Shown: piece after piece, positions 1-64,000 of the stretch
Layout of the letters: each line of letters begins with the position of its first letter
Position numbering within the stretch: the stretch's first letter is position 1
Assembly (NCBI GenBank): GCA_026707285.1
Contig: JAPOXD010000019.1
Location: 1 to 64,000, forward strand
From: Chloroflexota bacterium
GTDB taxonomy: Bacteria; Chloroflexota; UBA11872
DNA length: 64,000 nt
Reading direction: 5' to 3'
Position numbers and translations under genes: made by a program
The notes under the pieces: generated by a model
Database searches by the model: none
Told to the model about the DNA's origin: nothing
Seen by the model: the letters and a program-made list of their open reading frames with translations, nothing else

Positions 1-2
1 TG

Positions 3-119
3 CTGATCGCCCCCGTGACGGTTGGCGAGGGCGCGCGAACCAGCGCCAGCGCCGTCGTCACACGGGATGTGCCGCCGGGCATGCTGGCGGTGGGCATTCC
101 GGCGCGAATCCGTCGCTAG
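3..119 (+). CDS. glmU: GlmU C-terminal end (partial, cut by window start)
   Basis: The frame beginning at base 3 reads [19 protein letters not shown] and ends GIPARIRR before TAG. This is the last part of the left-handed beta-helix acetyltransferase domain of bifunctional N-acetylglucosamine-1-phosphate uridyltransferase/glucosamine-1-phosphate acetyltransferase, which makes UDP-GlcNAc for cell wall and glycan synthesis. The hexapeptide pattern and the 'RDVPPG..AVGIPAR' ending are typical of GlmU tails. Only 38 codons are visible. The next gene is prs, and glmU-prs is a common bacterial gene pair, which supports the call. Another hexapeptide acyltransferase is possible but less likely. Confidence 0.72.
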
Positions 120-138
120 CGGAGTAGGGGAGGCCTCC

Positions 139-1080
139 GTGGACGGCGAGTTGAAGATATTTTCGGGAAGCAGCAATCGGGGTCTGGCCGCGCGCATTGC
201 GAACACGCTCGGGCGCCCCCTGGGCGAGGCCAGGGTCGAGCACTTCCCTGACGGCGAGGCGGACATCCAGATCTTGGAAAACGTGCGCGGCACCGATGTC
301 TTCGTCGTGCAGTCCACCTGCGCGCCGGTCGACCGAAACCTGATGCAGCTGCTGATCATGATCGACGCGCTGCGGCGCGCCTCCGCCGGCCGCGTCACCG
401 CGCTGATCCCGTATTTTGGCTACGCGCGCCAGGAAAAGAAGTCCACCGGGCGCGAACCGATCACGGCCAAGCTTGTCGCCAACATCCTCGAGGCGGCCGG
501 CGTCTCGCGCATCGTCACGCTCGATCTCCATGCTCCCGCGGTGCAGGGGTTCTTTGACATCCCCGTCGATCATCTGCTGGCCGCGCCGCTGCTGGCCGAC
601 GCCATCGATCGGATGCGGTTGACGCAACCGGTCATCGTTTCGCCCGACGCCGGCGGCGTGACCCGTGCGCATGACTTCAGCCAGCGCGTTGCCGGCGCTC
701 CCCTGGCCGTCGTCTTCAAGAACCGCACCGCGGCCGACAAAATCGAGCACCTGCAGATCGTGGGAGAGGTCGAAGGACGCGACGCGATCGTCGTCGACGA
801 CCAGGTATCCACCGGTCACACGCTGGTGGAGGCCAGCGAGGCCCTGCGGGAGCGCGGCGCACGCAGCGTCTACGGCTGCGCGGTGCACCCGGTGTTCGCC
901 AGCGATGCGCTCGAGCGGATTCAGGACGCCCCGATCGAACGGCTCTTCATCACGGACACGATTCCGATTGAAGACGGACTCATGAACGGCAAAATACAAT
1001 TGGTCCACACGCACGAATTGTTTGGAGAGGCTGTCCGCCGGATTCACAACGACGAATCCGTCACGGCACTGTTCAAGTGA
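139..1080 (+). CDS. prs: Ribose-phosphate pyrophosphokinase (PRPP synthase)
   Basis: Makes PRPP from ribose 5-phosphate and ATP for nucleotide, NAD, His and Trp synthesis in the cytoplasm. The listed ORF starts too early because it runs into the glmU frame. GTG at 139 follows a purine-rich ribosome binding site (GGAGTAGGGGAGG) and gives 313 residues, the usual length. Visible family motifs are the catalytic flexible loop (GYARQEKK..GREPI), the DLHAPAVQGFFDIPVDHL segment and the PRPP-binding VVDDQVSTGHT. In most PRPP synthases this loop reads DDMIDTGGT, so the Asp-to-Ser and Gly-to-His changes are unusual. The gene sits 19 bases after glmU and is probably co-transcribed with it. A 107-base gap follows with no clear terminator. 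Confidence 0.93.
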   Translation: MDGELKIFSGSSNRGLAARIANTLGRPLGEARVEHFPDGEADIQILENVRGTDVFVVQSTCAPVDRNLMQLLIMIDALRRASAGRVTALIPYFGYARQEKKSTGREPITAKLVANILEAAGVSRIVTLDLHAPAVQGFFDIPVDHLLAAPLLADAIDRMRLTQPVIVSPDAGGVTRAHDFSQRVAGAPLAVVFKNRTAADKIEHLQIVGEVEGRDAIVVDDQVSTGHTLVEASEALRERGARSVYGCAVHPVFASDALERIQDAPIERLFITDTIPIEDGLMNGKIQLVHTHELFGEAVRRIHNDESVTALFK

Positions 1081-1187
1081 GAGCCCAACCGTGGGGTTTC
1101 GAGAGTGGGCGCGCGATCGCGGACCGCGCGGCACCCGAGGGCGTACGCACCCGTCTGTGCGGCGACTGAACGAGGAGCGGATCCTTT

Positions 1188-2465
1188 TTGGATCCTGTTA
1201 GTTGGCTCGGTCTCGTCGGTATTTTCGTTCTGACCGGATTCTCAGCGCTCGCCAGCGCCAGCGAAAGCGCGCTCAACGAGACTGCCCGCACCGATCTGGA
1301 GCCGCCGGCGCCGGACGCTCCGGGCGCGGCGCGGCGCCGTCATGAGTTGCTGACGAATCGATTCCGATTCTGGGTCGGACAGCGCCTCAGCGATACGGTG
1401 GTGATTCTCGTATCGGCCACGCTCACGGCCACGCTCATGGCCGACGCCTTGACGACCGTGGTTCCAAACCGTGCCGGGAGCGTGGTCCTTGCCATCGGCG
1501 CGCTCGCCGTGCTTCATGCGGGATTGGCCCGGATTCTGCCGCGCATCCTGGCGCAGCGGTATCCCCGGACGTTGGCGGAACGGCTCACCATCGTCCCGTG
1601 GGTGATCTATGCGGCATCCCTCCCGGTTACCCGGCTCTTCGAAAAGCTGCTGAGCGCGGAGGAACAAGAGGCCTGGAAGGCGCCCGATCCCGAGGACGCC
1701 GCCGTCTTGAATGCCGTGGAAGCCGGCACGCGTGAAGGCACGATTGACGCCTACGACTCGGCGATGATCGCCAACGTCATCGAACTCGGCGACCGCGTCG
1801 CGCGCCAGGTGATGACGCCCCGGCCCGACATCGTGGCCATGCCGCGGACGGAGCCCGTGCGGACGGCGCTCGCGTTGGCGCACGAACATGGCCTGTCGCG
1901 GCTTCCCGTGTACGACGACGACCTCGATTCCGTGATTGGCATTCTTCACGTACGCGAGGCGAGCGCCGCGCTGCTGGACGGGCAGCCGCCGTCGGACCTC
2001 TCATCCCTCGTTCGTCCGCCGCTCTTCGTGCCGGAGATGCAGCGCGTCGACCTGCTCTTGCGCGAGCTGCGCGCCCGCAACACTCACCTGGCCATCGTGG
2101 TCAACGAGCACGGCGAGACCGAAGGCCTGGTGACGATCGAGGATCTCCTGGAAGAGATCGTGGGCGAGATCGAGGATGAGTTCGACTCGCCCGAGATCCA
2201 GATTGAGCCCAAGGGCGCCGGAGTTATCGAAACCGACGCGAGCGTTCTCATCACCGAGGTCAACGAGGCCCTGGGGCTGGAGCTGGCCGCCGATGACGTC
2301 GACACGATCGGCGGTCTGGTCTACAACACGATGGGAGCGGTGCCGAACCCGGGCGATTCCGTGGCCGTCGACGGCGCGGCGCTCGAGGTGCTCACCACGA
2401 AAGCCAATCGGATTCTGCGCGTACGGGTGCGCAAGTTCCCCGTGGAGCCGTCACATGGAGGCTGA
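1188..2465 (+). CDS. CNNM/CorC (HlyC-like) membrane protein 1, divergent copy
   Basis: First of three tandem CNNM/CorC-family genes. The start is TTG with a GAGGAG-type ribosome binding site 8-12 bases upstream. Residues 5-145 form the DUF21 membrane domain with about four hydrophobic segments. Residues about 195-320 are a CBS pair (VMTPRPD, VTIEDLLEEIVGEIEDEFD), and 338-418 are the CorC_HlyC domain. The family is linked to Mg2+/Co2+ transport or efflux. In this copy the conserved GE(L/M)APKN motif of the membrane domain, present in both neighbours, is replaced by LARILPRILAQRYP, so ion handling may differ. The CBS part is intact. Membrane location is secure; the substrate is inference. Confidence 0.88.
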   Translation: MDPVSWLGLVGIFVLTGFSALASASESALNETARTDLEPPAPDAPGAARRRHELLTNRFRFWVGQRLSDTVVILVSATLTATLMADALTTVVPNRAGSVVLAIGALAVLHAGLARILPRILAQRYPRTLAERLTIVPWVIYAASLPVTRLFEKLLSAEEQEAWKAPDPEDAAVLNAVEAGTREGTIDAYDSAMIANVIELGDRVARQVMTPRPDIVAMPRTEPVRTALALAHEHGLSRLPVYDDDLDSVIGILHVREASAALLDGQPPSDLSSLVRPPLFVPEMQRVDLLLRELRARNTHLAIVVNEHGETEGLVTIEDLLEEIVGEIEDEFDSPEIQIEPKGAGVIETDASVLITEVNEALGLELAADDVDTIGGLVYNTMGAVPNPGDSVAVDGAALEVLTTKANRILRVRVRKFPVEPSHGG

Positions 2466-2564
2466 CCAGCCTCCCGATACCGCCCCCGCCGCTGCCTGCC
2501 GCCCACGAGCTGCCTGCCGGCGCGGCTGGTGTCGTCGGCCTAGGGTCACGCAGGGAACGCCGCT

Positions 2565-3872
2565 ATAGAAATCCTCGTCGGCCTCGCGGTGTTCGTGGTG
2601 CTCATCGCGATCAACGCCCTCTTTGCCGGAGGCCAGTTCGCGTTGGTCGCGGTGGATCGCTATCGCATCGACGACATGGTCAGCCGCAACGTCCGCGGCG
2701 CGCGACCGGTGCAGCAGGCGCTGCGGACGCTCTCGTTCCAGCTCTCAGGGGCCCAGCTGGGAATCACCATCAGCTCGCTGATCCTGGGATGGGTCGTCGA
2801 CGGCGCACTCTCACCAATACTCCGGCCACTGTTGGGCTGGCTGCCGCCGGGGTCCATCGGCGCCGCCACCGCGGCAATCGCGCTGGTGCTGGCGACCGCC
2901 CTGCAAATGGTCTTCGGCGAGCTGGCGCCCAAGAACCTGGCCATTGCACGGCCCGCCCGCACCGCCGTCGTCTTCGTCCCGCCCGTGGTGCTCATCAACA
3001 CCTTGGCCGGCCCCCTCATCCGCTTTCTGAACGCGGCGGCCAACTGGTCCATGCAGCGCGTGGGGATTCAGCCGCGGGAGGAGCTCCCCGGCGTCGAGTC
3101 GCTGGAGGAGCTCCGGAGCACGCTCCGTTGGGCGGCGCTGGAGGGCGAGATCGAGGGCGTCGAGCACACGCTGCTCGACCGGGCGCTCAGCCTGCGCGAC
3201 CGCGCCGCGCGGGACGTCCAGGTCCCCCGCTCGTCGGTCGTCTCGCTGGCCGGCGACGCCACCTACGCGGACTTGATCGAGGCGGCGCGGGACACCGGAC
3301 ATTCGCGCTTCCCCATCCAGGACGCCGACGGCTCGGGATTCGCGGCCATCGCGCACGTGAAGGACGCCCTCCGGGTCGGGGCGGAGGATCGCGCGGGAAC
3401 AGCGCTTGCCCCCGGCGGCCAACCGCCGGTCGTGGTCCCCGAGTCCACCGACTTGCACAGCCTGCTCATCGAGCTGCAACGGCAGGGTCAAACCATGGCC
3501 ATCGTGCTCGACGAGTTCGGCAACGAATCCGGCATCGTCACCATCGAGGACGTCGTGGAAGAGGTGCTGGGCGAAATCGAGGACGAGTACGACCCTCCAG
3601 CCGTGCGGCTGGCGACGCCGACCGGCACCGGGGTGTATGAAGCGGACGGACGCATTCGGGGACCGGAGCTGCTCGAAGCCACCGGATTCGAAATGCCGGA
3701 CGGCCGCTACGACACCCTGGCGGGGCTGTTGATCATGCGCTTCCAACGAGTGCCGGCTGTTGGCGACCGCGTTGAAATCGACGGCTGGCGCTTTCAGGTT
3801 CTCGAAATGGACGGACCGCGCATCGCGCAGGTCCTGCTAACGTCGCCGGCTCGCCTGCGGGATCGCTCATGA
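2565..3872 (+). CDS. CNNM/CorC membrane protein 2, probable ATA start
   Basis: Second tandem DUF21-CBS-CBS-CorC_HlyC protein. The ORF track starts at GTG 2589, but that codon has no ribosome binding site and trims the first membrane helix. ATA at 2565 gives MEILVGLAVFVVLIAIN, the normal beginning of this family, and has AGGGA eight bases upstream. The frame is closed by TAG at 2541 and has no ATG, GTG or TTG before 2589. The membrane domain carries VFGELAPKNLAIA. The CBS pair includes VTIEDVVEEVLGEIEDEYD, followed by the C-terminal CorC domain. From ATA the product is 435 residues. Its stop overlaps the start of copy 3. A role in divalent cation homeostasis follows from the family. The gene call is firm; the start is probable. 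Confidence 0.88.
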   Translation: MEILVGLAVFVVLIAINALFAGGQFALVAVDRYRIDDMVSRNVRGARPVQQALRTLSFQLSGAQLGITISSLILGWVVDGALSPILRPLLGWLPPGSIGAATAAIALVLATALQMVFGELAPKNLAIARPARTAVVFVPPVVLINTLAGPLIRFLNAAANWSMQRVGIQPREELPGVESLEELRSTLRWAALEGEIEGVEHTLLDRALSLRDRAARDVQVPRSSVVSLAGDATYADLIEAARDTGHSRFPIQDADGSGFAAIAHVKDALRVGAEDRAGTALAPGGQPPVVVPESTDLHSLLIELQRQGQTMAIVLDEFGNESGIVTIEDVVEEVLGEIEDEYDPPAVRLATPTGTGVYEADGRIRGPELLEATGFEMPDGRYDTLAGLLIMRFQRVPAVGDRVEIDGWRFQVLEMDGPRIAQVLLTSPARLRDRS

Positions 3873-5200
3873 ACGGCGTGTTTCTCATCGCGGCCGTCCT
3901 CCTGCTCGCGGTGAACGCGTTCATGGTCGCGGCGGAAGTGGCCATCACCGCGGCCGCCGGACGACGCTCGGCCATCGAGGCTGAGGCCGCGCTCGGCGGC
4001 TATCGCGCGCGATTGGCCAGCACGTCGCTGCGCGAGCTCGCCTTCATGCTCACCGGCGCGCAATTCGGGATCACCCTGGCGTCGCTGGGACTTGGATTCG
4101 TCGCGGAACCTGCCATCGCCGACCTGATCGTCCACGCGGTGGGCGACCACATCGACATTCCCGAGAACGTGATCCACGTCATTGCCTCGGCCATCGCCCT
4201 CACGCTGGTCGTCTTTCTCCACATGGTGCTCGGCGAGATGGCGCCCAAGAACATTGCCATTGCGGAGCCGATCCGAACCATGCTGTGGGTCTCGGTGCCC
4301 TACCGGGCCTACGCCAACGCGATTCGGCCCGTGCTATGGGTCCTGAACGGCATGGCCAACCTGGTGCTGCGCGCGTTCGGCATTGCCCCTCGCGAGGAGC
4401 TGCGGGCGCGCTACACCGCGTCGCAGATCACGGAGATGCTGTCGGCCCTGCGCCGCATCGAGGCCATCGACATCTCCGACTACCGGCTGGCGCAAGGCGC
4501 GATCGGGCTCGAGTCGCGCAAGGCCCGCGACATCATGCTGCCGCGATCATCGGTCGAAACCGTGCCCGCCACCGCGACCATTCGCGAGATCGAGTCCCTT
4601 GCCGCCGACACCGGGCACTCCCGGCTGCCCGTGCTCGGCAGCCAACCCGACGACTTTCGAGGATTCGTGCACATCAAGGACCTTCTGACGCGCACCGACC
4701 TGCGGCCATCGTCGCCGCTGCCGGCCGCCATGATTCGCCCATTGCCGGTGGTGCCCGAGACGGCCACGCTGGGCGCGCTGCTGCTCGACATGCGGCGCCG
4801 GCGCAGCCATATGGTGCTCGCCATCGATGAGCACGGCAGCCCGGCGGGCGTCGTGGCCTTGGAGGACCTGCTCGAAGAGCTGGTGGGCGAAATCGCCGAT
4901 GAGTTTGATCGGCAGGCCCATCGGCCGTCGGCCCAGCCCGGACGCGTCGTGGTCGCCGGCAGCGTGCGTCCCGCCGACCTCGAAGACCGGACGGGCCTCC
5001 AGCTGCCCGAGGGTCCCTATTCCACCGTCGCCGGCTACCTCATGCAGCGGCTCGGCGCCATGCCTCGCGTCGGACAGACGGTGACTCACGACGGGTGGCG
5101 ACTCCGCGTGCGACGCATGCAGGGTCCGCGCGTGGTCGAAATCGAGCTCGTGCCTCCGGAAACGAGCTCGGAGGCGGACGCTGGCGCTGCTCGCGCGTGA
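3869..5200 (+). CDS. CNNM/CorC membrane protein 3
   Basis: Third tandem paralogue, 443 residues. Its ATG overlaps the previous stop (ATGA), so translation is probably coupled. The order is a DUF21 membrane domain with four hydrophobic segments and the motif MVLGEMAPKNIAIA, then a CBS pair (IMLPRSSVETVP, VVALEDLLEELVGEIADEFD), then the CorC_HlyC domain. This is the copy closest to the canonical family pattern. Copies 2 and 3 may work as a pair, as adjacent CNNM-type genes often do; that is inference. The likely role is Mg2+/Co2+ homeostasis at the cytoplasmic membrane. Nothing in the sequence identifies the ion. Confidence 0.9.
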   Translation: MNGVFLIAAVLLLAVNAFMVAAEVAITAAAGRRSAIEAEAALGGYRARLASTSLRELAFMLTGAQFGITLASLGLGFVAEPAIADLIVHAVGDHIDIPENVIHVIASAIALTLVVFLHMVLGEMAPKNIAIAEPIRTMLWVSVPYRAYANAIRPVLWVLNGMANLVLRAFGIAPREELRARYTASQITEMLSALRRIEAIDISDYRLAQGAIGLESRKARDIMLPRSSVETVPATATIREIESLAADTGHSRLPVLGSQPDDFRGFVHIKDLLTRTDLRPSSPLPAAMIRPLPVVPETATLGALLLDMRRRRSHMVLAIDEHGSPAGVVALEDLLEELVGEIADEFDRQAHRPSAQPGRVVVAGSVRPADLEDRTGLQLPEGPYSTVAGYLMQRLGAMPRVGQTVTHDGWRLRVRRMQGPRVVEIELVPPETSSEADAGAARA

Positions 5201-5209
5201 CGTCGGCCA

Positions 5210-5238
5210 TTGCTCGGAGAACTGCCGCCGCTTAGGCT
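5210..5238 (+). promoter_or_regulatory. Possible recO promoter (leaderless arrangement)
   Basis: TTGCTC (5210-5215) and TAGGCT (5233-5238) are separated by exactly 17 bases. The -10-like box ends only six bases before the recO ATG, so the transcript would begin at or next to the start codon. No ribosome binding site precedes that ATG, which fits a leaderless message. The match to TTGACA is only moderate. Confidence 0.35.
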
Positions 5239-5244
5239 GAAGCC

Positions 5245-6027
5245 ATGCCGGAAATGGGACGCTCGCAAACCTATCGCGCCGAGGGCATCGTGCTCGGTCG
5301 GCGCGACCTGGGCGACGCCGACCGCATTGTCACGCTCTTCACGCGCGAGTTTGGACGACGCCGACTGGTCGCGCGCGGCTCACGGCGGCCGGCGAGCCAC
5401 CTGGCCCCCAGCATCGAGCTCTTCAACCGCGTCCGCATTCTGGGTGTCGTGGGCTCGTCCCTCGACATCCTGTCGCAGGTCGAGGAGCTGGAGTCGCACC
5501 CGCGCCTGCGGACCGACCTGGCGGCCTTCGCCGCCGCCGGGTGGTCCGTTGAGCTGCTCGACGGCTTGAGCGAAGACAACGAGCCGTCGCTCGACGCCTA
5601 CGACGCCGTGCTCACGTTTCTGCGGGGACTCGACGTGAGCAGCGACCCGCCGGAGCTCTGGCTCACGGCGCTGGCGCTCATCCTCCTGCAAGTGCACGGC
5701 TACTCGCCCGAGCTAAGCCGCTGCACCACGTGCGGACAGCCGCTGCAACCCGGCGACCATCGCTTCGCCAGCGCGGCGGGAGGCGTGGTTTGCCGGACCG
5801 ACAGCCGTGAACATGAATCACGGCCCCTGAGCGTCTCAGCGCTCAAGGTGCTGCGATATCTCGCGCGCGAGGGGTTCCACGCCGCCTCGCGTCTGCGCGT
5901 GGACGCCGACGTGCGCACGGAGGTTCGTGACATCCTGCGGGCCTACTCGTCAACCATCCTCGAACGCGACGTGAAGTCCGCGCGCATGCTGACGCCGGCG
6001 GCGCCTGGAAAGCTGGCGGCACGCTGA
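5245..6027 (+). CDS. recO: DNA repair protein RecO
   Basis: RecO helps load RecA onto gaps through RecF/RecR and anneals single strands. The 260-residue product begins with the OB-fold (YRAEGIVLGRRDLGDADRIV, then LFTREFGRRRLVARG), followed by the helical domain and a zinc-finger-like loop. CTTC lies at about residues 160-163 and another Cys at 183 (GGVVCRTD). A fourth Cys is missing where many RecO proteins have CxxC, so the zinc site looks incomplete. The start may be ATG 5245 or ATG 5254. Neither has a ribosome binding site, and a promoter-like pair lies directly upstream. The gene precedes glyQS, and recO-gly linkage is common in bacteria. Confidence 0.92.
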   Translation: MPEMGRSQTYRAEGIVLGRRDLGDADRIVTLFTREFGRRRLVARGSRRPASHLAPSIELFNRVRILGVVGSSLDILSQVEELESHPRLRTDLAAFAAAGWSVELLDGLSEDNEPSLDAYDAVLTFLRGLDVSSDPPELWLTALALILLQVHGYSPELSRCTTCGQPLQPGDHRFASAAGGVVCRTDSREHESRPLSVSALKVLRYLAREGFHAASRLRVDADVRTEVRDILRAYSSTILERDVKSARMLTPAAPGKLAAR

Positions 6028-6085
6028 CCGGCCTCACGCAGGGCGCGACCCTCGGCGGGTCGTTGCCGAATCGGAAGGACTAGCA

Positions 6086-7390
6086 ATGGCTGCGCCGGAT
6101 CTCGACACGCTGGTCGCCCTCGCCAAGCGACGCGGATTTGTGTTCGGGAGCTCCGAGATCTACGGCGGGTTCGCCAGCACCTGGGACTACGGACCGCTGG
6201 GCGCCGAGCTGATTCGCAACGTCAAGGAGGCCTGGTGGCGCCGCGTGGTGATGGCCCGCGAGGACGTGGTGGGCCTGAACGCCTCGATCCTCATGCACCC
6301 TCGGGTCTGGGAGGCCTCGGGGCACGTCGAGAACTTCAACGACCCCCTGGTCGAATGCCCCGAATGCCGGCGCCGCTTTCGCCAGGATGACGTGCCGGAC
6401 GGGACATGCCCGCATGACGGCGCGACGCTCACCGATCCGCGCCGCTTCAACACCATGTTCAGCACGCAAGTTGGGCCGGTTCAGGAATCGGCCGCCACCG
6501 CCTACCTGCGTCCGGAAACGGCCCAGGCGATTTTTGTGAATTTCAAGAACGTCCTCGACTCAACGCGCGTGCGACTGCCGTTCGGAATCGCCCAGATCGG
6601 CAAGGCGTTCCGCAACGAGATCACGACGGGAAACTTCATCTTCCGCAGCCGCGAGTTCGAGCAGATGGAGCTGGAGTATTTCGTGGAGCCCGGGCAGGAC
6701 GCGGCCGCCTACCAAGCCTGGATTGATGAGCGCTTGGCCTGGTGGCAGGAGTTTGGGCTGGATTCCAGCCGTCTTCGGCTGCGCCCCCACGGCGATGACG
6801 AGCTCTCGCACTATTCGAAGGGCACCACTGACATCGAGTACGAGTTCCCCTTCGGCTGGGGTGAGCTCGAAGGCATCGCCAATCGCACCGACTTCGACCT
6901 CGCACGGCACGCCGAGGCCAGCGGCGAGACGCTCACCGTCTTCGACGAAGCCTCCAAGTCGCACATTCGGCCCTACGTCGTCGAGCCGGCGAGCGGCGTC
7001 GACCGTGCGGCGTTGGCATTCCTGGCCGACGCCTACACCGAGCAGGACGTGCGCGGCGAGAAGCGGGTTTTCCTGAATCTGGACCCGCGCCTGGCGCCCA
7101 TCAAAGCCGCCATCTTTCCGCTGGCGCGCAACAAGCCCGACCTGGTCAAGCTGGCGCGCGACGTTCGAGCGCGACTGGCCGCGTCGTGGCCGGTTTTCTA
7201 CGACGCCGGCGGGTCAATTGGACGGCGCTACGCCCGCCAGGACGAGGCCGGCACGCCGTTCGGTATCACCGTGGACTACGAATCGCTGGACGACCACGCG
7301 GTGACCGTCCGTCACCGCGACACGATGGACCAGGACCGCGTGGCCGTGGACGACCTGCACGGCTTCGTGGCCGAGCGGCTGGCCTGGTAG
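6086..7390 (+). CDS. glyQS: Glycine--tRNA ligase, single-chain dimeric type
   Basis: Charges tRNA-Gly using glycine and ATP. ATG 6086 has GGAAGG seven bases upstream. The 434-residue protein is the eukaryote/archaea-like alpha2 class II form: motif 1 region near SSEIYGGFASTWDYGPLG, the YLRPETAQAIFVNF segment, motif 2 (GKAFRNEITTGNFIFRSREF) and the C-terminal anticodon-binding domain. A small Cys cluster (C91, C94, C108) lies in the insertion where related enzymes bind zinc, but only three Cys are obvious. The protein is slightly shorter than the usual 450-470 residues. A tRNA-Gly(CCC) gene lies about 28 kb away in the same window. Confidence 0.95.
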   Translation: MAAPDLDTLVALAKRRGFVFGSSEIYGGFASTWDYGPLGAELIRNVKEAWWRRVVMAREDVVGLNASILMHPRVWEASGHVENFNDPLVECPECRRRFRQDDVPDGTCPHDGATLTDPRRFNTMFSTQVGPVQESAATAYLRPETAQAIFVNFKNVLDSTRVRLPFGIAQIGKAFRNEITTGNFIFRSREFEQMELEYFVEPGQDAAAYQAWIDERLAWWQEFGLDSSRLRLRPHGDDELSHYSKGTTDIEYEFPFGWGELEGIANRTDFDLARHAEASGETLTVFDEASKSHIRPYVVEPASGVDRAALAFLADAYTEQDVRGEKRVFLNLDPRLAPIKAAIFPLARNKPDLVKLARDVRARLAASWPVFYDAGGSIGRRYARQDEAGTPFGITVDYESLDDHAVTVRHRDTMDQDRVAVDDLHGFVAERLAW

Positions 7391-7394
7391 GCGC

Positions 7395-8033
7395 ATGAAC
7401 GGCGAGGGCGGTCAGCCGGCGGCGGGGTCCTATTCGCGGGCCGAGCGGGTCATCCTGGGGCCATTTCGCCGCGGAATGGCAGTCGTTCTGGCGCCGGTGG
7501 TGGCTGCTCTTGCCCGGCTCGGCGTGCCGCCGACGGCAGTGTCGCTGAGCCAGATTCCCATCGGATTCGCCGCCGCGGCACTAATCTTGCACGCGCCGCG
7601 CGTGGCGCTGGGGCTATTCGTCGGCACGCTGCTGCTGGACGCCATCGACGGCGCGCTGGCGCGACGAACGGGCCGTGAGTCTGCCTTCGGCGCACTGGCC
7701 GATCAGGTTTCCGACCACATCCGCGAGATCACCTTCGTGGGCGGTCTGGTCGCCGCCGGCGCGATGCGAGGCGAGATCGGCGTGGCATATGCGCTGTTGT
7801 ATCCGCTGGTGAACTTCATGCTCTACGCCGCCAATCGCCACGGCGCCGACGTGCCCCTGGCGGTCAAGACCTGGATGTCCTTCTACCCATTCCTGCTCAT
7901 CTATCTGGCGTTCGAGATCAACTGGCTGGACTACGCCGGCGCCGTGTCCGCCGGATTCATGGCCGCAACGTCGATCACAGCGCTGGTGCTCATGCGACAC
8001 CGCATGAATGCCAACGACCTGACGACCGACTAG
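7395..8033 (+). CDS. CDP-alcohol phosphatidyltransferase family protein
   Basis: Integral membrane enzyme that transfers a phosphatidyl group from a CDP-linked donor to an alcohol to make phospholipid head groups. The full family signature D-x2-D-G-x2-A-R-x8-G-x3-D-x3-D is present: D82, D85, G86, A89, R90, G99, D103, D107. The 212 residues contain about five to six hydrophobic segments after a short soluble N-terminus. The ATG lies four bases after the glyQS stop, with a weak GGTAGG upstream, so it probably belongs to the same transcript. The substrate (glycerol phosphate, inositol phosphate or other) cannot be told from the sequence. Confidence 0.88.
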   Translation: MNGEGGQPAAGSYSRAERVILGPFRRGMAVVLAPVVAALARLGVPPTAVSLSQIPIGFAAAALILHAPRVALGLFVGTLLLDAIDGALARRTGRESAFGALADQVSDHIREITFVGGLVAAGAMRGEIGVAYALLYPLVNFMLYAANRHGADVPLAVKTWMSFYPFLLIYLAFEINWLDYAGAVSAGFMAATSITALVLMRHRMNANDLTTD

Positions 8034-8110
8034 TGCAGCGCCATTCCGCCGTCGACGCTTGTTGACTGTCCGGTGATGGTAGAGGCGTCATCCGACGCCA
8101 CCACGATGGC
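8030..8110 (-). pseudogene. C-terminal remnant of a short-chain dehydrogenase (SDR)
   Basis: The minus-strand frame ending at the TAG complementary to 8030-8032 reads ASTITGQSTSVDGGMALH. This is the classic C-terminal signature of FabG-type short-chain dehydrogenases (ITGQ..xVDGG). About 26 codons are recognisable. Upstream the similarity stops where the lipoprotein gene begins in another frame, so the rest of the SDR gene is gone. Its stop overlaps the stop codon of the plus-strand phosphatidyltransferase gene. It is too short for the ORF track. This looks like a decayed gene end left by a past deletion or insertion. Confidence 0.75.
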
Positions 8111-8115
8111 CACAT

Positions 8116-9000
8116 TCAGCCCTCGGGCCGTTGCCCTCCGGCGGTGTCGACCACCCACTGCCACGGCCGATAGCGTTGAACCGGCGCATCCGGGTGGGCG
8201 CCGTCCCAGACGATGACCAGCGGCGGACCAAGTCGGTCCAGGGGCGGAAACTGGAACCAGCCGCGCTCAACCGCCCCCGCTTCCACCCGCCCGCGCGGCG
8301 GCGGCACGCCGTGCCCGGTGGGAAAGACCGCGCGAAACTCGACCTCGCCTCGCTGCACCCTCACTCCCGTGCCGATGGCGCTGATCGTCTCGTCGCTCCG
8401 GTTGTCCACGGCAAACAGGAGCCGGGTTTCCTCCGCCGCGAACTCGATTCGCTCCAGCGTCACCCGAATATCGACCTGGGTGAGCGTCTGTCCAACATCG
8501 ACCACCCACACCGCCGGACGAATGCCGAGTCGATCGGTGATCGTGAGCGCCGTCACACGGACGCGAGGGATGAGCGCCTCGCGGCCATCCGGATAGGTGT
8601 GCGGTTCGGTGCCCTCTACCACGCCGCGCACGACAACGAACGCGTTCGCCTCGAGCTCCGGCGGCGCCTCCTGAATGACAAACGCCGTCGGCAAATCGTC
8701 GTTGTCGAAGTCGACCCACACGAGGAATGACGTCTCGTCGCCATCCGGGACACTGGCAACGTCGAACACCCATCCGCGCAGCTCCACCTCTCGGCCGACA
8801 GTCCCCGCAGCATCAGGGTGCGAGACCACCCAATCGCTGTTGGTGAGCGGCGGTTGCCCGGCCAGGGGGGTCGCGGTCGCCGCGGGCTCATCGCCACCGG
8901 GTACGCACGCGGCGAGCAGGGTCACGCCGGCGACGAGCCCCGCCAGAACCATGCACGCCGCGCCCCGGCAGGTCATACTGCGGCGATTGAGCACCGGCAT
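8116..9000 (-). CDS. Predicted lipoprotein with DUF4352-like domain
   Basis: Unknown function. The start is ATG 9000 (or ATG 8976), not 9027, which would run into the neighbouring gene's start. The N-terminus has a basic stretch, a hydrophobic core and the lipobox LLAAC, so the mature protein would be lipid-anchored outside the membrane. A low-complexity linker (EPAATATPL) follows. Residues about 55-155 look like an OB-like beta domain (VELRGWVFDVASV..FVVVRGVVEGTEPHTY). Residues about 180-270 resemble DUF4352-type immunoglobulin-like domains (VTLERIEFA..LLFAVDNRSDETI). It is transcribed away from the Gfo/Idh/MocA gene, so the start regions share a very short divergent spacer. The length from 9000 is 294 residues. 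Confidence 0.7.
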   Translation of the reverse strand: MPVLNRRSMTCRGAACMVLAGLVAGVTLLAACVPGGDEPAATATPLAGQPPLTNSDWVVSHPDAAGTVGREVELRGWVFDVASVPDGDETSFLVWVDFDNDDLPTAFVIQEAPPELEANAFVVVRGVVEGTEPHTYPDGREALIPRVRVTALTITDRLGIRPAVWVVDVGQTLTQVDIRVTLERIEFAAEETRLLFAVDNRSDETISAIGTGVRVQRGEVEFRAVFPTGHGVPPPRGRVEAGAVERGWFQFPPLDRLGPPLVIVWDGAHPDAPVQRYRPWQWVVDTAGGQRPEG

Positions 9001-9014
9001 CTCCAGGAGGCGCC

Positions 9015-10130
9015 ATGGCGCGCACACGGGCAGCAGTCATCGGTCTCGGGCGCATTGCCAGCACGATTGACGACGAAATCCAGGTCTACGACGGGCACTC
9101 GCTCCCCTATTCCCACATCGCCTGCCTTCAGGCCGTTCCCGAGGTCGAGATTGTCGGCATGGCCGACACCTGGGAGGAGCAACGCGAGGCCGCGCGCCAG
9201 CGCTGGGGGTTTGACGCCATCTATGCCGACTACCGCGCGATGCTCGACGAAACGCGCCCCGACATCGTGAGCGTGTGCACCTCCGCGGAGCCCCGCGCCT
9301 CCATCCTCATCGACATTGCCAAGGGAGGGTACGGCGTCAAGGCCATCTGGGCGGAGAAGCCGATCACGATTTCCCTGCAGGAGGCCGACGACGTGGTCAA
9401 TGCCTGCAACGACGCGGGCATCGCGCTGGCGGTGAACTGCACCCGGCGCTGGATGAACAACTACACCCAGGCCCTGCGCATGGTCAACGACGGCCTCATC
9501 GGCGACGTGATCCACGTCGTGGCTCGGGCGCGTTCGGGGCTTTCGCACAACGGCAGTCACATGCTCACCACGCTCACCATGTTCACCGGCGGCCGCGCCG
9601 AGTGGGTCGTGGGCGAGCTGGGGCCCGACGAGGACCCCATGAGCGACAACGACTTCACGGCCAGTGGCTTCCTCGCATTTCCCAACGGCGTGCGCGGCTA
9701 TTTTCGCGCGTTGGACAACGGCCCCAACGACCACTCCTACGACATCACCGGCACAACCGGAATGATCCGCATGATGGGCGACGGGCGCCTGAGCGAGTTG
9801 TGGACCAGCGAGGCGCCCCTCCCCGGACAGCGGAATCCGGCGGCGGCGCGTCGCTTCTTCCCGCCCGAGCGCCAGGTGCGCGCCGGCGCCGTGAACGTGA
9901 TCTACGACCTGATTCACTGCATCGAGACGGGCGACACCCCCAAGTGCAGCGGGGAGGACGCCCGCGAAGCGTTGGAGATTGCCATCGCCACCCGCCAATC
10001 GCACCGGCGCGGCAACGTGCGCGTGGACCTGCCGGTCGAGGACCGCCGCGAGCGCATCATCTCAGCGGAAGTCATCAACAGCGGGGGCATCCCACGCGCG
10101 ATCCAGCGACAGCGCGACGCCCAACGCTAA
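9015..10130 (+). CDS. Gfo/Idh/MocA family oxidoreductase 1
   Basis: NAD(P)-dependent sugar or sugar-acid oxidoreductase, cytoplasmic, substrate unknown. ATG 9015 has AGGAGG four bases upstream. The N-terminal Rossmann fold carries VIGLGRIA. The conserved EKPI motif is at about residue 115 (WAEKPIT), and the putative catalytic His sits in HNGSHM near residue 177. At 371 residues the length is normal. It is divergent from the lipoprotein gene, with starts separated by only 14 bases. A separate Gfo/Idh/MocA gene lies at 11.2-12.1 kb on the other strand, so this is one of at least three paralogues in the window. Confidence 0.88.
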   Translation: MARTRAAVIGLGRIASTIDDEIQVYDGHSLPYSHIACLQAVPEVEIVGMADTWEEQREAARQRWGFDAIYADYRAMLDETRPDIVSVCTSAEPRASILIDIAKGGYGVKAIWAEKPITISLQEADDVVNACNDAGIALAVNCTRRWMNNYTQALRMVNDGLIGDVIHVVARARSGLSHNGSHMLTTLTMFTGGRAEWVVGELGPDEDPMSDNDFTASGFLAFPNGVRGYFRALDNGPNDHSYDITGTTGMIRMMGDGRLSELWTSEAPLPGQRNPAAARRFFPPERQVRAGAVNVIYDLIHCIETGDTPKCSGEDAREALEIAIATRQSHRRGNVRVDLPVEDRRERIISAEVINSGGIPRAIQRQRDAQR

Positions 10131-10154
10131 GCCCAGTCGGCGGCATCGGGCCGC

Positions 10155-11174
10155 TCAGGTTAGCGCGCTGACGTAGGCCACGGCGCTTTCGCCCAATCGC
10201 GCCAGGGCGTAGCCGCCCTCCAGCACGTGGAGCGTCGGTAGGTCCAGCGCGGCGATCTCGGCGCCGATGCGCCCGAAGTCCTCGCTGCGCAGCGCGAAGG
10301 ACGCGATCGGGTCGTCGGCGTGGGTGTCGAATCCGAGCGATACGATGAGCCCGGCCGGCGCGAACGCCGCGATCCGCTCGCAGGCGCCCGCAAGGGTCGC
10401 CGCGTAGTCGTCAATCGCGGTTCCGGGCCAAAGCGAGTAGTTGAGGTTCAGTCCCTCGCCTTCGCCGGTGCCGCGCTCCGCGGCGGTTCCCGAAAAGCCC
10501 GGATAGGCCCAGCGCGGATCCGCATGCAGCGACGCGTAGAGGATGTCTCCCCGGTCGTAGGTGAGGTATTGCGATCCGTTCCCGTGGTGATAGTCCACGT
10601 CCAGGATGGCGACACGACCAGCGGAAAGCAGCTCGTGCGCGGCGATCACCGCGTTGTTGAAATAGCAAAATCCGCCCATGCGATCGTGCTCCGCGTGGTG
10701 ACCGGGTGGACGACACAGGGCGAACGCATGTGGCGCGCCGTGCTTGACGAGGGCGGCGCCGGTCACGGCGACATCCACCGCGGACCGCGCCGCCCGGTAG
10801 GTCGCGCGCATCAATGGCGCGTCGGTGCCGAAAGCGAAGTAGCTCGCGCGCACTGCCAGGCTGTCGCTTTCCAGGACGGCTGAGTCCGCCGAAACGCCGG
10901 CCGGCGCGAGCTGCTCATCGGCGTCCAATTCGCTACACGCCTCGTCGATGAATTGGCGGTACGCCGGGGCATGCACCCGATCCACCAGCAGGTCATCGCA
11001 GGGAGCGGCCGGCACCAGGTCGGCAAGGCCCGCGGCATCGAGAGCCTCCCGGATCAGCCTGGGGCGCGAGGGAACCTCGGGATGCGGATAGTCGACGCCG
11101 TCGATGGCCTGGAGCGTGGGCGCATGGTCGACGTGCGCGTCGGACCACACCACCGGGATTCGGGCGCCGGACAT
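10155..11174 (-). CDS. Histone deacetylase / acetylpolyamine amidohydrolase family protein
   Basis: Zn-dependent amidohydrolase that removes acetyl groups from polyamines, small molecules or acetyl-lysine. The 339-residue protein has the family core: RPPGHHAEHDRMGGFCYFNN with the catalytic His pair at 159-160, the metal motif DVDYHHGNGS (D194 and H196 as zinc ligands), and the third ligand region LGFDTHADDP. The bacterial substrate is uncertain; acetylpolyamines are the best-known case. The start lies three bases after the stop of the upstream oxidoreductase and has no clear ribosome binding site, so translation is probably coupled to it. The partner suggests deacetylation of an acetylated sugar or amine followed by oxidation; that link is inference. 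Confidence 0.88.
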   Translation of the reverse strand: MSGARIPVVWSDAHVDHAPTLQAIDGVDYPHPEVPSRPRLIREALDAAGLADLVPAAPCDDLLVDRVHAPAYRQFIDEACSELDADEQLAPAGVSADSAVLESDSLAVRASYFAFGTDAPLMRATYRAARSAVDVAVTGAALVKHGAPHAFALCRPPGHHAEHDRMGGFCYFNNAVIAAHELLSAGRVAILDVDYHHGNGSQYLTYDRGDILYASLHADPRWAYPGFSGTAAERGTGEGEGLNLNYSLWPGTAIDDYAATLAGACERIAAFAPAGLIVSLGFDTHADDPIASFALRSEDFGRIGAEIAALDLPTLHVLEGGYALARLGESAVAYVSALT

Positions 11175-11177
11175 TCG

Positions 11178-12125
11178 CTAGGGCGCCGCTTCGAGCGCGC
11201 TGCGCTCCAGGCGGTCCAGCGCGCGCCACGAGGGCAGCAGCTCGGGCACCCCGGTGAGCGGCTCGCGCCCCTCCATCACCGCGCTCACGAACTCCCGGTT
11301 CTGGCGCGGCACGGCCAGCATTTGCTCCTCCTGCGCCACGACCTCCCCGGAGTGGTTGACCAGCGCGTCGTGCAGGAAGGTGAACGTGTCTTCCTCGCAG
11401 ATGAGCACCGTTCGCGTCGTCACCTTGTCGACCATCGCGTTGTAGGAGAGCACCAGCGACGCCAGCCCGCCTCCCGGAAAGGCCATCTGCATCGAGAGGT
11501 CCAACGGCACCTGGTTAGGTCCGCTCGGCGGGCCGTAGAGCCCGCGGGCGACGTGCGGCTCCTCGCCGAACATCCAGACGGCGTTGTCGACCGCGTGACC
11601 GCCGTGGTGCCACAGGATGTCGTCCACCCAGCTGCGCCGCCGTCCAGTCCACCCGATGTTCTCTCGGCGGAAGAAATGCCAGTCGCGGTGCAGGTGCAGC
11701 GGGCGGAGGCTGCCGCGAGCGATGCGCTCATGGAGCCACAGGTTTGGCGCGTAGTAGCGCTCGGTGTGGCAGATCATCAGCGTGATGCCGGCAGCGCGGG
11801 CCGCTCGATCCAGCTCCTCGGCCTGACCGAGATCCAAGGTCATGGGAATCTCGAGCAGCACGTGCTTGCCCGCCGCGATTGCCGCCATGGCCTGGTCGTA
11901 GTGCATCCGGTTCGGCGAGGTGATGAGCACCGCGTCGACGTTCGGGCGCGCCAGCGCCTCCGCCAGGTCCGTCGTGGCGAATTCGGCGCGGCACGTCTCG
12001 GCAAACTCCTGCGCCGACGGCAGCAAGCGGCTCACCACGCTGTCGACGGCGATGCCGTCTATGTCGAGCAGCGCGTCCCGGTGAAACATGGTGATGGCAC
12101 CGGATCCAACAATGCAAAAGCGCAT
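11178..12125 (-). CDS. Gfo/Idh/MocA family oxidoreductase 2 with altered EKP motif
   Basis: NAD(P)-binding oxidoreductase of 315 residues, first gene of a leftward pair with the HDAC-family gene. The Rossmann motif is IVGSGAITMFH. Where most family members have EKP (the Lys contacts cofactor and substrate), this protein has LEIPMT. The catalytic-His region is intact (WHHGGHAVDNAVW). Lack of the Lys suggests altered chemistry or a non-redox role. It is among the shorter members, but the C-terminal beta-sheet domain is present. The 283-base region upstream holds a repeat and the possible promoter. Confidence 0.85.
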   Translation of the reverse strand: MRFCIVGSGAITMFHRDALLDIDGIAVDSVVSRLLPSAQEFAETCRAEFATTDLAEALARPNVDAVLITSPNRMHYDQAMAAIAAGKHVLLEIPMTLDLGQAEELDRAARAAGITLMICHTERYYAPNLWLHERIARGSLRPLHLHRDWHFFRRENIGWTGRRRSWVDDILWHHGGHAVDNAVWMFGEEPHVARGLYGPPSGPNQVPLDLSMQMAFPGGGLASLVLSYNAMVDKVTTRTVLICEEDTFTFLHDALVNHSGEVVAQEEQMLAVPRQNREFVSAVMEGREPLTGVPELLPSWRALDRLERSALEAAP

Positions 12126-12261
12126 GTGCGGGTGGTCCTTGGGCGCGAGCGGTTCCCTAAGGTAGCGCGCTCGACGGCGGACCCACGACTAGTTCTCGCA
12201 TGAAGCGTGGAAGCGCCAGGCGCGCGCGAGAGAGAAGCGGCCCGTTGGAGTTATGTCCCAG

Positions 12262-12339
12262 CCGTTCGTGGTGAGCCCTTCGACAGGCTCAGGACAAGCT
12301 CTGTCGAACCACGCCCTTCGACTGGCTCAGGGCGAACGG
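12262..12339. repeat. Dispersed-type palindromic repeat (CCCTTCGAC-GGCTCAGG)
   Basis: This 78-base block contains two copies of CCCTTCGAC(A/T)GGCTCAGG, at 12276-12293 and 12314-12331. A hairpin GAGCC-cttcgac-AGGCTC lies in the first, and the whole block is bounded by CCGTTCG and CGAACGG. Such CTTCGACAGGCTCAGGA elements occur as multi-copy intergenic repeats in many GC-rich bacteria. The rest of 12126-12408 holds no gene I can recognise. Confidence 0.7.
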
Positions 12340-12408
12340 ACTCACATCAGACCCTGACGACGGCGTCGATATGCGCTCTTCAGTTAGCCAAACACATGGT
12401 CAGCGCTG

Positions 12409-13710
12409 CTAGGCAAACGCGACGTACCGGACCCAGATCCAAGCTGTGGAAATGGCCATGCACACGATGGCCACCGGGACTCCGTACTTCATGAACTGGC
12501 CAAAGCCGATCTTGTGGCCCTCGCGCTCGGCGATTCCGGCCAGGATCACGTTGGCCGACGCGCCGATGATCGTGGCGTTGCCGCCAAGGTCCGCGCCGAG
12601 CGCCAACGACCACCAGAGGATGTTGTCGGGATTGAGTCCGGCGGCCTCGAGGTTTTGCACCACCGGCAGCATCGTGGCGGCAAACGGGATGTTGTCGACG
12701 ATTGCCGACGCGATGCCGCTCACCCAGATGGTCAGCGCGGCCGTCGCGAACACGTTGCCCTGGGTCAGGTCGCGAATGAAGTTGGCGACGGCGTCCAGCA
12801 CCCCGAGCTCCACCAAACCGCCGACCATCACAAAGAGACCGACGAAAAACATCACGCTGGGCCATTCGACCGCGGCAAAGGCCTTATGCGGATTCGCCCG
12901 CAGCAGCAGTATGGCCAGCGCGGCGCCGCCGAGCGCGATCGTGGCGGGTTCCCAGTTCAGCGCGCCGTGAATCAGAAATCCAACGACCGTGAGCCCAAGC
13001 ACGGCCAGCCCAATCTTCAGACCGCGTCGGTCCGTGATGTACTCCGCCGGGTCCAGTTTGGCCAACGCGGCGGCGTGTACGGGATCGACCGCCAGCTGCT
13101 TGCCGAACATCCAGCGCAGGCTCACCAAGAACAGCGGCAACATGATCAGAATCGGCGGCGTCATGTGGGCCGCGAACTCGGCGAAGTCGATATTCCCGGC
13201 GCTGCCGATGAGGATGTTGGGCGGATCTCCGATCAGCGTGGCCGCGCCGCCGATGTTCGACGCCAGGATCTCGGCGATAAACAGCGGCACCGGATTGATG
13301 TGCAGCTGGCGCGCCACCACCAGCGTGATCGGCGCGATGAGAATGACCGTCGTGACGTTGTCGAGAAACGCAGAAAGCACGGCGGTGATGACCGACAGCG
13401 CCACTGCCAAATGGAACCCATTGCCACCCGTGCGTTGCGCCGCAACGATCGCGAGGTACTGAAAGGCGCCCGTCTCGCTGATCAGTCCCGCCAACACCAT
13501 CATGCCGACGAGCAAAAAGATCACGTTGAGATCGATGTGCTCGAAGCCATGGTGCTGATCCATGATTCCGATCATGATCATCAGCACGGCGCCCGCCACG
13601 GCCACGGCCGACTTGGGCACGCGGTCGCTCGCAATTGCGGCGTAGGCGAGCACGAAGATGAGGATTCCGGCGACGAGGAGCGCGGTGCCGGGCTCAGCGG
13701 TTTCGGTCAT
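12409..13710 (-). CDS. ArsB/NhaD-type ion transporter (SLC13/IT superfamily)
   Basis: Polytopic membrane permease of 433 residues with about 11 hydrophobic segments. Family markers are the two inverted-repeat hairpin regions: SAFLDNVTTVILIAPI near residue 115 and the SNIGGAATLIGDPPNILIGS loop near 150. Later AIVDNIPFAATMLPV and ADLGGNATIIGASANVI provide the second half. Relatives are Na+/H+ antiporters (NhaD), arsenite permeases and anion/dicarboxylate carriers. No ars genes are adjacent, so arsenite export is not supported. It lies 118 bases downstream of the phosphorylase gene on the same strand. The ion remains unassigned. Confidence 0.85.
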   Translation of the reverse strand: MTETAEPGTALLVAGILIFVLAYAAIASDRVPKSAVAVAGAVLMIMIGIMDQHHGFEHIDLNVIFLLVGMMVLAGLISETGAFQYLAIVAAQRTGGNGFHLAVALSVITAVLSAFLDNVTTVILIAPITLVVARQLHINPVPLFIAEILASNIGGAATLIGDPPNILIGSAGNIDFAEFAAHMTPPILIMLPLFLVSLRWMFGKQLAVDPVHAAALAKLDPAEYITDRRGLKIGLAVLGLTVVGFLIHGALNWEPATIALGGAALAILLLRANPHKAFAAVEWPSVMFFVGLFVMVGGLVELGVLDAVANFIRDLTQGNVFATAALTIWVSGIASAIVDNIPFAATMLPVVQNLEAAGLNPDNILWWSLALGADLGGNATIIGASANVILAGIAEREGHKIGFGQFMKYGVPVAIVCMAISTAWIWVRYVAFA

Positions 13711-13828
13711 GGCATCCGTTCAGGTCGGGAGCGGCGCATCGATCGCCGCGGGCGGCACAACGCCAGCCGGCATGCCCGTTGGGACAGCCAGACTGGCCGG
13801 CGCCATCGTAGCTTGTCAGAGCGGGCCG

Positions 13829-14551
13829 TCACGTTCGCAGCGCCGAAAGTACCGGTGGCAAGGCACCACGAATTCCGGCCAGGCCGTCGCGCAGGTCGCG
13901 TCGAAACTGGGCTATCTCGCCAATCTCAAGGGGAAGCCGCCACACGTCGAGCACGTGCGGCCACCAGCCCGCGCCATCGACCCCTGCCAGCGCGGCCACT
14001 GAACGAGGCACGCCGCGATCGACCGGATCGGCCACGACGCGCAATGCAGCGGCGGGAACGCCGTGAGCCCGAGCCCGGTCGAGCACGGCGAATGACTCGC
14101 TGTCGACCGTCAACGCGCCGTCCGCGCCCAGTCGCCGCTTCGCCGCCGCGTCCGCCACGCCGTCCACCGTCCAGCCTTCCCCGCGTCGCGCCTTGACTCC
14201 GGCGTCGCCCAGCGCCGACTCCATGGCATCGGCAAGGGTGGAGGCGGCCGCCATGCGGGATTTAGCCGAACACACGGCGTCGAGCACGACGGATGTACCG
14301 GGCGCAACGTCGGGCTGGAGGCCCCCGGCAATTCCGGCGACCAGGACCGCCGCTGGCCGCCATAGGGCAAGTGCCGCTTCGGTCGCGCGCGCCGCGTTGA
14401 CCGGACCGATACCGCACCGCACGGCAACAAAGCGTGGAGGCTCACTCTCCAGGGTTCGGCGCCACCTCGACCCACGCCGAACAGACCCCGGAAGCTGACG
14501 CATCTCGGCCCGAAGCGCCATCACCACCAATACCGGGCCCGTCTCGGTCAC
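13829..14551 (-). CDS. Nucleoside phosphorylase-family protein (MTAN/HpnG-like)
   Basis: A 240-residue protein of the PNP/UDP family. The N-terminal VLVVMALRAEMRQL carries the usual early Glu, and a glycine-rich VAGIAGGLQPDVAPG segment follows. VDSESFAVLDRARAHGVP corresponds to the VDMEShA nucleoside- and ribose-binding motif with Met replaced by Ser. The pattern is closest to the hopanoid-associated phosphorylase HpnG, which acts on adenosyl-hopane, or to 5'-methylthioadenosine/S-adenosylhomocysteine nucleosidase. No other hopanoid gene is in the window. The start is GTG 14551 without an obvious ribosome binding site. The divergent neighbour is a fucosidase. Confidence 0.72.
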   Translation of the reverse strand: MTETGPVLVVMALRAEMRQLPGSVRRGSRWRRTLESEPPRFVAVRCGIGPVNAARATEAALALWRPAAVLVAGIAGGLQPDVAPGTSVVLDAVCSAKSRMAAASTLADAMESALGDAGVKARRGEGWTVDGVADAAAKRRLGADGALTVDSESFAVLDRARAHGVPAAALRVVADPVDRGVPRSVAALAGVDGAGWWPHVLDVWRLPLEIGEIAQFRRDLRDGLAGIRGALPPVLSALRT

Positions 14552-14628
14552 GCGCTCATCGCTTGCGTGGGAACTAGCGCGGGGTCGATGATGCTAACCG
14601 TCCCAGACCCTGTGAAAGTCCGGCAGCC

Positions 14629-15828
14629 ATGGCCTCCGCCCACGCTCTCCGCTGGTTCAACGACGCCCGCTTCGGCATGTTCATTCACTGGGGGCTCTAC
14701 TCCGTGCTCGCCCGCCACGAGTGGACCATGTACCAGGAGGAAATCCCCAACGACGAGTACGCCCGCCTGGCCGACCGGTTCACCGCCGCCCGCTACTCCC
14801 CGGACGATTGGGTCGCGCTCGCCCAGGATACGGGCATGCGCTACATGATCCTGACCTCGCGCCATCACGAAGGCTTCGCGCTCTGGGATTCGAAGGTCTC
14901 GAACTTCACGGCGCCCAACTCCGCCGCCGGACGGGACGTGTTAGCCGAGTTCGTGGCCGCTTGCCAGAAGCGGCGCATGCCCTATGGCTTCTACTACTCC
15001 CTGCTGGACTGGCGCTGGCCGGAATATTTCCGTGGCCCGCAGGCCGACCCCGACGGCTGGGCGCGGTTTCGGGCCTACGTGCACGCGCAGGTCGAAGAGC
15101 TCTGCACGGACTATGGCGAGCTTGCCGTGCTTTGGTACGACGGCGGCTGGCCGTACACGCCGGAGGCCTGGGACTCCGCGGCGCTCAACGCCCGCGTGCG
15201 CGAGCTGCAGCCGAACATCTTGATCAACGACCGGTCGCTGCTGCCCGAGGACTTCGACACGCCGGAGCAGCACGTCACCGCCTCGCCCCCGGGCCGCCCC
15301 TGGGAAAGCTGCATGACCATGAACACCACCTGGGGCTACTCCACCATCGACCATGAGTGGCGCACGCCGCGGCAGCTCATTCACTTTCTCGTCACCGCCG
15401 CCGCGGGCGGAGGCAACTACCTGCTCAACGTCGGGCCCGAACCGGACGGGCACATCCCGTTCGAGTCCGTGGAGCGGCTGCGGGCCATGGGCGCTTGGAT
15501 GCGCGTCAACAGCGAGTCGATCTACGGCTCCGAGCGCATGCCCGATCGCCTCATGCGCGTGGGCAGCGTCGGACGGCATCACACCATCAAGGGCAACACG
15601 CTCTACCTGCACTGCTGGCGCTGGCCGGGCCGGGAGATGGTGCTGGGCAACTTGGACGGCACCTTGCTATCGGCCAGGTTCCTCTATGACGGCACCCCCA
15701 TCGACTTCGACCAGCGCCAGAACCGCATCTGGCTGCGCGACCTGCCGGCATTCGCCCCCGACCCCATCGACACCGTCATCGCCCTGGACTTCGACCGCCG
15801 CCCCGGTCTGCGCGACCGGTTCGGCTAG
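14629..15828 (+). CDS. Alpha-L-fucosidase, glycoside hydrolase family 29
   Basis: Retaining exo-glycosidase releasing L-fucose. The protein begins with the GH29 signature RWFNDARFGMFIHWGLYSV. It continues with LTSRHHEGFALWDSKVS and the nucleophile region LAVLWYDGGWPY, where the Asp of WYDGGW is the expected nucleophile, then GGGNYLLNVGPEPDG near residue 263. At 399 residues it has the catalytic barrel and a short C-terminal sandwich. No signal peptide is seen, so it acts inside the cell or on imported oligosaccharide. It fits with the rhamnonate/fuconate-type dehydratase at the other end of the window, but they are not linked. A hairpin follows at 15923-15946. Confidence 0.92.
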   Translation: MASAHALRWFNDARFGMFIHWGLYSVLARHEWTMYQEEIPNDEYARLADRFTAARYSPDDWVALAQDTGMRYMILTSRHHEGFALWDSKVSNFTAPNSAAGRDVLAEFVAACQKRRMPYGFYYSLLDWRWPEYFRGPQADPDGWARFRAYVHAQVEELCTDYGELAVLWYDGGWPYTPEAWDSAALNARVRELQPNILINDRSLLPEDFDTPEQHVTASPPGRPWESCMTMNTTWGYSTIDHEWRTPRQLIHFLVTAAAGGGNYLLNVGPEPDGHIPFESVERLRAMGAWMRVNSESIYGSERMPDRLMRVGSVGRHHTIKGNTLYLHCWRWPGREMVLGNLDGTLLSARFLYDGTPIDFDQRQNRIWLRDLPAFAPDPIDTVIALDFDRRPGLRDRFG

Positions 15829-15922
15829 CCGCAGCGGACACCGGAAGGTTCTTCGCAGCCCGTCCGCGCGAAGGCAATCTGAAGAACCCGGCATGATTCC
15901 AGACGCCACTCGTACTAGGCTT

Positions 15923-15946
15923 CCGCCGTCGCGGGCATGACGGCGG
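15923..15946. terminator. Hairpin downstream of fucosidase, with adjoining repeat
   Basis: CCGCCGTC and GACGGCGG form a perfect 8-base stem around GCGGGCAT. There is no T-run, so termination is uncertain. Directly downstream, 15953-15991 holds CCCTCACCCCGGCCCTCTCC followed by a CTCCC-cac-GGGAG stem, a common dispersed repeat type in GC-rich genomes. The rest of 15829-16100 shows no gene. Confidence 0.45.
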
Positions 15947-16100
15947 GGAAAATCCCCTCACCCCGGCCCTCTCCCCACGGGAGGGGGAGCGGACGCGGGA
16001 ATGACGGAACAAATGTGGGCCATTACCCGGAGCAACGGGGAATGCTCGTGGTAAGGTATCCGGGCGCGGTCGTCGGAGTGACGGTCGCGCAGCGGGAGGC

Positions 16101-17009
16101 ATGGAGCGTCAGTCCGTGCGCCGTGTCTCCGCGGTTTTGCTGGTCGCAGTCGTGGTCGGTGTGGGTGTGCAGAGCGCCTGCGCCGGCGACCGCGTCGAGC
16201 AATTCCCGACCGGCCAGACCCTGGTCGTTCCCGCCCCTGGGGCTGCTTGGTTCCGCGTCCCGGAGGCAGCCGCCCTCAGGCCGGGCGTTGAGCCATTCCA
16301 CATTCCGGCGTCGGTCGTAACCGCGCCGGTCACTCCCGCGCCGATCGCCGGGTGGTCGAGCACGTCCACACCGGCCGTAATCGCGTCAGCCACTCCGGCG
16401 CCGACCGCCGCGCCGCCCCCAGCTCCGCCGCCAGTCGTAACGGCATCGGCCACTCCCGTGGCGACCGCCGCGCCGACCCGCGTTTCTACGCCAGCCGTCA
16501 CCGCGTCGACCACTCCCGCACCCACCGCCACGCCGTCCCCCGCTTCCACGCCAGCCGCAACCGTGTCGGCGACTCCCGCACCGACCGCCGCGCCGACTCG
16601 CACCCGCGAGCCGGACACCGGTTCACGGGGCCCTGGCTCGCGGGCGCCGCGATCGGAGGTTCCGGGGTTAATTCCAGTGCCGGCGCTTGGCAATCCCGAG
16701 GCAGAGTGCGAAGCCCTGGCGGATACCTACACCGCCGCGCACCAGTTCTATCGGGCCGGCACGGTGACGAGCAGCACCGCTTGGAATGACTACCTCACCG
16801 CACACAACTCCGGCCAGGTAAGTCAGGCGAGGGTCTCGCGGCTGCAGCAGTCGTATGAACGGCTCTCGGCGAACCTCGATCGCTCGCTCGCGACCATGGC
16901 TGCCAGCGAGCAAGCCGCGCACGAATTGGAGGTCCAGCAAAGAGGCCGATGCGATCTCGCTCAGGTCGCCGGCAAGCGCTACCTCCCCCTGCCGCCGCCG
17001 AGCGGCTAA
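16101..17009 (+). CDS. Secreted or membrane-anchored Pro/Ala/Thr-repeat protein, unknown function
   Basis: Not recognised as a known family. The N-terminus is basic and then hydrophobic (VLLVAVVVGVGVQSACAGD), a signal peptide that may end in an AC-type cleavage or lipid site. Residues 70-170 are a 20-residue unit repeated five times (core TPAVxASxTPAPTAAP), a stiff extended stalk. Residues 205-290 form a predicted helical, charged segment with Cys at 208 and 282. This suggests a surface protein with a small domain held away from the membrane by a stalk. GGGAGG lies one base before the ATG; GTG 16116 is another start. No partner gene is adjacent. Confidence 0.62.
   Translation: MERQSVRRVSAVLLVAVVVGVGVQSACAGDRVEQFPTGQTLVVPAPGAAWFRVPEAAALRPGVEPFHIPASVVTAPVTPAPIAGWSSTSTPAVIASATPAPTAAPPPAPPPVVTASATPVATAAPTRVSTPAVTASTTPAPTATPSPASTPAATVSATPAPTAAPTRTREPDTGSRGPGSRAPRSEVPGLIPVPALGNPEAECEALADTYTAAHQFYRAGTVTSSTAWNDYLTAHNSGQVSQARVSRLQQSYERLSANLDRSLATMAASEQAAHELEVQQRGRCDLAQVAGKRYLPLPPPSG
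16308..16607 (+). repeat. 60-base tandem repeat (about five units) inside the gene
   Basis: Units of about 60 bases encode the 20-residue motif with core TPAV-AS-TPAPTA-P. Four units are close in sequence and the first is degenerate. Shared runs such as CACTCCCGCACC recur in frame. Unit number could vary by slippage. Confidence 0.8.
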
Positions 17010-17423
17010 GCGAGCCGCCGCTGGCGCCGCGAACCGCCGCGACGCGCAGACGCCCCCGTCAATCCGGTTTCTTGAGATTCGTCATTCCGGCCTTGAGCTG
17101 GAGTCCAGGGCCACAGAACCTATCGGCCCCCGCGTAGGGGCGACGCATGCGTCACCCCTACCTCTCCGTTCCAGGAGGGCCTTGCGTAGTCGTTCGTCGT
17201 TCCTGCGGAGCTTGTCCTCGCAAAGGCGGGGAGCGGGAATCCACCCTTCATTGAACCTGGGGGCGGATGGAATTCGCCTAGTCATTCTCGAGTCTGGCCG
17301 GCGTTTGCAAGGGTCTCTTTTCCGGGGGGTGGGGGTAATCCGAGCCTTGGACGTGGGATGTGGACCATTTCTGCAAGGGGCTCCGAATCGGGGTCGTTCA
17401 GCCACTCCGCCGGTTTGCCGGGG
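17010..17423. repeat. 414-base gene-free stretch built from palindromic repeat fragments
   Basis: No gene is recognised. The stretch holds pieces of several known-type intergenic repeats: GTCATTCCGGCCTTGAGCTG, the near-perfect palindrome at 17134-17161, and GTTCCTGCGGAGCTTGTCC followed by GGGAGCGGGAATCCA. These look like MITE/REP-like units inserted next to each other. The remainder (about 17280-17423) is AT-richer but has no convincing ORF. Confidence 0.65.
17134..17161. repeat. 28-base near-perfect palindrome
   Basis: GTAGGGGCGACGCATGCGTC followed by ACCCCTAC pairs with itself along its full length apart from one mismatch pair. It has the form of a mobile REP-like hairpin. Confidence 0.75.
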
Positions 17424-17867
17424 CTAACCGAGGATCCCTGGCTCGCCGATCCAACGGACATTTCGCGCAGATTGGCGTGCCGCGCGGTGGAATCTCTCGT
17501 CGGCGGTCCACAGCTCGCAATCGAGCGTTTCGGCCAGAGCTAAGTAGTGGCTGTCGTAAGCCGCGCCCTGTTGGAGCAGGCTCGCCAGCTCCAAGGCCCG
17601 GTGATGAAGTCCCGGCGGCGCATGCAACTCGAGCCCAGACGACAGCAGGAATTCCAGGAGCCCCACGGCCTCCTCCACGCTCAGTTCCTTCTCGACGACC
17701 CGCCGGTGAAGGGCGTTGGTTACCTCCACGGGCATCAAGAACGGAGCCGCCGTTCGCACACCGCGCGTTTCCCATGAACGGGCGATCGCGCGAGCCTCGT
17801 CCGAGTAGTCCTCGTCCACCAGCCACTTGACCGCGAGGCTTGCGTCAACGACGACAGGTCCGTTCAC
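17424..17867 (-). CDS. vapC: PIN-domain toxin, VapC family
   Basis: Ribonuclease toxin of a type II toxin-antitoxin pair. The 147-residue protein carries the PIN acidic set: D8 (VVVDASLAVKWL), E48 (MPVEVTNAL), D105 (GAAYDSHYLALAE) and D123 (LWTADERFH). VapC proteins cut specific RNAs, often tRNA or rRNA; the target here is unknown. The start overlaps the antitoxin stop by four bases (ATGA), so expression is coupled with the antitoxin made first. The 3' side is the repeat-rich gap, a common setting for mobile toxin-antitoxin modules. Confidence 0.9.
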   Translation of the reverse strand: MNGPVVVDASLAVKWLVDEDYSDEARAIARSWETRGVRTAAPFLMPVEVTNALHRRVVEKELSVEEAVGLLEFLLSSGLELHAPPGLHHRALELASLLQQGAAYDSHYLALAETLDCELWTADERFHRAARQSARNVRWIGEPGILG

Positions 17868-18166
17868 GCCCTTCCGTCCATCTGGGTATCACGCGCCTCC
17901 CGCGCTTCCCGGATGAACGCCACGGAATCTCCCCGAAATTTCCGATTCCCCAACAGTTCGTCACGGCTCGCTTCCAGCCGTCCGAAGAAAAACCGGATCG
18001 TGGGGGAATCACCCGCGCCGTTGGCCTCGTCGTTCGTTAGTTCGCGGTCGATGGCCGTCTGGCAGTACTCCCGCATGCTGATGCCCTTGAGCGCGGCCAT
18101 GACCTTCAGGCGACGCTGAAAGCCAGGCTCCAGATCCAGGGTCAGTCGCTTCTTCTTGGCGGCCAT
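17864..18166 (-). CDS. vapB: VapB-type antitoxin, ribbon-helix-helix-like
   Basis: Partner of the PIN toxin. The listed ORF starts too far upstream. ATG 18166 has GGGAGGGG a few bases before it and gives 100 residues. The N-terminus (KKKRLTLDLEPGFQRRLKV, then SMREYCQTAIDREL) matches a ribbon-helix-helix DNA-binding fold. The C-terminal part (FFFGRLEASRDELLGNRKF, then DSVAFIREAREARD) has the amphipathic helices that wrap toxins. By analogy it binds VapC and represses its own promoter. Confidence 0.82.
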   Translation of the reverse strand: MAAKKKRLTLDLEPGFQRRLKVMAALKGISMREYCQTAIDRELTNDEANGAGDSPTIRFFFGRLEASRDELLGNRKFRGDSVAFIREAREARDTQMDGRA

Positions 18167-18209
18167 CGGCGTCCCCTCCCGACAACATCGGTCTCCGCCA
18201 AGGATAGTG

Positions 18210-18239
18210 CAAATACAGAAAAGCGTGTTTCCGCAGCAA
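18210..18239 (-). promoter_or_regulatory. Possible vapBC promoter
   Basis: Reading leftward, TTGCTG and TATTTG are separated by 18 bases and lie 44 bases before the antitoxin start. The surrounding bases are AT-richer than the rest of the region. No clear operator palindrome was seen. Confidence 0.3.
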
Positions 18240-18348
18240 TCCCCGAAAGGGCGGACACACGTCAAATTCGCCGCTGAGTGCCACCGCCCGCTGGATCACT
18301 CAGTCTCAGCAAGGAACCAGCCCGAAGCCGCGCGGCGCCCGCTCTAGC

Positions 18349-19125
18349 TCAGATCGGCACCTCGGTGATGTTCAGCCCGTCGTCGTTCACGTCTACCACC
18401 AGGAATCCCTGGTGCGCGTTCAGGTGGGGATCGGTTCGATCCGGGCCGAGGGTGATCCAGGTGGATGGCGCCGTCTCGCTCCGAATGCCGCTCACCGCGT
18501 CGCTCGTGCGTCGATGCACGTGACCCGAGAAGACGCCCAGCACGCGGTCGTGGCGCTCCAGGACGGCCATGAGCTCGGCGGCGTTTGTCAGCATCACGCG
18601 GTCCAGCCAATCGATGCCGATCGGATGGCAATGGTGGTGGACGAAGAGCACCGTGGACTCGTCGTCGCGAGCAGCCAGCGTGGCATCGAGCCAGGCGAGT
18701 TGTTCGGCTCCCACACGGGCCCCAACGGCGCCGCCCACAGGGTTGGAGTTCAGCACGACCAGCAGCACCCCGCCGCGAACGAGCGCATAGTAGCCGCCGG
18801 GCGCTCCCGCCGGCTCGACGTCATCCGGGAGTGGGAGCGCGTCGGCCAGCATCGCGCCGTCGTCGTGATTTCCCTGCACGAAGAGTTGCAGCATGGTCAC
18901 GTCCCGCGTGATGCGGACGAATTCCGCGTAGGCCGCCGGGCTGGGCGTGCTGGTCTGGTCGCCCAGGTGCACGACGAACTCTGGCGACGGCCGAATGCCG
19001 GCCAGTGCGCGCACCGCCGCTTCCAGATTCACGCGTGCGTCCGCGCCATGCTGCGGCGGCGCGCCGGGCGATAGGAGGTGGGCGTCGCTGAGGATGGCGA
19101 AGCGGAGGTTAGGCGACTGAGCTAT
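18349..19125 (-). CDS. Metallophosphoesterase (CpdA/Icc-like), probable ATA start
   Basis: Calcineurin-like phosphoesterase, possibly a cyclic-nucleotide phosphodiesterase. The ORF track begins at GTG 19032, but the required first metal motif lies upstream in the same open frame: RFAILSDAHLL (DxH). The only start that includes it is ATA 19125 (MAQSPNLRFAILSDAH), preceded by GGAGG with a seven-base spacer. No ATG, GTG or TTG occurs in this upstream part. The ATA overlaps the TAG of the preceding DUF3105 gene (ATAG). Later motifs are all present: HLGDQ, GNHDD, VHHHCHP and SGHVHR. The length is 258 residues. The gene call is strong and the unusual start well supported. Confidence 0.85.
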   Translation of the reverse strand: MAQSPNLRFAILSDAHLLSPGAPPQHGADARVNLEAAVRALAGIRPSPEFVVHLGDQTSTPSPAAYAEFVRITRDVTMLQLFVQGNHDDGAMLADALPLPDDVEPAGAPGGYYALVRGGVLLVVLNSNPVGGAVGARVGAEQLAWLDATLAARDDESTVLFVHHHCHPIGIDWLDRVMLTNAAELMAVLERHDRVLGVFSGHVHRRTSDAVSGIRSETAPSTWITLGPDRTDPHLNAHQGFLVVDVNDDGLNITEVPI

Positions 19126-19748
19126 GGCGCGGCCTCCGGTCCACGGTCCACGAAGTCGCGGTAGAACTCGCGCACCCGGTCAGGGTCGAAGCTGTCCATG
19201 GGCTCCTGCCAATGCCAGGCCACCAGCATGTACTTGGGCACGAGGCCCGCATAGGGCAGGGCGATCAGCTTCACCTCGCCAAATGCGCCGTCGGGCAGGT
19301 CCTCGTGGATGGCCTCAAGCTGCGACACCACCTCGTCGCAATCAGTGTCACAGCGATACAGCAACGCGATGGCTCCGTGCTCCAGGTTGTGCACCCACAG
19401 GCCTTCCTCGACCGGCCGCTCGTACACGCCGTACGGGGCGGTGATGGGGTAGTGGGTTCCGGACGCCGGCGGGACACTGGCGTACTCGATGGGCGTACCC
19501 ACGGGTACGTGTTGGCGGCCTTCGTCGTCGATCCGAATGCGTCGGGCGGCCACTTCGGCGGACGGCGTGTTCGAAACGATCAAGAGAACGATCAGCGCGG
19601 CGACGCCGCCCACCGCGAGCAACACGCCGCCGCCGATTAGCGAACGCCGCAGCCAGCGGCGGCGCCGGGCGATTCGCTGCCGCTCGTGACGAGCCTCGCG
19701 CCGACGTTCGAGTTTGACCGCAGCCCTGGTCCCGCGTCGTCTCGCCAC
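19122..19748 (-). CDS. DUF3105 membrane-anchored protein
   Basis: Function unknown. The long ORF overlaps the gnd start region. GTG 19748, with GGGGA six bases upstream, gives 207 residues. A very basic N-terminal stretch (about residues 1-35) precedes one transmembrane helix (GGGVLLAVGGVAALIVLLIV). The external domain has the DUF3105 pattern: VPPASGTHYP, YGVYERP, VHNLEHGAIALLYRCD with the conserved His pair, and Cys residues in CDTDC. The family often occurs in actinobacteria and Chloroflexota. It is co-transcribed with the metallophosphoesterase (overlapping stop and start), so a shared envelope or signalling role is possible. Confidence 0.8.
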   Translation of the reverse strand: MARRRGTRAAVKLERRREARHERQRIARRRRWLRRSLIGGGVLLAVGGVAALIVLLIVSNTPSAEVAARRIRIDDEGRQHVPVGTPIEYASVPPASGTHYPITAPYGVYERPVEEGLWVHNLEHGAIALLYRCDTDCDEVVSQLEAIHEDLPDGAFGEVKLIALPYAGLVPKYMLVAWHWQEPMDSFDPDRVREFYRDFVDRGPEAAP

Positions 19749-19896
19749 GCCGATCCCCGCTTCTGATTCCTTGGCGCGCGCGATTGTGCCACCGGTGGCA
19801 CGGCCGTCGCGTCGCTCGGCTAGGTCCACGGATCGCGACTTGTGAGTGAGAATGAAAGGCGACGGCCGCCAAGCCCCGTGAGAGGACCACCGCGAC

Positions 19897-21348
19897 ATGC
19901 CTGCCACCGCAGCCGCCGGACTGATCGGCTTAGGCGTCATGGGCCGAAACCTCGCCCTGAATATCGCCTCGCGCGGCTTTCCCCTCGCGGTCTACAACCG
20001 CACCTACAGCCGGACGACGGAGTTCCTGGAGCGCGAGGCTTCCGGCACCGACATCCAGGGTGTCGAGCATTTGGACGATTTCGTCAACGCGTTGGAGCGC
20101 CCGCGGCGAGTGATTCTGATGGTCGATGCCGGACGCGCCGTCGATGCCGTTTTGGATCAGCTCATTCCGCTGCTCGATCCCGGCGACACCATCGTGGACG
20201 GCGGGAACTCCTTCTATGCCGACACCGAGCGACGCATCGAGGTCGTCGAGGGCGCCCGGATGCGGTACCTGGGAACCGGCATCAGCGGCGGCGAGACCGG
20301 CGCGCGCTACGGCCCCTCGATCATGCCCGGCGGCGACGAGGATGCCTATGCGCGGCTGGAGCCCATCCTCGCCCGGATCGCCGCCCAGGTTGACGACGGC
20401 CCCTGCGTGACCCATGTCGGCCGTCGCAGCGCTGGACATTATGTCAAGATGGTCCACAACGGCATCGAATACGGCGACATGCAGCTCATCGCCGAGGCCT
20501 ACAGCTTTCTGGCCGCGGCGGGCTATCGACCCGACGAGCTTGCCGGCATTTTCTCCGCTTGGAACCAAACCGACCTCGAGTCCTATCTAATTGAGATCAC
20601 GGCGGATATCTTCAAGGTGCGGGACGCCGACGGCGACGGGTTCCTGGTCAATGCCATCCTCGACCAGGCCGGCCAGAAGGGCACCGGACGCTGGACCTCG
20701 CGCGACGCGCTCGATCTGGGGACGCCAATCCCAACCATCGACGCCGCCGTGTGGTCGCGCCACATCTCGGCGCTCAAGGACGAGCGCGTCGCGGCAGCGC
20801 CGGTGCTCCGTCCACAGGGCGCGCCGCGGATCGAACGCTTCGATGGCCTCGTCGAATCCGTGCGCCAGGCGCTCTACGCGGCCAAGGTGTGCTCCTACGC
20901 CCAGGGCATGTCCCTGCTCCGGGCCGCGTCCGAGGCCTACGCCTACGAGCTAGAGCCCGCGGAGCTGGCGCGAATCTGGAAGGGCGGCTGCATCATTCGC
21001 GCCCGCCTGCTGGGAGACATCCAACGGGCCTTCACCGCCGACCCATCGCTGGTGAATCTCCTGCTGGACGAGGAGTTCCGTGCGCAGTTGGCCGAAGCAG
21101 ACGAGGGCTGGCGCCGGGTCGTGACCAGCGCCAAGAACGCCGGGCTGCCGTTCGCCGCCATGAGCGCCTCGTTGGACTACTACGACGCCTACCGATCCGA
21201 CCGGCTGCCCACGAATCTCACGCAGGCCCAGCGCGACTACTTCGGCGCGCACACCTACCAACGCGTCGACCGGCAGGGCGTGTTCCACACGCAGTGGGAG
21301 CAGGGAGCGAACGCCGGCGCCGCTAGCAGCGATCCAGTCGACGGCTGA
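19897..21348 (+). CDS. gnd: 6-phosphogluconate dehydrogenase, decarboxylating
   Basis: Oxidises and decarboxylates 6-phosphogluconate to ribulose 5-phosphate with NAD(P)H formation, in the oxidative pentose phosphate pathway. The 483-residue protein has GLIGLGVMGRNLALN, VDGGNSFYADTERR, GTGISGGETGARYGPSIMPG and the catalytic-Lys segment GHYVKMVHNGIEYGDMQ. The usual 'SGGEEGAR' reads SGGETGAR here. The C-terminal half (DQAGQKGTGRWTS, IWKGGCIIRA) is complete. The length is that of the long decarboxylating type. AGAGGA lies about 12 bases before the ATG. No zwf or pgl is in the window. Confidence 0.95.
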   Translation: MPATAAAGLIGLGVMGRNLALNIASRGFPLAVYNRTYSRTTEFLEREASGTDIQGVEHLDDFVNALERPRRVILMVDAGRAVDAVLDQLIPLLDPGDTIVDGGNSFYADTERRIEVVEGARMRYLGTGISGGETGARYGPSIMPGGDEDAYARLEPILARIAAQVDDGPCVTHVGRRSAGHYVKMVHNGIEYGDMQLIAEAYSFLAAAGYRPDELAGIFSAWNQTDLESYLIEITADIFKVRDADGDGFLVNAILDQAGQKGTGRWTSRDALDLGTPIPTIDAAVWSRHISALKDERVAAAPVLRPQGAPRIERFDGLVESVRQALYAAKVCSYAQGMSLLRAASEAYAYELEPAELARIWKGGCIIRARLLGDIQRAFTADPSLVNLLLDEEFRAQLAEADEGWRRVVTSAKNAGLPFAAMSASLDYYDAYRSDRLPTNLTQAQRDYFGAHTYQRVDRQGVFHTQWEQGANAGAASSDPVDG

Positions 21349-21653
21349 GGGATTCCACCGGCGGACCAGCACCGGGAAGACCAGCGGCAACCGGCACGGT
21401 GTCATACAGCTTCGAGCTATCCGTCGCTAGCAGTTGCGTCGCAGGCGCGTTCCGCGTCGCCACCCAAGGTGAACGGTTCGCTACAGTGCCTGACGTGAGC
21501 GCCCGCGGGGCGGTCTGGTTGTGAAGGACGTACACCCCGCGGAGCGTCCACACCCAGCCTATTCGTCGTAACGGCACTCGTGATGCTCCCATGTACCGTT
21601 CCTACTCGCAGCGCGCGCCGGGATGCCCGCCGGTATCCCGCGCTTGCGTCTCG
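21349..21653. other. 305-base gap between convergent genes, inverted repeat only
   Basis: No gene is supported; the small ORFs here match nothing I recognise. One inverted repeat, CCGCGGGG (21503-21510) with CCCCGCGG (21535-21542), encloses 24 bases and could end transcription from either side. The stretch is somewhat richer in AT than the flanking genes. Confidence 0.5.
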
Positions 21654-22556
21654 CTATAGCGCCGACTTCGGAAATCGCGCGTAGGCGCTCACCGGCACGC
21701 CGTACCCCCCGGCCTGACCAAGCCGCAGGTCCACCGCCGCCCCGGAGAGCATGCGGGCCTGGGTTGGCGTCACGCCGAGGTCGCGCACCAACCGCTCCTC
21801 CATCGCCGCCGTGGCCAGTCGCAGCGCTTCCGTCAGGTCGTCGGCCACGCCCACGGTCATCACATGCGTCGCCGTCTCGAACCAGGGCCATTCGAGGGAC
21901 TCCCCGCGCAGCACGTCCAGCGTCACGTCGATCTCGGCGGTGATGTTCACCCCGGAGTGCGCCTCGGCGTCACCCATGGTGGCGTGCACGTCACCGATGC
22001 CGAAGAGCGCGCCCGGCGCTCGCACCGGCAGATACACCGTGGTTCCGGCGGCGATCTCGTTGAAATCCAAGTTGCCGCCATGGTCGCCGAGGCTGAGGGT
22101 CATGATGCTGCCCGCGGCCGGCGCCACGCCGATCGTGCCCACCATCGGGCGCGCCGGCAGAGTGACGCGACCCGCGAACAGGACGTCGTCGCCTTCCACG
22201 TCGAAGGGCTCGATGCCCGGATCCACCGGCTGTTCGCCCAGAATGCCGGTACCCGGCAGCGCCGCCACGTATCCGCGTGGCGAGAGCCGAATTGCCTCGA
22301 TCGCCACGCGCAGCGTGTCGCCGGACGCCGCGTCTCTCACGCCGATCGGTCCCGTGCACGGATTCATGCGACCCGGCGTGCGCCGGCGGGCGAAGGCGTC
22401 GACATCGAGATCGTCGCAATGCCCGTCGTAGGCGTCTCGGGCCTCGACCGTGAGACGAGCGTGCGACGGAACCCAGACGACCGGCGACGCGTCCGCGTCG
22501 AATTCACAGGTGGCATTACGCGCCGAGATGCGCCGGCGCTCTACCTCTGCATTCAC
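21654..22556 (-). CDS. Acetamidase/formamidase family protein
   Basis: Hydrolyses short-chain amides such as acetamide or formamide to the acid and ammonia. The 618-codon ORF is misleading: its first half is a shadow of uvrC. GTG 22556 follows AAGGAGG and overlaps the uvrC stop (GTGA), giving 300 residues. Family features are the early VEARDAYDGHCD segment, NPCTGPIGVRDAASGD, the Gly-rich MTLSLGDHGGNLDFNEI and IGDVHATMGDAEAHSGV. Translation is coupled to uvrC, an odd functional pairing. Amide use would fit the hydantoinase genes further along. Confidence 0.88.
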   Translation of the reverse strand: MNAEVERRRISARNATCEFDADASPVVWVPSHARLTVEARDAYDGHCDDLDVDAFARRRTPGRMNPCTGPIGVRDAASGDTLRVAIEAIRLSPRGYVAALPGTGILGEQPVDPGIEPFDVEGDDVLFAGRVTLPARPMVGTIGVAPAAGSIMTLSLGDHGGNLDFNEIAAGTTVYLPVRAPGALFGIGDVHATMGDAEAHSGVNITAEIDVTLDVLRGESLEWPWFETATHVMTVGVADDLTEALRLATAAMEERLVRDLGVTPTQARMLSGAAVDLRLGQAGGYGVPVSAYARFPKSAL

Positions 22557-24502
22557 AGGGCCTCCTTCAGCGCCCGCGCGGCGCTGGCGGTCATGCCGTC
22601 GACGGTGGCGAGTTCCGTCGCCGATGCTTGCCGAATCTGCTCCAGCGAGCCAAAAGCGCGGATCAGGGCCCGCTTGCGCTTCGGGCCGATGCCCGGGATT
22701 TCGTCCAGGATCGACCGCCGCCCTTTCTTCGTGCGCAGCTTGATGTGAAAGCTCACCGCGAACCGATGCGCCTCGTCGCGAATCCGTTGCACCAGCCGCA
22801 TGCCGTCGCTGTCGTGGGGGAGCCGAATCGGCGCCGAGCGGCCGGGAACGAAGAGCTCCTCGTGCTGTTTGGCGATCGCGGCCAGCGGGATTTCCACCGG
22901 ATCGATGGCGAACTCCCGGAACACGTCCAGCGCCGCGCTCAGCTGGCCCTTCCCGCCGTCGATGAGCACCAGGTCCGGCGCCGAACCCCATTCGCTGCTC
23001 GAGCCCGCCGTTACGTTGGTTGGCGCGGGCAACTCCGTGTCGGGGTCCATCTCCCGCAGCGGGACGACGGCCAGCGCGCGCCGTCCCAACGTGCCCTCGG
23101 CGGCCTCCCGACCGGCGGCGACCTCGGTAAAACGCGCAAAGCGGCGCCGCAGCACTTCCCGCATGGATTCGAAGTCGTCGTTGCCCGGCTGGTTTCGGAT
23201 CTTGAAGCGCCGGTACTTGCCCTTCTTGGCCACCCCGTCCTCGAAGACCACGAGCGAGCCCACGACCAACGATCCCTGGATGTGGGAGATGTCGTAGGCC
23301 TCGACGCGCCGGGGCAGACGGTCGAGTCCCAGCGCCGTGCCGATTTCGAGCAGGGCCTGGCGGAGCTTGCGGCCGGAGTTGAGCCAGCGAGCCCGCTCGA
23401 TCTGCAGCGTGTCGCGCACGTTGCGGGCGGCCATGGCCACGAGCTTGCGCTTCTGGCCGCGCTGCGGGGCGCGGACCTCGACCTTCGCGCCGCGCAGGGT
23501 GCTCAGCCATGCGGCCAGCGGCTCCGGATCTGAAAGCCGCGCCGATGTCAACACCAGGAGCGGCACCTCGGGCGCGCGGTCGTAGTACTCGCGCACGAAG
23601 TCGTCGAGCATTTCGCCGTCCGTCTCCTCGCCCGTCACCGCCAGCTCGTAGGTGCCGCGCCCGATCATCTTTCCGCCGCGGATTCGCAGCACGGTTGCCT
23701 GGGCCTCGCGCCCCTCGCGCGCCGCGGCGATGACGTCGATCTGGCCGCCGCGCAGGTCGATGATCTTCTGCTCGGCGACGACCTTGTCAATCGCCTTGAG
23801 CCGGTCGCGATGCTTGGCCGCGGCCTCGTAGTCGTGCGACTCGGCGGCGCTCCACATCTGGGCGGTGAGTCGCTCCACCACGTGGTCATAGTCGCCGCGC
23901 ATGAATCCAACGGCGCCGTCCACGACCGCCGCGTACTCCTCCACGGTGCAATAGCGCGTGCAGGGCGCGATGCACAGCCCCAGGTGGAACTTCAGGCACG
24001 GCCGCGGGATCGGCGTGCCCATGTCGATGGTGCACGTGCGATAAGGAAACAGCCGGTTGAGCAACTTGAGCGTCTGTCGCACCGATTTGGCGCTGGTGAA
24101 CGGTCCGAAGTAGAGCGCGCCGTCCCTCAAGATGCGGCGGGTCGTGCCGACGCGCGGGTACGTCTCACCGACCGTGATCTTGACGTAGAGGTATCCCTTG
24201 TCGTCGCGAAAGGTGACGTTGAACGGCGGACGGTGTTCCTTGATGAGGTTGTTTTCCAGCAGGAGGGCCTCGACCTCGGAATCGGTGACGATCACCTCAA
24301 GATCGGCCACACGCTGCACGAGAGATACCGTCTTGGTCGAATGGTCGCCGCGCCGGAAATAGCTGCGCACGCGGCTGCGGAGGGAGCGCGCCTTGCCGAT
24401 GTACAGCACGTTGCCCTGCGTACCGCGCATGAGGTAGGCGCCGGGCGCGTCAGGCAGCCCGGCGAGTTTTTCCTCCACCGCGGCGCTGACCGTGGGGGGC
24501 AC
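22553..24502 (-). CDS. uvrC: UvrABC system protein C
   Basis: Makes both incisions in nucleotide excision repair after UvrA/UvrB find damage. It has 649 residues. The GIY-YIG nuclease domain is at 15-95 (DAPGAYLMRG, NVLYIGKARSLRSRVRSYF). The small Cys-containing segment CLKFHLGLCIAPCTRYC is near 170. The UVR domain lies near 200-240 and the RNase H-like domain at about 390-545 (AYDISHIQGS, LVLIDGGKGQL). Two helix-hairpin-helix motifs end the protein (LDEIPGIGPKRKRALIRAFG, then ATVDGMTASAARAL). The start is GTG with AAGGAG about ten bases upstream. The acetamidase gene is translationally coupled downstream. Confidence 0.96.
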   Translation of the reverse strand: MPPTVSAAVEEKLAGLPDAPGAYLMRGTQGNVLYIGKARSLRSRVRSYFRRGDHSTKTVSLVQRVADLEVIVTDSEVEALLLENNLIKEHRPPFNVTFRDDKGYLYVKITVGETYPRVGTTRRILRDGALYFGPFTSAKSVRQTLKLLNRLFPYRTCTIDMGTPIPRPCLKFHLGLCIAPCTRYCTVEEYAAVVDGAVGFMRGDYDHVVERLTAQMWSAAESHDYEAAAKHRDRLKAIDKVVAEQKIIDLRGGQIDVIAAAREGREAQATVLRIRGGKMIGRGTYELAVTGEETDGEMLDDFVREYYDRAPEVPLLVLTSARLSDPEPLAAWLSTLRGAKVEVRAPQRGQKRKLVAMAARNVRDTLQIERARWLNSGRKLRQALLEIGTALGLDRLPRRVEAYDISHIQGSLVVGSLVVFEDGVAKKGKYRRFKIRNQPGNDDFESMREVLRRRFARFTEVAAGREAAEGTLGRRALAVVPLREMDPDTELPAPTNVTAGSSSEWGSAPDLVLIDGGKGQLSAALDVFREFAIDPVEIPLAAIAKQHEELFVPGRSAPIRLPHDSDGMRLVQRIRDEAHRFAVSFHIKLRTKKGRRSILDEIPGIGPKRKRALIRAFGSLEQIRQASATELATVDGMTASAARALKEAL

Positions 24503-24685
24503 GCTGGCGAATCTCCTTGTTGGGCGCGAGCACAGGCGCTTCTTGGATCGATTCTAGTGCGATGACATCGCGACCGGCCTCTGGCTCAGCGAGGATTCGG
24601 TGGCCCGGCACACGGGAGACGCCAGCCGCGCGGGTAGAATGCGATCTAGTCGACTACCTTCGCGGGCATCGAAGCCCGCGCACGC
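24503..24685. promoter_or_regulatory. Divergent start region of uvrC and the AI-2E-family gene
   Basis: A TAGAAT -10-like box faces left at 24551-24556 (ATTCTA on the plus strand), 49 bases before uvrC. Another TAGAAT faces right at 24635-24640. Neither has a good -35 box. A LexA-type palindrome was not seen. Confidence 0.35.
24661..24680 (+). other. Perfect 7-base hairpin just before the AI-2E-family start
   Basis: CGCGGGC-atcgaa-GCCCGCG forms a perfect stem ending five bases before the GTG start. The start has no Shine-Dalgarno sequence, so the hairpin may affect initiation in the leader RNA. Confidence 0.5.
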
Positions 24686-25870
24686 GTGAACTATCTGCGT
24701 CTGCGGACGATCCTGATCGTTCTGGGGATCGTTGTCGCCAGTATTTGGCTCCTGCAATTCCTGTGGGGACTTGTCGGGAACTTCGCGGCGTTGGTCGTGA
24801 CGCTGCTCCTGGCCTGGATCATCAACCTGATCGCGCTGGAGCCCGTGCGGTTCATGCGCCGTTTCCGCATCCCGCGCGCGCTGGCGGCCACCATCGTCTA
24901 TCTCGTAATCGCCGGTATCACGGCCCTTTCCGCGTTCTTCATTCTGCCGCCGCTGTTTGCCGAAATCGGACGTGCAGCCGGCAACCTGTCGGCCGGTACC
25001 GCGAACGCCACGCAAATCCTCGAGAACCTGCACGCCCAACTCCTGCAATGGGGCGTGCCGCAGGACACCGTGACCGAGGTGGTCACCGGTTTCAACGCGC
25101 AGATCATCACGCTCGGCCAGGACATCGCCGCTGGAATCCTGGCGTCGACGGGAGCCGTTCTCGGCGGGCTTGGTCTGGCCATCCTGACCTTGATCATCTC
25201 GTTCTACATCCTGCTGGGATGGGACATGAATTTGCAGCGGCTGCGCCGTGAGTTGCCCGCGGAGTGGCGCGCGCGATTCGACCGGGGCATTCGCTCCGCC
25301 GAGCGCACCTTCGGCGGCTGGCTGGGCGGCCAGGCGGTGGCGTCGACCATCTGGGGCGGTGCGGTGATCCTGATCTTCTTCATCGCCGACATGCCGTTCG
25401 GCCTGCTGGTCGCCGTCGCCACGGGCTTGCTCATGTTCATCCCGTTCGTCGGCCTGGCCGCCGGCATCGGACTCCCCATCGTGATGGCCCTGACGATCCG
25501 GGTAGACCTGGCGATTTGGGTGGGCATCAGCGTGGCCGTCACGTCCCTGGTCATCGAGAACATCGTCAAGCCGCGGGTCATGGGCACGGCCCTTGGCGTG
25601 AATCCGCTGATCGTGATTCTGAGTGTGATCATCGGCGGTGTGGCCGCAGGCTTCTGGGGAATCGTGTTCGGCATTCCAATCGGCGCCCTGATATGGACCT
25701 TCCTGCGCTGGGGCGCCCTCGAGGTGCTCCACGCGCAAGCCCGCCTGCTTGAGCACCCGGACGAGCCGGTTCCGCAGCCGGCTGTGGCGCCGGCGGAGGA
25801 AGTCGACGGGGCCAACGGCGCGCCGCTGCCCGAAGAGGCCAAAGAGCCTTCGCAAGGGGTTCGCGCATAA
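24686..25870 (+). CDS. AI-2E family (PerM/YdiK-like) membrane transporter
   Basis: A 394-residue integral membrane protein of the AI-2E transporter family. Members export autoinducer-2 or act as Na+/H+ antiporters; most are uncharacterised. It has seven to eight hydrophobic segments: 6-28 and 29-48, 64-88, then a soluble periplasmic-type region (about 90-150). A membrane block follows, with the conserved GWLGGQAVASTIWGG, VGLAAGIGLPIVM and VIENIVKPRVMGTALGVNPLI motifs. A Pro/Glu-rich tail ends the protein. The start is GTG 24686, after a hairpin and without a ribosome binding site. Its TAA overlaps the ATA start of the ABC exporter gene, so an operon is likely. Confidence 0.87.
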   Translation: MNYLRLRTILIVLGIVVASIWLLQFLWGLVGNFAALVVTLLLAWIINLIALEPVRFMRRFRIPRALAATIVYLVIAGITALSAFFILPPLFAEIGRAAGNLSAGTANATQILENLHAQLLQWGVPQDTVTEVVTGFNAQIITLGQDIAAGILASTGAVLGGLGLAILTLIISFYILLGWDMNLQRLRRELPAEWRARFDRGIRSAERTFGGWLGGQAVASTIWGGAVILIFFIADMPFGLLVAVATGLLMFIPFVGLAAGIGLPIVMALTIRVDLAIWVGISVAVTSLVIENIVKPRVMGTALGVNPLIVILSVIIGGVAAGFWGIVFGIPIGALIWTFLRWGALEVLHAQARLLEHPDEPVPQPAVAPAEEVDGANGAPLPEEAKEPSQGVRA

Positions 25871-27639
25871 GGCCGCTCGTCCGGATTCTGAAATATGTCC
25901 GGCCGCACTGGCGTTGGGCGCTGCTGTCGCTCGCCATGTGGGGCGTCGCCACTGCCATGGACCTGCTGATTCCGCAGGTCATTGCGCGCGTCATCGACGA
26001 GGGCATCGGGGCCGGCGACCGGTCGCGCCTCGCCGCGCTGGTGGGGCTGACCGCCGTGCTCATCTTCGTACGCGGCGCCGGATTCTTTTTCACCCGCATG
26101 ACCATGCGGGTCTACGAAACGCGGGTGGCGTCCCGCATGCGCCTCGACTTCTACGCGCACCTGCAGCGCCTGCCGTTCAGCTACTACGACCGCGTGGACA
26201 GCGGCGACATCATCACCCGGGCCGTCAGCGATTTGGACCGCGCCCGGATGTTCGCCGGCGTGGGCGTGACCGAGACGGTGCGCATTCTCGGGCTGTACAT
26301 CGCAATCATCGTGGGCATGGCTCTCACCAGCGCCACGCTGACGCTGATGATCGTTCCGGTGCTTGTGGTCCTGGCGGGCATGTCGGTGTGGTACGGGAGC
26401 GTGGTGCGGCCGATGTGGCAGCGCATTCAACAGCAGCAGGCCGCCGTGACCCGGGTGCTATCGGAAAACCTCAACGGCGTGCGGGTGGTGAAGGCGTTTG
26501 CCAAGGAGCACGCCGAAATCGAGGACTTCGACCGCGCGGCCGGCGGTCTGTTCGATCTCTCCATGCGTCCCGCGCAGCTTCGCGCGCGGGTGATGCCCGC
26601 CATGCTGGCCGTCGCCGGCATCGGCACGGTAATCGTGCTCGGGGTCGGCGGACGCCTGGCGCTCGAAGGCGCCGTCTCCGTCGGCGTGCTGGTGGCGTTT
26701 TACTACTACTTTGCCCGGCTGATTCCACCCACGCAGCAGTTGGGATTCGTGGTGCAGCGCATCGCCATCGCCATCGCCTCGGGAGGGCGCGTGTTCGAGC
26801 TGCTGGATGAACCGGTGCGCATTGCCTCGCCGTCGGACGGTCACGCGCCGGACCGGGTGGCCGGCCGGGTTGAGCTCGACGGCGTGAATCTCGCCTACGG
26901 GCGCCGGGAGCCCGTGCTGCGCGATATCAGCGCCAAGGTTCCGGCAGGCTCGGTTATCGGGATCGTGGGTCCCACCGGGTCCGGCAAGAGCAGCCTCGTG
27001 CAGCTCATTCCGCGTTACTACGACGCGACCTCAGGCGCGGTGCGCCTCGACGGCGTCGACGTGCGCCAATTCGACCTGGCAACCCTTCGGCGACAGGTGG
27101 CCATCGTCCCGCAGGACGCCATGCTGTTCTCGGACACCGTGCGAAACAACATCGCCTTTGGCGATCCCGAGGCGGACACGGATCGCATCGTCGCCGCCGC
27201 GCGCGACGCCCAAGCGCTCGATTTCATCGAAGACTTGCCCGAGGGCTTCGAAACCGTCGTCGGCGAGCGCGGCGTCGGGCTCAGCGGCGGCCAACGGCAG
27301 CGAGTGACCATCGCCCGTGCGCTGCTCACCGAGGCGCCGGTGCTGATTCTCGACGACGCAACGGCCAGCGTGGACACCGAGACTGAACGCCGCATCCAGG
27401 AAGCACTGCGGGCGCGAGCGCATGGGCGCACCACGTTTGTCATTTCCCAGCGAGTCAGCTCCGTCCAGAGCGCTGATCAGATCTTCGTCGTCGAGGATGG
27501 CCGCGTGACCGACCGCGGCGCGCACGACGAGCTGGCCGCCCGCCCGGGCTTCTATCGCGACCTTGTGCAGCGGCAGCAGCACGCCGCAATCAGTGCCCAA
27601 GATTCCCGGCGCGCAACCGCCGTCACGGACGAGCGGTAG
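25867..27639 (+). CDS. ABC exporter half-transporter 1 (degenerate catalytic site), probable ATA start
   Basis: Membrane plus ATPase fusion, probably one half of a heterodimeric multidrug or lipid exporter. The ORF track starts at ATG 25936, inside the first transmembrane helix. ATA 25867, overlapping the upstream TAA (ATAA), follows AAGGGG with a seven-base gap. It restores the family N-terminus MRPLVRILKYVRPHWRWAL and gives 590 residues. Six transmembrane helices fill about 20-300. The Walker A GPTGSGKSS is near 368 and the signature LSGGQRQ near 472. Walker B reads LILDDATASVD, with Asp where the catalytic Glu should be. This is the known hallmark of the degenerate site in heterodimeric exporters such as TM287/288. 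The partner is the next gene. Confidence 0.9.
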   Translation: MRPLVRILKYVRPHWRWALLSLAMWGVATAMDLLIPQVIARVIDEGIGAGDRSRLAALVGLTAVLIFVRGAGFFFTRMTMRVYETRVASRMRLDFYAHLQRLPFSYYDRVDSGDIITRAVSDLDRARMFAGVGVTETVRILGLYIAIIVGMALTSATLTLMIVPVLVVLAGMSVWYGSVVRPMWQRIQQQQAAVTRVLSENLNGVRVVKAFAKEHAEIEDFDRAAGGLFDLSMRPAQLRARVMPAMLAVAGIGTVIVLGVGGRLALEGAVSVGVLVAFYYYFARLIPPTQQLGFVVQRIAIAIASGGRVFELLDEPVRIASPSDGHAPDRVAGRVELDGVNLAYGRREPVLRDISAKVPAGSVIGIVGPTGSGKSSLVQLIPRYYDATSGAVRLDGVDVRQFDLATLRRQVAIVPQDAMLFSDTVRNNIAFGDPEADTDRIVAAARDAQALDFIEDLPEGFETVVGERGVGLSGGQRQRVTIARALLTEAPVLILDDATASVDTETERRIQEALRARAHGRTTFVISQRVSSVQSADQIFVVEDGRVTDRGAHDELAARPGFYRDLVQRQQHAAISAQDSRRATAVTDER

Positions 27640-27643
27640 CACG

Positions 27644-29488
27644 ATGGCCATGAGCGGCGCAGACGCCCGCGGCACGTTTGCCGAGGAGTCGGCGGAAGTT
27701 CCTGGCCTCGGCGCCCAGGTGGCCCGACGGCTGCTCGGACTGCTGGCCGCCGACCGCCGGCGCATGAGCATCGCGCTCACGGCGCTCCTCGCCGTCGCCG
27801 GGTTCGGCGTGCTGCAGCCAATCATCATCGGGCGGGCGATCGACGACGGCGTTTTGGCAAATGACGGGAACGTGCTGCTGTTCGCGGTCGTCGCTTACGC
27901 GGCGGTGACGCTCGGCCACGGAGTCGCCCTGGGCGTCCAGCGGCAGTTGACCGCGCGCCTGGGGAACCAACTGCTGCATGGCTTGCGCACGGGGGTCTTT
28001 CGGCAGTATCAGCACCTATCGCTTGGATTTTTCGACCGCCAGATCACCGGACGTCTGATCAGCCGCGTCGTGTCGGACATCGAAGCGATCGGCGAGGCGC
28101 TTACCGAGGGCGCGCTTGGCGCCGTGGCCGACGTGGCCTTGCTGCTCGGCATCTTGGTGGCCATGAGCCTGCTGAGCTGGCAACTCACCCTACTCTGCCT
28201 GGTGGTGACGCCGCTGCTTTATCTCAGCGCCCGGCTCGTGGCCGCCCTGGCGCGTCGCTGGTACCGAATCATGCGCGCCCGCAGGTCGACGCTCAATGGC
28301 GTGCTCGCCGAGTCGGTGCTCGGCATGCGCATCACGCAGGCCTTTGCCCGCGAGGCGGTGAATCTGGAGCGTTTCGACGTGGTCAACCAGTCCCAGCTCC
28401 AGGCGCAGTTCCGCACCTTCACCATCTCGTCCGCCACCGTGCCCGTGGTCGAGGTGTTCACCGCCGTCGCCACCGGCCTAGTGCTCTGGTTTGGCGGCAG
28501 CTTCGTGATTGACGGGATTGACGGGCTGACGGTGGGGCTGGTGGCCACGTTCGCGCTGTTCATCGAACGCTTCTTCGCCCCAATCCAGGAGCTCGCCGCA
28601 CGCTACGAAACGCTGCAGGGCGCCCTGGCCTCGGGTGAGCGAGTCTTCGAGATCCTGGATATCGAACCAGAGATTACCGATGCCCCCGACGCGCAGGAGC
28701 TTGGGGTAATAAGGGGCGAGATCCAATTCAGCCAGGTGAACTTCGGCTACGACCCCGAATCGCCCGTGCTTCACGATTTCGAGCTCCACGCGCGCCCGGG
28801 GGACATGATCGCGCTGGTCGGGGCGACCGGCGCCGGCAAGACCACCGCCATCAACCTGCTGTTTCGCTTCTACGACGTGACGTCAGGCTCGATCACGGTC
28901 GACGGTCACGATGTGCGCCACGTGACCCAGCAATCGCTCCGGCAGCGCATGGCCCTGGTGCTGCAAGAGCCAACGCTATTCAGCGGGAGCATCCACGACA
29001 ACATTGCGTACGGCCGACCGACGGCAACGCGCCATGAAGTTGTCGCCGCGGCGAAGGCGGTTGGGCTGCACGACTTCGTGGAGTCACTGCCGTTTGGCTA
29101 TGACACGCAGGTCGAAGAGCGCGGCGGCGGTCTCTCCATCGGGCAGCGGCAGCTCGTGTCGTTCGCCCGAGCGCTGCTGCTGGACCCGCGCGTGCTCGTC
29201 TTGGACGAGGCGACGAGCGCCGTGGACGCCCAGACCGAGGCGTACATCCAGCGCGGCCTCGAAACCCTCATGGCCGGACGGACGGCCATCGTGATCGCCC
29301 ATCGCCTCTCAACGGTGCAGCGGGCAACGGAGATCGTCGTCCTGGAGCACGGGCGAATCGTGGAGCGCGGCACGCACGACCAGCTGCTCGACCACGGCGG
29401 GTTGTATCACGGCCTGCATACGCTGGGGCTTGGCACCATGGACGAGCTCGACAGCGCCAGCGCGAGGCGCGCGGCCAAAGGGTCATGA
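27644..29488 (+). CDS. ABC exporter half-transporter 2
   Basis: Second half of the heterodimeric exporter. ATG 27644 (or 27650) lies just after the first gene's stop. The long ORF start at 27563 overlaps that gene and is rejected. The 614-residue product has six transmembrane helices (about 45-340) and an ATPase domain. Walker A is GATGAGKTTAINLLF, and the catalytic Walker B is intact (VLVLDEATSAVD). Its signature reads LSIGQRQ instead of LSGGQ. In known heterodimers a changed signature pairs with the degenerate Walker B of the other chain, so these two proteins should share one full and one crippled ATP site. The substrate is unknown. Confidence 0.92.
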   Translation: MAMSGADARGTFAEESAEVPGLGAQVARRLLGLLAADRRRMSIALTALLAVAGFGVLQPIIIGRAIDDGVLANDGNVLLFAVVAYAAVTLGHGVALGVQRQLTARLGNQLLHGLRTGVFRQYQHLSLGFFDRQITGRLISRVVSDIEAIGEALTEGALGAVADVALLLGILVAMSLLSWQLTLLCLVVTPLLYLSARLVAALARRWYRIMRARRSTLNGVLAESVLGMRITQAFAREAVNLERFDVVNQSQLQAQFRTFTISSATVPVVEVFTAVATGLVLWFGGSFVIDGIDGLTVGLVATFALFIERFFAPIQELAARYETLQGALASGERVFEILDIEPEITDAPDAQELGVIRGEIQFSQVNFGYDPESPVLHDFELHARPGDMIALVGATGAGKTTAINLLFRFYDVTSGSITVDGHDVRHVTQQSLRQRMALVLQEPTLFSGSIHDNIAYGRPTATRHEVVAAAKAVGLHDFVESLPFGYDTQVEERGGGLSIGQRQLVSFARALLLDPRVLVLDEATSAVDAQTEAYIQRGLETLMAGRTAIVIAHRLSTVQRATEIVVLEHGRIVERGTHDQLLDHGGLYHGLHTLGLGTMDELDSASARRAAKGS

Positions 29489-30174
29489 TCGTGCCCGAAG
29501 GTTGGGATCCAATTCCAGCTCCTCTGGAGCACCTCGTCGCTCCGCCGCGGAGAGATTCCGAGACCTATGCGCTGCTTGTGCTGCTGCACGGTCGAGGGGC
29601 CGACGCGCACGATCTCATGCCATTGGCGAACGAGCTTGGTCGCGACGACCTGCTCGTGGTGTCCCCCCAGGCGCCCTACGCGCTCCCCGGTCCGTTCGGC
29701 ATCGGCTACGCCTGGTATGACATGCACGACATCGGCGATCCCGATCCCGTGACCTTCGAGCCGAGCTTGGCCCGGCTGCGAGAGTTCATCGATGAGGTAG
29801 TCGCGGGCTATCCGGTCGATGCAGACCGCGTATTCCTGCTTGGCTTCAGTCAGGGCTCGGTGATGTCGCTGGCCACGGCCTCCACCGATTCCAGGCGATT
29901 GGCCGGCGTCGTCGCGCTGAGCGGGTACCTGCCCGAGTCGGTGGTAGGCGCCGAAGGCGGAAGCCTCGGCGACCTGCCGATATTCATCGGGCACGGCAAT
30001 GCCGACCCGCTCATCCCCGTGACCGAAGGCCACAAGGCCCGAGACGTCCTGACAGCGAAGGGCGCCGACGTGACCTACCGCGAATACTCGGTCGCCCACC
30101 GCATCGCTCCCGAGGAGCTGGACGACATTCGTGAGTGGCTCGACGACCGGCTCGGCGCGGCGCCGTCCCGGTAG
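29485..30174 (+). CDS. Alpha/beta hydrolase, carboxylesterase/phospholipase family
   Basis: A 229-residue serine esterase of the EstB/LysoPLA type (PF02230-like). LLVLLHGRGADAHDLMPLA forms the oxyanion loop, and LGFSQGSVMSLA holds the nucleophile Ser near 128. GHGNADPLIPVTEG supplies the Asp and VAHRIAPEEL the His. No signal peptide is seen, so it is cytoplasmic. Its ATG overlaps the exporter stop by four bases (ATGA), placing it fourth in the AI-2E/ABC/ABC/esterase transcript. It may act on the exported compound or membrane lipid; that is inference. Confidence 0.88.
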   Translation: MIVPEGWDPIPAPLEHLVAPPRRDSETYALLVLLHGRGADAHDLMPLANELGRDDLLVVSPQAPYALPGPFGIGYAWYDMHDIGDPDPVTFEPSLARLREFIDEVVAGYPVDADRVFLLGFSQGSVMSLATASTDSRRLAGVVALSGYLPESVVGAEGGSLGDLPIFIGHGNADPLIPVTEGHKARDVLTAKGADVTYREYSVAHRIAPEELDDIREWLDDRLGAAPSR

Positions 30175-30187
30175 CCCGCGGCCCCGG

Positions 30188-32020
30188 CTATTCCTCCGCC
30201 GGGGACTCTTCCTGCTCGTCGCGCACCATCAGATGCAGCTCGTCCAGCTGCTCCAGCGCCAGCGGCCCGGGCGCTCCGAGCATGAGGTCGAATCCGGCCT
30301 GGTTTTTGGGAAACACGGTGACATCGCGCAGGTTCTCGGTGCCCCCAAGTAGCATCGCCAGTCGATCCACCCCCATCGCAATGCCGCCGTGCGGCGGCGC
30401 GCCGTAGGTAAACGCGTCCAACATGTGGCCGATGCTGTCGTCGATTTCCGCGTCGCTGTAGCCCATCACCTGGTAGATGCGCCGCAGGTCCTTGGCGCGA
30501 TGGGCGCGGATGCTGCCGCCGCCGATTTCGTGCCCGTTGCAAATCAAGTCGTATTGCTTGGACAGGGCGCGTCCCGGGTCGGTGTAGAGCAGCTCGAACG
30601 AGTCGTCGGCCGGTGAGCAAAACGGGTTGTGGCTGAACGTAAAGCCCCCGGATTCCTCGTCGATCTCGAAGAGCGGGAAGTCGATGATCCACACAAAGGC
30701 CAGCTGATTCGGCTCAATCAAGTCCAGGGCTCGGCCCAGGTGCAGGCGCAGGGCCCCTAGCGCTTCGGCCACGACCGGCGCGGATCCGGCGACGATGCAG
30801 ACGAGGTCTCCCTGGTTCGCTCCGGCGTTCCGCGCCGCCTCGCGGAGCGCGTCCTCCCCGAAGAACCGGGCGAGCGGTGAACGGATGGAGCCATTGTCGT
30901 TCAGCGCGATAGTCGCCATGCCGGCCGCCCCGGCCTCCTGGACGATGTCTTGCAGCGCGCTCACCTCGCGCCGCGAGTAGCCGGCGATGCCGGGCGCCAC
31001 CACGGCCTTCACTTGGCCACCGTCGGCGACGGCGTCGTCGAACGCGCGGAACCCGCGACCGGACACGTCCGGAGCCACGTCCACGAGCTCGAGGGCGAAA
31101 CGCACGTCCGGCTTGTCGGTGCCGAAGCGGCGGATGGCTTCCGCGTGACTGATTCGCGGGAATGGAACTTCCGCCAGATCCTGTGACGACAGCTTGCCGA
31201 CGATGTGCAGGTACAGCGATTCGATGAGTTCCAGCAGGTCCTCGCGCTCCACGAAGGCCATCTCGATATCGAGCTGGGTGTGCTCGAACACGCGGTCCGC
31301 CCGCAGGTCCTCGTCCCGGTAGCAGCGCGCCAACTGGAAGTAGCGGTCCAGTCCGGCCACCATGATCAGCTGCTTCATCTGCTGCGGCGACTGCGGCAGC
31401 GCGTAGAAGTTTCCGGGATGCAGCCGGCTCGGCACGACGAAGTCACGCGAACCCTCGGGCGTGCTGCGGACGAGCGTCGGCGTCTCCAGCTCCAGGAAAT
31501 CGCGCGCCCACAAATACTCCCGCATCTCGCGCACGACCTTGTGGCGCAGCTCGATGAGTTCACGCAGGCGCCGGCGTCGCAGGTCCAAATAGCGGTGGCG
31601 CAGTCGGACGCTCTCATCCACGTTCGTCTCGGCCGTGATCTCGAATGGCGGCGCCTTGGACTCCGCCAGCACGGTTACGGCCTGCACGCCAAGCTCAACG
31701 TCGCCCGTGGCCAGGTCGGGATTGGCCGTGCCGTCCGGTCGCGTGCGAACCGCTCCACTAACGCTCAGCACATACTCCGAGCGTGCGCGGCTGGCAGCTT
31801 CATGCGCTTCCGGCGCCTCGTCGCGGTTGATCACGATCTGAGTGATGCCGTAGCGGTCGCGCAGGTCGATGAAAATCAGCCCGCCCTGGTCGCGTCGGCG
31901 GTGCACCCAGCCGTTGAGGGTGACGGCTTGACCGGCGTGCGCAAGACGCAATTCGCCACACGTATGCGTGCGCTGGGGCCACGTAGCGCGCAGCGGGGCG
32001 GGTCGTTCAGCGGAGGTCAC
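30188..32020 (-). CDS. aspS: Aspartate--tRNA ligase, bacterial type
   Basis: Class II synthetase charging tRNA-Asp, possibly also tRNA-Asn. The 610-residue protein is the long bacterial form. An anticodon-binding OB domain is at 15-110 (VTLNGWVHRRRDQGGLIFID), followed by the catalytic core with motif 2 (FQLARCYRDEDLRADRVFEH). A GAD insertion domain lies at about 310-420, and motif 3 reads GIAMGVDRLAMLLGG, ending FPKNQAGFDLM. The start is GTG 32020. It lies 34 bases after infC on the same strand, so the two translation genes form an operon. The product ends in a short acidic tail. Confidence 0.96.
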   Translation of the reverse strand: MTSAERPAPLRATWPQRTHTCGELRLAHAGQAVTLNGWVHRRRDQGGLIFIDLRDRYGITQIVINRDEAPEAHEAASRARSEYVLSVSGAVRTRPDGTANPDLATGDVELGVQAVTVLAESKAPPFEITAETNVDESVRLRHRYLDLRRRRLRELIELRHKVVREMREYLWARDFLELETPTLVRSTPEGSRDFVVPSRLHPGNFYALPQSPQQMKQLIMVAGLDRYFQLARCYRDEDLRADRVFEHTQLDIEMAFVEREDLLELIESLYLHIVGKLSSQDLAEVPFPRISHAEAIRRFGTDKPDVRFALELVDVAPDVSGRGFRAFDDAVADGGQVKAVVAPGIAGYSRREVSALQDIVQEAGAAGMATIALNDNGSIRSPLARFFGEDALREAARNAGANQGDLVCIVAGSAPVVAEALGALRLHLGRALDLIEPNQLAFVWIIDFPLFEIDEESGGFTFSHNPFCSPADDSFELLYTDPGRALSKQYDLICNGHEIGGGSIRAHRAKDLRRIYQVMGYSDAEIDDSIGHMLDAFTYGAPPHGGIAMGVDRLAMLLGGTENLRDVTVFPKNQAGFDLMLGAPGPLALEQLDELHLMVRDEQEESPAEE

Positions 32021-32054
32021 GGCGCGGCTGTGTCTGGAAGCTGGGGAGCGCTGC

Positions 32055-32615
32055 CTAGGCTCGCCCGCTCGGCGCCATGATCACGCTGAGCACCCGGCCG
32101 TCCTGCTCGGGCATGATGTCCCGCTCGACCACCCCGCAATCGGCCAGCGTCTGCTTGACGCGCTCCAGAATTCGAACGCCGAACTCGGGATGGATTCGTT
32201 CGCGAGCCCGAAACCGAACCGTGGCCTTCACCTTATTGCCATCCTTAAGGAAGCGTTCCAGCCGGCGGATGAGGAACTCAAGGTCGTGCTCGCGCGTGGC
32301 CGGACGAAATCGAACTTCCTTGACCGTGCCGGCCTTTTGGCGCTTCTTGCCTTCTCCCTGCTTGCGAGTTTGGTGGTATTTGAACTTGCCGTAGTCAAGG
32401 ATCTTGGCTACCGGCGGATGGGCGTCCGGCGAAACCTCCACCAAGTCGAGCCCACGCCCGCGCGCGACCGCCAGGGCCTGCTCTGTCGGAACTATTCCGA
32501 TCTGCTGTCCGTCTTCGTCAATCAAGCGAACTTCGCGGATCCGGATCTCGTCGTTGACCCGGGGGCCCTTGGGTCGGGTCCGCGGTTCCGCAAATCGATG
32601 GTGGGGGGCTCGCAG
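32055..32615 (-). CDS. infC: Translation initiation factor IF-3, probable CTG start
   Basis: IF-3 binds the 30S subunit, keeps subunits apart and checks the start codon. The 186-residue protein has the N-domain (VNDEIRIREVRLIDEDGQQI, DLVEVSPDAHPPVAKILDYG), a basic linker and the C-domain (KDGNKVKATVRFRARERIHP). The ORF track uses TTG 32621, but AAGGAG ends directly at that codon, leaving no spacer. CTG 32615, in frame, lies six bases after it, the normal distance. IF-3 discriminates against such codons, and E. coli infC uses AUU for autoregulation, so a rare codon here is biologically sensible. rpmI and rplT do not follow; aspS does. Confidence 0.9.
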   Translation of the reverse strand: MRAPHHRFAEPRTRPKGPRVNDEIRIREVRLIDEDGQQIGIVPTEQALAVARGRGLDLVEVSPDAHPPVAKILDYGKFKYHQTRKQGEGKKRQKAGTVKEVRFRPATREHDLEFLIRRLERFLKDGNKVKATVRFRARERIHPEFGVRILERVKQTLADCGVVERDIMPEQDGRVLSVIMAPSGRA

Positions 32616-32669
32616 AAACAACTCCTTGCGCCGCGGCGCGTCACGTCAACCAGCACTTCGATTAACGCT

Positions 32670-32697
32670 AGCATATGAGGACCGGGGTACTTAGCAA
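32670..32697 (-). promoter_or_regulatory. Possible infC-aspS promoter
   Basis: Reading leftward, TTGCTA and TATGCT are 16 bases apart, about 48 bases before the proposed infC start. This gives a leader of roughly 45 bases containing the AAGGAG site. Confidence 0.4.
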
Positions 32698-32754
32698 CCG
32701 CAGGATCGGCCGCTTGGCGCGCCCGGTCCCACGGCTCGAAGGAAAACGCTGCGC

Positions 32755-35238
32755 TTGGTTGACACGGGCCAGGCAAGCCTGAGAGGCGGCACACCCCGCC
32801 ACGATAGCCCCCGAATCCAGGTTGCCCGCGCGCCGACGGCTCAAGCCGCTCTCGGGGACCTCTACGTCGTGGTGCAAGGCGGCACGGACCGCCAGGGACG
32901 TGCCTTTGTCAGCGCCGCGACTACCACCTACTACGCGGCCGAGTCCGATGACATCGCGGCGGCGTTGGTCAGCGGCATGCGACAAGCGTCCTACAGCGTC
33001 ACCGTGTCGGCCGATCCGGGCGAGGCGGAGGCGATCGTCGGCGCCACGGGGGCCGTCATCGCCGACGGCATCGTCTACATCGCCCAAGTCTTGCCCACGC
33101 AGGTCTTTTTCCTGCGCAACGGCACGATCAATGCCCTTCCGAACGAGTCCGATCTCGAATCCGGCTACCAATCCAGTCTTGACGTCGAGCAAGAAATCGA
33201 CCTGTTTCGCGCGCAGCTTCAGGACGGTGACTGCCTGGTCTTGGCGTCGACGGACCTTCGTCATGAACTCACGGAACGTGAAATCCGCGGCATGCTGCGC
33301 CGGCGCTCGGCCCAGGAAGCGGCGTACGACATGTGCGCGCTCATCGCCCAGCGCGGCGGGCAACAGTGCGAAGTCCTGGTCGTGCAATTCGCGGACGTCT
33401 CGGCCCGCAGAGTCCCAACGGATGACAGGCATCCGCCCGCAGCCACGGACACGACATCCATCGGTTCCTTGGACGACGGAGACCCGGAGCTCGCCTACCA
33501 GGGCGAGTCGGTGAGCCAGTCGCACCCCGCCAGCCTGCAGTCGCCGCGGCAAGCGGACCCGCGTCTCGGGAGGCGCGTTCAAACCGGTGGGGCCTACGCC
33601 GCCGAGACCCGGTCCGACCTTTCTCGAAATCGGGCAGCGCCGGCGCCAAGCAAGTCATTGGCACAGCGGATCATCTCGCTGCCCGTTACGCTGATCACGC
33701 TCGTTGTTGTGCTGCCGATGGTGGTGGTGCGTGCGCTCGTGGATCTCGTTACCGGCAGAGGTCGCAACCGGCGCGTTCGGCCACAAGCCACCGCGCCCGA
33801 GCCGCCGACCGACCGGCTCGACGACGACTGGGACAGCCTGCGTGACCTTCGGGCCGCAGGTCCCGGCGACCAGCGGTCCCCGGTCGATGCGGCGCCGCCC
33901 GCGCGCCCGCTCGAATATGTAGGCGCCGATTTGCAGGGACACCGTGATCCGCTGCTGGTCCGCCGTCGGCGCTCGTTCCCCGGGCCGGGCACCCTCCTCT
34001 TCGGCTTGTCGCTGGCGTTGCTCGTGGTGATGGCGGTAGTGCTGATCCTGCGAAACTCGCCGGCACCGGCCGAGACCGAACTCATCGAAACCCCCACGCC
34101 CGACGGTCCGTCGCTCACTGCGACCGCCGCCCCGGGCAACTTCGAACCCGTTGAGTCAAGCTCGCGCGCCACGGAGTTGCTCACCCAGGCCGAGGATCTG
34201 TTCCGCGAGGCGCAAGACCGCGGGCCCGAGGAGGGCCGCGCCGCCACACTGCTGATGCTGCGCGACGCCGAGGACCTGGCGAATCAGGCGCTATCGGCAG
34301 ACACCGCCCGGCTGCTCGCGCAGGACATCAACCGTCTCCTCGACGACATCACGCGTGAGGAAGAACGCATCAACCGCGTCTACAAAATCGTCCCAAGCTC
34401 AACCATCGACGAGTTCGATAGCGCAGGCATCGGCAGCGCGGTGGAAGCCCTTGATGTTCGACTGGACTCGAAGTATGTGATCGATGCTATTTCGGATCAG
34501 CTGTTGTCCTATGAGACCGCGCGCCAAGGCGTGTCGCTGCTGAGGAAGGGCGACGTCGTCGGTTCGGTGACGGTTCAGGATTTGATCGCCGTCATCGACC
34601 GATCGTTGAGTCCGATCGTCATCGACAATCGATACAACATCTTCAGCATCGATGAGAGCGATACGGCGCGCCTGCTGCGCATCACTGGAACCGAGGAGTG
34701 GCGGACCCCCGTGGCGTTCGACAACTTCAACAACAATCTCTACGTGCTCGATCCAGGGGCGAACACGATCTTCAAATACCAATGGACCGCCGGCGGCTAC
34801 GAGTTGGGGCCAACGAGCTATTTGGACGCTCGGGATGAGATTGACCTCTCAACGGCCATTGATTTCGCAATCGACGGCGACATCTATGTCCTGTTCGAGG
34901 ACGGATCGATCCTGAGATTCCGCGGCGGCTCCCAGATCGGCTTCACCATCGCTGGGCTCGAGGGCGACGCGCTGCGAGCGTCCCGGATTTTCACCGACGC
35001 CGAGTCGGAGAGCCTCTTCCTGGCCGACGTTTCCAACAAGCGCATCGTCGAAATCGACAAGCGCGAGGGAACCGCGGGAGCCTTCGTGCGCCAATTCAAA
35101 TACGCCGGCTCGGATGACTTCTTCGCCGATATTCGCGGGCTCTGGGTCAGTGAAATCGACGGGCGCATGATCGTGCTGGGCAAGGACAGGCTGCGTCAGT
35201 TCGTCCTGCCGCGACTCGCCGACGGCACAGGCGCCTAG
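32755..35238 (+). CDS. Membrane protein with PP2C-like pseudophosphatase domain and C-terminal propeller
   Basis: An 827-residue protein of unknown function. TTG 32755 has AAGGA about 11 bases upstream. Residues 33-203 follow the PPM/PP2C fold pattern, but each metal-binding position is changed: VVVQGGTDRQG for the DGMGG motif, QVLPTQVFFLRNG for GDSR, LASTDLRHEL for SDGL and RGGQQCEVLVVQF for DN. It should be catalytically dead. A hydrophobic stretch is at 307-332 and a stronger transmembrane helix at 413-434. A charged helical segment (about 465-560) leads to repeated blade-like strands (about 610-827), including NNLYVLDPGANTIFKY and SLFLADVSNKRIVEID. It may pass a binding signal across the membrane. 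Confidence 0.75.
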   Translation: MVDTGQASLRGGTPRHDSPRIQVARAPTAQAALGDLYVVVQGGTDRQGRAFVSAATTTYYAAESDDIAAALVSGMRQASYSVTVSADPGEAEAIVGATGAVIADGIVYIAQVLPTQVFFLRNGTINALPNESDLESGYQSSLDVEQEIDLFRAQLQDGDCLVLASTDLRHELTEREIRGMLRRRSAQEAAYDMCALIAQRGGQQCEVLVVQFADVSARRVPTDDRHPPAATDTTSIGSLDDGDPELAYQGESVSQSHPASLQSPRQADPRLGRRVQTGGAYAAETRSDLSRNRAAPAPSKSLAQRIISLPVTLITLVVVLPMVVVRALVDLVTGRGRNRRVRPQATAPEPPTDRLDDDWDSLRDLRAAGPGDQRSPVDAAPPARPLEYVGADLQGHRDPLLVRRRRSFPGPGTLLFGLSLALLVVMAVVLILRNSPAPAETELIETPTPDGPSLTATAAPGNFEPVESSSRATELLTQAEDLFREAQDRGPEEGRAATLLMLRDAEDLANQALSADTARLLAQDINRLLDDITREEERINRVYKIVPSSTIDEFDSAGIGSAVEALDVRLDSKYVIDAISDQLLSYETARQGVSLLRKGDVVGSVTVQDLIAVIDRSLSPIVIDNRYNIFSIDESDTARLLRITGTEEWRTPVAFDNFNNNLYVLDPGANTIFKYQWTAGGYELGPTSYLDARDEIDLSTAIDFAIDGDIYVLFEDGSILRFRGGSQIGFTIAGLEGDALRASRIFTDAESESLFLADVSNKRIVEIDKREGTAGAFVRQFKYAGSDDFFADIRGLWVSEIDGRMIVLGKDRLRQFVLPRLADGTGA

Positions 35239-35261
35239 ACGCGCCGCTGAGCTGACAGTGG

Positions 35262-35332
35262 AGCGGGGAACGGGAATCGAACCCGCGTTTTGGGCTTGGG
35301 AAGCCCACGTTGGGCCACTCAACTATCCCCGC
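35262..35332 (-). tRNA. tRNA-Gly, anticodon CCC
   Basis: The minus strand folds as a complete 71-base cloverleaf. The acceptor GCGGGGA pairs with TCCCCGC, and the D arm is GTTG/CAAC. The anticodon stem TGGGC/GCCCA holds the loop TTCCCAA. The variable loop has four bases and the T arm is GCGGG-TTCGATT-CCCGT. The discriminator is T and CCA is not encoded. It reads GGG codons. The ORF that starts at 35290 on the plus strand runs through this gene and is not a valid start for MoxR. Confidence 0.95.
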
Positions 35333-35403
35333 CGGGAGCACATCCGCCCGGCGCCCCAAGCTTCACGTGCGTCCGAACCGCCGTCAACTGGGGCCGATTC
35401 GGG

Positions 35404-35409
35404 TATAGT
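35404..35409 (+). promoter_or_regulatory. Possible -10 box of the moxR gene
   Basis: TATAGT lies 60 bases before the MoxR ATG, in the short gap between the tRNA-Gly gene and moxR. No convincing -35 hexamer is spaced correctly upstream. Confidence 0.35.
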
Positions 35410-35463
35410 GCGGCTCGCTGGCTTGGCGCGGGCGGGACCAGCCCTTACGTGAGCGAGCACCAC

Positions 35464-36411
35464 ATGGATGACATCGGCACAGTTGCGCAGCGCGTCTCCG
35501 ATAGTGTCAATCAGGTCATTGTCGGCAAGCGCGACGCTGTCGAACTCACCGTCGTCGCCCTGCTGAGCAACGGTCACATCCTGATCGAGGATGTGCCGGG
35601 AGTCGGGAAAACGACGCTAGCCAAGGCCATGGCGCAGTCGCTGGGCCTTTCGTTCAGCCGCGTGCAGTTCACGCCGGACATGCTGCCGAGCGACGTGACC
35701 GGCGTGACGATCTACAACCAGAAGTCGCAGGAGTTCGAGTTCCGCGCCGGCCCGGTGATGTCGCAGATTCTGCTGGCGGATGAGGTGAATCGCGCCACGC
35801 CGAAAACGCAATCGTCGCTGCTGGAGGCCATGGAGGAGCGCCAGATTACCGTGGACGGCGTGACTCACACCCTGCCCAGCCCGTTCCTGGTCATGGCCAC
35901 GCAAAACCCCATCGAGTACGAGGGCACCTTTCCGCTGCCGGAGGCCCAGCTCGACCGCTTCTTTCTGCGCGTGAATTTGGGCTACCCGGATCGATCGGAC
36001 GAGGTTGAAGTCCTCGGCGCCCAGCAGCACACCCACCCGCTGACCGCCGTGCGGCAAGTGGCCGACGTCGACACGATCCTGGCGGCGCAAGCGGCGGTGC
36101 GGGAGGTCTACATCGACCAACTCGTGCACGAATACATCGTCGATCTCGTGCGGGCCACCCGCGACCATGGCGAGGTCTACCTGGGAGCCAGTCCGCGAGG
36201 CAGCCTGTTTCTCTACCGCGGCAGCCAGGCGCTGGCGGCGATGCGCGGCCGGGACTACGTGATTCCCGACGACGTGAAGAACCTGGCCGTGGCGGTGCTG
36301 TCCCACCGGGTGATCGTGAGCCCGGCCGCCCGCATCCGCAGCGTCGACACTCGCGACGTAGTGCGGGAGGTGCTGGATACACTGCCAGTCCCGGGAGCCA
36401 GCGCCGCCTGA
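35464..36411 (+). CDS. MoxR-family AAA+ ATPase
   Basis: Chaperone-like ATPase that usually helps mature or activate a partner with a von Willebrand A or DUF58 domain. ATG 35464 gives 315 residues; GTG 35449 is another possible start. The longer ORF start lies inside a tRNA gene. Core motifs are [20 protein letters not shown] (Walker A), [20 protein letters not shown] (Walker B and sensor region), [20 protein letters not shown] and [16 protein letters not shown]. No DUF58 or vWA gene follows, which is unusual; the next gene is ogt, four bases later. Its target must be encoded elsewhere. Confidence 0.92.
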
Positions 36412-36415
36412 CCAC

Positions 36416-37027
36416 ATGACCGACGGTTTCCTCGAGTTCGCCCTCGCCGTCAGGACCATCGATGGCTGGGGATGGTGCGGCGTCGCGGCCAGCGAAGTCG
36501 GACTGGTGGGCGCGACGCTGGCACACAGCCGCGAAGCGGCTTGCGTAACCGCCCTGCAGCGGACGTCTAGCGCCGCGCGCACCCGGTCACGCGGGGCGCA
36601 GCGCTCGCGCCGACGGCGCGCCGAGCATGAGCAGTGGCCGGTCGCGGGACGCGCGGCCTACCAGACGGCCGGTCAGGCGCTCGAAGAGCTGTGGGAGTAC
36701 CTCACGTCCGGGCGCCAGCGCTTGGACGTCGCCCTGGACCACCGCGCAGGCACCGATTTTCAACGGCGCACCTGGGACGCGATCCGCGACGTGCCGTTCG
36801 GAGAAACCCGCAGCTATGCCTGGCTGGCCCGTGCGGTCGGCAGCCCCCATGCCACCCGGGCCATCGGCCGAGCCGTCGGCTCGAGCCCGAATCTCATCTT
36901 CGTCCCCTGCCACCGCATTGTCGGCTCACGCGGTCTGGGCGGCTATGTCCGCGGCACTGGCGTGAAGCAGAAGCTGCTCGATCACGAAGCGGCCTGGCCG
37001 CGCATGCAGCCAATGCTCGGCGCGTAG
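36416..37027 (+). CDS. ogt: Methylated-DNA--protein-cysteine methyltransferase
   Basis: Repairs O6-alkylguanine by moving the alkyl group to its own Cys. The 203-residue protein has an N-terminal domain with an Arg-rich insertion (about 55-70). The C-terminal active domain carries FQRRTWDAIRDVPFGETRSY and the acceptor motif VPCHRIVGSRGLGGY. The segment before the active Cys reads GSSPNLIF instead of the commoner NPxPIxV form. The ATG follows the MoxR stop after four bases with no ribosome binding site, so translation is likely coupled. It converges on nadC. Confidence 0.9.
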   Translation: MTDGFLEFALAVRTIDGWGWCGVAASEVGLVGATLAHSREAACVTALQRTSSAARTRSRGAQRSRRRRAEHEQWPVAGRAAYQTAGQALEELWEYLTSGRQRLDVALDHRAGTDFQRRTWDAIRDVPFGETRSYAWLARAVGSPHATRAIGRAVGSSPNLIFVPCHRIVGSRGLGGYVRGTGVKQKLLDHEAAWPRMQPMLGA

Positions 37028-37042
37028 GGGCTACCCCGGGCC

Positions 37043-37918
37043 CTAAAAGTCGAGCCCGATATCGATGGCGCGGGCCGAGTGTGTGAGCGCCCCGATCGAA
37101 ATGTCGTGGACACCGGTCTCGGCGTAATCCCGCACGTTCGACAGGGTCACTCCGCCCGTCACCTCCAGGCGCACGTCGCCGGTGACTACCCCAACGGCGC
37201 GCTCAACCTCGGCCACCGGCATGTTGTCGAACAGCAGGGCGTGCGCGCCCGCGGAAACGGCCGCCGCTGCCTCGTCGCGAGTTTCGACCTCGACTTGGAT
37301 CGCCATGCCGGCCGGAGCTCCACTCCGTGCGCGCGCGATGGCCCGGGCCACATCTCCCGCGGCCGCAATGTGGTTGTCCTTGATCAAGATCGCGTCGAAG
37401 AGCCCGGCGCGATGATTGGCGCCGCCGCCCATCCGCACGGCGTACTTCTCCATGGCGCGCAGCGTCGGGGTGGTCTTTCGCGTATCGAGGATGCGCACCC
37501 CGGTCCCTTGCACGGCATCCACAAAGGCCCGCGTCAGGGTGGCGACGCCGCTGAGGCGTTGCAGGAAATTGAGCGCGACGCGCTCGCCCGTGAGCATGGC
37601 CTGGGTTCGAGCGCGCACCACGGCCGCAGTTTCGCCGGCCCCGACCCGCGTCCCGTCGGCCGCCACGGATTCCACCTCGGCCGCGTCGTCCAGCTGAGCA
37701 AATACCTCGCGCGCCACGTCCAGTCCCGCCACGATGCCGAGTTCGCGGAACACGATTGGCGCCTTCACGGTGCCATGCGTATCGACCACGGCGTTGGTCG
37801 TCACGTCACCCGTGCCGATGTCCTCGGCCAACGCGCGGCGAACGGTCGCTTGCACGGTTTCGGCTGACAACTGAGGCGGCGGCATGAGTCGCTGGGTGAC
37901 CGGGAAGCGGGCGGACAA
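37043..37918 (-). CDS. nadC: Nicotinate-nucleotide pyrophosphorylase (quinolinate PRTase)
   Basis: Joins quinolinate and PRPP to give nicotinate mononucleotide and CO2 in de novo NAD synthesis. The 291-residue type II phosphoribosyltransferase has RALAEDIGTGDVTTNAVV near the N-terminus. It also has GERVALNFLQRLSGVATLT, ILDTRKTTPTLRAMEKYAV and GGGANHRAGLFDAILIKDNH, all canonical. The start may be TTG 37918, which has AGGA four bases upstream, or ATG 37885, which has none. nadA and nadB are not in the window. Confidence 0.95.
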   Translation of the reverse strand: MSARFPVTQRLMPPPQLSAETVQATVRRALAEDIGTGDVTTNAVVDTHGTVKAPIVFRELGIVAGLDVAREVFAQLDDAAEVESVAADGTRVGAGETAAVVRARTQAMLTGERVALNFLQRLSGVATLTRAFVDAVQGTGVRILDTRKTTPTLRAMEKYAVRMGGGANHRAGLFDAILIKDNHIAAAGDVARAIARARSGAPAGMAIQVEVETRDEAAAAVSAGAHALLFDNMPVAEVERAVGVVTGDVRLEVTGGVTLSNVRDYAETGVHDISIGALTHSARAIDIGLDF

Positions 37919-38034
37919 GCCATCCTAGCCGGATCCTCGGGCAGTCCGTCGCGAACGTGAGAAAGCCCGCGATTCACGCCAATCGCCGGTGCTAGCCTCG
38001 ACCGAAGATGCCCGGAGCGCCTGAGGGAAGGATC

Positions 38035-39336
38035 ATGAATCTCCGGCGACTTGCCCTGACACTTTCCATCACGGTTGGCCTCGCGCTGACCGTCGCCGCG
38101 TGCGACGGCGATCGCTCGCCGACCGAGATTTCAACGGGTGGCCCAAGGGCGAGCCTGGCCGCGACCACGGCAACCGCCAGCCTTCCCGCGCCGACCAGGG
38201 CGGTCGAGGTCTCCCAGCCCACGGCGACTGCCCCGGCCGTGTCTGCCACGCCGACCGCCGCCAGCCCGGCGCCGACGGCGACGCCGACGCCGGCGACGAC
38301 GGAGTCCAGCCTCGCCGGCGAAGACCTGCGACGTGCGGTGACGATTCCGGACCTTGTCGATCTGGCGCGGCCTTCGGTCGTCCACATCGCGACCGAGGTC
38401 GCGACGTCGGACACCAGTGGGCCGTCCACGCCCGGAGGCGGCGTTGGCACCGGGTTCATCATCAGCGCCGACGGCTACATCGTCACCAACAACCACGTGG
38501 TTGCCGGCGCCGATCGGGTCGTCGTCACCTACCCGCTCACCACAACGGAGATCACCGCAACACCGGCAGCGCCGTCTCCCCGTCGTCGCCATCCACACCG
38601 AGCCGTCGATGCGGAGGTCGTCGGTCTCGATCCGCAGACCGACCTGGCCGTGCTCCGCATCGACGTGGAGGGCTTGCCGCCGCTGCCGCTGGGCTCCTCG
38701 ACGGATCTGCGCATTGGCGAAGTGGTGGTTGCCATTGGCCACGCGCTGGACCTTCCCGGCGGGCCCACCGTCACCGCCGGGGTCGTCAGCGCCGTCGACC
38801 GGGTGCTCACCAACATTGGACCGCAGCGCCTCACCCTGAGCGATCTCATCCAGACCGACGCCTCGATCAATCCGGGCAACAGCGGGGGGCCGCTGCTGAA
38901 TCTCTACGGCGAGGTCGTCGGCGTGAATTCCGCCGGCGCGGGCGCCGCCGAGGGCATCGGCTTCGCCATCGCCATCGACAACGCCAAGCTGGTGATCGAC
39001 GCCCTGATCGAGGACGGCGTCGTCACCCGCGGATTCATGGGCATTCGGTCAGCCACCATTACGCCCGCCATTGCGCGACAGTTCGACCTGCCCGTGAGTC
39101 AAGGCCTGTACATCCAGGCCATCACCGTGGGCTCCGGCGCGGACCAGTCCGACCTGGAGGCCGGCGACATCATCGTCGGCATCAATGACGAGCCAGTCGG
39201 CGACATCGGCGGGCTGGGCCGCATTCTGGCAAAGTACGGGCCAGGCAGTACCGTGACGGTCTGGTACCTGCGGACGGACGCGGGAGACGATCCCCAACGA
39301 ACCGAAGTCACGCTGGGCGAGCGACCCGATCGCTAG
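38035..39336 (+). CDS. HtrA/DegP-like serine protease, lipid-anchored
   Basis: Envelope quality-control protease with chaperone-like function. ATG 38035 has GGAAGG just upstream and gives 433 residues; the earlier ORF start adds nine residues before the signal sequence. The N-terminus ends in the lipobox TVAAC, so it is probably lipid-anchored outside. An Ala/Thr/Pro linker covers about 40-95. The trypsin-like domain has the triad His (IVTNNHVVAG), Asp (DPQTDLAVLRI) and Ser (NPGNSGGPLLN). A loop rich in Pro and Arg is inserted between His and Asp. One PDZ domain ends the protein (RGFMGIRSATI, LEAGDIIVGINDEPV). Confidence 0.93.
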   Translation: MNLRRLALTLSITVGLALTVAACDGDRSPTEISTGGPRASLAATTATASLPAPTRAVEVSQPTATAPAVSATPTAASPAPTATPTPATTESSLAGEDLRRAVTIPDLVDLARPSVVHIATEVATSDTSGPSTPGGGVGTGFIISADGYIVTNNHVVAGADRVVVTYPLTTTEITATPAAPSPRRRHPHRAVDAEVVGLDPQTDLAVLRIDVEGLPPLPLGSSTDLRIGEVVVAIGHALDLPGGPTVTAGVVSAVDRVLTNIGPQRLTLSDLIQTDASINPGNSGGPLLNLYGEVVGVNSAGAGAAEGIGFAIAIDNAKLVIDALIEDGVVTRGFMGIRSATITPAIARQFDLPVSQGLYIQAITVGSGADQSDLEAGDIIVGINDEPVGDIGGLGRILAKYGPGSTVTVWYLRTDAGDDPQRTEVTLGERPDR

Positions 39337-39399
39337 ACGCCGCCGATAGCCGAACGCGTCGTCCTCGGCGGGCGTCCACTCGGTGGTTTGGACCTGCCC

Positions 39400-40755
39400 A
39401 TGGCTGACGATCTGTTTGAACACGCCTCGCGCGAGGCCATTGCGGCCGAAGCGCCGCTCGCGGCGCGCATGCGGCCCCGCAGCCTTGATGAGCTTGTCGG
39501 TCAGCGCCATCTGCTGGCGCCCGGGTCGTCGCTACGTACGTCGATCGAGCGCGACGCCATCTGGTCCGCGATCCTCTGGGGGCCACCGGGGTCCGGCAAG
39601 ACCACCTTGGCACGGCTTGCGGCCACCACCACCCGCCGCCGCTTCGTTCAGCTCAGCGCCGTCACCTCGGGCGTGCGCGACCTTCGGGATGCCGTCGTCG
39701 AGGCCCGCGAGCAGCGGGCCTTGCACCAGCGCCGCACCGTCGTGTTCATCGACGAAATCCACCGCTTCAACAAGGCCCAGCAGGATGCGCTGCTGCCCCA
39801 CGTCGAAGACGGCACGATCGTCCTCTGGGGCGCGACGACCGAGAATCCCTACACCAGCGTCATTGCGCCCCTGCTGTCGCGAGTTCGGGTGCTCCGACTG
39901 GAGCCGCTCTCTCGCGACGACTTGCGCACCATCGTGCAACGGGCCGTCGAGGAGGAGAGTCGCGGCCTGGGCGAGTCGAAGCTCATCTTCAATCCAACGG
40001 CCGTCAACGCCATCGTCGCGGGCGCCGGCGGCGACGCACGGACTGCGCTGAATTGGACCGAGGCCGCCGCCTTGCACGCCACGATGCTCGGCGAGGCCGC
40101 CGTGGACGCCACAACCGTTCGTCAAGCCGTGCTCGAGCGGGGCGTCCGCTACGACCGCGCCGGCGACGACCACTTCGACACAATCTCCGCCTTCATCAAG
40201 AGTGTCCGCGGATCCGATCCGGACGCCGCGCTTCTCTGGCTCGCCAAGATGCTGCGAGCCGGCGAGGCGCCCGAGTTCATCGCGCGGCGACTGGTGATTC
40301 TGGCCTCGGAGGACATCGGCAACGCCGACCCGCAAGGACTCCCGATCGCAACCGCCGCCGCAGCCGCGGTTGAGCGCGTGGGATTGCCGGAAGGTCGCTA
40401 CGCGCTGGCGCAGGCCACGATCTATCTCGCCTGCGCGCCCAAGAGCAACGCCGCCGGTCGCGCCCTCGACGCCGCGGAGGAGGCGATCGCCGCCGGGGCG
40501 GACCTGGAAGTCCCCGCGCACTTGCGAAACACGCCGCCTCGGGGACCGCACGAGACCGATACGGAATACCTCTACCCGCACGACTATCCAGACAATTATG
40601 TCAACCAGGCGTACGTGCCGCCCTCACTTCGGAAGCATCGTTTCTACGAGGGCCGCGGCTCGGGGCAAGAATCGGAACTCTGGCGCCGGCTGAAGCAACG
40701 CCGCCGTGCCGACTCCGACGGTTCGGAACCGACTGGACAGGACCCGGCACCCTAG
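39400..40755 (+). CDS. rarA: Replication-associated recombination protein RarA (MgsA)
   Basis: AAA+ clamp-loader-like ATPase acting at stalled forks and single-strand gaps. ATG 39400 ([11 protein letters not shown]) is preferred to TTG 39388. Motifs are [16 protein letters not shown], the Walker [15 protein letters not shown], the Walker [21 protein letters not shown] and sensor 1 WGATTENP. The C-terminal MgsA domain ([35 protein letters not shown]) is present. The length is 451 residues. It stands alone and converges on the propeller gene with a nine-base gap. Confidence 0.95.
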
Positions 40756-40764
40756 ACCCCGCCG

Positions 40765-42708
40765 CTACCCCGGTACGGCCGCCGGATCGTCAACCCGCCA
40801 CACCTCGCCGTGGATGGTGGCGACCAATAGCACCTGGCCACCGACGGCATCACGCGCGACGGCCACCGACTCGATCGGGACGCCGTCGAGCTCGGGAATG
40901 AGCGGATACCAAAGGCGTCCGCGGTCGGATGACCGGAGCAATCCGGCGCTCGTCGCCACGAACAGCGTGTTGTCGTCCGCAAAGTCAAGCGAGGCGACCA
41001 CGGAGCGAATCGCCGTCTCCAGGCTGCTGGGATACAGCGCGTTCCAATGACCGACCACCGTGCCGCTCGGCCGCAGCACGTACGGTCCGGTCGCCAGGCT
41101 GAAAAACTCTTCGCCGTCGGCGGGTTCAGCGTCTGGGATCGTGAGCGACGCCCAGTGGTAGGCGCCGTCCTGCTGCACGTAGCGCGACCACGACGCGCCG
41201 CGATCCGTGGAGCGGTAGACGGCAACCACGCCCTCTCCGGCCGTTGCGGCAAGGATCGTCCCGTTCTCGGCGAATCGCGGCGAGAATGCCACCTCCAGCA
41301 CCGCCGCCCCGCGGAATCGCTCGTCGACGGCGTTCCACGTCTCCCCCGCGTCGCTGCTCATGAGCAGTACGCCTCCGTAGCAGGCGAGTGCGATCAGCCC
41401 ATCGTCGGCGAACGAGGGCGAAAATGCCGCCGCCATGACCGGATGCTGGGCCGGCACGCCGTACATCAGATCCCAGGTCTCGCCGGCATCCGAAGTACCG
41501 ATCAGAAAGTCCGCCGACAGCGCCAAGGCAATACCGTCATCGGCGAACGCCGGCGAAATTGCCAGACTGACTACCGTGGGTTCGGGGAACCCGCTGGTCA
41601 CCTCGGTCCAATGCCGACCGCCGTCACGAGAAACCATCACGCCCTCGCTGGCCGTTCCGGCCAGCATCACGCCGTCGCGGGCGAATTCGGGCGACGGCTG
41701 CAGGGCAAGGATGGGCAGGCTCGTCAGGCCGTTGCTGCTCGCCGCCCACTTCTGGCCGCCGTTGACGGAGCGAATCACGCCGGCGCCGTTGACCCCGGCG
41801 AGTACGACCCCGTCGGCCCCCGTGGCAAGGGCCAGCAGCGACGCGCTGCGCGCTCCCCGGAGCCGAACACGCTGCCAACTCGAACCCGCATCCGACGACC
41901 GCCAAAGCGTATTGCCGGCAACCGCAATCGCCGCCCCGTCCGCTCCCCCAACGACGGTCACGGCGTTGATGGGACGGTTCGACGGCACGTCGTCCACGGC
42001 GGACCAGGTCGTGCCGTGGTCCTGCGTCCGAAAGAGGCCGTACGCTTCCGTGCCGGCAAGCGCCAGCCCGTCGTCGAGGAAGGTCGGCGACATGGCGATG
42101 CCCAGGACCGTCGCGTCGTCGGGCAGGCCCGTTCCAGGCGACCAGGACCGCGCCTGGTCGACGCTGCGCATGATGCCGCCTTCGACCGCACCCGCGAACA
42201 GCACGTCGGCGGAGTGGGGCGCCACGGCCAACGCGGTGATCTGCGCGTCGGCCAGCTCCGGGCCGTAGCCGTTCCACGACCCGCCGCGGTTATCGGAGAT
42301 ATAGACGCCGCGGCCGTCGGTTCCGGCGGCGATGGTTTCGTCGTCGGCGTAGAAGGGAGAAAACGCCAGGGCCGTCACCGTTGGGTGCTCGCCCCAGAAC
42401 ATCCGGCGCTCCCAGCGCTCGCCGCCGTCATACGTCATGTGCAGCCCGGAGTCGGTCGTTCCGGCGACCGCCGTCCGGTCGTTGGCGAAGTCCGGCGACA
42501 CGGCCACTGCCTCGATGAATGGACTGCGCAACGCGCTCGTCGCGGCCCAGCTCTGACCGGCGTCGTCGGAACGGAATACGCCGGTCAGCGTGCCGGCGAA
42601 CACCGTCGTCGTGCCGTCCGCGCCCACGACGCTGGACAGCGAGGTGACCGTCCCGCCCTCCCGCGCGGACAGGCGCTGGGCGACGGGTACGCGGTCGGAC
42701 TCAGTCAT
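40765..42708 (-). CDS. Asp-box (BNR/YCF48-like) beta-propeller protein
   Basis: A 647-residue repeat protein of unknown role. About twelve Asp-box motifs of the form S-x-D-x-G-x-(S/T)-W recur every 40-50 residues (SSDAGETWNAV, STDRGASWSRY, SVDQARSWSPG). Each is followed by a hydrophobic segment such as VTALAFSPFYADDETIAAGT. This is the pattern of sialidase/Vps10/YCF48-type propellers, probably one or two rings. No signal peptide or transmembrane helix is visible, and no sialidase catalytic Arg triad is obvious. ATG 42708 is preferred to TTG 42717. It is likely a scaffold or binding protein. Confidence 0.78.
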   Translation of the reverse strand: MTESDRVPVAQRLSAREGGTVTSLSSVVGADGTTTVFAGTLTGVFRSDDAGQSWAATSALRSPFIEAVAVSPDFANDRTAVAGTTDSGLHMTYDGGERWERRMFWGEHPTVTALAFSPFYADDETIAAGTDGRGVYISDNRGGSWNGYGPELADAQITALAVAPHSADVLFAGAVEGGIMRSVDQARSWSPGTGLPDDATVLGIAMSPTFLDDGLALAGTEAYGLFRTQDHGTTWSAVDDVPSNRPINAVTVVGGADGAAIAVAGNTLWRSSDAGSSWQRVRLRGARSASLLALATGADGVVLAGVNGAGVIRSVNGGQKWAASSNGLTSLPILALQPSPEFARDGVMLAGTASEGVMVSRDGGRHWTEVTSGFPEPTVVSLAISPAFADDGIALALSADFLIGTSDAGETWDLMYGVPAQHPVMAAAFSPSFADDGLIALACYGGVLLMSSDAGETWNAVDERFRGAAVLEVAFSPRFAENGTILAATAGEGVVAVYRSTDRGASWSRYVQQDGAYHWASLTIPDAEPADGEEFFSLATGPYVLRPSGTVVGHWNALYPSSLETAIRSVVASLDFADDNTLFVATSAGLLRSSDRGRLWYPLIPELDGVPIESVAVARDAVGGQVLLVATIHGEVWRVDDPAAVPG

Positions 42709-42800
42709 CGGCTGCAAGCCTTGGACGCTGACAGGTCACGGGCGTTCTCCTTGGAAACGGTCGCTATTCGACGCACTACCGAAGCGGCAATCCTAACGGG

Positions 42801-43808
42801 CTACGCAAAGTATGGCGCGGCGTGCTCACGCAGCCAGTTCAAGCTGGCGACAATCCAGGCTTCGGCGTCGTGCTCGGGCGGCGCGAGCACCTCCACGCAG
42901 TGCTGCAGATTGTCGGGGTCCGGGGCGCCCTGCTGCAACACATCGAGGATTTCGAGCACCGGCACGACGCCGTCCCCGATGGGCGTGTTGAAGAACCTTG
43001 GCTCGCCGATCAGCGTGTAGGGCTGCACGCGCATGTCCTTGATGTGCGTCATCACGGTGTAGGGCGCGGCCAGCCGCGCCGCATCGAGCGGGTCCTCGAC
43101 GACGGAAATCGAGTTGACGAAGTCGAAATTGTGGCGCAGCCAGGGCGACGCGACGGCGTCCATCACCTGTACGTAGTCGGCGACGCGGTAATCCATGTGC
43201 GATTCGGTAGTCAGGACGATGCCCAGCTCTTCGGCGATGGGGATGAGCGACGTCAGATTGCGGATCATTGCGTCGATCTGCTGGGCCAGCGGCGGGTCGT
43301 CGATGAACCGGTGGCGCAACCCGGCCTCGCGGTGGACCACGTTGACGATGGTCGCCCCCGCGGCCGCGGAAAGCTCGATGGCCCGCACGCACCGTTGAAA
43401 CTCGGTGCCGCCGCTCCATCCGTTCGCCGTCTCGGCCAGCCGGTAGGACGTCGCGTCGCGGGCGGCGCGCCGCGCGGCCATGTCCGTGGCGCCCCAGGCG
43501 TCGGCGTCGGCCGGGAGATCCGGAACGGCGATGCCGAAATACTCAATCCCCGCGTCGCGCATGACGTCGCCAAATCGGCCGGCGCCGGCCTCGTCCTTGA
43601 ACCAGCCGGGGTCCATGTAGAGCGCCGTAAGCCCGTGCACGCGCGCCCGCTCGATCATCCAGCCGGGTAAATCGTCCGCCCTCTCCGGCGGTTCGACCGA
43701 CTCGAAATATGGCAGACGTCCAGTGGAATACCGGTAGGTCGCGCTGTCGGTGCGCAGCCAGGGATACGCCACCCAGCGATAGCTTGCCTGAGAGAGTCCG
43801 AGCTTCAT
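42801..43808 (-). CDS. Sugar phosphate isomerase/epimerase (TIM barrel) A
   Basis: Xylose-isomerase-like barrel protein, probably metal-dependent. ATG 43808 overlaps the stop of the previous gene (ATGA). The listed earlier start is inside that gene. The length is 335 residues. The N-terminus MKLGLSQASYRWVAYP is shared with two other isomerases here. Likely metal ligands are Glu in TESHMDYR, Asp in HNFDFVNSISVVEDP, His in MTHIKDMRVQP and Glu near APPEHD. Family members isomerise or epimerise keto- and hydroxy-sugars. It is the last gene of the leftward string; the substrate is unknown. Confidence 0.85.
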   Translation of the reverse strand: MKLGLSQASYRWVAYPWLRTDSATYRYSTGRLPYFESVEPPERADDLPGWMIERARVHGLTALYMDPGWFKDEAGAGRFGDVMRDAGIEYFGIAVPDLPADADAWGATDMAARRAARDATSYRLAETANGWSGGTEFQRCVRAIELSAAAGATIVNVVHREAGLRHRFIDDPPLAQQIDAMIRNLTSLIPIAEELGIVLTTESHMDYRVADYVQVMDAVASPWLRHNFDFVNSISVVEDPLDAARLAAPYTVMTHIKDMRVQPYTLIGEPRFFNTPIGDGVVPVLEILDVLQQGAPDPDNLQHCVEVLAPPEHDAEAWIVASLNWLREHAAPYFA

Positions 43809-44737
43809 GTCGACTCGAACAGGTGCCCGCGCTCGGCGCGCAGCCACTCGATGCTGGCCCGCACCCACACGTCGGGATCATGGTCGGGCGGCGGCGCCAC
43901 CTCGACGCATACGGGCATCGAGTCCGGGTCCGCCGCCTCAGCCTGCACCAGGTCGAGGATCTCGAGAATTGGGACACTGCCCCGCCCTAACGGCGCCCAG
44001 GACACCTGCGCCTCGCCGGTTCCGGTGGCCGGCTGGATGCGCATGTCCTTCAGGTGCATGTTCACGGCGTACTTGGCCGCCAGCCGCGCGCCGTCCATCG
44101 GGTCCTCGATCACGGCAATGGGGTTGGCCGTGTCGAGATTGATCCGCAGCCAGGGCGAGTCGATGGCCTCGACCACCTGCACGACCTCGGACAAGCGATA
44201 GTCGATGTGGTTCTCCCAGGCCAGCACCACGCCGTATTCGGCGCAGACCGGCAGGAGCGACCGGAAGTTGGCTTCCGCCCGCTCCAGCTGAACCTCGATC
44301 GGCGGATCCTTGGTGAAGTGGTTGTGCCGCACGGCCTGGTTATGCACCGCCGCCGCCACCGTGGCGCCGGCCCAGGCACTGCGCCAGATCTGCTGGATGG
44401 TCGAGTGATACTCCCCGCCCTCCCACTCTTCGGCGCTGGCGGCGACGTTGAAGGCCGCGTTGCTCACAAGCATCACCCCGGCGGCCTCGGCACGCTCGCG
44501 GAAGGTCTGGGCCGCGGCGCGTCCGGCAAACGTCCGCGACGCCACGTAGAGCGACTGCACGCCCAGGGACTCCACCCGATCAAGCAGCCAGAATTCGATT
44601 GGCTCGTCCGGGTCCGGCGGGTCCAGCGATTGCAAGTAAGGCAACCGCCACTCGTCCTGGAGGAATATCGGGCGGTCGCGGCGCATGTCCGGATATGCCA
44701 TCCACCGATAGCACGCCTGCGAGATGCCGAGTTTCAT
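43805..44737 (-). CDS. Sugar phosphate isomerase/epimerase (TIM barrel) B
   Basis: A 310-residue paralogue of its downstream neighbour, with the same opening pattern (MKLGISQACYRWMAYP). Metal-site candidates are WENHIDYR (Glu), NLDTANPIAVIEDP (Asp), VNMHLKDMRIQP (His) and VEVAPPPDHD (Glu). The strong similarity in order and spacing to genes A and D indicates duplication within this locus. It starts ten bases after the stop of gene C and overlaps gene A, so all are probably made from one message. It is probably an acid-sugar or keto-sugar isomerase. Confidence 0.85.
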   Translation of the reverse strand: MKLGISQACYRWMAYPDMRRDRPIFLQDEWRLPYLQSLDPPDPDEPIEFWLLDRVESLGVQSLYVASRTFAGRAAAQTFRERAEAAGVMLVSNAAFNVAASAEEWEGGEYHSTIQQIWRSAWAGATVAAAVHNQAVRHNHFTKDPPIEVQLERAEANFRSLLPVCAEYGVVLAWENHIDYRLSEVVQVVEAIDSPWLRINLDTANPIAVIEDPMDGARLAAKYAVNMHLKDMRIQPATGTGEAQVSWAPLGRGSVPILEILDLVQAEAADPDSMPVCVEVAPPPDHDPDVWVRASIEWLRAERGHLFEST

Positions 44738-44747
44738 GGGCGACTCG

Positions 44748-45719
44748 TCACGAGGTTTCGCGCAGTGCGCGCCACACGAGCTCTTGCGTGTCCAGGATGT
44801 CGTTGCGGCCCATGGCGTCGGCCAACGCCTCGGCGTCGATCGCGTCGAGCACGCGCAGCAGGAAATTGGTGTTCGACACGAACTGCTGCGCGCTGCGGAT
44901 GGGCTCCTCGCGTGTCCAGACCACGTCCATGCCCAGGTAATACGGATAGTCGGCCTCGCGCAGCCAGTGCAGCAGCTCCAGCGACTCCCACAGGTGGCTG
45001 CTGGCGAAGATGGTCGACAGGTCTTGCGGCAGCTGGGTGTCGTTGAGGTGCACGTGATACAGCAGGCCGCGGCGGGCGGCTTCCCACGCCGCTTGCGCCG
45101 CGTTCTCGCCGCTCATGAAGGTGTGGCTCACCTCCAGTTGCGCGCCAAGGTTCGGCAGATTCAGCTCGCCGATGATCTCCAGCGTCTTGCTCATCGAGCC
45201 CACCGTGGCCCAGCCGCGCGGCAAGTAGGGCCGAAACTCCAGCGCCACCTTCAGCTCGCCGGCCGCGTCGCAAATCTCACGCAGGGCGTCCAGCGTGCGC
45301 TCGCGCGCGGCGCGAAAGTCCTGCTGAAACGGGTAATCCGCGCCGTCCATGGGCGTGAACACGTAAACGCCCAGGCCGCCGAGCGCGCGCGCCACCTCGA
45401 CGGCGTGCAGGCACATGTCGATGGCCTCGCGCCGCTCGGACGCGTCGGGCGAGGTATAGGCGGCCCAGGGGAACGAGCCACGAATGTAGGGCTCGCCGTG
45501 GTGAATCATGGAGCATTGCAGCCCGCGGTCGTCGAGCCGCTGCTTCACCTGGTGCGCGCTGTCCAGCGTCACGCACGTGCCGCTGAAGAACTCGATGCCC
45601 GCCAGATCGGGAATCCGGTCCACGGCGCGAAAGGCCTCGTCGATCTGGTCCATCGAGGGACCGTCGACCATGCCCAGATGGTGATACAGACCCACGGAGT
45701 ATCGCGGCACCCAGTCCAT
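44748..45719 (-). CDS. Sugar phosphate isomerase/epimerase (TIM barrel) C, divergent
   Basis: ATG 45719 follows AGGAG with an eight-base gap, giving 323 residues; the longer ORF start lies in the upstream gene. It lacks the MxLGxSQAxYRW opening of the other three. Barrel features are IPDLAGIEFFSG, VALEFRPY (Glu ligand), GAQLEVSHTFM (probable Glu/His pair) and YHVHLNDTQ (His/Asp). These resemble hydroxypyruvate-isomerase or inosose-dehydratase-like barrels. It sits directly after the dehydratase gene, so it may act on that product. Confidence 0.82.
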   Translation of the reverse strand: MDWVPRYSVGLYHHLGMVDGPSMDQIDEAFRAVDRIPDLAGIEFFSGTCVTLDSAHQVKQRLDDRGLQCSMIHHGEPYIRGSFPWAAYTSPDASERREAIDMCLHAVEVARALGGLGVYVFTPMDGADYPFQQDFRAARERTLDALREICDAAGELKVALEFRPYLPRGWATVGSMSKTLEIIGELNLPNLGAQLEVSHTFMSGENAAQAAWEAARRGLLYHVHLNDTQLPQDLSTIFASSHLWESLELLHWLREADYPYYLGMDVVWTREEPIRSAQQFVSNTNFLLRVLDAIDAEALADAMGRNDILDTQELVWRALRETS

Positions 45720-45730
45720 ACCCGCTGCTC

Positions 45731-46891
45731 CTAGTAGTAGCCGAAGCCCCCGTCGGCCTTCGCCGGCACGGGGCGCCGCCACGATTGGTAGGGGTGTTGC
45801 GCCACGACCGCCTCGTTCAGCGTCACGCCCCAGCCCGGACCCTGCGGCAGTTTGACATAGCCGTCCTCGATCTCGATGCCGCCATGCAGGAAGCTGTGGC
45901 GCAGCGCGCTCGCCTGGGCCCGCGGGCCCACCGTCTGCGGCGACTCCATGATGAGGAAGTTGGGCGTGGCCGCGCCGAAATGCGCCGTGGCCACGGACGA
46001 TAACCCGCCAAACGGGTTGTGCGGCGCCAGCGACAGCATGTGCGCCTCGGCCAGCGCCGCGATCTTGCGAATCTCGGTCATGCCGCCGCAGAGCAGGATG
46101 TCGGGTTGCAGCAGGTCGGCTCCCTGCGCCTCGATCAGCGCCTGGAACTCGTGTTTGCCATAGAGGCTCTCACCCGTGGCCACGGGCAGGTTCATCGCGC
46201 GCCGCGCCTCGGCCATCACCGTGTGACTGCCCGGCCTGATTGGCTCCTCGATGAACATCGGGCGGAAGGGCTCGATGGCCCGCGCCAGCTCGGCGGCCTT
46301 GGCCGGCTCCTCCAGCTTGGCGTGAAAGTCGACGCCGATCTCGGCCGCGTCGCCCACCGCCGCGCGCACGGCCTCGACGCGCTCCGACACGATCTGGATA
46401 GCGTTCTGCCACGGCAAGCGGTCGTCCTCCGGCGAGTAAGGGAAGAGCTTGAACGCCGTGAACCCATAGTCGCCCGCCATGGCCGTGGCTTCCTCCGCCA
46501 TGTCCGCCGGATCGCCGGTCACTACGTCGAAATAGACCCACACGCGGTCGCGATAGGATCCGCCCAGCAGCTGATACACCGGCTGATCGGCCAGCTTGCC
46601 CGCCAGGTCCCACAGCGCCAGGTCGATGCCGCTTATCGCCGCCCAGCCCACCGCGCCCGCGGGAAACCGCAGTCCGCGGTAGCACAGGTGCCAGAGCCGC
46701 TCGCGGCGCGTGGCGTCCTGCCCCACCAGCCACTCGCCGAGATAGCGAACCGTCTCGGCAACCGCGAGGTCCGGACCGGCGGCATACGCCTCGCCAAGGC
46801 CCACCAGCCCCGACTCCGTCGTGATGGTGACGTAGTTGGCGTTATGGTGCGTGTCCGAGGCCGTCCGCACCTCGACGGATTGGATGCGCAC
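45731..46891 (-). CDS. Mandelate racemase/enolase-superfamily dehydratase, galactonate-dehydratase-like
   Basis: Probably dehydrates an acid sugar to a 2-keto-3-deoxy acid with Mg2+. The 386-residue protein has metal ligands in VDFHAKLEEP (Asp), MFIEEPI (Glu) and ATGESLYG (Glu). A general-base His is likely in APHNPFGG. The spacing resembles D-galactonate dehydratase and relatives. The N-terminal capping domain is intact (ANYVTITTESGLVGLGEAY). The start is GTG 46891. A promoter-like pair and a 215-base gap separate it from the upstream oppF, so this gene and the three isomerases may have their own transcript. Confidence 0.87.
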   Translation of the reverse strand: MRIQSVEVRTASDTHHNANYVTITTESGLVGLGEAYAAGPDLAVAETVRYLGEWLVGQDATRRERLWHLCYRGLRFPAGAVGWAAISGIDLALWDLAGKLADQPVYQLLGGSYRDRVWVYFDVVTGDPADMAEEATAMAGDYGFTAFKLFPYSPEDDRLPWQNAIQIVSERVEAVRAAVGDAAEIGVDFHAKLEEPAKAAELARAIEPFRPMFIEEPIRPGSHTVMAEARRAMNLPVATGESLYGKHEFQALIEAQGADLLQPDILLCGGMTEIRKIAALAEAHMLSLAPHNPFGGLSSVATAHFGAATPNFLIMESPQTVGPRAQASALRHSFLHGGIEIEDGYVKLPQGPGWGVTLNEAVVAQHPYQSWRRPVPAKADGGFGYY

Positions 46892-46925
46892 CTAGACCCG
46901 CCTCACGAATTTCACGACGCGCGCG

Positions 46926-46954
46926 AGCCTAGTCCGTGCGCTCCGCAGCGTCCA
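46926..46954 (-). promoter_or_regulatory. Possible promoter of the dehydratase-isomerase operon
   Basis: Reading leftward, TGGACG and TAGGCT are exactly 17 bases apart, 35 bases before the GTG start of the dehydratase. The same TAGGCT box occurs before recO and before the last ABC gene. Confidence 0.45.
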
Positions 46955-46980
46955 CTCTGCGAGCGGCGTGGACGCAATCT

Positions 46981-46998
46981 GCGACAAGGCGCTGTCGC
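46981..46998 (-). terminator. Hairpin in the oppF-dehydratase gap
   Basis: GCGACA-aggcgc-TGTCGC forms a 6-base stem 109 bases after the oppF stop. It lacks a T-run. The rest of 46892-47106 contains no gene. Confidence 0.35.
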
Positions 46999-47106
46999 GC
47001 GGCACGGGAACGCGCAGGCTGCCGAGCTAGGCAACAACGCAATCGGCGCGACGCGATCGCCACACGCTCTCAGGGTCTGGGCCGGATTGTCGTTCTGCGC
47101 CGACTC

Positions 47107-48204
47107 CTAGCCCGCCGACGCTCCGTTCGCGGCCATGGGCAGTGCGCCGCCCTTGGCCTCGATGTCGTCCCAGAAGTGGCAGGACACGAAGTGGCCGTCA
47201 CCGACGTCCCTGAGCTCCGGCTCTTCCGTTGCGCAGCGATCCTCGGCCCACGGGCACCGAGGATGAAAGCGGCAACCCGACGGCGGGTTCACCGGACTGG
47301 GCACGTCGCCGGTGAGGATGATGCGCTCGCGCTTGGCTTCCAGGTCGGGGTCGGGCACCGGCACCGCGGACAGCAGACATCGCGTGTACGGGTGCAGCGG
47401 CCGCAGATAGAACTGCTCGCTGGGGGCCATCTCGACGATCTGGCCGAGGTACATGACCGCGATGCGGTGGCTGATCTGCCGCACGACCTTGAAGTCATGG
47501 GAGATGAACAGATAGGCCACGCCCAGCTGCTGCTGTAGGTCCAGCAGCAGGTTCATGATCTGCGCCTGAATCGACACGTCCAGCGCCGACACCGGCTCGT
47601 CGCAGACGATGAACGACGGCTGCACCGCCAGCGCACGGGCGAAGGCGATGCGCTGCCGCTGACCGCCGGAGAACTCGTGCGGGTAGCGGCTGGAGAAGCG
47701 CGGATCGAGCCCCACCAATTCCAGCAACTCGCGCACGCGCTGGCGGCGCTCCTCGCGGTTCCCATGCAGGTCGTGCACCTGCAGCGGCTCTTCGATGATC
47801 CGCCCGACCGACATGCGCGGATTCAGCGAGCCGTACGGGTCTTGGAAGATCATCTGCATCTTCCGACGCGCACGCCGCTGGTCGTCGCGGGAAAGCTGGA
47901 CGAGGTCGTTGCCCTCGAAGATCACCTCGCCCGCGGTCGGCGGCTCGAGCTGCATGATGGTGTTGCCGGTCGTCGTCTTGCCGCAGCCGGACTCGCCGAC
48001 AAGGCCGAGGGTCTCGCCCGCCTTCAGCTCGAAGCTGATGCCGTCAACCGCCCGCACCAGCCCAGACTGGCGGCGAATGATGAAACCGCGCATCACGGGG
48101 AAGTACTTGGTGAGCCCCTTCACCGTCAGCAGCGTTTCGCCATTGGCCGAGCCGTTGCGGCTCGAAGCGGTCGTCATCGTCTCCCCGGCCCTGGCTTCAC
48201 TCAT
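47107..48204 (-). CDS. Oligopeptide-type ABC importer ATPase, OppF/DppF-like
   Basis: One of two ATPases powering import of peptides, opines or glycosides. The 365-residue protein has Walker [14 protein letters not shown], signature [15 protein letters not shown], Walker [13 protein letters not shown] and the Opp-type C-terminal Cys cluster ([20 protein letters not shown]) that binds an iron-sulfur centre in relatives. Its ATG overlaps the oppD stop (ATGA). No permease or binding-protein gene is present in this string, so its transporter is completed from elsewhere. Confidence 0.92.
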
Positions 48205-49265
48205 CGCAACTCACCCGTATCCACGTCCACCCAGCAGCGGAGCGACCGGCCGTCGTCGATCATCTCCACCGGCGGCATTTCCTCGATGCACTTGTCCTTC
48301 ACGAACCGGCAGCGCGGCGCGAACGGGCACCCGACCGGAAGATTGGTCATGTCCGGCGGCGCGCCGGGGATGGCGCTCAGCCGGTCACCTCGCGCCGCGG
48401 AGATGCTGGGCATGGATTCGAGCAGGCCAATCGTGTAGGGGTGTTTCGGCGTATAGAAGATGTCACGGCCAGTTGCGCGCTCGACGATGTACCCGCCGTA
48501 CATCACCACGATCTCCTGGCAGAATCCGGCGACCAGCGCCAGATCGTGGGTAATGAGGATGGCAGCCATGCCCAACTCTTCGCGCAGGCTCGAAATGAGC
48601 TCGATGACCTGCGCTTGAATCGTCACGTCCAGCGCCGTGGTCGGCTCGTCCGCGATCAGCAGCTGCGGCTCGCACGAGATCGCCATCGCGATCATCGCCC
48701 GCTGCTGCATGCCCCCCGAGAGCTGGTGCGGATAGTCGTTGGCACGCTCGGCGGGCGAGGGAATTCCCACCCGATCCAGAAGCTCGACGGTGTGCGCGCG
48801 CGCCTCGTCCTTGCTCACGCCCAGGTGCAGCCGCTGCGCCTCGTCGATCTGGCGGCCCACCGTCAGCACGGGATTGAGCGAGCTCATCGGGTCCTGAAAG
48901 ATCATGGAGATCTTTCCGCCGCGAATCCCCCGCATCTCGTTGGGCGGAATCTGCAGCAGGGAAACGCGGCCGGCGCGTGTCTCAATGATCTCCTCGGGAT
49001 CGATGTCCATCACGTTGGTGTCGCCGAACATGACCTCGCCACCGGTGATTTGACCGGCGGGCTGCGGAATCAGCCGCAGCAGGGCCAGCGAGCTGACGCT
49101 CTTGCCGCTGCCCGACTCGCCCACGATGCCGAGCGAACCGCCCGCCGCAAGCTCGTAGGCGATGCCGTTGACCGCCCGGACAATGCCCTCGTCCGTCTTG
49201 AATTGGACGGCGAGATCCTTGACCTCGAGCAAGTGGCCGTTGTCGCTCATGCCGTTCTCGCTCAT
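48201..49265 (-). CDS. Oligopeptide-type ABC importer ATPase, OppD/DppD-like
   Basis: Partner ATPase of the OppF-like protein, 354 residues. Motifs are Walker [16 protein letters not shown], a [24 protein letters not shown]-loop region, signature [14 protein letters not shown], Walker [13 protein letters not shown] and the C-terminal Cys cluster ([20 protein letters not shown]). Its ATG overlaps the stop of hyuB (ATGA) and its stop overlaps the oppF start. HyuB, OppD and OppF are therefore translationally coupled. This suggests the imported compound is the HyuAB substrate; that is inference. Confidence 0.92.
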
Positions 49266-51310
49266 GTCGCCTGCTCAATCACTTGGTCCGCATGCCTCGG
49301 CAGCCAGTAGTCGTGATACCGATCATCGCACTCCACGGAGCAGAAGCGCATCCCGCCGGCGCTCACCCACACGTCGCGCGGGACCACCTGGCCGCATAGC
49401 TGGCAATTCGTGACGCTAGTTTGCCACCAATCGCCCTTGTGCTCCTCCCAGTGCCCGCCCGTCTCGGACCGGGGCGCGACAGCGACGGGCTCGCGCGTTT
49501 CGTCGGTGACGGTCGGCGCCGCGGGAGCCGGCGCATCGGCGCGAAGCCTCGCCGTCTCGTCGGCGTCGATCGTCAGCGTTCCGTTGAGGCGCTCCAAGGC
49601 GACGCCGTAGATATCGCGCGCGGCCGTTTCCGACACGAATCCCTCCAAGACATCCCGGCGCACGGCTTCCGCGGCGCGTGTCCTCGGGTCGCCGTAGCCT
49701 CCCCCGCCGGGACTCGCGAGCATAACCTGATCGCCCTCTTTCAGCACAATGTTGGCCACGCGCGAGTTGCTGGCCGTGCCGTATTCCTCGCGGAAGGTCA
49801 CGAACGTATCGTGACCGGCACGCTTCACGAGCAGCGCCGATCGCTGCCCGTCCTCGCCGCCAAAGAGGCCCCAGGCGCCCGACACCATGCGGTCGAATAG
49901 CGCCGACACGGTGATCTCCGGCGCCCGCACCTCGAGAATCCGCTCCGAGCCCAGTCCTCCCCGCTGCGCGCCGGCGCCGCCCGAGTCCTGCCGCAGGCGA
50001 TAGGACCGCTCCAGGAACGGATATCGCGTCTCGAAGATCTCCACCGGCGTCGAGGGGCAGTTGCCATTGGGGATCACCTGGTTGCTGTTGCCATCCGCGT
50101 TGGCGCGGCCGCCCCAGCCCACGCCATCGAAGTGGTAGTGGACGTAGTAGCGATCGGTGTCCGGATGCGTGCCGCCGAAAAGGAAGTTGCACGAGGTGCC
50201 GCCGGTGTCGGCGGAGACCCGGTCCGGCACCGCCTTGGAGAGCGCGCCGATCACGATGCCCCACACGCGGGGGTGGGTCTCGGTGTTGCCGCCCACGCAC
50301 GGGCCGGGATGGACCACGTTGGTGAGCGTTCCGGGCGACGCGATCACCGTGATCGGGCGATACGCGCCGTCGTTGTGGGGCACGTTGTTGTCGGCAAAGT
50401 GAAACACGGCGTTGTAGGTACCGGAGGCCGTCACGCCGTAGGTGCAGTTCAGCACGTGATCCGCCTGGGGATCGCTCTCGCTGAAATCGGCCACGAGGCT
50501 CCCGTCGGAAACCACCAGCCGCAGCCGAATCCAGTCGTGCAAGGGCACCTCGCGGGCGTCCTCCATGTGGCCTTCAAAGGTGTACTCACCGTCGGGGATG
50601 GCGCGAATCTCGTCCCGCATCCACCGCTCGGCATAGTCGAGCAGCTCGTCGCTCACCTGGGTGATGCGCTCGACTCCGTAGGCGTCCAGCAACTCGTGGG
50701 TGCGCTGCTCGGCCACGTTCAGCGACGCCATCATGGCGTGCAGGTCGCCCCAGGTGTATCGCGGCGCGCGGTGGTTGGACATCATGATGCGCCACACGTC
50801 TTCGTTGTATTCGCCGCCGCGCATCAGCCACACCGGCGGCAGGCGCAGGCCTTCCTGGTAAATCTCGGTGGCGGTGGCCGCGAAGCCGCCGACGGCCAGG
50901 CCGCCAATTTCCACCAGGTGGGCGATGTTCGAGACGTAGCCGAAGATCTCGCCGTCGTAGAACACCGGCTTGATGACCACGTGCTCCGGCATGTGCACGC
51001 CGCCGCGATAGGGGTCGTTATGCACGATGATGTCGCCTTCGCGGACGTTCTCCTCGCCGATTTCGGCGATGAGCCACTTGACCACGAAGCGGATCGCGCC
51101 GACCTGCGCGGGGCAGAACTCGGTTTGCGCGAGCATGCGCCCGTGGCGGTCGAAGAGGACGCAGGAGAAGTCACGGCTCTCGCTGAAGATCGGCGAGTAG
51201 GCCGTGCGCATCATCGTGGTGCCCATCTCGCGGCAGATGCCGACGAGGCGGTTGTAGACCACGTTGAGCGTGACGAGATCGACGCTGGATGGGGCGCTGG
51301 ACGTTGTCAT
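49262..51310 (-). CDS. Hydantoinase B/oxoprolinase subunit with C-terminal zinc-finger extension
   Basis: Large subunit of ATP-dependent hydantoinase, 5-oxoprolinase or acetone-carboxylase-like enzymes. ATG 51310 (682 residues) has GGAG about nine bases upstream; the ORF start at 51379 overlaps hyuA and is rejected. Family motifs are MMRTAYSPIFSESRDFSCVL, VHNDPYRGGVHMPEHV, HVLNCTYGVTASGTYNAVFH and PGGGGYGDP. After the normal end (about residue 605) there is a linker and an FCS/TRASH-like zinc finger: NCQLCG, then RFCSVECDDRYHDYW (C-x2-C and C-x3-C pairs). The second HyuB in this window lacks it. The partner hyuA is immediately upstream. Confidence 0.9.
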   Translation of the reverse strand: MTTSSAPSSVDLVTLNVVYNRLVGICREMGTTMMRTAYSPIFSESRDFSCVLFDRHGRMLAQTEFCPAQVGAIRFVVKWLIAEIGEENVREGDIIVHNDPYRGGVHMPEHVVIKPVFYDGEIFGYVSNIAHLVEIGGLAVGGFAATATEIYQEGLRLPPVWLMRGGEYNEDVWRIMMSNHRAPRYTWGDLHAMMASLNVAEQRTHELLDAYGVERITQVSDELLDYAERWMRDEIRAIPDGEYTFEGHMEDAREVPLHDWIRLRLVVSDGSLVADFSESDPQADHVLNCTYGVTASGTYNAVFHFADNNVPHNDGAYRPITVIASPGTLTNVVHPGPCVGGNTETHPRVWGIVIGALSKAVPDRVSADTGGTSCNFLFGGTHPDTDRYYVHYHFDGVGWGGRANADGNSNQVIPNGNCPSTPVEIFETRYPFLERSYRLRQDSGGAGAQRGGLGSERILEVRAPEITVSALFDRMVSGAWGLFGGEDGQRSALLVKRAGHDTFVTFREEYGTASNSRVANIVLKEGDQVMLASPGGGGYGDPRTRAAEAVRRDVLEGFVSETAARDIYGVALERLNGTLTIDADETARLRADAPAPAAPTVTDETREPVAVAPRSETGGHWEEHKGDWWQTSVTNCQLCGQVVPRDVWVSAGGMRFCSVECDDRYHDYWLPRHADQVIEQAT

Positions 51311-51338
51311 CGATGGCGACTCCGGGCACGTGGCGCGT

Positions 51339-53396
51339 TCATGCGGACCCCTCGGTCCATTCGAGCACGGCGGTGCCATGCGGGCTGACGGTCAGAAGTT
51401 GACCGGGGTGGACGACGGTCGTTGAGTCGAGCTCTTCGATGATGGCCGGCCCGGTGATGCGATCGGCGGGCGAGAGGTCCTCGCGGGCGTAGACCGCGCA
51501 TTCGACTGGCCCTTCCGACGAAAACCACACGTCGCGCGTCCCCGCCGGCTCCGCGGGAAGTCCTTCCGGCAGCTCCGGCAACGCCGGCTTGGCGGTGTCC
51601 CCGAACACGGTGACGTTGAACTGCACCAGCTCGATGATCTCGTCCGGGATGCGGTAGCCGTAGGTCGCCTCGTAGTGCGTCTCGAATGCGGCGAGCAGTT
51701 GGGCCAACGACTCAGCCGTGACCTCACCCCCGGGGATCGGGATTTCTTCCTCGTAGTTCTGGCCGAGGTAGCGCATGTTCACCGAACGCTGGATTTGCGG
51801 CGTGCCCGCGAATCCCTCGTGCTCAAGGTCGGCCGTGGCCTCCGCCACCAGCTCGTTGAGCCGCCCATCGATTGACGGCGCGTCCAGTCGATCCGACCGC
51901 AGAATGTGCGTCCAGGTCTTGTCCACGCGCATGTCGGCCAGCAGCGTGCCGAAGGCCGAGCAGAGCCCCGGATGCGGCGGAATCAGCACCCGCCGGGCGC
52001 CGATGACCTTGGCGATGGCCGCCGCGTGCAGCGGACCGGCGCCGCCGAAGGCCACCAGGCTGAACTGCCGCGGGTCCAGACCGCGCCGCACGGTGAGCAG
52101 GCGCATGGCCTCCGCGATGTTCTCGACGGCGATATCCAGCACGGCCTGAGCGGTAGCCTCCGGACTGAGGCCGAGCGTGCCACCAAGATCGGATAGGGCG
52201 CGCTGTGCGAGGTCCGCGTCCAGCCGCACCTCGCCGCCCAGGAAGTTCTCCGGATTGAGCCGGCCCAGCACCACGTTGGCGTCCGTGACCGTCGGCTCGG
52301 CGCCGCCCTGCGCGTAGCACGCCGGCCCCGGCACGGCGCCGGCGCTCTGCGGCCCGGCCTGAAGCAATCCGCCGCGATTGATCCAGGCAATGGACCCGCC
52401 ACCCGCGCCCATGGTCGTCATCTCGATGAACGGCGCCGCGACCGGCAGGCCGAACTCGATCTCCCACGCCGTGGTGTAGCCGATGGCGCCGTCGTCCACC
52501 ACTCCGACGTCCGTGCTGGTGCCGCCCATGTCGAAGCTGATGATGTTGTCGTCGTCGAGCGATTCGGCGTAGTACTTCGCCGCGATGATCCCGCCGGGCA
52601 GGCCGGACAGCACCGTCTGGGCCGGCCGGTCGGCCGCCGATTCCGCCAGCATCTGGCCGCCGTTGGACTTCATCACCGCCCAGGAGCGGGTATTCCCCCA
52701 CGCCGCCAGCCCCTCGTCCAACGCGTGGATGAATCCCTGCAACAGCGGCCGGATATAGGCGTCGGCGATGGTCGTGCTGGCCCGGTCGTACTCCCGCCAG
52801 ATCGGCGCGACCTCATGCGACAGCGAAATCGACAGCTCGGGAAACTCACCGGCCAGGTACTCGCGGATCATGCGCTCGTGGTCGGGCTTGACGTACGAGA
52901 ACAAGCAATTGACCGCCACCGCCACGGCACCGTTCGTGCGTTCGTCCAGCCGCTCGCGCAGCATGTCGCCGAGACTGCCGAGGGCTTCCGGCGTCAGCGG
53001 GTCCACGACGGCGCCCATGTAGTCGAGCCGTTCCGCCACTCCGAGGCAATCGCGCCGGGTGACCAAGGGCTCCGGCCGCTCCCAGTCGAGGTCGTAGTGA
53101 AATTTGCGATCCACCCGCTGCAGGAACGGCACGTCCTCGAATCCGGACGTCGTCACATAGAGCACCCGTGCGCCCTTGCGTTGGAGCAGCGCATTGACGC
53201 CAACCGTCGTGCCGAGCACGAAATAGCCCAACTCGTCGGAGGGAATGCCGCTGTGCTCGATCGCGTCGAAGATCGCGTCGCTGGGGGAATCGGGCGTCGA
53301 GGGTCGCTTGACCACCTGCGCCTCCCCGGACGCCTCATCGAGGGCGACGAGGTCCGTAAAGGTCCCGCCCGTGTCGATACCGATGCGAATCGCCAA
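51339..53396 (-). CDS. Hydantoinase A/oxoprolinase subunit
   Basis: ATP-binding subunit of the hydantoinase/oxoprolinase/acetone-carboxylase family, 685 residues. It has the actin-like N-terminus RIGIDTGGTFTDLVAL, LGTTVGVNALLQRKG, SNGGQMLAE and FDMGGTSTDVGVV. Later come PGPACYAQGGAEPTVTDANV and VAFGGAGPLHAAAIA. Together with HyuB it would couple ATP use to opening of a lactam, hydantoin or similar bond, or to carboxylation. The start is TTG 53396 with only a weak GAGG upstream, 12 bases after the hydroxyacid dehydrogenase stop. hyuB follows after 28 bases. Confidence 0.92.
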   Translation of the reverse strand: MAIRIGIDTGGTFTDLVALDEASGEAQVVKRPSTPDSPSDAIFDAIEHSGIPSDELGYFVLGTTVGVNALLQRKGARVLYVTTSGFEDVPFLQRVDRKFHYDLDWERPEPLVTRRDCLGVAERLDYMGAVVDPLTPEALGSLGDMLRERLDERTNGAVAVAVNCLFSYVKPDHERMIREYLAGEFPELSISLSHEVAPIWREYDRASTTIADAYIRPLLQGFIHALDEGLAAWGNTRSWAVMKSNGGQMLAESAADRPAQTVLSGLPGGIIAAKYYAESLDDDNIISFDMGGTSTDVGVVDDGAIGYTTAWEIEFGLPVAAPFIEMTTMGAGGGSIAWINRGGLLQAGPQSAGAVPGPACYAQGGAEPTVTDANVVLGRLNPENFLGGEVRLDADLAQRALSDLGGTLGLSPEATAQAVLDIAVENIAEAMRLLTVRRGLDPRQFSLVAFGGAGPLHAAAIAKVIGARRVLIPPHPGLCSAFGTLLADMRVDKTWTHILRSDRLDAPSIDGRLNELVAEATADLEHEGFAGTPQIQRSVNMRYLGQNYEEEIPIPGGEVTAESLAQLLAAFETHYEATYGYRIPDEIIELVQFNVTVFGDTAKPALPELPEGLPAEPAGTRDVWFSSEGPVECAVYAREDLSPADRITGPAIIEELDSTTVVHPGQLLTVSPHGTAVLEWTEGSA

Positions 53397-53408
53397 TGCG
53401 CGCCTGCC

Positions 53409-54383
53409 TCAGATCACCCGATGTTGGGGCTCGTCGCCGAGAAGGATACGACGCACCTCGGCCACTGCCGCAAGTTCACAGTCCAAGGCCGCGGTTTCCG
53501 ACTTCCAGGCAATGTGGGGCGTGACGATGAGGTTTGGCTCGCGAAGCAGTGGATGGTCGAAGTCCGGCGGCTCGGTCTCGAACACATCGAGACCGGCCCC
53601 GCCGAGGGCGCCGGAGGCCAGCGCACGTTGCAAGGCATGGTGATCGACGATGCCGCCGCGGGACACGTTGATGAGAAGCGCGCCACGGCGCATGCGAGCG
53701 AACTGCGGCGCGCCGAGCATGTTCCGGGTGTCGTCGGTGAGCGGCACGTGCACGGTGAGCGCATCCACCGACGCCAGCAGATCATTGAAATCGCTCGCCA
53801 CGCGCATCTCGGCTCCGGACGGCGGCGTGAGCCGTTCCGCCGGGATGAAGGGGTCGAACACCACCAGCCGCATGCCGAACCCCGCGGCCAGCGCCGCGGT
53901 CGCCCGGCCAATGCGCCCGTAGCCCAGCACCCCGAGCGTCGAGCCGCGGAGGCGACGCGGTTGGAACGTGTCGTCGTAGGTCCGCCACAGGTGGCGCACG
54001 CGCACGTCGGCGTCCGAGTCCGTGACACAGCGCGCCAGCGCCAGCAGCAGCGCGATGGCGTGCTCGGCGACTTCCGAGGTGAATGCGTCGGGCGTGTGCG
54101 CCACCACCACGCCGCGCTCCTTCGCAGCGTTCAAGTCGACCTTCTCGGTGCCGACGCCGTACACCACGACGCCGCGCAGCTTCGGCGCGCGATCGAGCAA
54201 ATCGCCATCCACCGGCGTCAGCTCGGTCAGCATCACGTCAGCCTCCGCCACGGCGTCGTAAAGCTCGTCGCGGGGCGGCGCGCCCAGGAACACTATGTCC
54301 GCGATGTCGGCAAGCACCTCGACCTCGCGATCGTGATGCGGCAAGCCCGCGCCCGCGGAGACCACGCGATACCGTCGGCTCAT
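53409..54383 (-). CDS. D-2-hydroxyacid dehydrogenase 1
   Basis: NAD(P)-dependent reductase/oxidase of 2-oxo and D-2-hydroxy acids, phosphoglycerate-dehydrogenase superfamily. The 324-residue protein has the dinucleotide motif LGVLGYGRIGRATAAL, catalytic Arg in NVSRGGIVD, Glu in DVFETEPPD and His in TPHIAWKS. No ACT domain is present, so serine-pathway PGDH of the long type is unlikely. It sits 21 bases after isomerase D and 12 before hyuA, inside the leftward string. Confidence 0.9.
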   Translation of the reverse strand: MSRRYRVVSAGAGLPHHDREVEVLADIADIVFLGAPPRDELYDAVAEADVMLTELTPVDGDLLDRAPKLRGVVVYGVGTEKVDLNAAKERGVVVAHTPDAFTSEVAEHAIALLLALARCVTDSDADVRVRHLWRTYDDTFQPRRLRGSTLGVLGYGRIGRATAALAAGFGMRLVVFDPFIPAERLTPPSGAEMRVASDFNDLLASVDALTVHVPLTDDTRNMLGAPQFARMRRGALLINVSRGGIVDHHALQRALASGALGGAGLDVFETEPPDFDHPLLREPNLIVTPHIAWKSETAALDCELAAVAEVRRILLGDEPQHRVI

Positions 54384-54404
54384 CGCCGTGCGCCAACCAC
54401 TCGG

Positions 54405-55385
54405 CTATGCAGCGCCGGCAAACCGCTTGGGGAAATACTGCGCGCAGTTCTGCTCCAGCCACTCGACGGTCAGCTTCATCCACAGCTGCGGGTCGTATTG
54501 CGGCAGGCAGCACGTCTCGATGCAGTGAGGCAGATAGTCGGGATCCGGCGCGTTTTGCTGCAGGATCTCCATGATCTCGAGGACCTCCACGCTGCCGTAG
54601 CCGACCGGTGCGTGGAAAAACTTCGGCTCGCCGGTCGTGGTGATGGACTGCACCCGCATGTCCTTCAGATGCGTCATCACGGTGTAGGGCGCGGCCATGT
54701 GGGCGGCATCGACCTGGTCTTCGACGACGGAGTAGCTGTTGGCGAAGTCGTAGTTGATCCGCAGCCACGGCGACGCGACGCCCTCGACCACCTGCACGAT
54801 CTCGCTGATGCGGTAGTCCATGTGGTTCTCGAAGGCGAGGACGATGCCGCACTTCTCGGCGTCGACCACCAGTTTCGACAGGTTGTCGATCATGCGGTCG
54901 ATTTGCACGCCGATTGGCGTCTCGGTGCTGAAATGCCCAAATCGCAGACCGCCGTTGGGCATGGGCTGACCGGGAGGGCCGGGCGGGTCGGCGTTGACCA
55001 TGGCGCTGGTTCGCACGCCGCCGGCCTGCATCCACTCCAGGTGCATGGCGGCGCGCTCGTGCACCGGCGACCACTCGTCGCGGTCGACGGCCCAGGCGCC
55101 GTTTACGGAGCCGACCCACTCGATGCCGTTTTCGGCCAGCAGGCGACCATTGGCAGCGGCCGCCTCCTTGCCGTCCAAGAGCGACGCGGCTGTATAGAGG
55201 TTGTCGAAGCCCCATTCATTGCAGCGCTCGATCCACCACCCCAGCGCCCCTTCGAGCTCCGCGGGCGGCTCGGTGGTGGTGCCGTAGGGATACTCCAGGC
55301 CGCGAAAGCCATACTCGGGCTGATCGATGCGCAGCCCCGGGTAGGACACCCAGCGGTAGGCCGCTTGTGAAAGGCCCAGTCTCAT
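54405..55385 (-). CDS. Sugar phosphate isomerase/epimerase (TIM barrel) D
   Basis: Third member of the MxLGxSQAxYRW group: MRLGLSQAAYRWVSYP. ATG 55385 follows AGGGAG with a seven-base gap and gives 326 residues. The ORF start at 55460 is rejected. Metal-site candidates are FENHMDYR (Glu), NYDFANSYSVVEDQ (Asp), MTHLKDMRVQS (His) and CIETCCLPQYD (Glu). It is about 10 kb from its paralogues but in the same direction and string. It is the first gene of the leftward string and is divergent from Gfo/Idh/MocA 3. Confidence 0.86.
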   Translation of the reverse strand: MRLGLSQAAYRWVSYPGLRIDQPEYGFRGLEYPYGTTTEPPAELEGALGWWIERCNEWGFDNLYTAASLLDGKEAAAANGRLLAENGIEWVGSVNGAWAVDRDEWSPVHERAAMHLEWMQAGGVRTSAMVNADPPGPPGQPMPNGGLRFGHFSTETPIGVQIDRMIDNLSKLVVDAEKCGIVLAFENHMDYRISEIVQVVEGVASPWLRINYDFANSYSVVEDQVDAAHMAAPYTVMTHLKDMRVQSITTTGEPKFFHAPVGYGSVEVLEIMEILQQNAPDPDYLPHCIETCCLPQYDPQLWMKLTVEWLEQNCAQYFPKRFAGAA

Positions 55386-55522
55386 GTCAACGCTCCCTGG
55401 TCCGCCGGCAATCGCGCGCCGCTCAAGTATGACCGAAATGCGCCCGGCGCACGCGCGCATTGCCTACCATGGCCAGCACCCCGCTTGGGTCGGCGCCGCC
55501 GCACCGGAATAGAGGCCATACC

Positions 55523-56659
55523 GTGGAGCAACCGCGAGCCATCGTGCTGGGCACGGGCGTGATCGGGCGGGTGCATATCGACGCCCTGCGCCGCAACAAC
55601 GTCGACATCGTGAGCGTGGTGGCGAGCAGCGAGGCGCGCAGCATCGCCGCCGCGGCCGACTTCGGCGTTCCCCGCGGTGACCCGGACGTGGCCACCGCCC
55701 TGCGCGCCACCAGTCCGGACGTGGTGCACGTCTGCACGCCCGACACCTACCACCTCGAGCACGCCGGCATGGCCCTCGACGCGGGCGCCCACGTGGTCTG
55801 CGAAAAGCCGCTCACCACCGACGCCGGGTCGGCCGGCGAGCTCTACCGGCGCGCCGCGGACTCGGGCCGCGTGCACGCCATCTGCTTCAACAACCGCTTC
55901 TACACGCTGGTGCAGGAGCTGGCCGCCCGCCGGCGGCTGGGCACGCTCGACCGCGTCATGCTCGTCCGAGCGTCCGTCGCGGACGACACCTTTTGGCTCG
56001 AAACCGATTGGGACTGGCGCCTGCTCCCCGAAATGGGCGGCCCCACCATCGTCACCTCGACCACCGGCAGCCACCTGCTCGATCTCACCAGCTTTCTCAT
56101 CGGCAGCCGCGTCGTGGCCGTGTGCGCGGACTTCCTCACCGCGCACGACATCCGCAAGCGCCCGCGTCCCGACGGCGGGATGGACGACTACCACGCGCCC
56201 GGCGAGGACGTCTCAAACCTGTTGGTCCACTGGGAAAACGGCGCCCGAGGCGTGCTGTCCCTCTCGCACGTGGCCGTGGGGCATCCCTATCGCATTCGCG
56301 TCGAGATTGACGCCACCGCCATGGGCGTGAGCTGGGACTCGGAGCGGCCCAATGAGCTCTGGCTCGGACACCGCACCGAGCCCAACGAGATCGTCCTGCC
56401 GGACCCGCGGCAAGCCACGGAAGAAGGCGGCCGGTTCATGGACAATCCCGGCGCCTACCGCGAGGGCTTCGGGGACACCTTCCGGCTCCTTTTCCGCGAG
56501 GTCTACCGCGCCGTCGCCGACGGCGGTCAGCCCGACGCGCCGACCTTCCCGACGTTCCAGGACGGCTACGGCATCCAGATCGTCCACGACGCCGCCCTGC
56601 AGAGCTTCCAGGAACGCCGCTGGGTCGACGTGGACTGGTCGGCGTTCGACGGCAACTAG
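55523..56659 (+). CDS. Gfo/Idh/MocA family oxidoreductase 3
   Basis: A 378-residue NAD(P)-dependent sugar oxidoreductase. GTG 55523 has AGAGG seven bases upstream; the listed ATG 55460 adds a non-family stretch. The Rossmann motif is IVLGTGVIGRVH, the EKP motif is VCEKPLTT, and the substrate-side His lies in TTGSHLLDLTSF. It faces away from isomerase D across a 137-base spacer, so the two strings may share a control region. Sugar dehydrogenase plus isomerase pairs are typical of inositol- or glycoside-type catabolism, but the substrate is unproven. Confidence 0.88.
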   Translation: MEQPRAIVLGTGVIGRVHIDALRRNNVDIVSVVASSEARSIAAAADFGVPRGDPDVATALRATSPDVVHVCTPDTYHLEHAGMALDAGAHVVCEKPLTTDAGSAGELYRRAADSGRVHAICFNNRFYTLVQELAARRRLGTLDRVMLVRASVADDTFWLETDWDWRLLPEMGGPTIVTSTTGSHLLDLTSFLIGSRVVAVCADFLTAHDIRKRPRPDGGMDDYHAPGEDVSNLLVHWENGARGVLSLSHVAVGHPYRIRVEIDATAMGVSWDSERPNELWLGHRTEPNEIVLPDPRQATEEGGRFMDNPGAYREGFGDTFRLLFREVYRAVADGGQPDAPTFPTFQDGYGIQIVHDAALQSFQERRWVDVDWSAFDGN

Positions 56660-56694
56660 ACCCAGCCTGGAATCCGCTGCCTAGCCGGTCCGCC

Positions 56695-56714
56695 ATTCCG
56701 GCGGAGGCCGGAAT
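56695..56714. terminator. Hairpin between convergent genes (repeat-type)
   Basis: ATTCCGG-cggagg-CCGGAAT is a perfect 7-base stem located between the converging Gfo/Idh/MocA 3 and hydroxyacid dehydrogenase 2 genes. The flanks (CCGGAATCCAG) match the repeat family seen near 17.08 kb, so it may be a repeat that also serves as a bidirectional terminator. Confidence 0.5.
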
Positions 56715-56740
56715 CCAGTCCGGTCAAATCAAGAGCCGCG

Positions 56741-57727
56741 CTACTCCGGCTCGAATAGCGACTTCGGCGGCTCGCCGCGAAGCACCCGCGCGACCTCGGC
56801 AGCGGCCTCGCGGCGGAGGATGCGGATCGACGTTCGCGAGTAGAAGCCGCCGTGCGGGGTGACGATTAGGTTCGGCGCCTCCCGCAGCGCCGAGTCCATT
56901 GGCAGCGGCTCTTCTTCCGTCACGTCGAGGCCCGCGCCGGCAATCCGCCCGTCCTTGAGCGCCCGCGCCAGCGCCGCGTTGTCGACCACCGCGCCGCGAG
57001 CCGTGTTAATCAAGAACACGCTGGGCTTCATCAAGTCGAACTCGGCCTCGCCGATGAGATGGTGCGTCTGCGCCCGCAAGGGCGTGTGCACCGAGACGAA
57101 ATCCGACTCCCGCAGCAAATCTTCAAGCGGCACACGCTCGACCTGCGCCGCCTCAAATGCGGAGTCAGGCGCACGTGGCGAGTGTCCGATCGCCCGCAAT
57201 CCGAAGGCCCGCGCGCGCGCCGCCACGGCCTGCGCGGTCTGCCCCAGGCCGATCAGCCCAAGCGTCTGACCTTCGACGCGCTCCATGCGCTCGGGCACAC
57301 CGCCGCTGGCGTCCCAGATTCCGGCGCGCACGTCGTCGTTGTAGACCACGATATGGCGCGCTAGTGCGAGCAGAAAACCCATGGTGTGGTCCGCGACCTC
57401 GCCGACCTGGTAGTCGCGCACGTTGCAGACCACGATGCCCTTCGCCGTCGCCGCCGCCACGTCGATCGGGTCCATGCCGGTGCCGTAGCGCACGATCACC
57501 TTGCAGCGCTCTAGGGCGTCCACGACGCGCGCCGTGATCGGCGCGTACTGCTCGAGCAGCCCGTCGGCGTCGGCCACCTTTTCGATCAGCGCGTCTTCGG
57601 TGAAGCACTGCTCCACGACAAGCTCGGCGCCGATGGGGTCGAGTTCGGCCTGCTCGATCACCGGCGGCATCTCGAAATCGCAGTCGGTGATCACGACCCG
57701 GAAGCGGGGCTCGTTCATTCGCGCCAT
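56741..57727 (-). CDS. D-2-hydroxyacid dehydrogenase 2 (CtBP-like group)
   Basis: A 328-residue NAD-dependent dehydrogenase of the phosphoglycerate dehydrogenase superfamily, in the C-terminal-binding-protein-like branch. Catalytic residues are Arg in NTARGAVVD, Glu in DVTEEEPLP and His in TPHGGFYS. The dinucleotide loop reads LGLIGLGQTAQAVA, where the usual third Gly (GxGxxG) is Ala. The start may be ATG 57727 or ATG 57718, neither with a good ribosome binding site. It follows the RraA-like gene by 49 bases and likely processes its oxoacid product. Confidence 0.88.
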   Translation of the reverse strand: MARMNEPRFRVVITDCDFEMPPVIEQAELDPIGAELVVEQCFTEDALIEKVADADGLLEQYAPITARVVDALERCKVIVRYGTGMDPIDVAAATAKGIVVCNVRDYQVGEVADHTMGFLLALARHIVVYNDDVRAGIWDASGGVPERMERVEGQTLGLIGLGQTAQAVAARARAFGLRAIGHSPRAPDSAFEAAQVERVPLEDLLRESDFVSVHTPLRAQTHHLIGEAEFDLMKPSVFLINTARGAVVDNAALARALKDGRIAGAGLDVTEEEPLPMDSALREAPNLIVTPHGGFYSRTSIRILRREAAAEVARVLRGEPPKSLFEPE

Positions 57728-57776
57728 CCAATCACGGAGCAGTCACCACGCGTGAGCGCGGACCAACGTCGCGCGC

Positions 57777-58445
57777 TTACAGAATGCCGTATTCCTTGAA
57801 GACCTCGCCCACGTCGCGACCCGTCGCAAGAATCTCGCGCACGTTGGTCTCGCCCCGCCCCTTGGCCTCGGCGCGGTCCAGCACTTCGGCCGCCGCCTCG
57901 CCCGGAACCACCACCACGCCCATGTCGTCCCCGACGATCACGTCGCCATAAGCCACCCGCGCGCCGGCGCAGTCAATGGGCTGACCCCACTCGATGCCCT
58001 CGCAGCGGCCCTCGGAATCCACCGGACTTTGGCCGACCGCGAACACGGGAAAGTCGATCTCCTCGATCTCGTGCACGTCGCGCGTCAGACCGTCGATCAC
58101 GCAGCCAACCGCGCCGCGCGCCTGCGCCGATGTGCTAAGGAGGCCGCCCCACACGCCCGACTCGTAGTGGCCCGTCGTGGTGATGACCAGCACGTCGTTG
58201 GGCCGCATGGCGCGAAACGCCTCGAACAGCACCTCGTAGGGCTCGTCCGGCTGCCGGTAGACCGCGGTCTGCAAGAGCGGCAGCGCCCGACCGACGATCC
58301 GCGCCCCGGGATACATCGGGCGAATGTCGTTCCGCATGGCCTCCACCGCCACGCCCATGCGGTCCAGGCTGTCGGCGACCAGGGCGGAGTGCAGCGCCTG
58401 AAAGCGCTGCCGCATGGCGTCGTCGAACTCAGGCGCCTGGCTCAT
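57777..58445 (-). CDS. RraA-family aldolase (4-hydroxy-4-methyl-2-oxoglutarate aldolase-like)
   Basis: The 391-codon ORF is mostly shadow. ATG 58445 overlaps the hyuB2 stop (ATGA), has GGAG seven bases upstream and gives 222 residues. The fold is the RraA/HMG-aldolase type, with GLLSTSAQARGAVGCVIDGL followed by TRD (catalytic Arg-Asp) and VDGG-like VIVGDDMGVVVVP. Such enzymes split 4-hydroxy-2-oxo acids into pyruvate and a second carbonyl, or decarboxylate oxaloacetate. RraA proper inhibits RNase E, but the catabolic neighbours favour the aldolase role. Confidence 0.85.
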   Translation of the reverse strand: MSQAPEFDDAMRQRFQALHSALVADSLDRMGVAVEAMRNDIRPMYPGARIVGRALPLLQTAVYRQPDEPYEVLFEAFRAMRPNDVLVITTTGHYESGVWGGLLSTSAQARGAVGCVIDGLTRDVHEIEEIDFPVFAVGQSPVDSEGRCEGIEWGQPIDCAGARVAYGDVIVGDDMGVVVVPGEAAAEVLDRAEAKGRGETNVREILATGRDVGEVFKEYGIL

Positions 58446-60244
58446 TCGGTGGCTCCATTGGCGGTACGGCGCTGGTCCGTTTCGTCGAGCTCGGCGCGGC
58501 CAGCCGCCACGTTGACGGCCACACCGTACATCTCCCGCGCATCCTCTGGTTCGAGCAGCAAGTCCCGCACGTCCTCGAGCACCAGCGCCGGGTCGCGCTC
58601 GCGCGGATTCCCGTAGCCGCCACCACCGGGCGTGCGCAGCAGGATTTGATCGCCGATGTCGAGCACGACGTTCGAGAACTTCCCATCGGAGATCGTTTCG
58701 AACATCTCCCGGGCCGTCCGCCATTCGCTCTGCCCAGCACGCCGGAAGAGCAGTGCGGTCGTGCCGCCCTCCGCTCCGCCGTGCAGCCCCCACGGCCGGT
58801 TGGACGTGCGGTTGAGGTGCGCGCTCACGGTGATCGGCGACAGGCAGGTCCAGATGCGCTGCACGCCGTGGCCGCCGCGATACGCCCCCGCGCCCGCGCC
58901 GCCCTCGGCAATGGAGTACTCGTCCAGCCGCACCGGGTAACGCGTTTCCCACACCTCACAGGGCGCGTTGAGGCAGTTGCCGTTCTTCACAATCTGCGCG
59001 TCGTTGCCGTCGGCGTCGCGCCGGCCGCCCCAGCCCATGCCCTCGTGATGCAGGATGACGAAAGGTTCGCCCGTGTCGATGTTCGTGCCGTAGAACCCCA
59101 GCAGGCCGCAGGTGCCGCCGTCCGCCGCCGAGCTGCGATCGCTGGCCTGCGCGAAGGCGGCCAGCAGGATATCCACCGTCGTCGGATAGGTGTCGGAGTT
59201 CCCGCCCACGCACGAGCCGGGGTAGTTCACGTTCACGATCGATCCCGGCGGCGCCACGATGGCGATGGGCCGGTAGGCGCCGTGATTCCACGGAATTGTG
59301 TTGTCGATCATGTGGAAGATGCCGGCATAGGTCGCCGACGCCGTGGTGCCGAACGACTGGTTGATCGCCCCGGCCGCCTGCGGGTCGGACCCGGTGTAGT
59401 CGACGATCACCTCGTCGCCGCGGATCACCACCGTGGCCCGGATCTTCCAGGGACGGTCGGGAATCACGCCGTCGTCTTCCAGAAAGCCCTCGGCCGTGTA
59501 CGCGCCGTCCGGCAGCCGGTCGAGGGCCTGGCGCATCAGCACTTCCGACACGTCCTTGATCTGGCCAGAGAGCTCGCGAAATCGCTCGACGCCGAGCTTC
59601 TCCACCAGGCCCACGATGCGGCGCTCGGCCAGGTAGGTCGAGCCCACCATCGCCATCAGGTCGCCGCGCGACACCTTGGGCGTGCGCACGTTCGACGTGA
59701 TGATGGCGAAGATGTCTTCCACCGGTTCGTCGTCCTGGTAGATCTTGATCGGCGGCAGCCGCAGGCCCTCCTGGAATATGTTGCGCGTGTCGCCGAACGC
59801 CGCCGGCACCATGCCGCCGATGTCCGTCATGTGGGCAATGTTGGCCGCGTAGGCCACTACCTCGCCCTCGTAGAAGCACGGTTTCAGCGTCATGAACTCG
59901 GGGAGGTGGCACCCGCCGCGATAGGGATCGTTGTGCAGGATCACGTCGCCCGGGTGCATGTTGTCCGGGCCGACTTCCTTGATGGCCCACTCGACGGTGT
60001 GGACGATGGCGCCGATGTGGGCCGGGCAGAAGTCGCCCTGCGCGATCATCTCGCCCTCGGCGTCGAAGACCACGCACGAGAAGTCGCGCGCCTCATTGAA
60101 CATCGTCGAATAGGACGTGCGCAGCATGGCCACGCCCATCTCCTCGCAGATGCCGACAAGGCTGTTGCGCGTGACTTCCAGCTCCACCGGATCGTCGATG
60201 TGCAGGTCGGCGACGCTGCGCTTGGGGTCGGTGTCTCGGGGCAT
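58442..60244 (-). CDS. Hydantoinase B/oxoprolinase subunit 2 (no adjacent HyuA)
   Basis: A 600-residue HyuB-type subunit, complete: MLRTSYSTMFNEARDFSCVV, LHNDPYRGGCHLPEF, AINQSFGTTASATYAGIFH, PGSCVGGNSDTYP and PGGGGYGNP. It lacks the zinc-finger tail of the first HyuB. No hyuA is next to it; the only one is 5 kb away in another operon. It either uses that HyuA or works alone. Its stop overlaps the RraA-like start, and a hydroxyacid dehydrogenase follows, making a compact three-gene module. ATG 60244 is the start. Confidence 0.9.
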   Translation of the reverse strand: MPRDTDPKRSVADLHIDDPVELEVTRNSLVGICEEMGVAMLRTSYSTMFNEARDFSCVVFDAEGEMIAQGDFCPAHIGAIVHTVEWAIKEVGPDNMHPGDVILHNDPYRGGCHLPEFMTLKPCFYEGEVVAYAANIAHMTDIGGMVPAAFGDTRNIFQEGLRLPPIKIYQDDEPVEDIFAIITSNVRTPKVSRGDLMAMVGSTYLAERRIVGLVEKLGVERFRELSGQIKDVSEVLMRQALDRLPDGAYTAEGFLEDDGVIPDRPWKIRATVVIRGDEVIVDYTGSDPQAAGAINQSFGTTASATYAGIFHMIDNTIPWNHGAYRPIAIVAPPGSIVNVNYPGSCVGGNSDTYPTTVDILLAAFAQASDRSSAADGGTCGLLGFYGTNIDTGEPFVILHHEGMGWGGRRDADGNDAQIVKNGNCLNAPCEVWETRYPVRLDEYSIAEGGAGAGAYRGGHGVQRIWTCLSPITVSAHLNRTSNRPWGLHGGAEGGTTALLFRRAGQSEWRTAREMFETISDGKFSNVVLDIGDQILLRTPGGGGYGNPRERDPALVLEDVRDLLLEPEDAREMYGVAVNVAAGRAELDETDQRRTANGATE

Positions 60245-60348
60245 GCCACCACGGGCGCTTGGCGGCGGGTCGCTCCCGCCACCTCGGTATCATAAAGTCC
60301 CCGCCGCGCCGCCACGCCAAGCCGGCGCCCCCGAAGCGAGGCCGCCAG

Positions 60349-60684
60349 ATGCGAACCGCCCAAGAGGTGTTCGACGATCATTGGGACGCGGTGATGTCCG
60401 GCGACATGGACCGCCTGCTCTCCGACTATGCCGACGACGCGCTCTTCGTGCGACCGGGCCAGGTGGCCCAGGGACACGCGGAGATCACCGCGTTCTTCGA
60501 GGACATCGGCGGCGCGCTCGACGGCTTCTCCATCGAGCAGGTGTCCGTGACCACCGCCGAGCCGATCGTGGTGCTGGAGTGGCAGGGCAATCACGCCGAC
60601 GGCCGCAGCGCGTCGGGCACCGACTCGTTCATCATCGAAGACGACAAGATCCGGCACCAAACGCTCGTGTTCAGCGTGAGCTAG
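60349..60684 (+). CDS. SnoaL/NTF2-like small protein
   Basis: A 111-residue cone-shaped NTF2-fold protein. ATG 60349 has GAGG seven bases upstream; the ORF start at 60259 is rejected. The opening AQEVFDDHWDAVMSGDMDRL, then YADDALFVRPGQVAQGHAEI, is typical of SnoaL-like ketosteroid-isomerase relatives, which bind or isomerise small hydrophobic or sugar-like molecules. It is divergent from hyuB2 and upstream of the beta-lactamase-fold hydrolase by 46 bases. The specific role is unknown. Confidence 0.82.
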   Translation: MRTAQEVFDDHWDAVMSGDMDRLLSDYADDALFVRPGQVAQGHAEITAFFEDIGGALDGFSIEQVSVTTAEPIVVLEWQGNHADGRSASGTDSFIIEDDKIRHQTLVFSVS

Positions 60685-60730
60685 CCACACCGGACGACGC
60701 CCAAGCAGCCAGCACGGAGGTCCCAATCTC

Positions 60731-61471
60731 ATGAAATCGGTCCAAATCGACTTTCTCGGCCACGCGTCGTTCCGCTTCACGGCCCCGACCGGCGAGGTCA
60801 TCTACTTCGATCCCTGGCTGGACGACAGCCCCGTCTGCTCCGAGGGGCTGGCCGACGTGGACCGCGCCGACGTCGTGTGCGTTTCCCACGGGCACGTCGA
60901 CCACTTGGGCGACGCCATCGCCATCGTGCAGAAGACCGGCGCCACCCTGATCGGCAGTCCCGAGGTGGCCGGCTACGCCGACACGCACGGCATCGGCTTC
61001 GACACCGACTCCTGCCCCCTCAACATCGGCGGCACGGCCAAGCTCGGCGGCGTGGCCTACACCATGGTGCGCGCCGACCACTCCACCGGCATGCACGGCC
61101 AGGCGTACCGGGAGGGACGGGTCTACGCCGAGCCAGACGGCAGCGTGTGCGGCTTCGTGCTGACCTTCGACGACGGGCCGGTGATCTACGACACCGCCGA
61201 CACCGGCGTCTTCGGCGACATGGCGCTCATCAGCCAGCTCTACGCGCCCGATCTCGTAATCATGCCGGCGGGCGGCAAATACACCATGGGCGTCAAGGAA
61301 GCGGCCATGGCCGCGGCGCTGACGCGACCACGGGCCGTCATCCCCTGCCACTACGACACGTTCCCCAACCAGGCGGCGGATATCGACGACCTGAGGCGGC
61401 GCATCGCCGACCTCACGCCCCGCACGAGCGTCATCGAGCTCAAGCCGGGCGAATCCGTCAGCTACCCCTAG
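60731..61471 (+). CDS. Metal-dependent hydrolase, UPF0173/UlaG-like beta-lactamase fold
   Basis: A 246-residue metallo-beta-lactamase-fold protein with the motif VSHGHVDHLGDA (HxHxDH). Further ligand candidates are RADHSTGMHG, IYDTADTGVFGDM and IPCHYDTFP. It belongs to the UPF0173 group and is related to L-ascorbate-6-phosphate lactonase, which would suit opening of sugar lactones. GGAGG lies ten bases before the ATG. It is on the same strand as the SnoaL-like gene and probably co-transcribed with it. Confidence 0.88.
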   Translation: MKSVQIDFLGHASFRFTAPTGEVIYFDPWLDDSPVCSEGLADVDRADVVCVSHGHVDHLGDAIAIVQKTGATLIGSPEVAGYADTHGIGFDTDSCPLNIGGTAKLGGVAYTMVRADHSTGMHGQAYREGRVYAEPDGSVCGFVLTFDDGPVIYDTADTGVFGDMALISQLYAPDLVIMPAGGKYTMGVKEAAMAAALTRPRAVIPCHYDTFPNQAADIDDLRRRIADLTPRTSVIELKPGESVSYP

Positions 61472-61582
61472 GATCTCGCCGGGCGAACCCTAATCCTGTT
61501 AGCATGAAGATCCGACCATCTGCAAGCTCAGTGTGCAGAAAGACTCACGACCATCACGCTAGCAGAGAGCAAGATTGCTGGT

Positions 61583-62293
61583 TTGTGCCTGATCGTCGGC
61601 ACGACCCTGGCTATGGTTTTCAGCTTGCTCGAGCCGGGCGGACCGTTCGTCAATCCCGTCACTACAACCGACGCGTTCGATGTGATCAGCGCAATGGCGG
61701 AAGGCGCCGCCTTCTCTCACGTTACGGCAACGATACTTACCTTCGCGATGGTGCCGATATTCTACGGCTTCGTCCAAATCTGGCGGTCGGCGCCTGATGA
61801 GAGCGCCACGCATTTCCTGATACGGATCGGCATATTATCGAGTGCGCTAGCGCTTCTATGCTTCACGCTGACTCGGGGATTGACCCATATCATCCTCCAC
61901 ATCGTCCAGCATGAAACGAACCCGGAAGCGCCGATCCAGGCATCCAGCTATACCTTGTTGTCGCTCAAGGTGGCTCTTCGTTACTCGGGGAGCTTGTTCC
62001 TTCACACCGGGCTGTTGCTGCTTGCTATCGGACTGTCGATCCGATTCCCTCGCGGCTTCCAAAAGATTGTCGCGCTGCTTGTGATTGTCATTTCAACCAT
62101 CGGGGTTATTGCCGCAATCATTACCGAACATGTGCATGGCACCGATTTCCAACTGATCTTTAGGTTGAATAGATCCCTTATTTCTGTCTCGAGCATTTGG
62201 CTGATCGTCCTTGGTATTGGCATGTACCGCGGCATCGCCGCGCTCAACCCTTCCGCATCCTCGGGCAGCGAGGCAAACAGCCGTCCGCGCTGA
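61583..62293 (+). CDS. Six-helix membrane protein of unknown function, atypical composition
   Basis: Not recognised as a named family. About six transmembrane helices: 1-20, 41-66, 79-105, 130-155, 160-185 and 198-220. A conserved-looking loop is LTHIILHIVQHETNPEAP. The gene is visibly richer in A and T than all neighbours and uses codons such as ATA, TTA and TAT freely. It may therefore be recently acquired. The listed start is TTG 61583 without a ribosome binding site. The open frame extends upstream through ITLAESKIAGLCLIVG, where only rare codons (ATC, ATT) could start. It stands alone. Confidence 0.65.
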   Translation: MCLIVGTTLAMVFSLLEPGGPFVNPVTTTDAFDVISAMAEGAAFSHVTATILTFAMVPIFYGFVQIWRSAPDESATHFLIRIGILSSALALLCFTLTRGLTHIILHIVQHETNPEAPIQASSYTLLSLKVALRYSGSLFLHTGLLLLAIGLSIRFPRGFQKIVALLVIVISTIGVIAAIITEHVHGTDFQLIFRLNRSLISVSSIWLIVLGIGMYRGIAALNPSASSGSEANSRPR

Positions 62294-62475
62294 TTTACGG
62301 TGCGCGAGCGCCATCTGGCGAATTGACAGAGGTGGGGTGCGCGCCCCAATCATGGTGAGGCGCCGCGACCGGATTCCGCACGCCTCAATGAAGTCTGAAC
62401 ATCCACAGTGAGCCGGCTATCCGTCCTTTCTCTCGCATTCTCCGGGATGCTCAAGAGCCCCCTGGCCGGCGCCCG

Positions 62476-63633
62476 ATGAAGATCGCCAGCGTCCAAGCCG
62501 TCGCCCTCGACCTCGGCGTGCGGCGCGCCATTAGCAGACCGCGCGCGTCGTGGACCGAGGACGCCCGCGTGGCCTCGCCCATGGCCCGCTATCCGCGCTA
62601 TGCCGAGGTGCGCGCCAGCTGGACGCCGAACTGGTCCGGCGTGGGCGTGGTGGTCACCGCCGAGGACGGCACGCAGGGTCTCGGCATCGGCGCGCTTGGC
62701 CGGCCGGTGGCCGCCCTGGTGGACGACTACCTCGGCCCCCGCATCGTCGGCGAACCGGCGCTCGCCACGGAGCGCGTCTACGACATGATGATCCGGCTGT
62801 GCTCGCCCTTCGGCGCCACGGGACTGGCCTCCTACGCCGTGAGCGCCATCGATCTCGCGCTGTGGGACCTCAAGGGCAAGGTGCTGGATCGCCCGGTGTA
62901 CGAGCTGATGGGCGGCCCCGCGCGCGACGAGATCGTCTGCTACGCCACCGGCCCGCAGCACGAGTGGCACCTGGAGTTGGGATTCACCGCCACCAAGCAC
63001 CCCTGTCGCTTTGGACCGTCGGACGGCCTGGACGGCCTGCGCCGCAACGTCGACGACATCGCCGCCCTGCGCGACCTGGTCGGCCCCGACGTCGAGCTGA
63101 TGCTGGATTGCTGGATGTCGCTCGACGTGGAGTACGCCGTGCGCCTGATCGAAGAGCTGCGCCCGTTCAAGCTCAAGTGGATCGAGGAAGTGCTGCGGTC
63201 CGAGGACATGGACAGCCACGCCGCGCTGCGCGACCGCGTGCCCTGGCAGACCCTCGCGACCGGCGAGCACTGGTATACCCCGGTGCCGTTCCAGCACGCC
63301 GCCAGCCGCCGCCTGGTGGACATCCTGCAGCCCGACATCATGTGGGTGGGCGGCATCACGGCCCTGATGCGCATCCACGCCATCGCCGACGCGGCGGGCC
63401 TGGCGGTCATCCCGCACGGCGGCGTCAACGAGCCCTACGGCCAGCACGCCTGCTACGCCCTGCCCGGCATTCCCTGGGGTGAGTGTTTCGTGGCGTCGGG
63501 ACCCGGCGTTGACCTCGCCGACGCCGTCTCAGTTCCCGGCGCAGCCCACCCCGTTAACGGCCGCCTGCGCCCCTCCGACGCCCCAGGCTTCGGCATCGAA
63601 ATCGACCTGACGACGCTGCAACCCTACGGCTAG
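62476..63633 (+). CDS. Mandelate racemase/enolase-superfamily dehydratase, L-rhamnonate-dehydratase-like
   Basis: Probably dehydrates an aldonic acid (L-rhamnonate type) to the 2-keto-3-deoxy acid. The 385-residue protein has metal ligands in MLDCWMS (Asp), KWIEEVL (Glu) and ATGEHWY (Glu followed by His, as in rhamnonate dehydratases). A base His is in IPHGGVNEPYGQH. It also shares GATGLASYAVSAIDLALWDL and RDEIVCYATG with that group. The 182-base upstream gap contains a perfect TTGACA (62323-62328) but no good -10 box at the right distance. A hairpin follows the stop. Confidence 0.88.
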   Translation: MKIASVQAVALDLGVRRAISRPRASWTEDARVASPMARYPRYAEVRASWTPNWSGVGVVVTAEDGTQGLGIGALGRPVAALVDDYLGPRIVGEPALATERVYDMMIRLCSPFGATGLASYAVSAIDLALWDLKGKVLDRPVYELMGGPARDEIVCYATGPQHEWHLELGFTATKHPCRFGPSDGLDGLRRNVDDIAALRDLVGPDVELMLDCWMSLDVEYAVRLIEELRPFKLKWIEEVLRSEDMDSHAALRDRVPWQTLATGEHWYTPVPFQHAASRRLVDILQPDIMWVGGITALMRIHAIADAAGLAVIPHGGVNEPYGQHACYALPGIPWGECFVASGPGVDLADAVSVPGAAHPVNGRLRPSDAPGFGIEIDLTTLQPYG

Positions 63634-63639
63634 AGATCC

Positions 63640-63660
63640 GGGCAGCCACAAGGGCTGCCC
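63640..63660. terminator. GGGCAGCC-acaag-GGCTGCCC hairpin
   Basis: A perfect 8-base stem with a 5-base loop starts seven bases after the dehydratase stop and is followed by CTAC. This is a widespread repeat form in Chloroflexota-like genomes and probably also ends the transcript. Confidence 0.6.
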
Positions 63661-63761
63661 CTACAGCCGAGGGACGCCCCCGTGTAAGCGCCCTTCCATT
63701 CGCCGTCCCGGCCCGCTGGTAGGCTCGCCGCAGCACCGCGCATCGTTCGTCGGAGGACTCC

Positions 63762-64000
63762 TTGCAACGTCAACCCGCCGTCGTGGTCCAGGGCCTGGAA
63801 AAGACCTACCCCGGCGGCACGCGCGCCATCGACGGCATCGACTTCACCGTCGAGCAGGGCGAGTTCTTCGGCTTCCTCGGCCCCAACGGCGCGGGCAAGA
63901 CCACGACCATCAAGATCCTGGCCACGCTGCTGCCCAAGAGCGCGGGCCGGGTCCACGTCGCCGGCATCGACGTCGACCGGGACGCGCGCGGCGTCCGGGC
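63762..64000 (+). CDS. ABC transporter ATPase, DrrA-like (partial, cut by window end)
   Basis: TTG 63762 has GGAGG five bases upstream. The visible 79 residues read VVVQGLEKTYPGGTRAIDGI, then GEFFGFLGPNGAGKTTTIKI (Walker A), then ATLLPKSAGRVHVAGIDVD. This is the start of a drug- or lipid-export type ATPase such as DrrA. TAGGCT at 63720-63725 may be the -10 box. The gene is missing from the ORF track because it is truncated. Confidence 0.85.
   Translation, partial: MQRQPAVVVQGLEKTYPGGTRAIDGIDFTVEQGEFFGFLGPNGAGKTTTIKILATLLPKSAGRVHVAGIDVDRDARGVR

Follow-up and report, generated by a model that had tools for sequence, protein, structure and literature searches.

Probable AUA, AUC, and CUG start codons in several genes of an uncultured Chloroflexota family, a metallophosphoesterase gene among them

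Several genes of an uncultured Chloroflexota family probably start at AUA, AUC, or CUG, judging by their conserved reading frames, and a metallophosphoesterase gene appears to be one of them. At these sites canonical starts are absent, the codons are conserved, and Shine-Dalgarno (SD) signals are present. In the species that provided the window (G000; the window is the whole stretch of 64,000 nucleotides analyzed, positions 1 to 64,000 of contig JAPOXD010000019.1), the AUA at position 19125 is the best-supported start of the phosphoesterase, a likely assignment (probability of about 0.7) that the sequence favors but does not force. The whole explanation, in which this AUA is one instance of a habit of the family and is used through reinitiation, we also hold to be likely.

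The phosphoesterase frame and its junction

The features of the locus are as follows.

18349..19125, minus strand: metallophosphoesterase open reading frame from ATA (19125-19123), 258 codons, stop TGA at 18351-18349
19123..19125, minus strand: proposed AUA start codon, in an ATAG overlap with the upstream stop; the junction is identical in G002 and G005
19133..19137, minus strand: GGAGG Shine-Dalgarno, 7-nt spacer to the ATA, -9.5 kcal/mol against ACCUCCUU
19105..19107, minus strand: rival start at codon 7; CTC in G000, CTG in G002, G005, and G003, GTG in G004 and G001; no SD in G000
19122..19940, minus strand: upstream DUF3105 gene (Pfam PF11303), whose TAG stop (19124-19122) overlaps the ATA

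The minus-strand frame reads ...GGCCGCGCC ATA GCT CAG TCG CCT AAC CTC CGC TTC GCC ATC CTC AGC GAC GCC CAC and thus codes, after the ATA, for RFAILSDAH, which carries the DxH motif. The TAG of the DUF3105 gene and the ATA share the letters TA, forming a 4-nt overlap (19125-19122). From the in-frame TGA about 19 codons before the ATA down to RFAILSDAH, the frame contains no ATG, GTG, TTG, or CTG. A preliminary description of this DNA had reported the RFAILSDAH-encoding frame upstream of GTG 19032, the lack of the three canonical codons before the DxH motif, and the ATA with GGAGG seven bases upstream in an overlap resembling the ATGA overlaps found elsewhere. All of this was borne out, with CTG added to the missing codons; the contig has 18 four-nucleotide junctions, 11 of the ATGA or GTGA type and 7 of the NTAR type. 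Only two of these junctions, the ATAG of the phosphoesterase and the ATAA of an ABC exporter (see below), have no canonical codon within 10 codons. As a test of a chance ATA at the junction, we considered that CCA makes up 8% of Pro codons and that third-position A of fourfold codons is kept in 38% of cases across G000, G002, and G005, which gives a chance expectation of ca. 3% for the A of the junction.

The identity of the product as a metallophosphoesterase, also proposed in the preliminary description, is supported by a match to Pfam Metallophos PF00149 (2.5e-10; 41.6 bits against a gathering cutoff of 21.5). The set of motifs DxH, GD, GNHD, H (HH), and GHxH is full (D14/H16, G55-D56, G85-N86-H87-D88, H163-165, and G201-H202-V-H204, all invariant in the six species compared), and it includes DxH only when the start lies upstream of RFAILSDAH. 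Sequence matches to GpdQ (E value of 1e-19) and Rv0805 (E value of 7e-19) agree with the best Foldseek matches of a structure model of moderate confidence (mean pLDDT of 66), which belong to the same class, and the scores fall under the NCBIfam cutoffs for CpdA and SpdA. On these matches, the protein is a putative GpdQ/Rv0805-type metallophosphodiesterase.

The first canonical codon of the frame in G000 is GTG 19032, located 3' of the DxH motif and of strand beta1. A start there would give a truncated protein lacking both, either nonenzymatic or acting differently. This is very unlikely, since the corresponding position in the five sister species is GAG, GTC, GAG, GCG, and CGC, while RFAILSDAH does not vary among the six species and its nucleotides are nearly unchanged. 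Furthermore, homology to GpdQ and Rv0805 begins at RFAILSDAH, and the model places the first core strand at residues 7 to 13.

Comparison of the start region among sister species

Orthologues were compared from five species of the same genus (73 to 88% identity to G000), six species in all; a scan of genome contigs added only species already compared. Substitutions among the six were mostly at third positions, indicating that the gene is under selection. The codon at the ATA position is ATA in G000, G002, and G005, TTA in G003, and GTA in G004 and G001, so that ATA is conserved in three of the six species. Codon 2 is GTG in G003 and G001. The ATA-bearing species are precisely those without a GTG, and G002 and G005 share the startless ATAG junction of G000; as the three form one clade, they represent one evolutionary event and not three. 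The strength of the SD tracks the proposed start across the orthologues: it is -9.5, -9.5, and -5.9 kcal/mol at the ATA of G000, G002, and G005, compared to -4.1, -4.1, and -2.2 kcal/mol at the equivalent place in the other three species, and at codon 7 it reaches -6.5 kcal/mol in G001 (AGGGG), with none in G000 or G002.

The preliminary description held that the gene must start at AUA, which is too strong with ATA in one clade only, although AUA remains the best-supported start in G000. Homologues in sister genomes with a canonical start elsewhere and an intact DxH had been named there as evidence against the AUA. Half of this applies: three sisters have GTG at codon 2 and/or codon 7, with TTA or GTA at the ATA position, but these GTGs are absent from G000, and the other two sisters reproduce its ATAG junction.

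Initiation could instead take place at codon 7 (CTC 19107) after a short post-termination scan from the TAG, the AUA being incidental and an ancestral NTG having decayed in G000. This codon is NTG in five of the six species, lines up with the beginning of GpdQ, and would yield MRFAILSDAH; CTG starts occur in the family (infC, lysS, and uvrC of G005; see below), and G001 has the AGGGG signal for it. Codons 2 to 7 showed no protein constraint in a wider comparison, so evolution gives no proof of their translation and codon 7 remains a rival. Also counted against the AUA is the suppression of third-position changes within RFAILSDAH (1 of 9 variable, versus 76 of 147 among codons with an invariant residue), which might be the mark of an initiation region just 5' of it. 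However, CUC would make two mispairs with the initiator anticodon, the SD for codon 7 is lacking in G000 and G002, and such a start does not account for the pairing of GGAGG with ATA solely in those species that lack GTG. We consider it unlikely.

A start codon would not be needed at all if ribosomes shifted frame by -1 as they approached the end of the DUF3105 gene and so made a fusion protein, and the phosphoesterase frame in G000 is indeed free of stops over the roughly 19 codons that precede the DUF3105 stop. Nevertheless, no X XXY YYZ heptamer could be seen by eye in the overlap, which holds no conserved slippery site, and three sisters carry GTG starts, making the frameshift a very improbable solution. 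Finally, the sequence comes from a draft assembly of 61 contigs, and the preliminary description had allowed for a sequencing error hiding an ATG. We reject a sequencing or assembly error as extremely improbable, because the startless ATAG junction is repeated in the assemblies of G002 and G005 and because the ATA of the ABC exporter is present in 18 species.

Other probable noncanonical starts in the window and the family

The family was sampled through the genus of G000 (g1, 6 species) and a sister genus (g2, 12 readable or checked species). The contig of the window was surveyed against its counterparts in the five sisters for genes whose coding conservation extends beyond the first canonical codon in the 5' direction, an approach that is blind to genes in which a canonical codon closely follows the odd start. 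Besides the phosphoesterase, the survey singled out the ABC exporter and a CNNM transporter, each with ATA. SD energies were computed (kilocalories per mole) for the phosphoesterase, ABC, and CNNM genes and judged by eye for infC and lysS. The features are as follows.

25867..27639, plus strand: MsbA-like ABC exporter from ATA (25867-25869), with ATAA (25867-25870) over the TAA that ends a transporter gene of the AI-2E family
2565..3872, plus strand: CNNM/CorC transporter from ATA (2565-2567), SD CAGGGA
32055..32615, minus strand: infC (IF3) from CTG (32615-32613), SD AAGGAG 6 nt upstream
Outside the window, locus L203 (G000:C29): lysS, CTG or ATC start in 18 of 18 species
lysS of G012: predicted N-terminal sequence SDDTGAEPSATAASDR

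The ABC exporter has ATA at its start in all 18 readable species of the two genera, nearly always as ATAA and with an SD; its first canonical codon lies 16 to 30 codons inside the frame, with none upstream. In the CNNM transporter, the start is ATA in the six g1 species and ATC in the 12 g2 species checked, an SD is present, and no canonical start was found upstream in the 18 species examined. Its ATA is located about 100 nt past the preceding gene, a gap that makes it look like de novo initiation. This gene is the middle one of apparently three tandem CNNM-type genes. The CTG of infC is kept in all family members examined. Elsewhere in the class, infC seemingly starts at ATA in other families. 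For lysS, the start in 14 species is a CTG that overlaps, as CTGA, the stop of a greA-like gene, and in the remaining 4, which read CTAATC, it is an ATC; ATG, GTG, or TTG occurs at the site in none of the 18. In three of the frames, a GTG lies within greA, 24 codons before this start. A sample of 304 genes on G005:C10 returned lysS and a CTG of uvrC (G005:C10:166698-168788, minus strand). The latter was rejected as a conserved odd start, being found in G005 only, with GTG or TTG in the five other species.

The occurrence of odd starts in ABC, CNNM, lysS, and infC within the same family makes the AUA of the phosphoesterase credible, and the conservation across species of AUA, AUC, and CUG starts with SDs indicates that such initiation recurs there. 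Most of these genes could gain a canonical start by a single substitution, and that ATA, ATC, and CTG have persisted at this distance in about 18 species suggests that they may be held by selection.

Genetic code and initiation machinery

Several ATA starts in one family could also be explained by reassignment of AUA to Met in the lineage. However, internal ATA columns were aligned with ATC or ATT far more often (52) than with ATG (15), and the family also has AUC and CUG starts at the same or similar sites, so we regard reassignment as highly improbable. By these alignments, AUA still stands for Ile inside the genes of the family and the code is unchanged.

The initiator tRNA is ordinary, with the three G-C pairs retained. 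Its position 1 (L238 in G006; L220 to L249) varies, being G with A72 in the genus of G000, A in some species of the sister genus, T in G006 (a Watson-Crick pair with A72), and C elsewhere in the class. IF3 is encoded, and its C domain differs from that of Escherichia coli by Y107L, K110L, and R168G in g1, while g2 IF3 shows R99G, R112K, R116K, and R168G. Loss of fidelity factors was considered as a cause of the odd starts and is unproven, given that IF3 is present, that the IF3 of neighboring families also differs, and that the initiator tRNA is ordinary.

Frequency and controls

An independent sample of 110 genes (G005:C4 versus G002:C1) contained no startless genes, only an apparent antisense shadow. 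Among 70 genes of a control genus from the class to which the family belongs, the survey picked out infC (ATA), one short frame that shares an ATG, and a frame resembling formate dehydrogenase. The last of these (L185 to L194, G029:C2) opens after a stop and is probably cut by a selenocysteine (Sec) UGA. The rate in the family (five or six genes, including infC, in about 414) shows no demonstrated excess over that of the control genus (infC in 70 genes). We found no report of AUA, AUC, or CUG starts in Chloroflexota in the literature and, to our knowledge, conserved starts of this kind outside infC are documented for few genes only.

Proposed mechanism and implications

Translation from these codons, reinitiation, and control by IF3 are what we infer from the arrangement of the genes. 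The ribosome that ends the DUF3105 gene at UAG would be held by the GGAGG and slip back one base, placing AUA in the P site, and would then reinitiate with ordinary fMet-tRNA, giving a product that begins (M)AQSPNLRFAILSDAH. In the family as a whole, AUA, AUC, or CUG together with an SD would serve a few genes, often within 4-nt stop overlaps (ATAA, ATAG, and CTGA). Synthesis would then be expected to be low and sensitive to IF3 and, for the phosphoesterase and the ABC exporter, to be coupled to the upstream gene. By analogy with the systems described below, IF3 plausibly restrains these starts.

More tentatively, and as a reading that we hold to be less likely than not, infC, lysS, the MsbA-like exporter, CNNM, and in places the phosphoesterase might form a selected set whose outputs are jointly set by the level of IF3, with ATAR overlaps enabled as well. 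If this were true, the amount of IF3 would tune the infC, lysS, exporter, and CNNM set together, and AUA would let TAA and TAG stops make the 4-nt reinitiation overlap that is otherwise restricted to TGA. Gene callers that expect ATG, GTG, or TTG would truncate such proteins, with the cut falling inside a transmembrane region or a core strand or in an essential synthetase. With four to six cases in a single family, of which some are shared between genera, there is a set of genes on which IF3-dependent control and AUA reinitiation can be put to the test.

Comparison with known systems

The gene infC has non-AUG starts in several bacteria, namely, AUU in E. coli, AUA in Staphylococcus aureus, and AUC in Streptomyces. 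The likeness lies in a conserved noncanonical start with a strong SD, which in the infC of this family is CTG. However, the known infC case is mainly one of autoregulation, whereas in the Chloroflexota family genes of other functions share the odd starts. As an enzyme, the phosphoesterase resembles the GpdQ/Rv0805 class of metallophosphodiesterases in sequence, fold, and the motifs DxH, GD, GNHD, HH, and GHxH.

In E. coli, AUA, AUC, AUU, and CUG rank next after GUG and UUG as starts (PMC12350097), and AUA starts with an extended SD in S. aureus give ca. 10 to 30% of the AUG yield (PMC13009471). The latter type is found in ccpN of S. aureus and Bacillus subtilis, where it is conserved between genera, and in citZ of S. 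aureus (PMC13009471), and it shares with the cases described here an AUA start with an extended SD. The ccpN and citZ starts were mapped by ribosome profiling (PMC13009471), while the AUAs of the ABC exporter and the phosphoesterase are predicted from sequence and overlap the upstream stop (ATAA or ATAG). IF3 represses starts of this sort, in infC as well as in sigR of Streptomyces, where the codon is GTC (PMC5472188); the sigR start is likewise a conserved noncanonical start misannotated by gene callers, but the codon is a different one, the start there sets the sigma-to-antisigma ratio, and control by IF3, shown for sigR, is inferred for the Chloroflexota family. Surplus IF3 also reduces reinitiation (PMC2268962). 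Termination-reinitiation is most frequent at 4-nt overlaps (PMC6728339, PMC10666635), and the ATGA and GTGA junctions of this kind resemble those of the phosphoesterase and the ABC exporter in the 4-nt overlap and in an SD within the upstream gene. The -4 overlaps described so far are ATGA or GTGA, whereas the ATAG and ATAA found here would permit the overlap with TAG and TAA stops.

Follow-up and report, generated by a model that had tools for sequence, protein, structure and literature searches.

A transmembrane protein of Chloroflexota and Patescibacteria with a PPM phosphatase fold, a degenerate metal site and an NHL-type propeller

The 64,000-nucleotide stretch of Chloroflexota DNA analysed here (the window) codes for an 827-aa protein in which a PP2C-like (PPM) domain deprived of its metal-binding Asp residues is joined, through a membrane helix, to a six-bladed NHL-type propeller, and there is good support both for this structure and for the missing metal site. 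The open reading frame at 32755-35238 on the forward strand starts with TTG and has an AGGA 11 nt upstream (Table 1). It is a real gene, with dN/dS well below 1 and single-copy, full-length orthologues of 81-96% identity in all five congeneric genomes, whose alignments to the protein run from residue 1 or 2 through the C-terminal end. The closest named loci belong to Chloroflexota bins, with 91 and 81% identity. No family of Pfam or NCBIfam matched the whole protein above its curated cut-off, the curated-family matches of its relatives were limited to the NHL repeat model of Pfam (down to E 2.8e-5), and no description of the family was found in the open-access literature.

Single-sequence searches of Pfam, NCBIfam and the PDB were nearly blind to this protein, and its PPM and NHL domains were revealed by family profiles only. 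The protein alone had no match in Pfam, and in NCBIfam its residues 145-203 matched Stp1_PP2C at E 0.0003, far below the cut-off. A profile of the N-terminal domain made from 55 sequences (A3), used with hmmsearch, matched tPphA (2j82, E 2.6e-16), PstP (1txo, E 4.1e-10), Stp1 (E 5.8e-6) and TAP38 (E 0.0005), with a weaker match to the SpoIIE-type 3rnr (E 0.004), SpoIIE being more distant from it than the Stp1/PstP/tPphA branch; the pseudophosphatase TAB1 was matched faintly (2pop, E 0.88). The AlphaFold2 model of the domain has a pLDDT of 92 and a pTM of 0.90, Foldseek aligned it to 2j86 (E 7.8e-13, probability 1.00), and among the 50 PDB matches listed all 50 were PP2C/PPM or SpoIIE-type proteins. 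By fold and by sequence homology, the domain belongs to the PPM (PP2C) superfamily. The sequence-only reading had placed a PPM fold at residues 33-203; profile search and structure prediction both returned that fold, with no non-PPM fold seen, but the boundaries had to be moved to about 2-214.

As is established for the PPM family, the metal ligands of tPphA are D34, D119, D193 and D231. In the profile alignment these positions correspond to Q41, P114, T166 and Q203 of the 827-aa protein, in agreement with the earlier observation that Asp had been replaced in all four metal motifs. The register at D231 is uncertain by one residue, with Q204 in its place if the last strand is shifted, which is immaterial for this protein because Q204 is not an Asp either. 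The loss is also conserved in orthologues, a point that the sequence-only reading had left for comparison: among 104 non-redundant relatives (53 from Chloroflexota and 51 from Patescibacteria), 86 keep none of the four Asp residues, 18 keep one and 0 keep two or more, and active orthologues with the catalytic Asp set were not found. Of the 94 relatives with a residue at the D34 position, 76 have Glu or Gln (Glu in 58/104), and the D119 position is occupied by Pro in 48/53 Chloroflexota and by Asp, that is the GD of the GDSR motif, in 7/51 Patescibacteria. Asp is present at the D193 position in 2/104 relatives and at the D231 position in 0/104, and therefore a normal binuclear centre is impossible; one residue past D231, Asp is found in 27/53 Chloroflexota. 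Patescibacterial examples in which this GD survives without the binuclear site are L146:2085-4031, L150:2040-4082 and L177:1423-3231, and two class-level relatives (L032:4033-6345 and L038:4074-6149) carry CSD at the D193 motif, the nearest to an intact motif that was seen. The protein does not have the Asp ligands of the active PPM/PP2C enzymes (D34, D193 and D231, with D119 for the third metal), and from its sequence the N-terminal domain should be inactive as a phosphatase. Since the fold is PPM and its degenerate metal site is shared by the orthologues, the family falls among the PPM pseudophosphatases of the TAB1/PHLPP kind.

Comparison within the genus (Nei-Gojobori) gave dN/dS values of 0.09-0.16 for the pseudo-PPM domain, 0.29-0.54 for the linker and 0.01-0.07 for the propeller, which is the most conserved part of the protein. 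These low values, together with intact reading frames, ruled out gene decay. P114 and Q41, at the former D119 and D34 positions, rank 7th and 8th in conservation among 222 columns, and the conservation of these columns under purifying selection points to re-use, rather than decay, of the dead PPM domain. The former catalytic pocket thus seems to have been re-used.

A strong transmembrane (TM) helix ahead of the neck is present in nearly all members, and Lys and Arg are commoner on its N-terminal than on its C-terminal side in 113 of 138. Because of this excess, the PPM domain of the 827-aa protein is predicted to be cytoplasmic and the propeller extracytoplasmic. The transmembrane region noticed in the first reading was confirmed, with its main helix at about 412-434, and a second hydrophobic stretch, at 301-335, was added to it; a further hydrophobic stretch of the linker is shared by about a third of the other members. 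If residues 301-335 were a true second TM helix the N-terminal domain would be outside, a location that is unlikely because this domain is without a signal peptide.

The C-terminal family profile (A4) covers residues 467-827, and the model of this region, with a pLDDT of 93, consists of three helices followed by 24 strands that make up six blades. The propeller model matched the structure of Brat-NHL (4zlr, E 4.6e-11), and the propeller profile matched the designed NHL 'Pizza' propellers, Drosophila Thin and PknD, the NHL domain of which (1rwi, E 4.7e-14) is the top natural bacterial match. The domain is therefore a six-bladed NHL-type beta-propeller. A propeller had been recognised earlier at residues 610-827, and it is its start that did not hold, since the 24 strands of the six blades begin at about 542, some 70 residues before. 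Anaerolineales UBA2181 has a relative (L124:5071-7116) in which the propeller follows an N-terminal membrane anchor and the PPM domain is absent.

Table 1. Features of the 827-aa gene and its surroundings in the window
Feature	Position	Strand	Basis or remark
AGGA, likely ribosome-binding site	32740..32743	+	11 nt before TTG; sequence reading
Whole gene, 827 aa: pseudo-PPM / linker / TM / helical neck / NHL propeller	32755..35238	+	ORF and orthologue alignments
Pseudo-PPM (PP2C fold) domain, residues ~2-214	32758..33396	+	family profile, AlphaFold2, Foldseek
Q41, tPphA D34 position (metal ligand)	32875..32877	+	profile alignment
P114, tPphA D119 position (third-metal ligand)	33094..33096	+	profile alignment
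T166, tPphA D193 position (binuclear-centre ligand)	33250..33252	+	profile alignment
Q203-Q204, tPphA D231-N232 position, register ±1	33361..33366	+	profile alignment
Low-conservation linker, residues 215-408	33397..33978	+	dN/dS 0.29-0.54
Extra hydrophobic stretch, residues 301-335; candidate re-entrant, monotopic or second TM	33655..33759	+	hydrophobicity
Main TM helix, residues ~412-434, preceded by RRRR	33988..34056	+	N-terminus predicted inside by positive-inside rule
Three-helix neck, residues ~468-539	34156..34371	+	predicted model
Six-bladed NHL-type beta-propeller, residues ~542-820	34378..35214	+	profile, predicted model, structure match
tRNA-Gly (CCC) between the 827-aa gene and the MoxR gene	35259..35332	-	context; sole tRNA in the 64-kb window
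MoxR-type AAA ATPase	35464..36411 (ORF from 35290, probable start close to 35464)	+	neighbour kept within the order only

Relatives of the 827-aa protein are widespread in two phyla. A single-sequence search found them in 168 of 301 Chloroflexota genomes, and the propeller profile matched 102 of 151 genomes of this phylum (90 at E < 1e-15). For Patescibacteria, a single Peribacteria query had matches in 140/192 genomes and the profile in 78/96 (73 at E < 1e-15). The family is kept in genomes of about 0.6-1.5 Mb. When 84,980 species genomes were searched with two peptide patterns, both drawn from the window's own order and thus liable to miss other phyla, 74 loci were found, all in Chloroflexota, Thermomicrobiales or Patescibacteria, plus L109, a bacterial locus with a Peregrinibacteria-like neighbourhood. 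The N-domain was matched in 39 of 40 patescibacterial ORFs inspected (not in L180, and weakly in L175, E 0.03), and the TM helix was found in 39 of the same 40 (not in L182). One genome (G014) has on its contig C12 a second, divergent copy (L036:4806-6851) with 29% identity to the 827-aa protein; this copy resembles the versions found in a different family of the class, and would have come by transfer or from a contaminating contig.

In the propeller tree, the rows from Patescibacteria are on one side of a branch with values of 94/87, which is not starred. Previous work has placed Patescibacteria as a derived sister group of Chloroflexota (PMC12329446), which makes shared inheritance a natural, if unproven, reading of this distribution. 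We tentatively suggest, at somewhat less than even chances, that a core envelope protein had acquired an inactive PPM domain by the time Chloroflexota and Patescibacteria (CPR) split, and that the family is a shared derived trait of these two sister groups. Its transmembrane function would be conserved, possibly essential and independent of kinases, and few uncharacterised membrane proteins of the genome-reduced CPR bacteria would be as widespread. Most protein families enriched in CPR have been described as lacking annotation, and many of them as membrane proteins (PMC6744442), and the 827-aa family may be present, unlabelled, among them.

The neighbours of the gene vary by lineage and are mostly unrelated housekeeping genes, and therefore no pathway is named by the context. 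In the window's order, the genes that lie divergently upstream are infC and aspS, as recognised from sequence, and downstream are the tRNA-Gly gene and then the MoxR gene. In Anaerolineae, guaA is found upstream and either tsaD or the gene of a LytR-CpsA-Psr protein downstream, while neighbours in Patescibacteria include YidC, L10/L12, argS and RNase J with prepilin peptidase and SmpB; obg is also among the neighbour genes across lineages. In seven patescibacterial loci (L146-L148 and L150-L153) a YidC-type insertase gene and a ~115-aa ORF lie in divergent orientation to the gene, and rplJ-rplL are nearby in about ten other loci of Patescibacteria. Such varied housekeeping surroundings suggest that the gene belongs to the core set and not to an accessory island. 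A general operon with MoxR was considered and rejected, since the pairing is restricted to the order and a tRNA intervenes. A MoxR-vWA-beta-propeller ternary system was rejected too, on the same two observations and because the neighbour is an AAA_3 MoxR (2.1e-65), not a bpMoxR (6.6e-10).

The bacterial PP2Cs tPphA, PstP and Stp1 are like the N-terminal half of the 827-aa protein in fold, strand-helix order, profile and top Foldseek matches, but the family, unlike them, has lost the set of metal-ligand Asp residues and is fused to a TM helix and a propeller. Dead PPM domains have been described in TAB1 and PHLPP2, pseudophosphatases with divergent metal sites that hold one metal ion each (PMC12002173). 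Both are eukaryotic and without the TM-propeller half, and TAB1 works with a kinase, whereas in many carriers of the 827-aa family none was detected. The layout of the protein is that of PknD from Mycobacterium tuberculosis, which has a TM and NHL sensor half (PMC1262709), with a cytoplasmic signalling-type domain, one TM helix and an extracellular six-bladed NHL propeller. However, the N-terminal place is taken by a kinase in PknD and by a dead phosphatase here, and with a PPM fold instead of the kinase domain the protein is not a PknD-like receptor kinase. A six-bladed NHL propeller is also common to Brat, TRIM71 and Thin, but these are eukaryotic RNA or protein binders with low identity to the 827-aa protein and no context in common with it. 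The 827-aa protein thus resembles PknD in layout and TAB1/PHLPP2 in its dead PPM domain and belongs to neither, and no bacterial PPM pseudophosphatase like it was found in the open-access literature.

It was first suggested from the sequence that the protein could be a sensor in which a dead phosphatase binds a partner. We too find a partner-binding sensor or scaffold plausible; the topology, the ligand, the partner and any signalling we infer. In our preferred reading, to which we give about an even chance, the 827-aa protein spans the membrane as an ancient scaffold or receptor of the envelope; its propeller outside the cell would bind a ligand, and its dead PPM domain would dock a cytoplasmic partner that is not a kinase. 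The propeller would bind a surface, cell-wall or protein ligand, the neck and TM helix would transmit this binding or simply serve as an anchor, and the PPM domain may dock its partner through the former active-site positions, with E/Q at D34 and P at D119. The partner could be a housekeeping envelope protein from the cell-wall, secretion or division machinery, which is likelier than a Ser/Thr kinase because many carriers are without a detectable Hanks-type kinase. In some lineages the neighbours (LytR-CpsA-Psr, YidC-type insertase) are related to the envelope.

In a TAB1-like adaptor, the propeller would supply the input, and the dead PPM domain would either bind and regulate a Ser/Thr kinase of the Hanks type or protect phosphosites against an active phosphatase. 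This reading is favoured by the precedents of TAB1 and PHLPP2 (PMC12002173), by the faint match of the family profile to TAB1 and by the sensor half shared with PknD (PMC1262709). Such a kinase is also available in the window's own genus, where every genome has one or two PF00069 matches; the window genome (G000) has one, at C54:49479-50195 in a 1046-aa frame. However, most carriers outside this genus keep the gene without a Ser/Thr kinase in the same organism, as judged by one Pfam model (PF00069) in incomplete MAGs: none was detected in 12 of the 13 genus-g2 genomes of the window's family (the exception being G012), in any of the 5 f2 genomes of its order or in 31 of 40 patescibacterial carriers, with a match in the other 9. 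No protein kinase gene was seen adjoining a gene of the 827-aa type, and a Stp1-type PP2C (PF13672) was not found in 15 of 20 carriers tested, the window genome included. A general adaptor role is weakened because so many carriers have no detectable PF00069, and we consider it unlikely. Slightly better chances, though still poor ones, are given to a pure structural anchor, with the pseudo-PPM domain as an inert cytoplasmic plug or oligomeriser and the propeller acting alone as a platform for envelope assembly or adhesion. The much higher conservation of the propeller and the existence of a membrane-anchored variant without the PPM domain (L124) agree with it, but the N-terminal domain is kept in 39 of 40 sampled Patescibacteria and its former active-site columns are among its best conserved.

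Altered activity, through residual chemistry or the binding of a single metal by substituted ligands, could be served by the frequent Glu at the D34 position and the Asp just past D231 in Chloroflexota, and PHLPP2 and TAB1 do hold one metal ion each (PMC12002173). The four sites of the 827-aa protein are nevertheless Q, P, T and Q, and the near absence of Asp at D193 and its absence at D231 do not allow a normal binuclear centre, so that we find this explanation quite improbable. The least probable, with hardly any chance in our view, is a partner-switching role, in which STAS or kinase partners would be contested between the dead domain and phosphatases of the SpoIIE/RsbU type. Of 22 genomes from the window's order, 20 do have SpoIIE-type proteins (PF07228), but PF07228 was not found in two carriers of the same order (G021 and G022), and the family profile is nearer to Stp1/PstP/tPphA (2.6e-16) than to SpoIIE (3rnr, E 0.004).

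The 827-aa family is not a one-off, since all the relatives seen, from two phyla, have a dead PPM domain. It retains a phosphatase fold where no Hanks-kinase signalling is apparent, provides CPR bacteria with a core envelope function that can be tested, and is a possible marker of the relationship between CPR and Chloroflexota.
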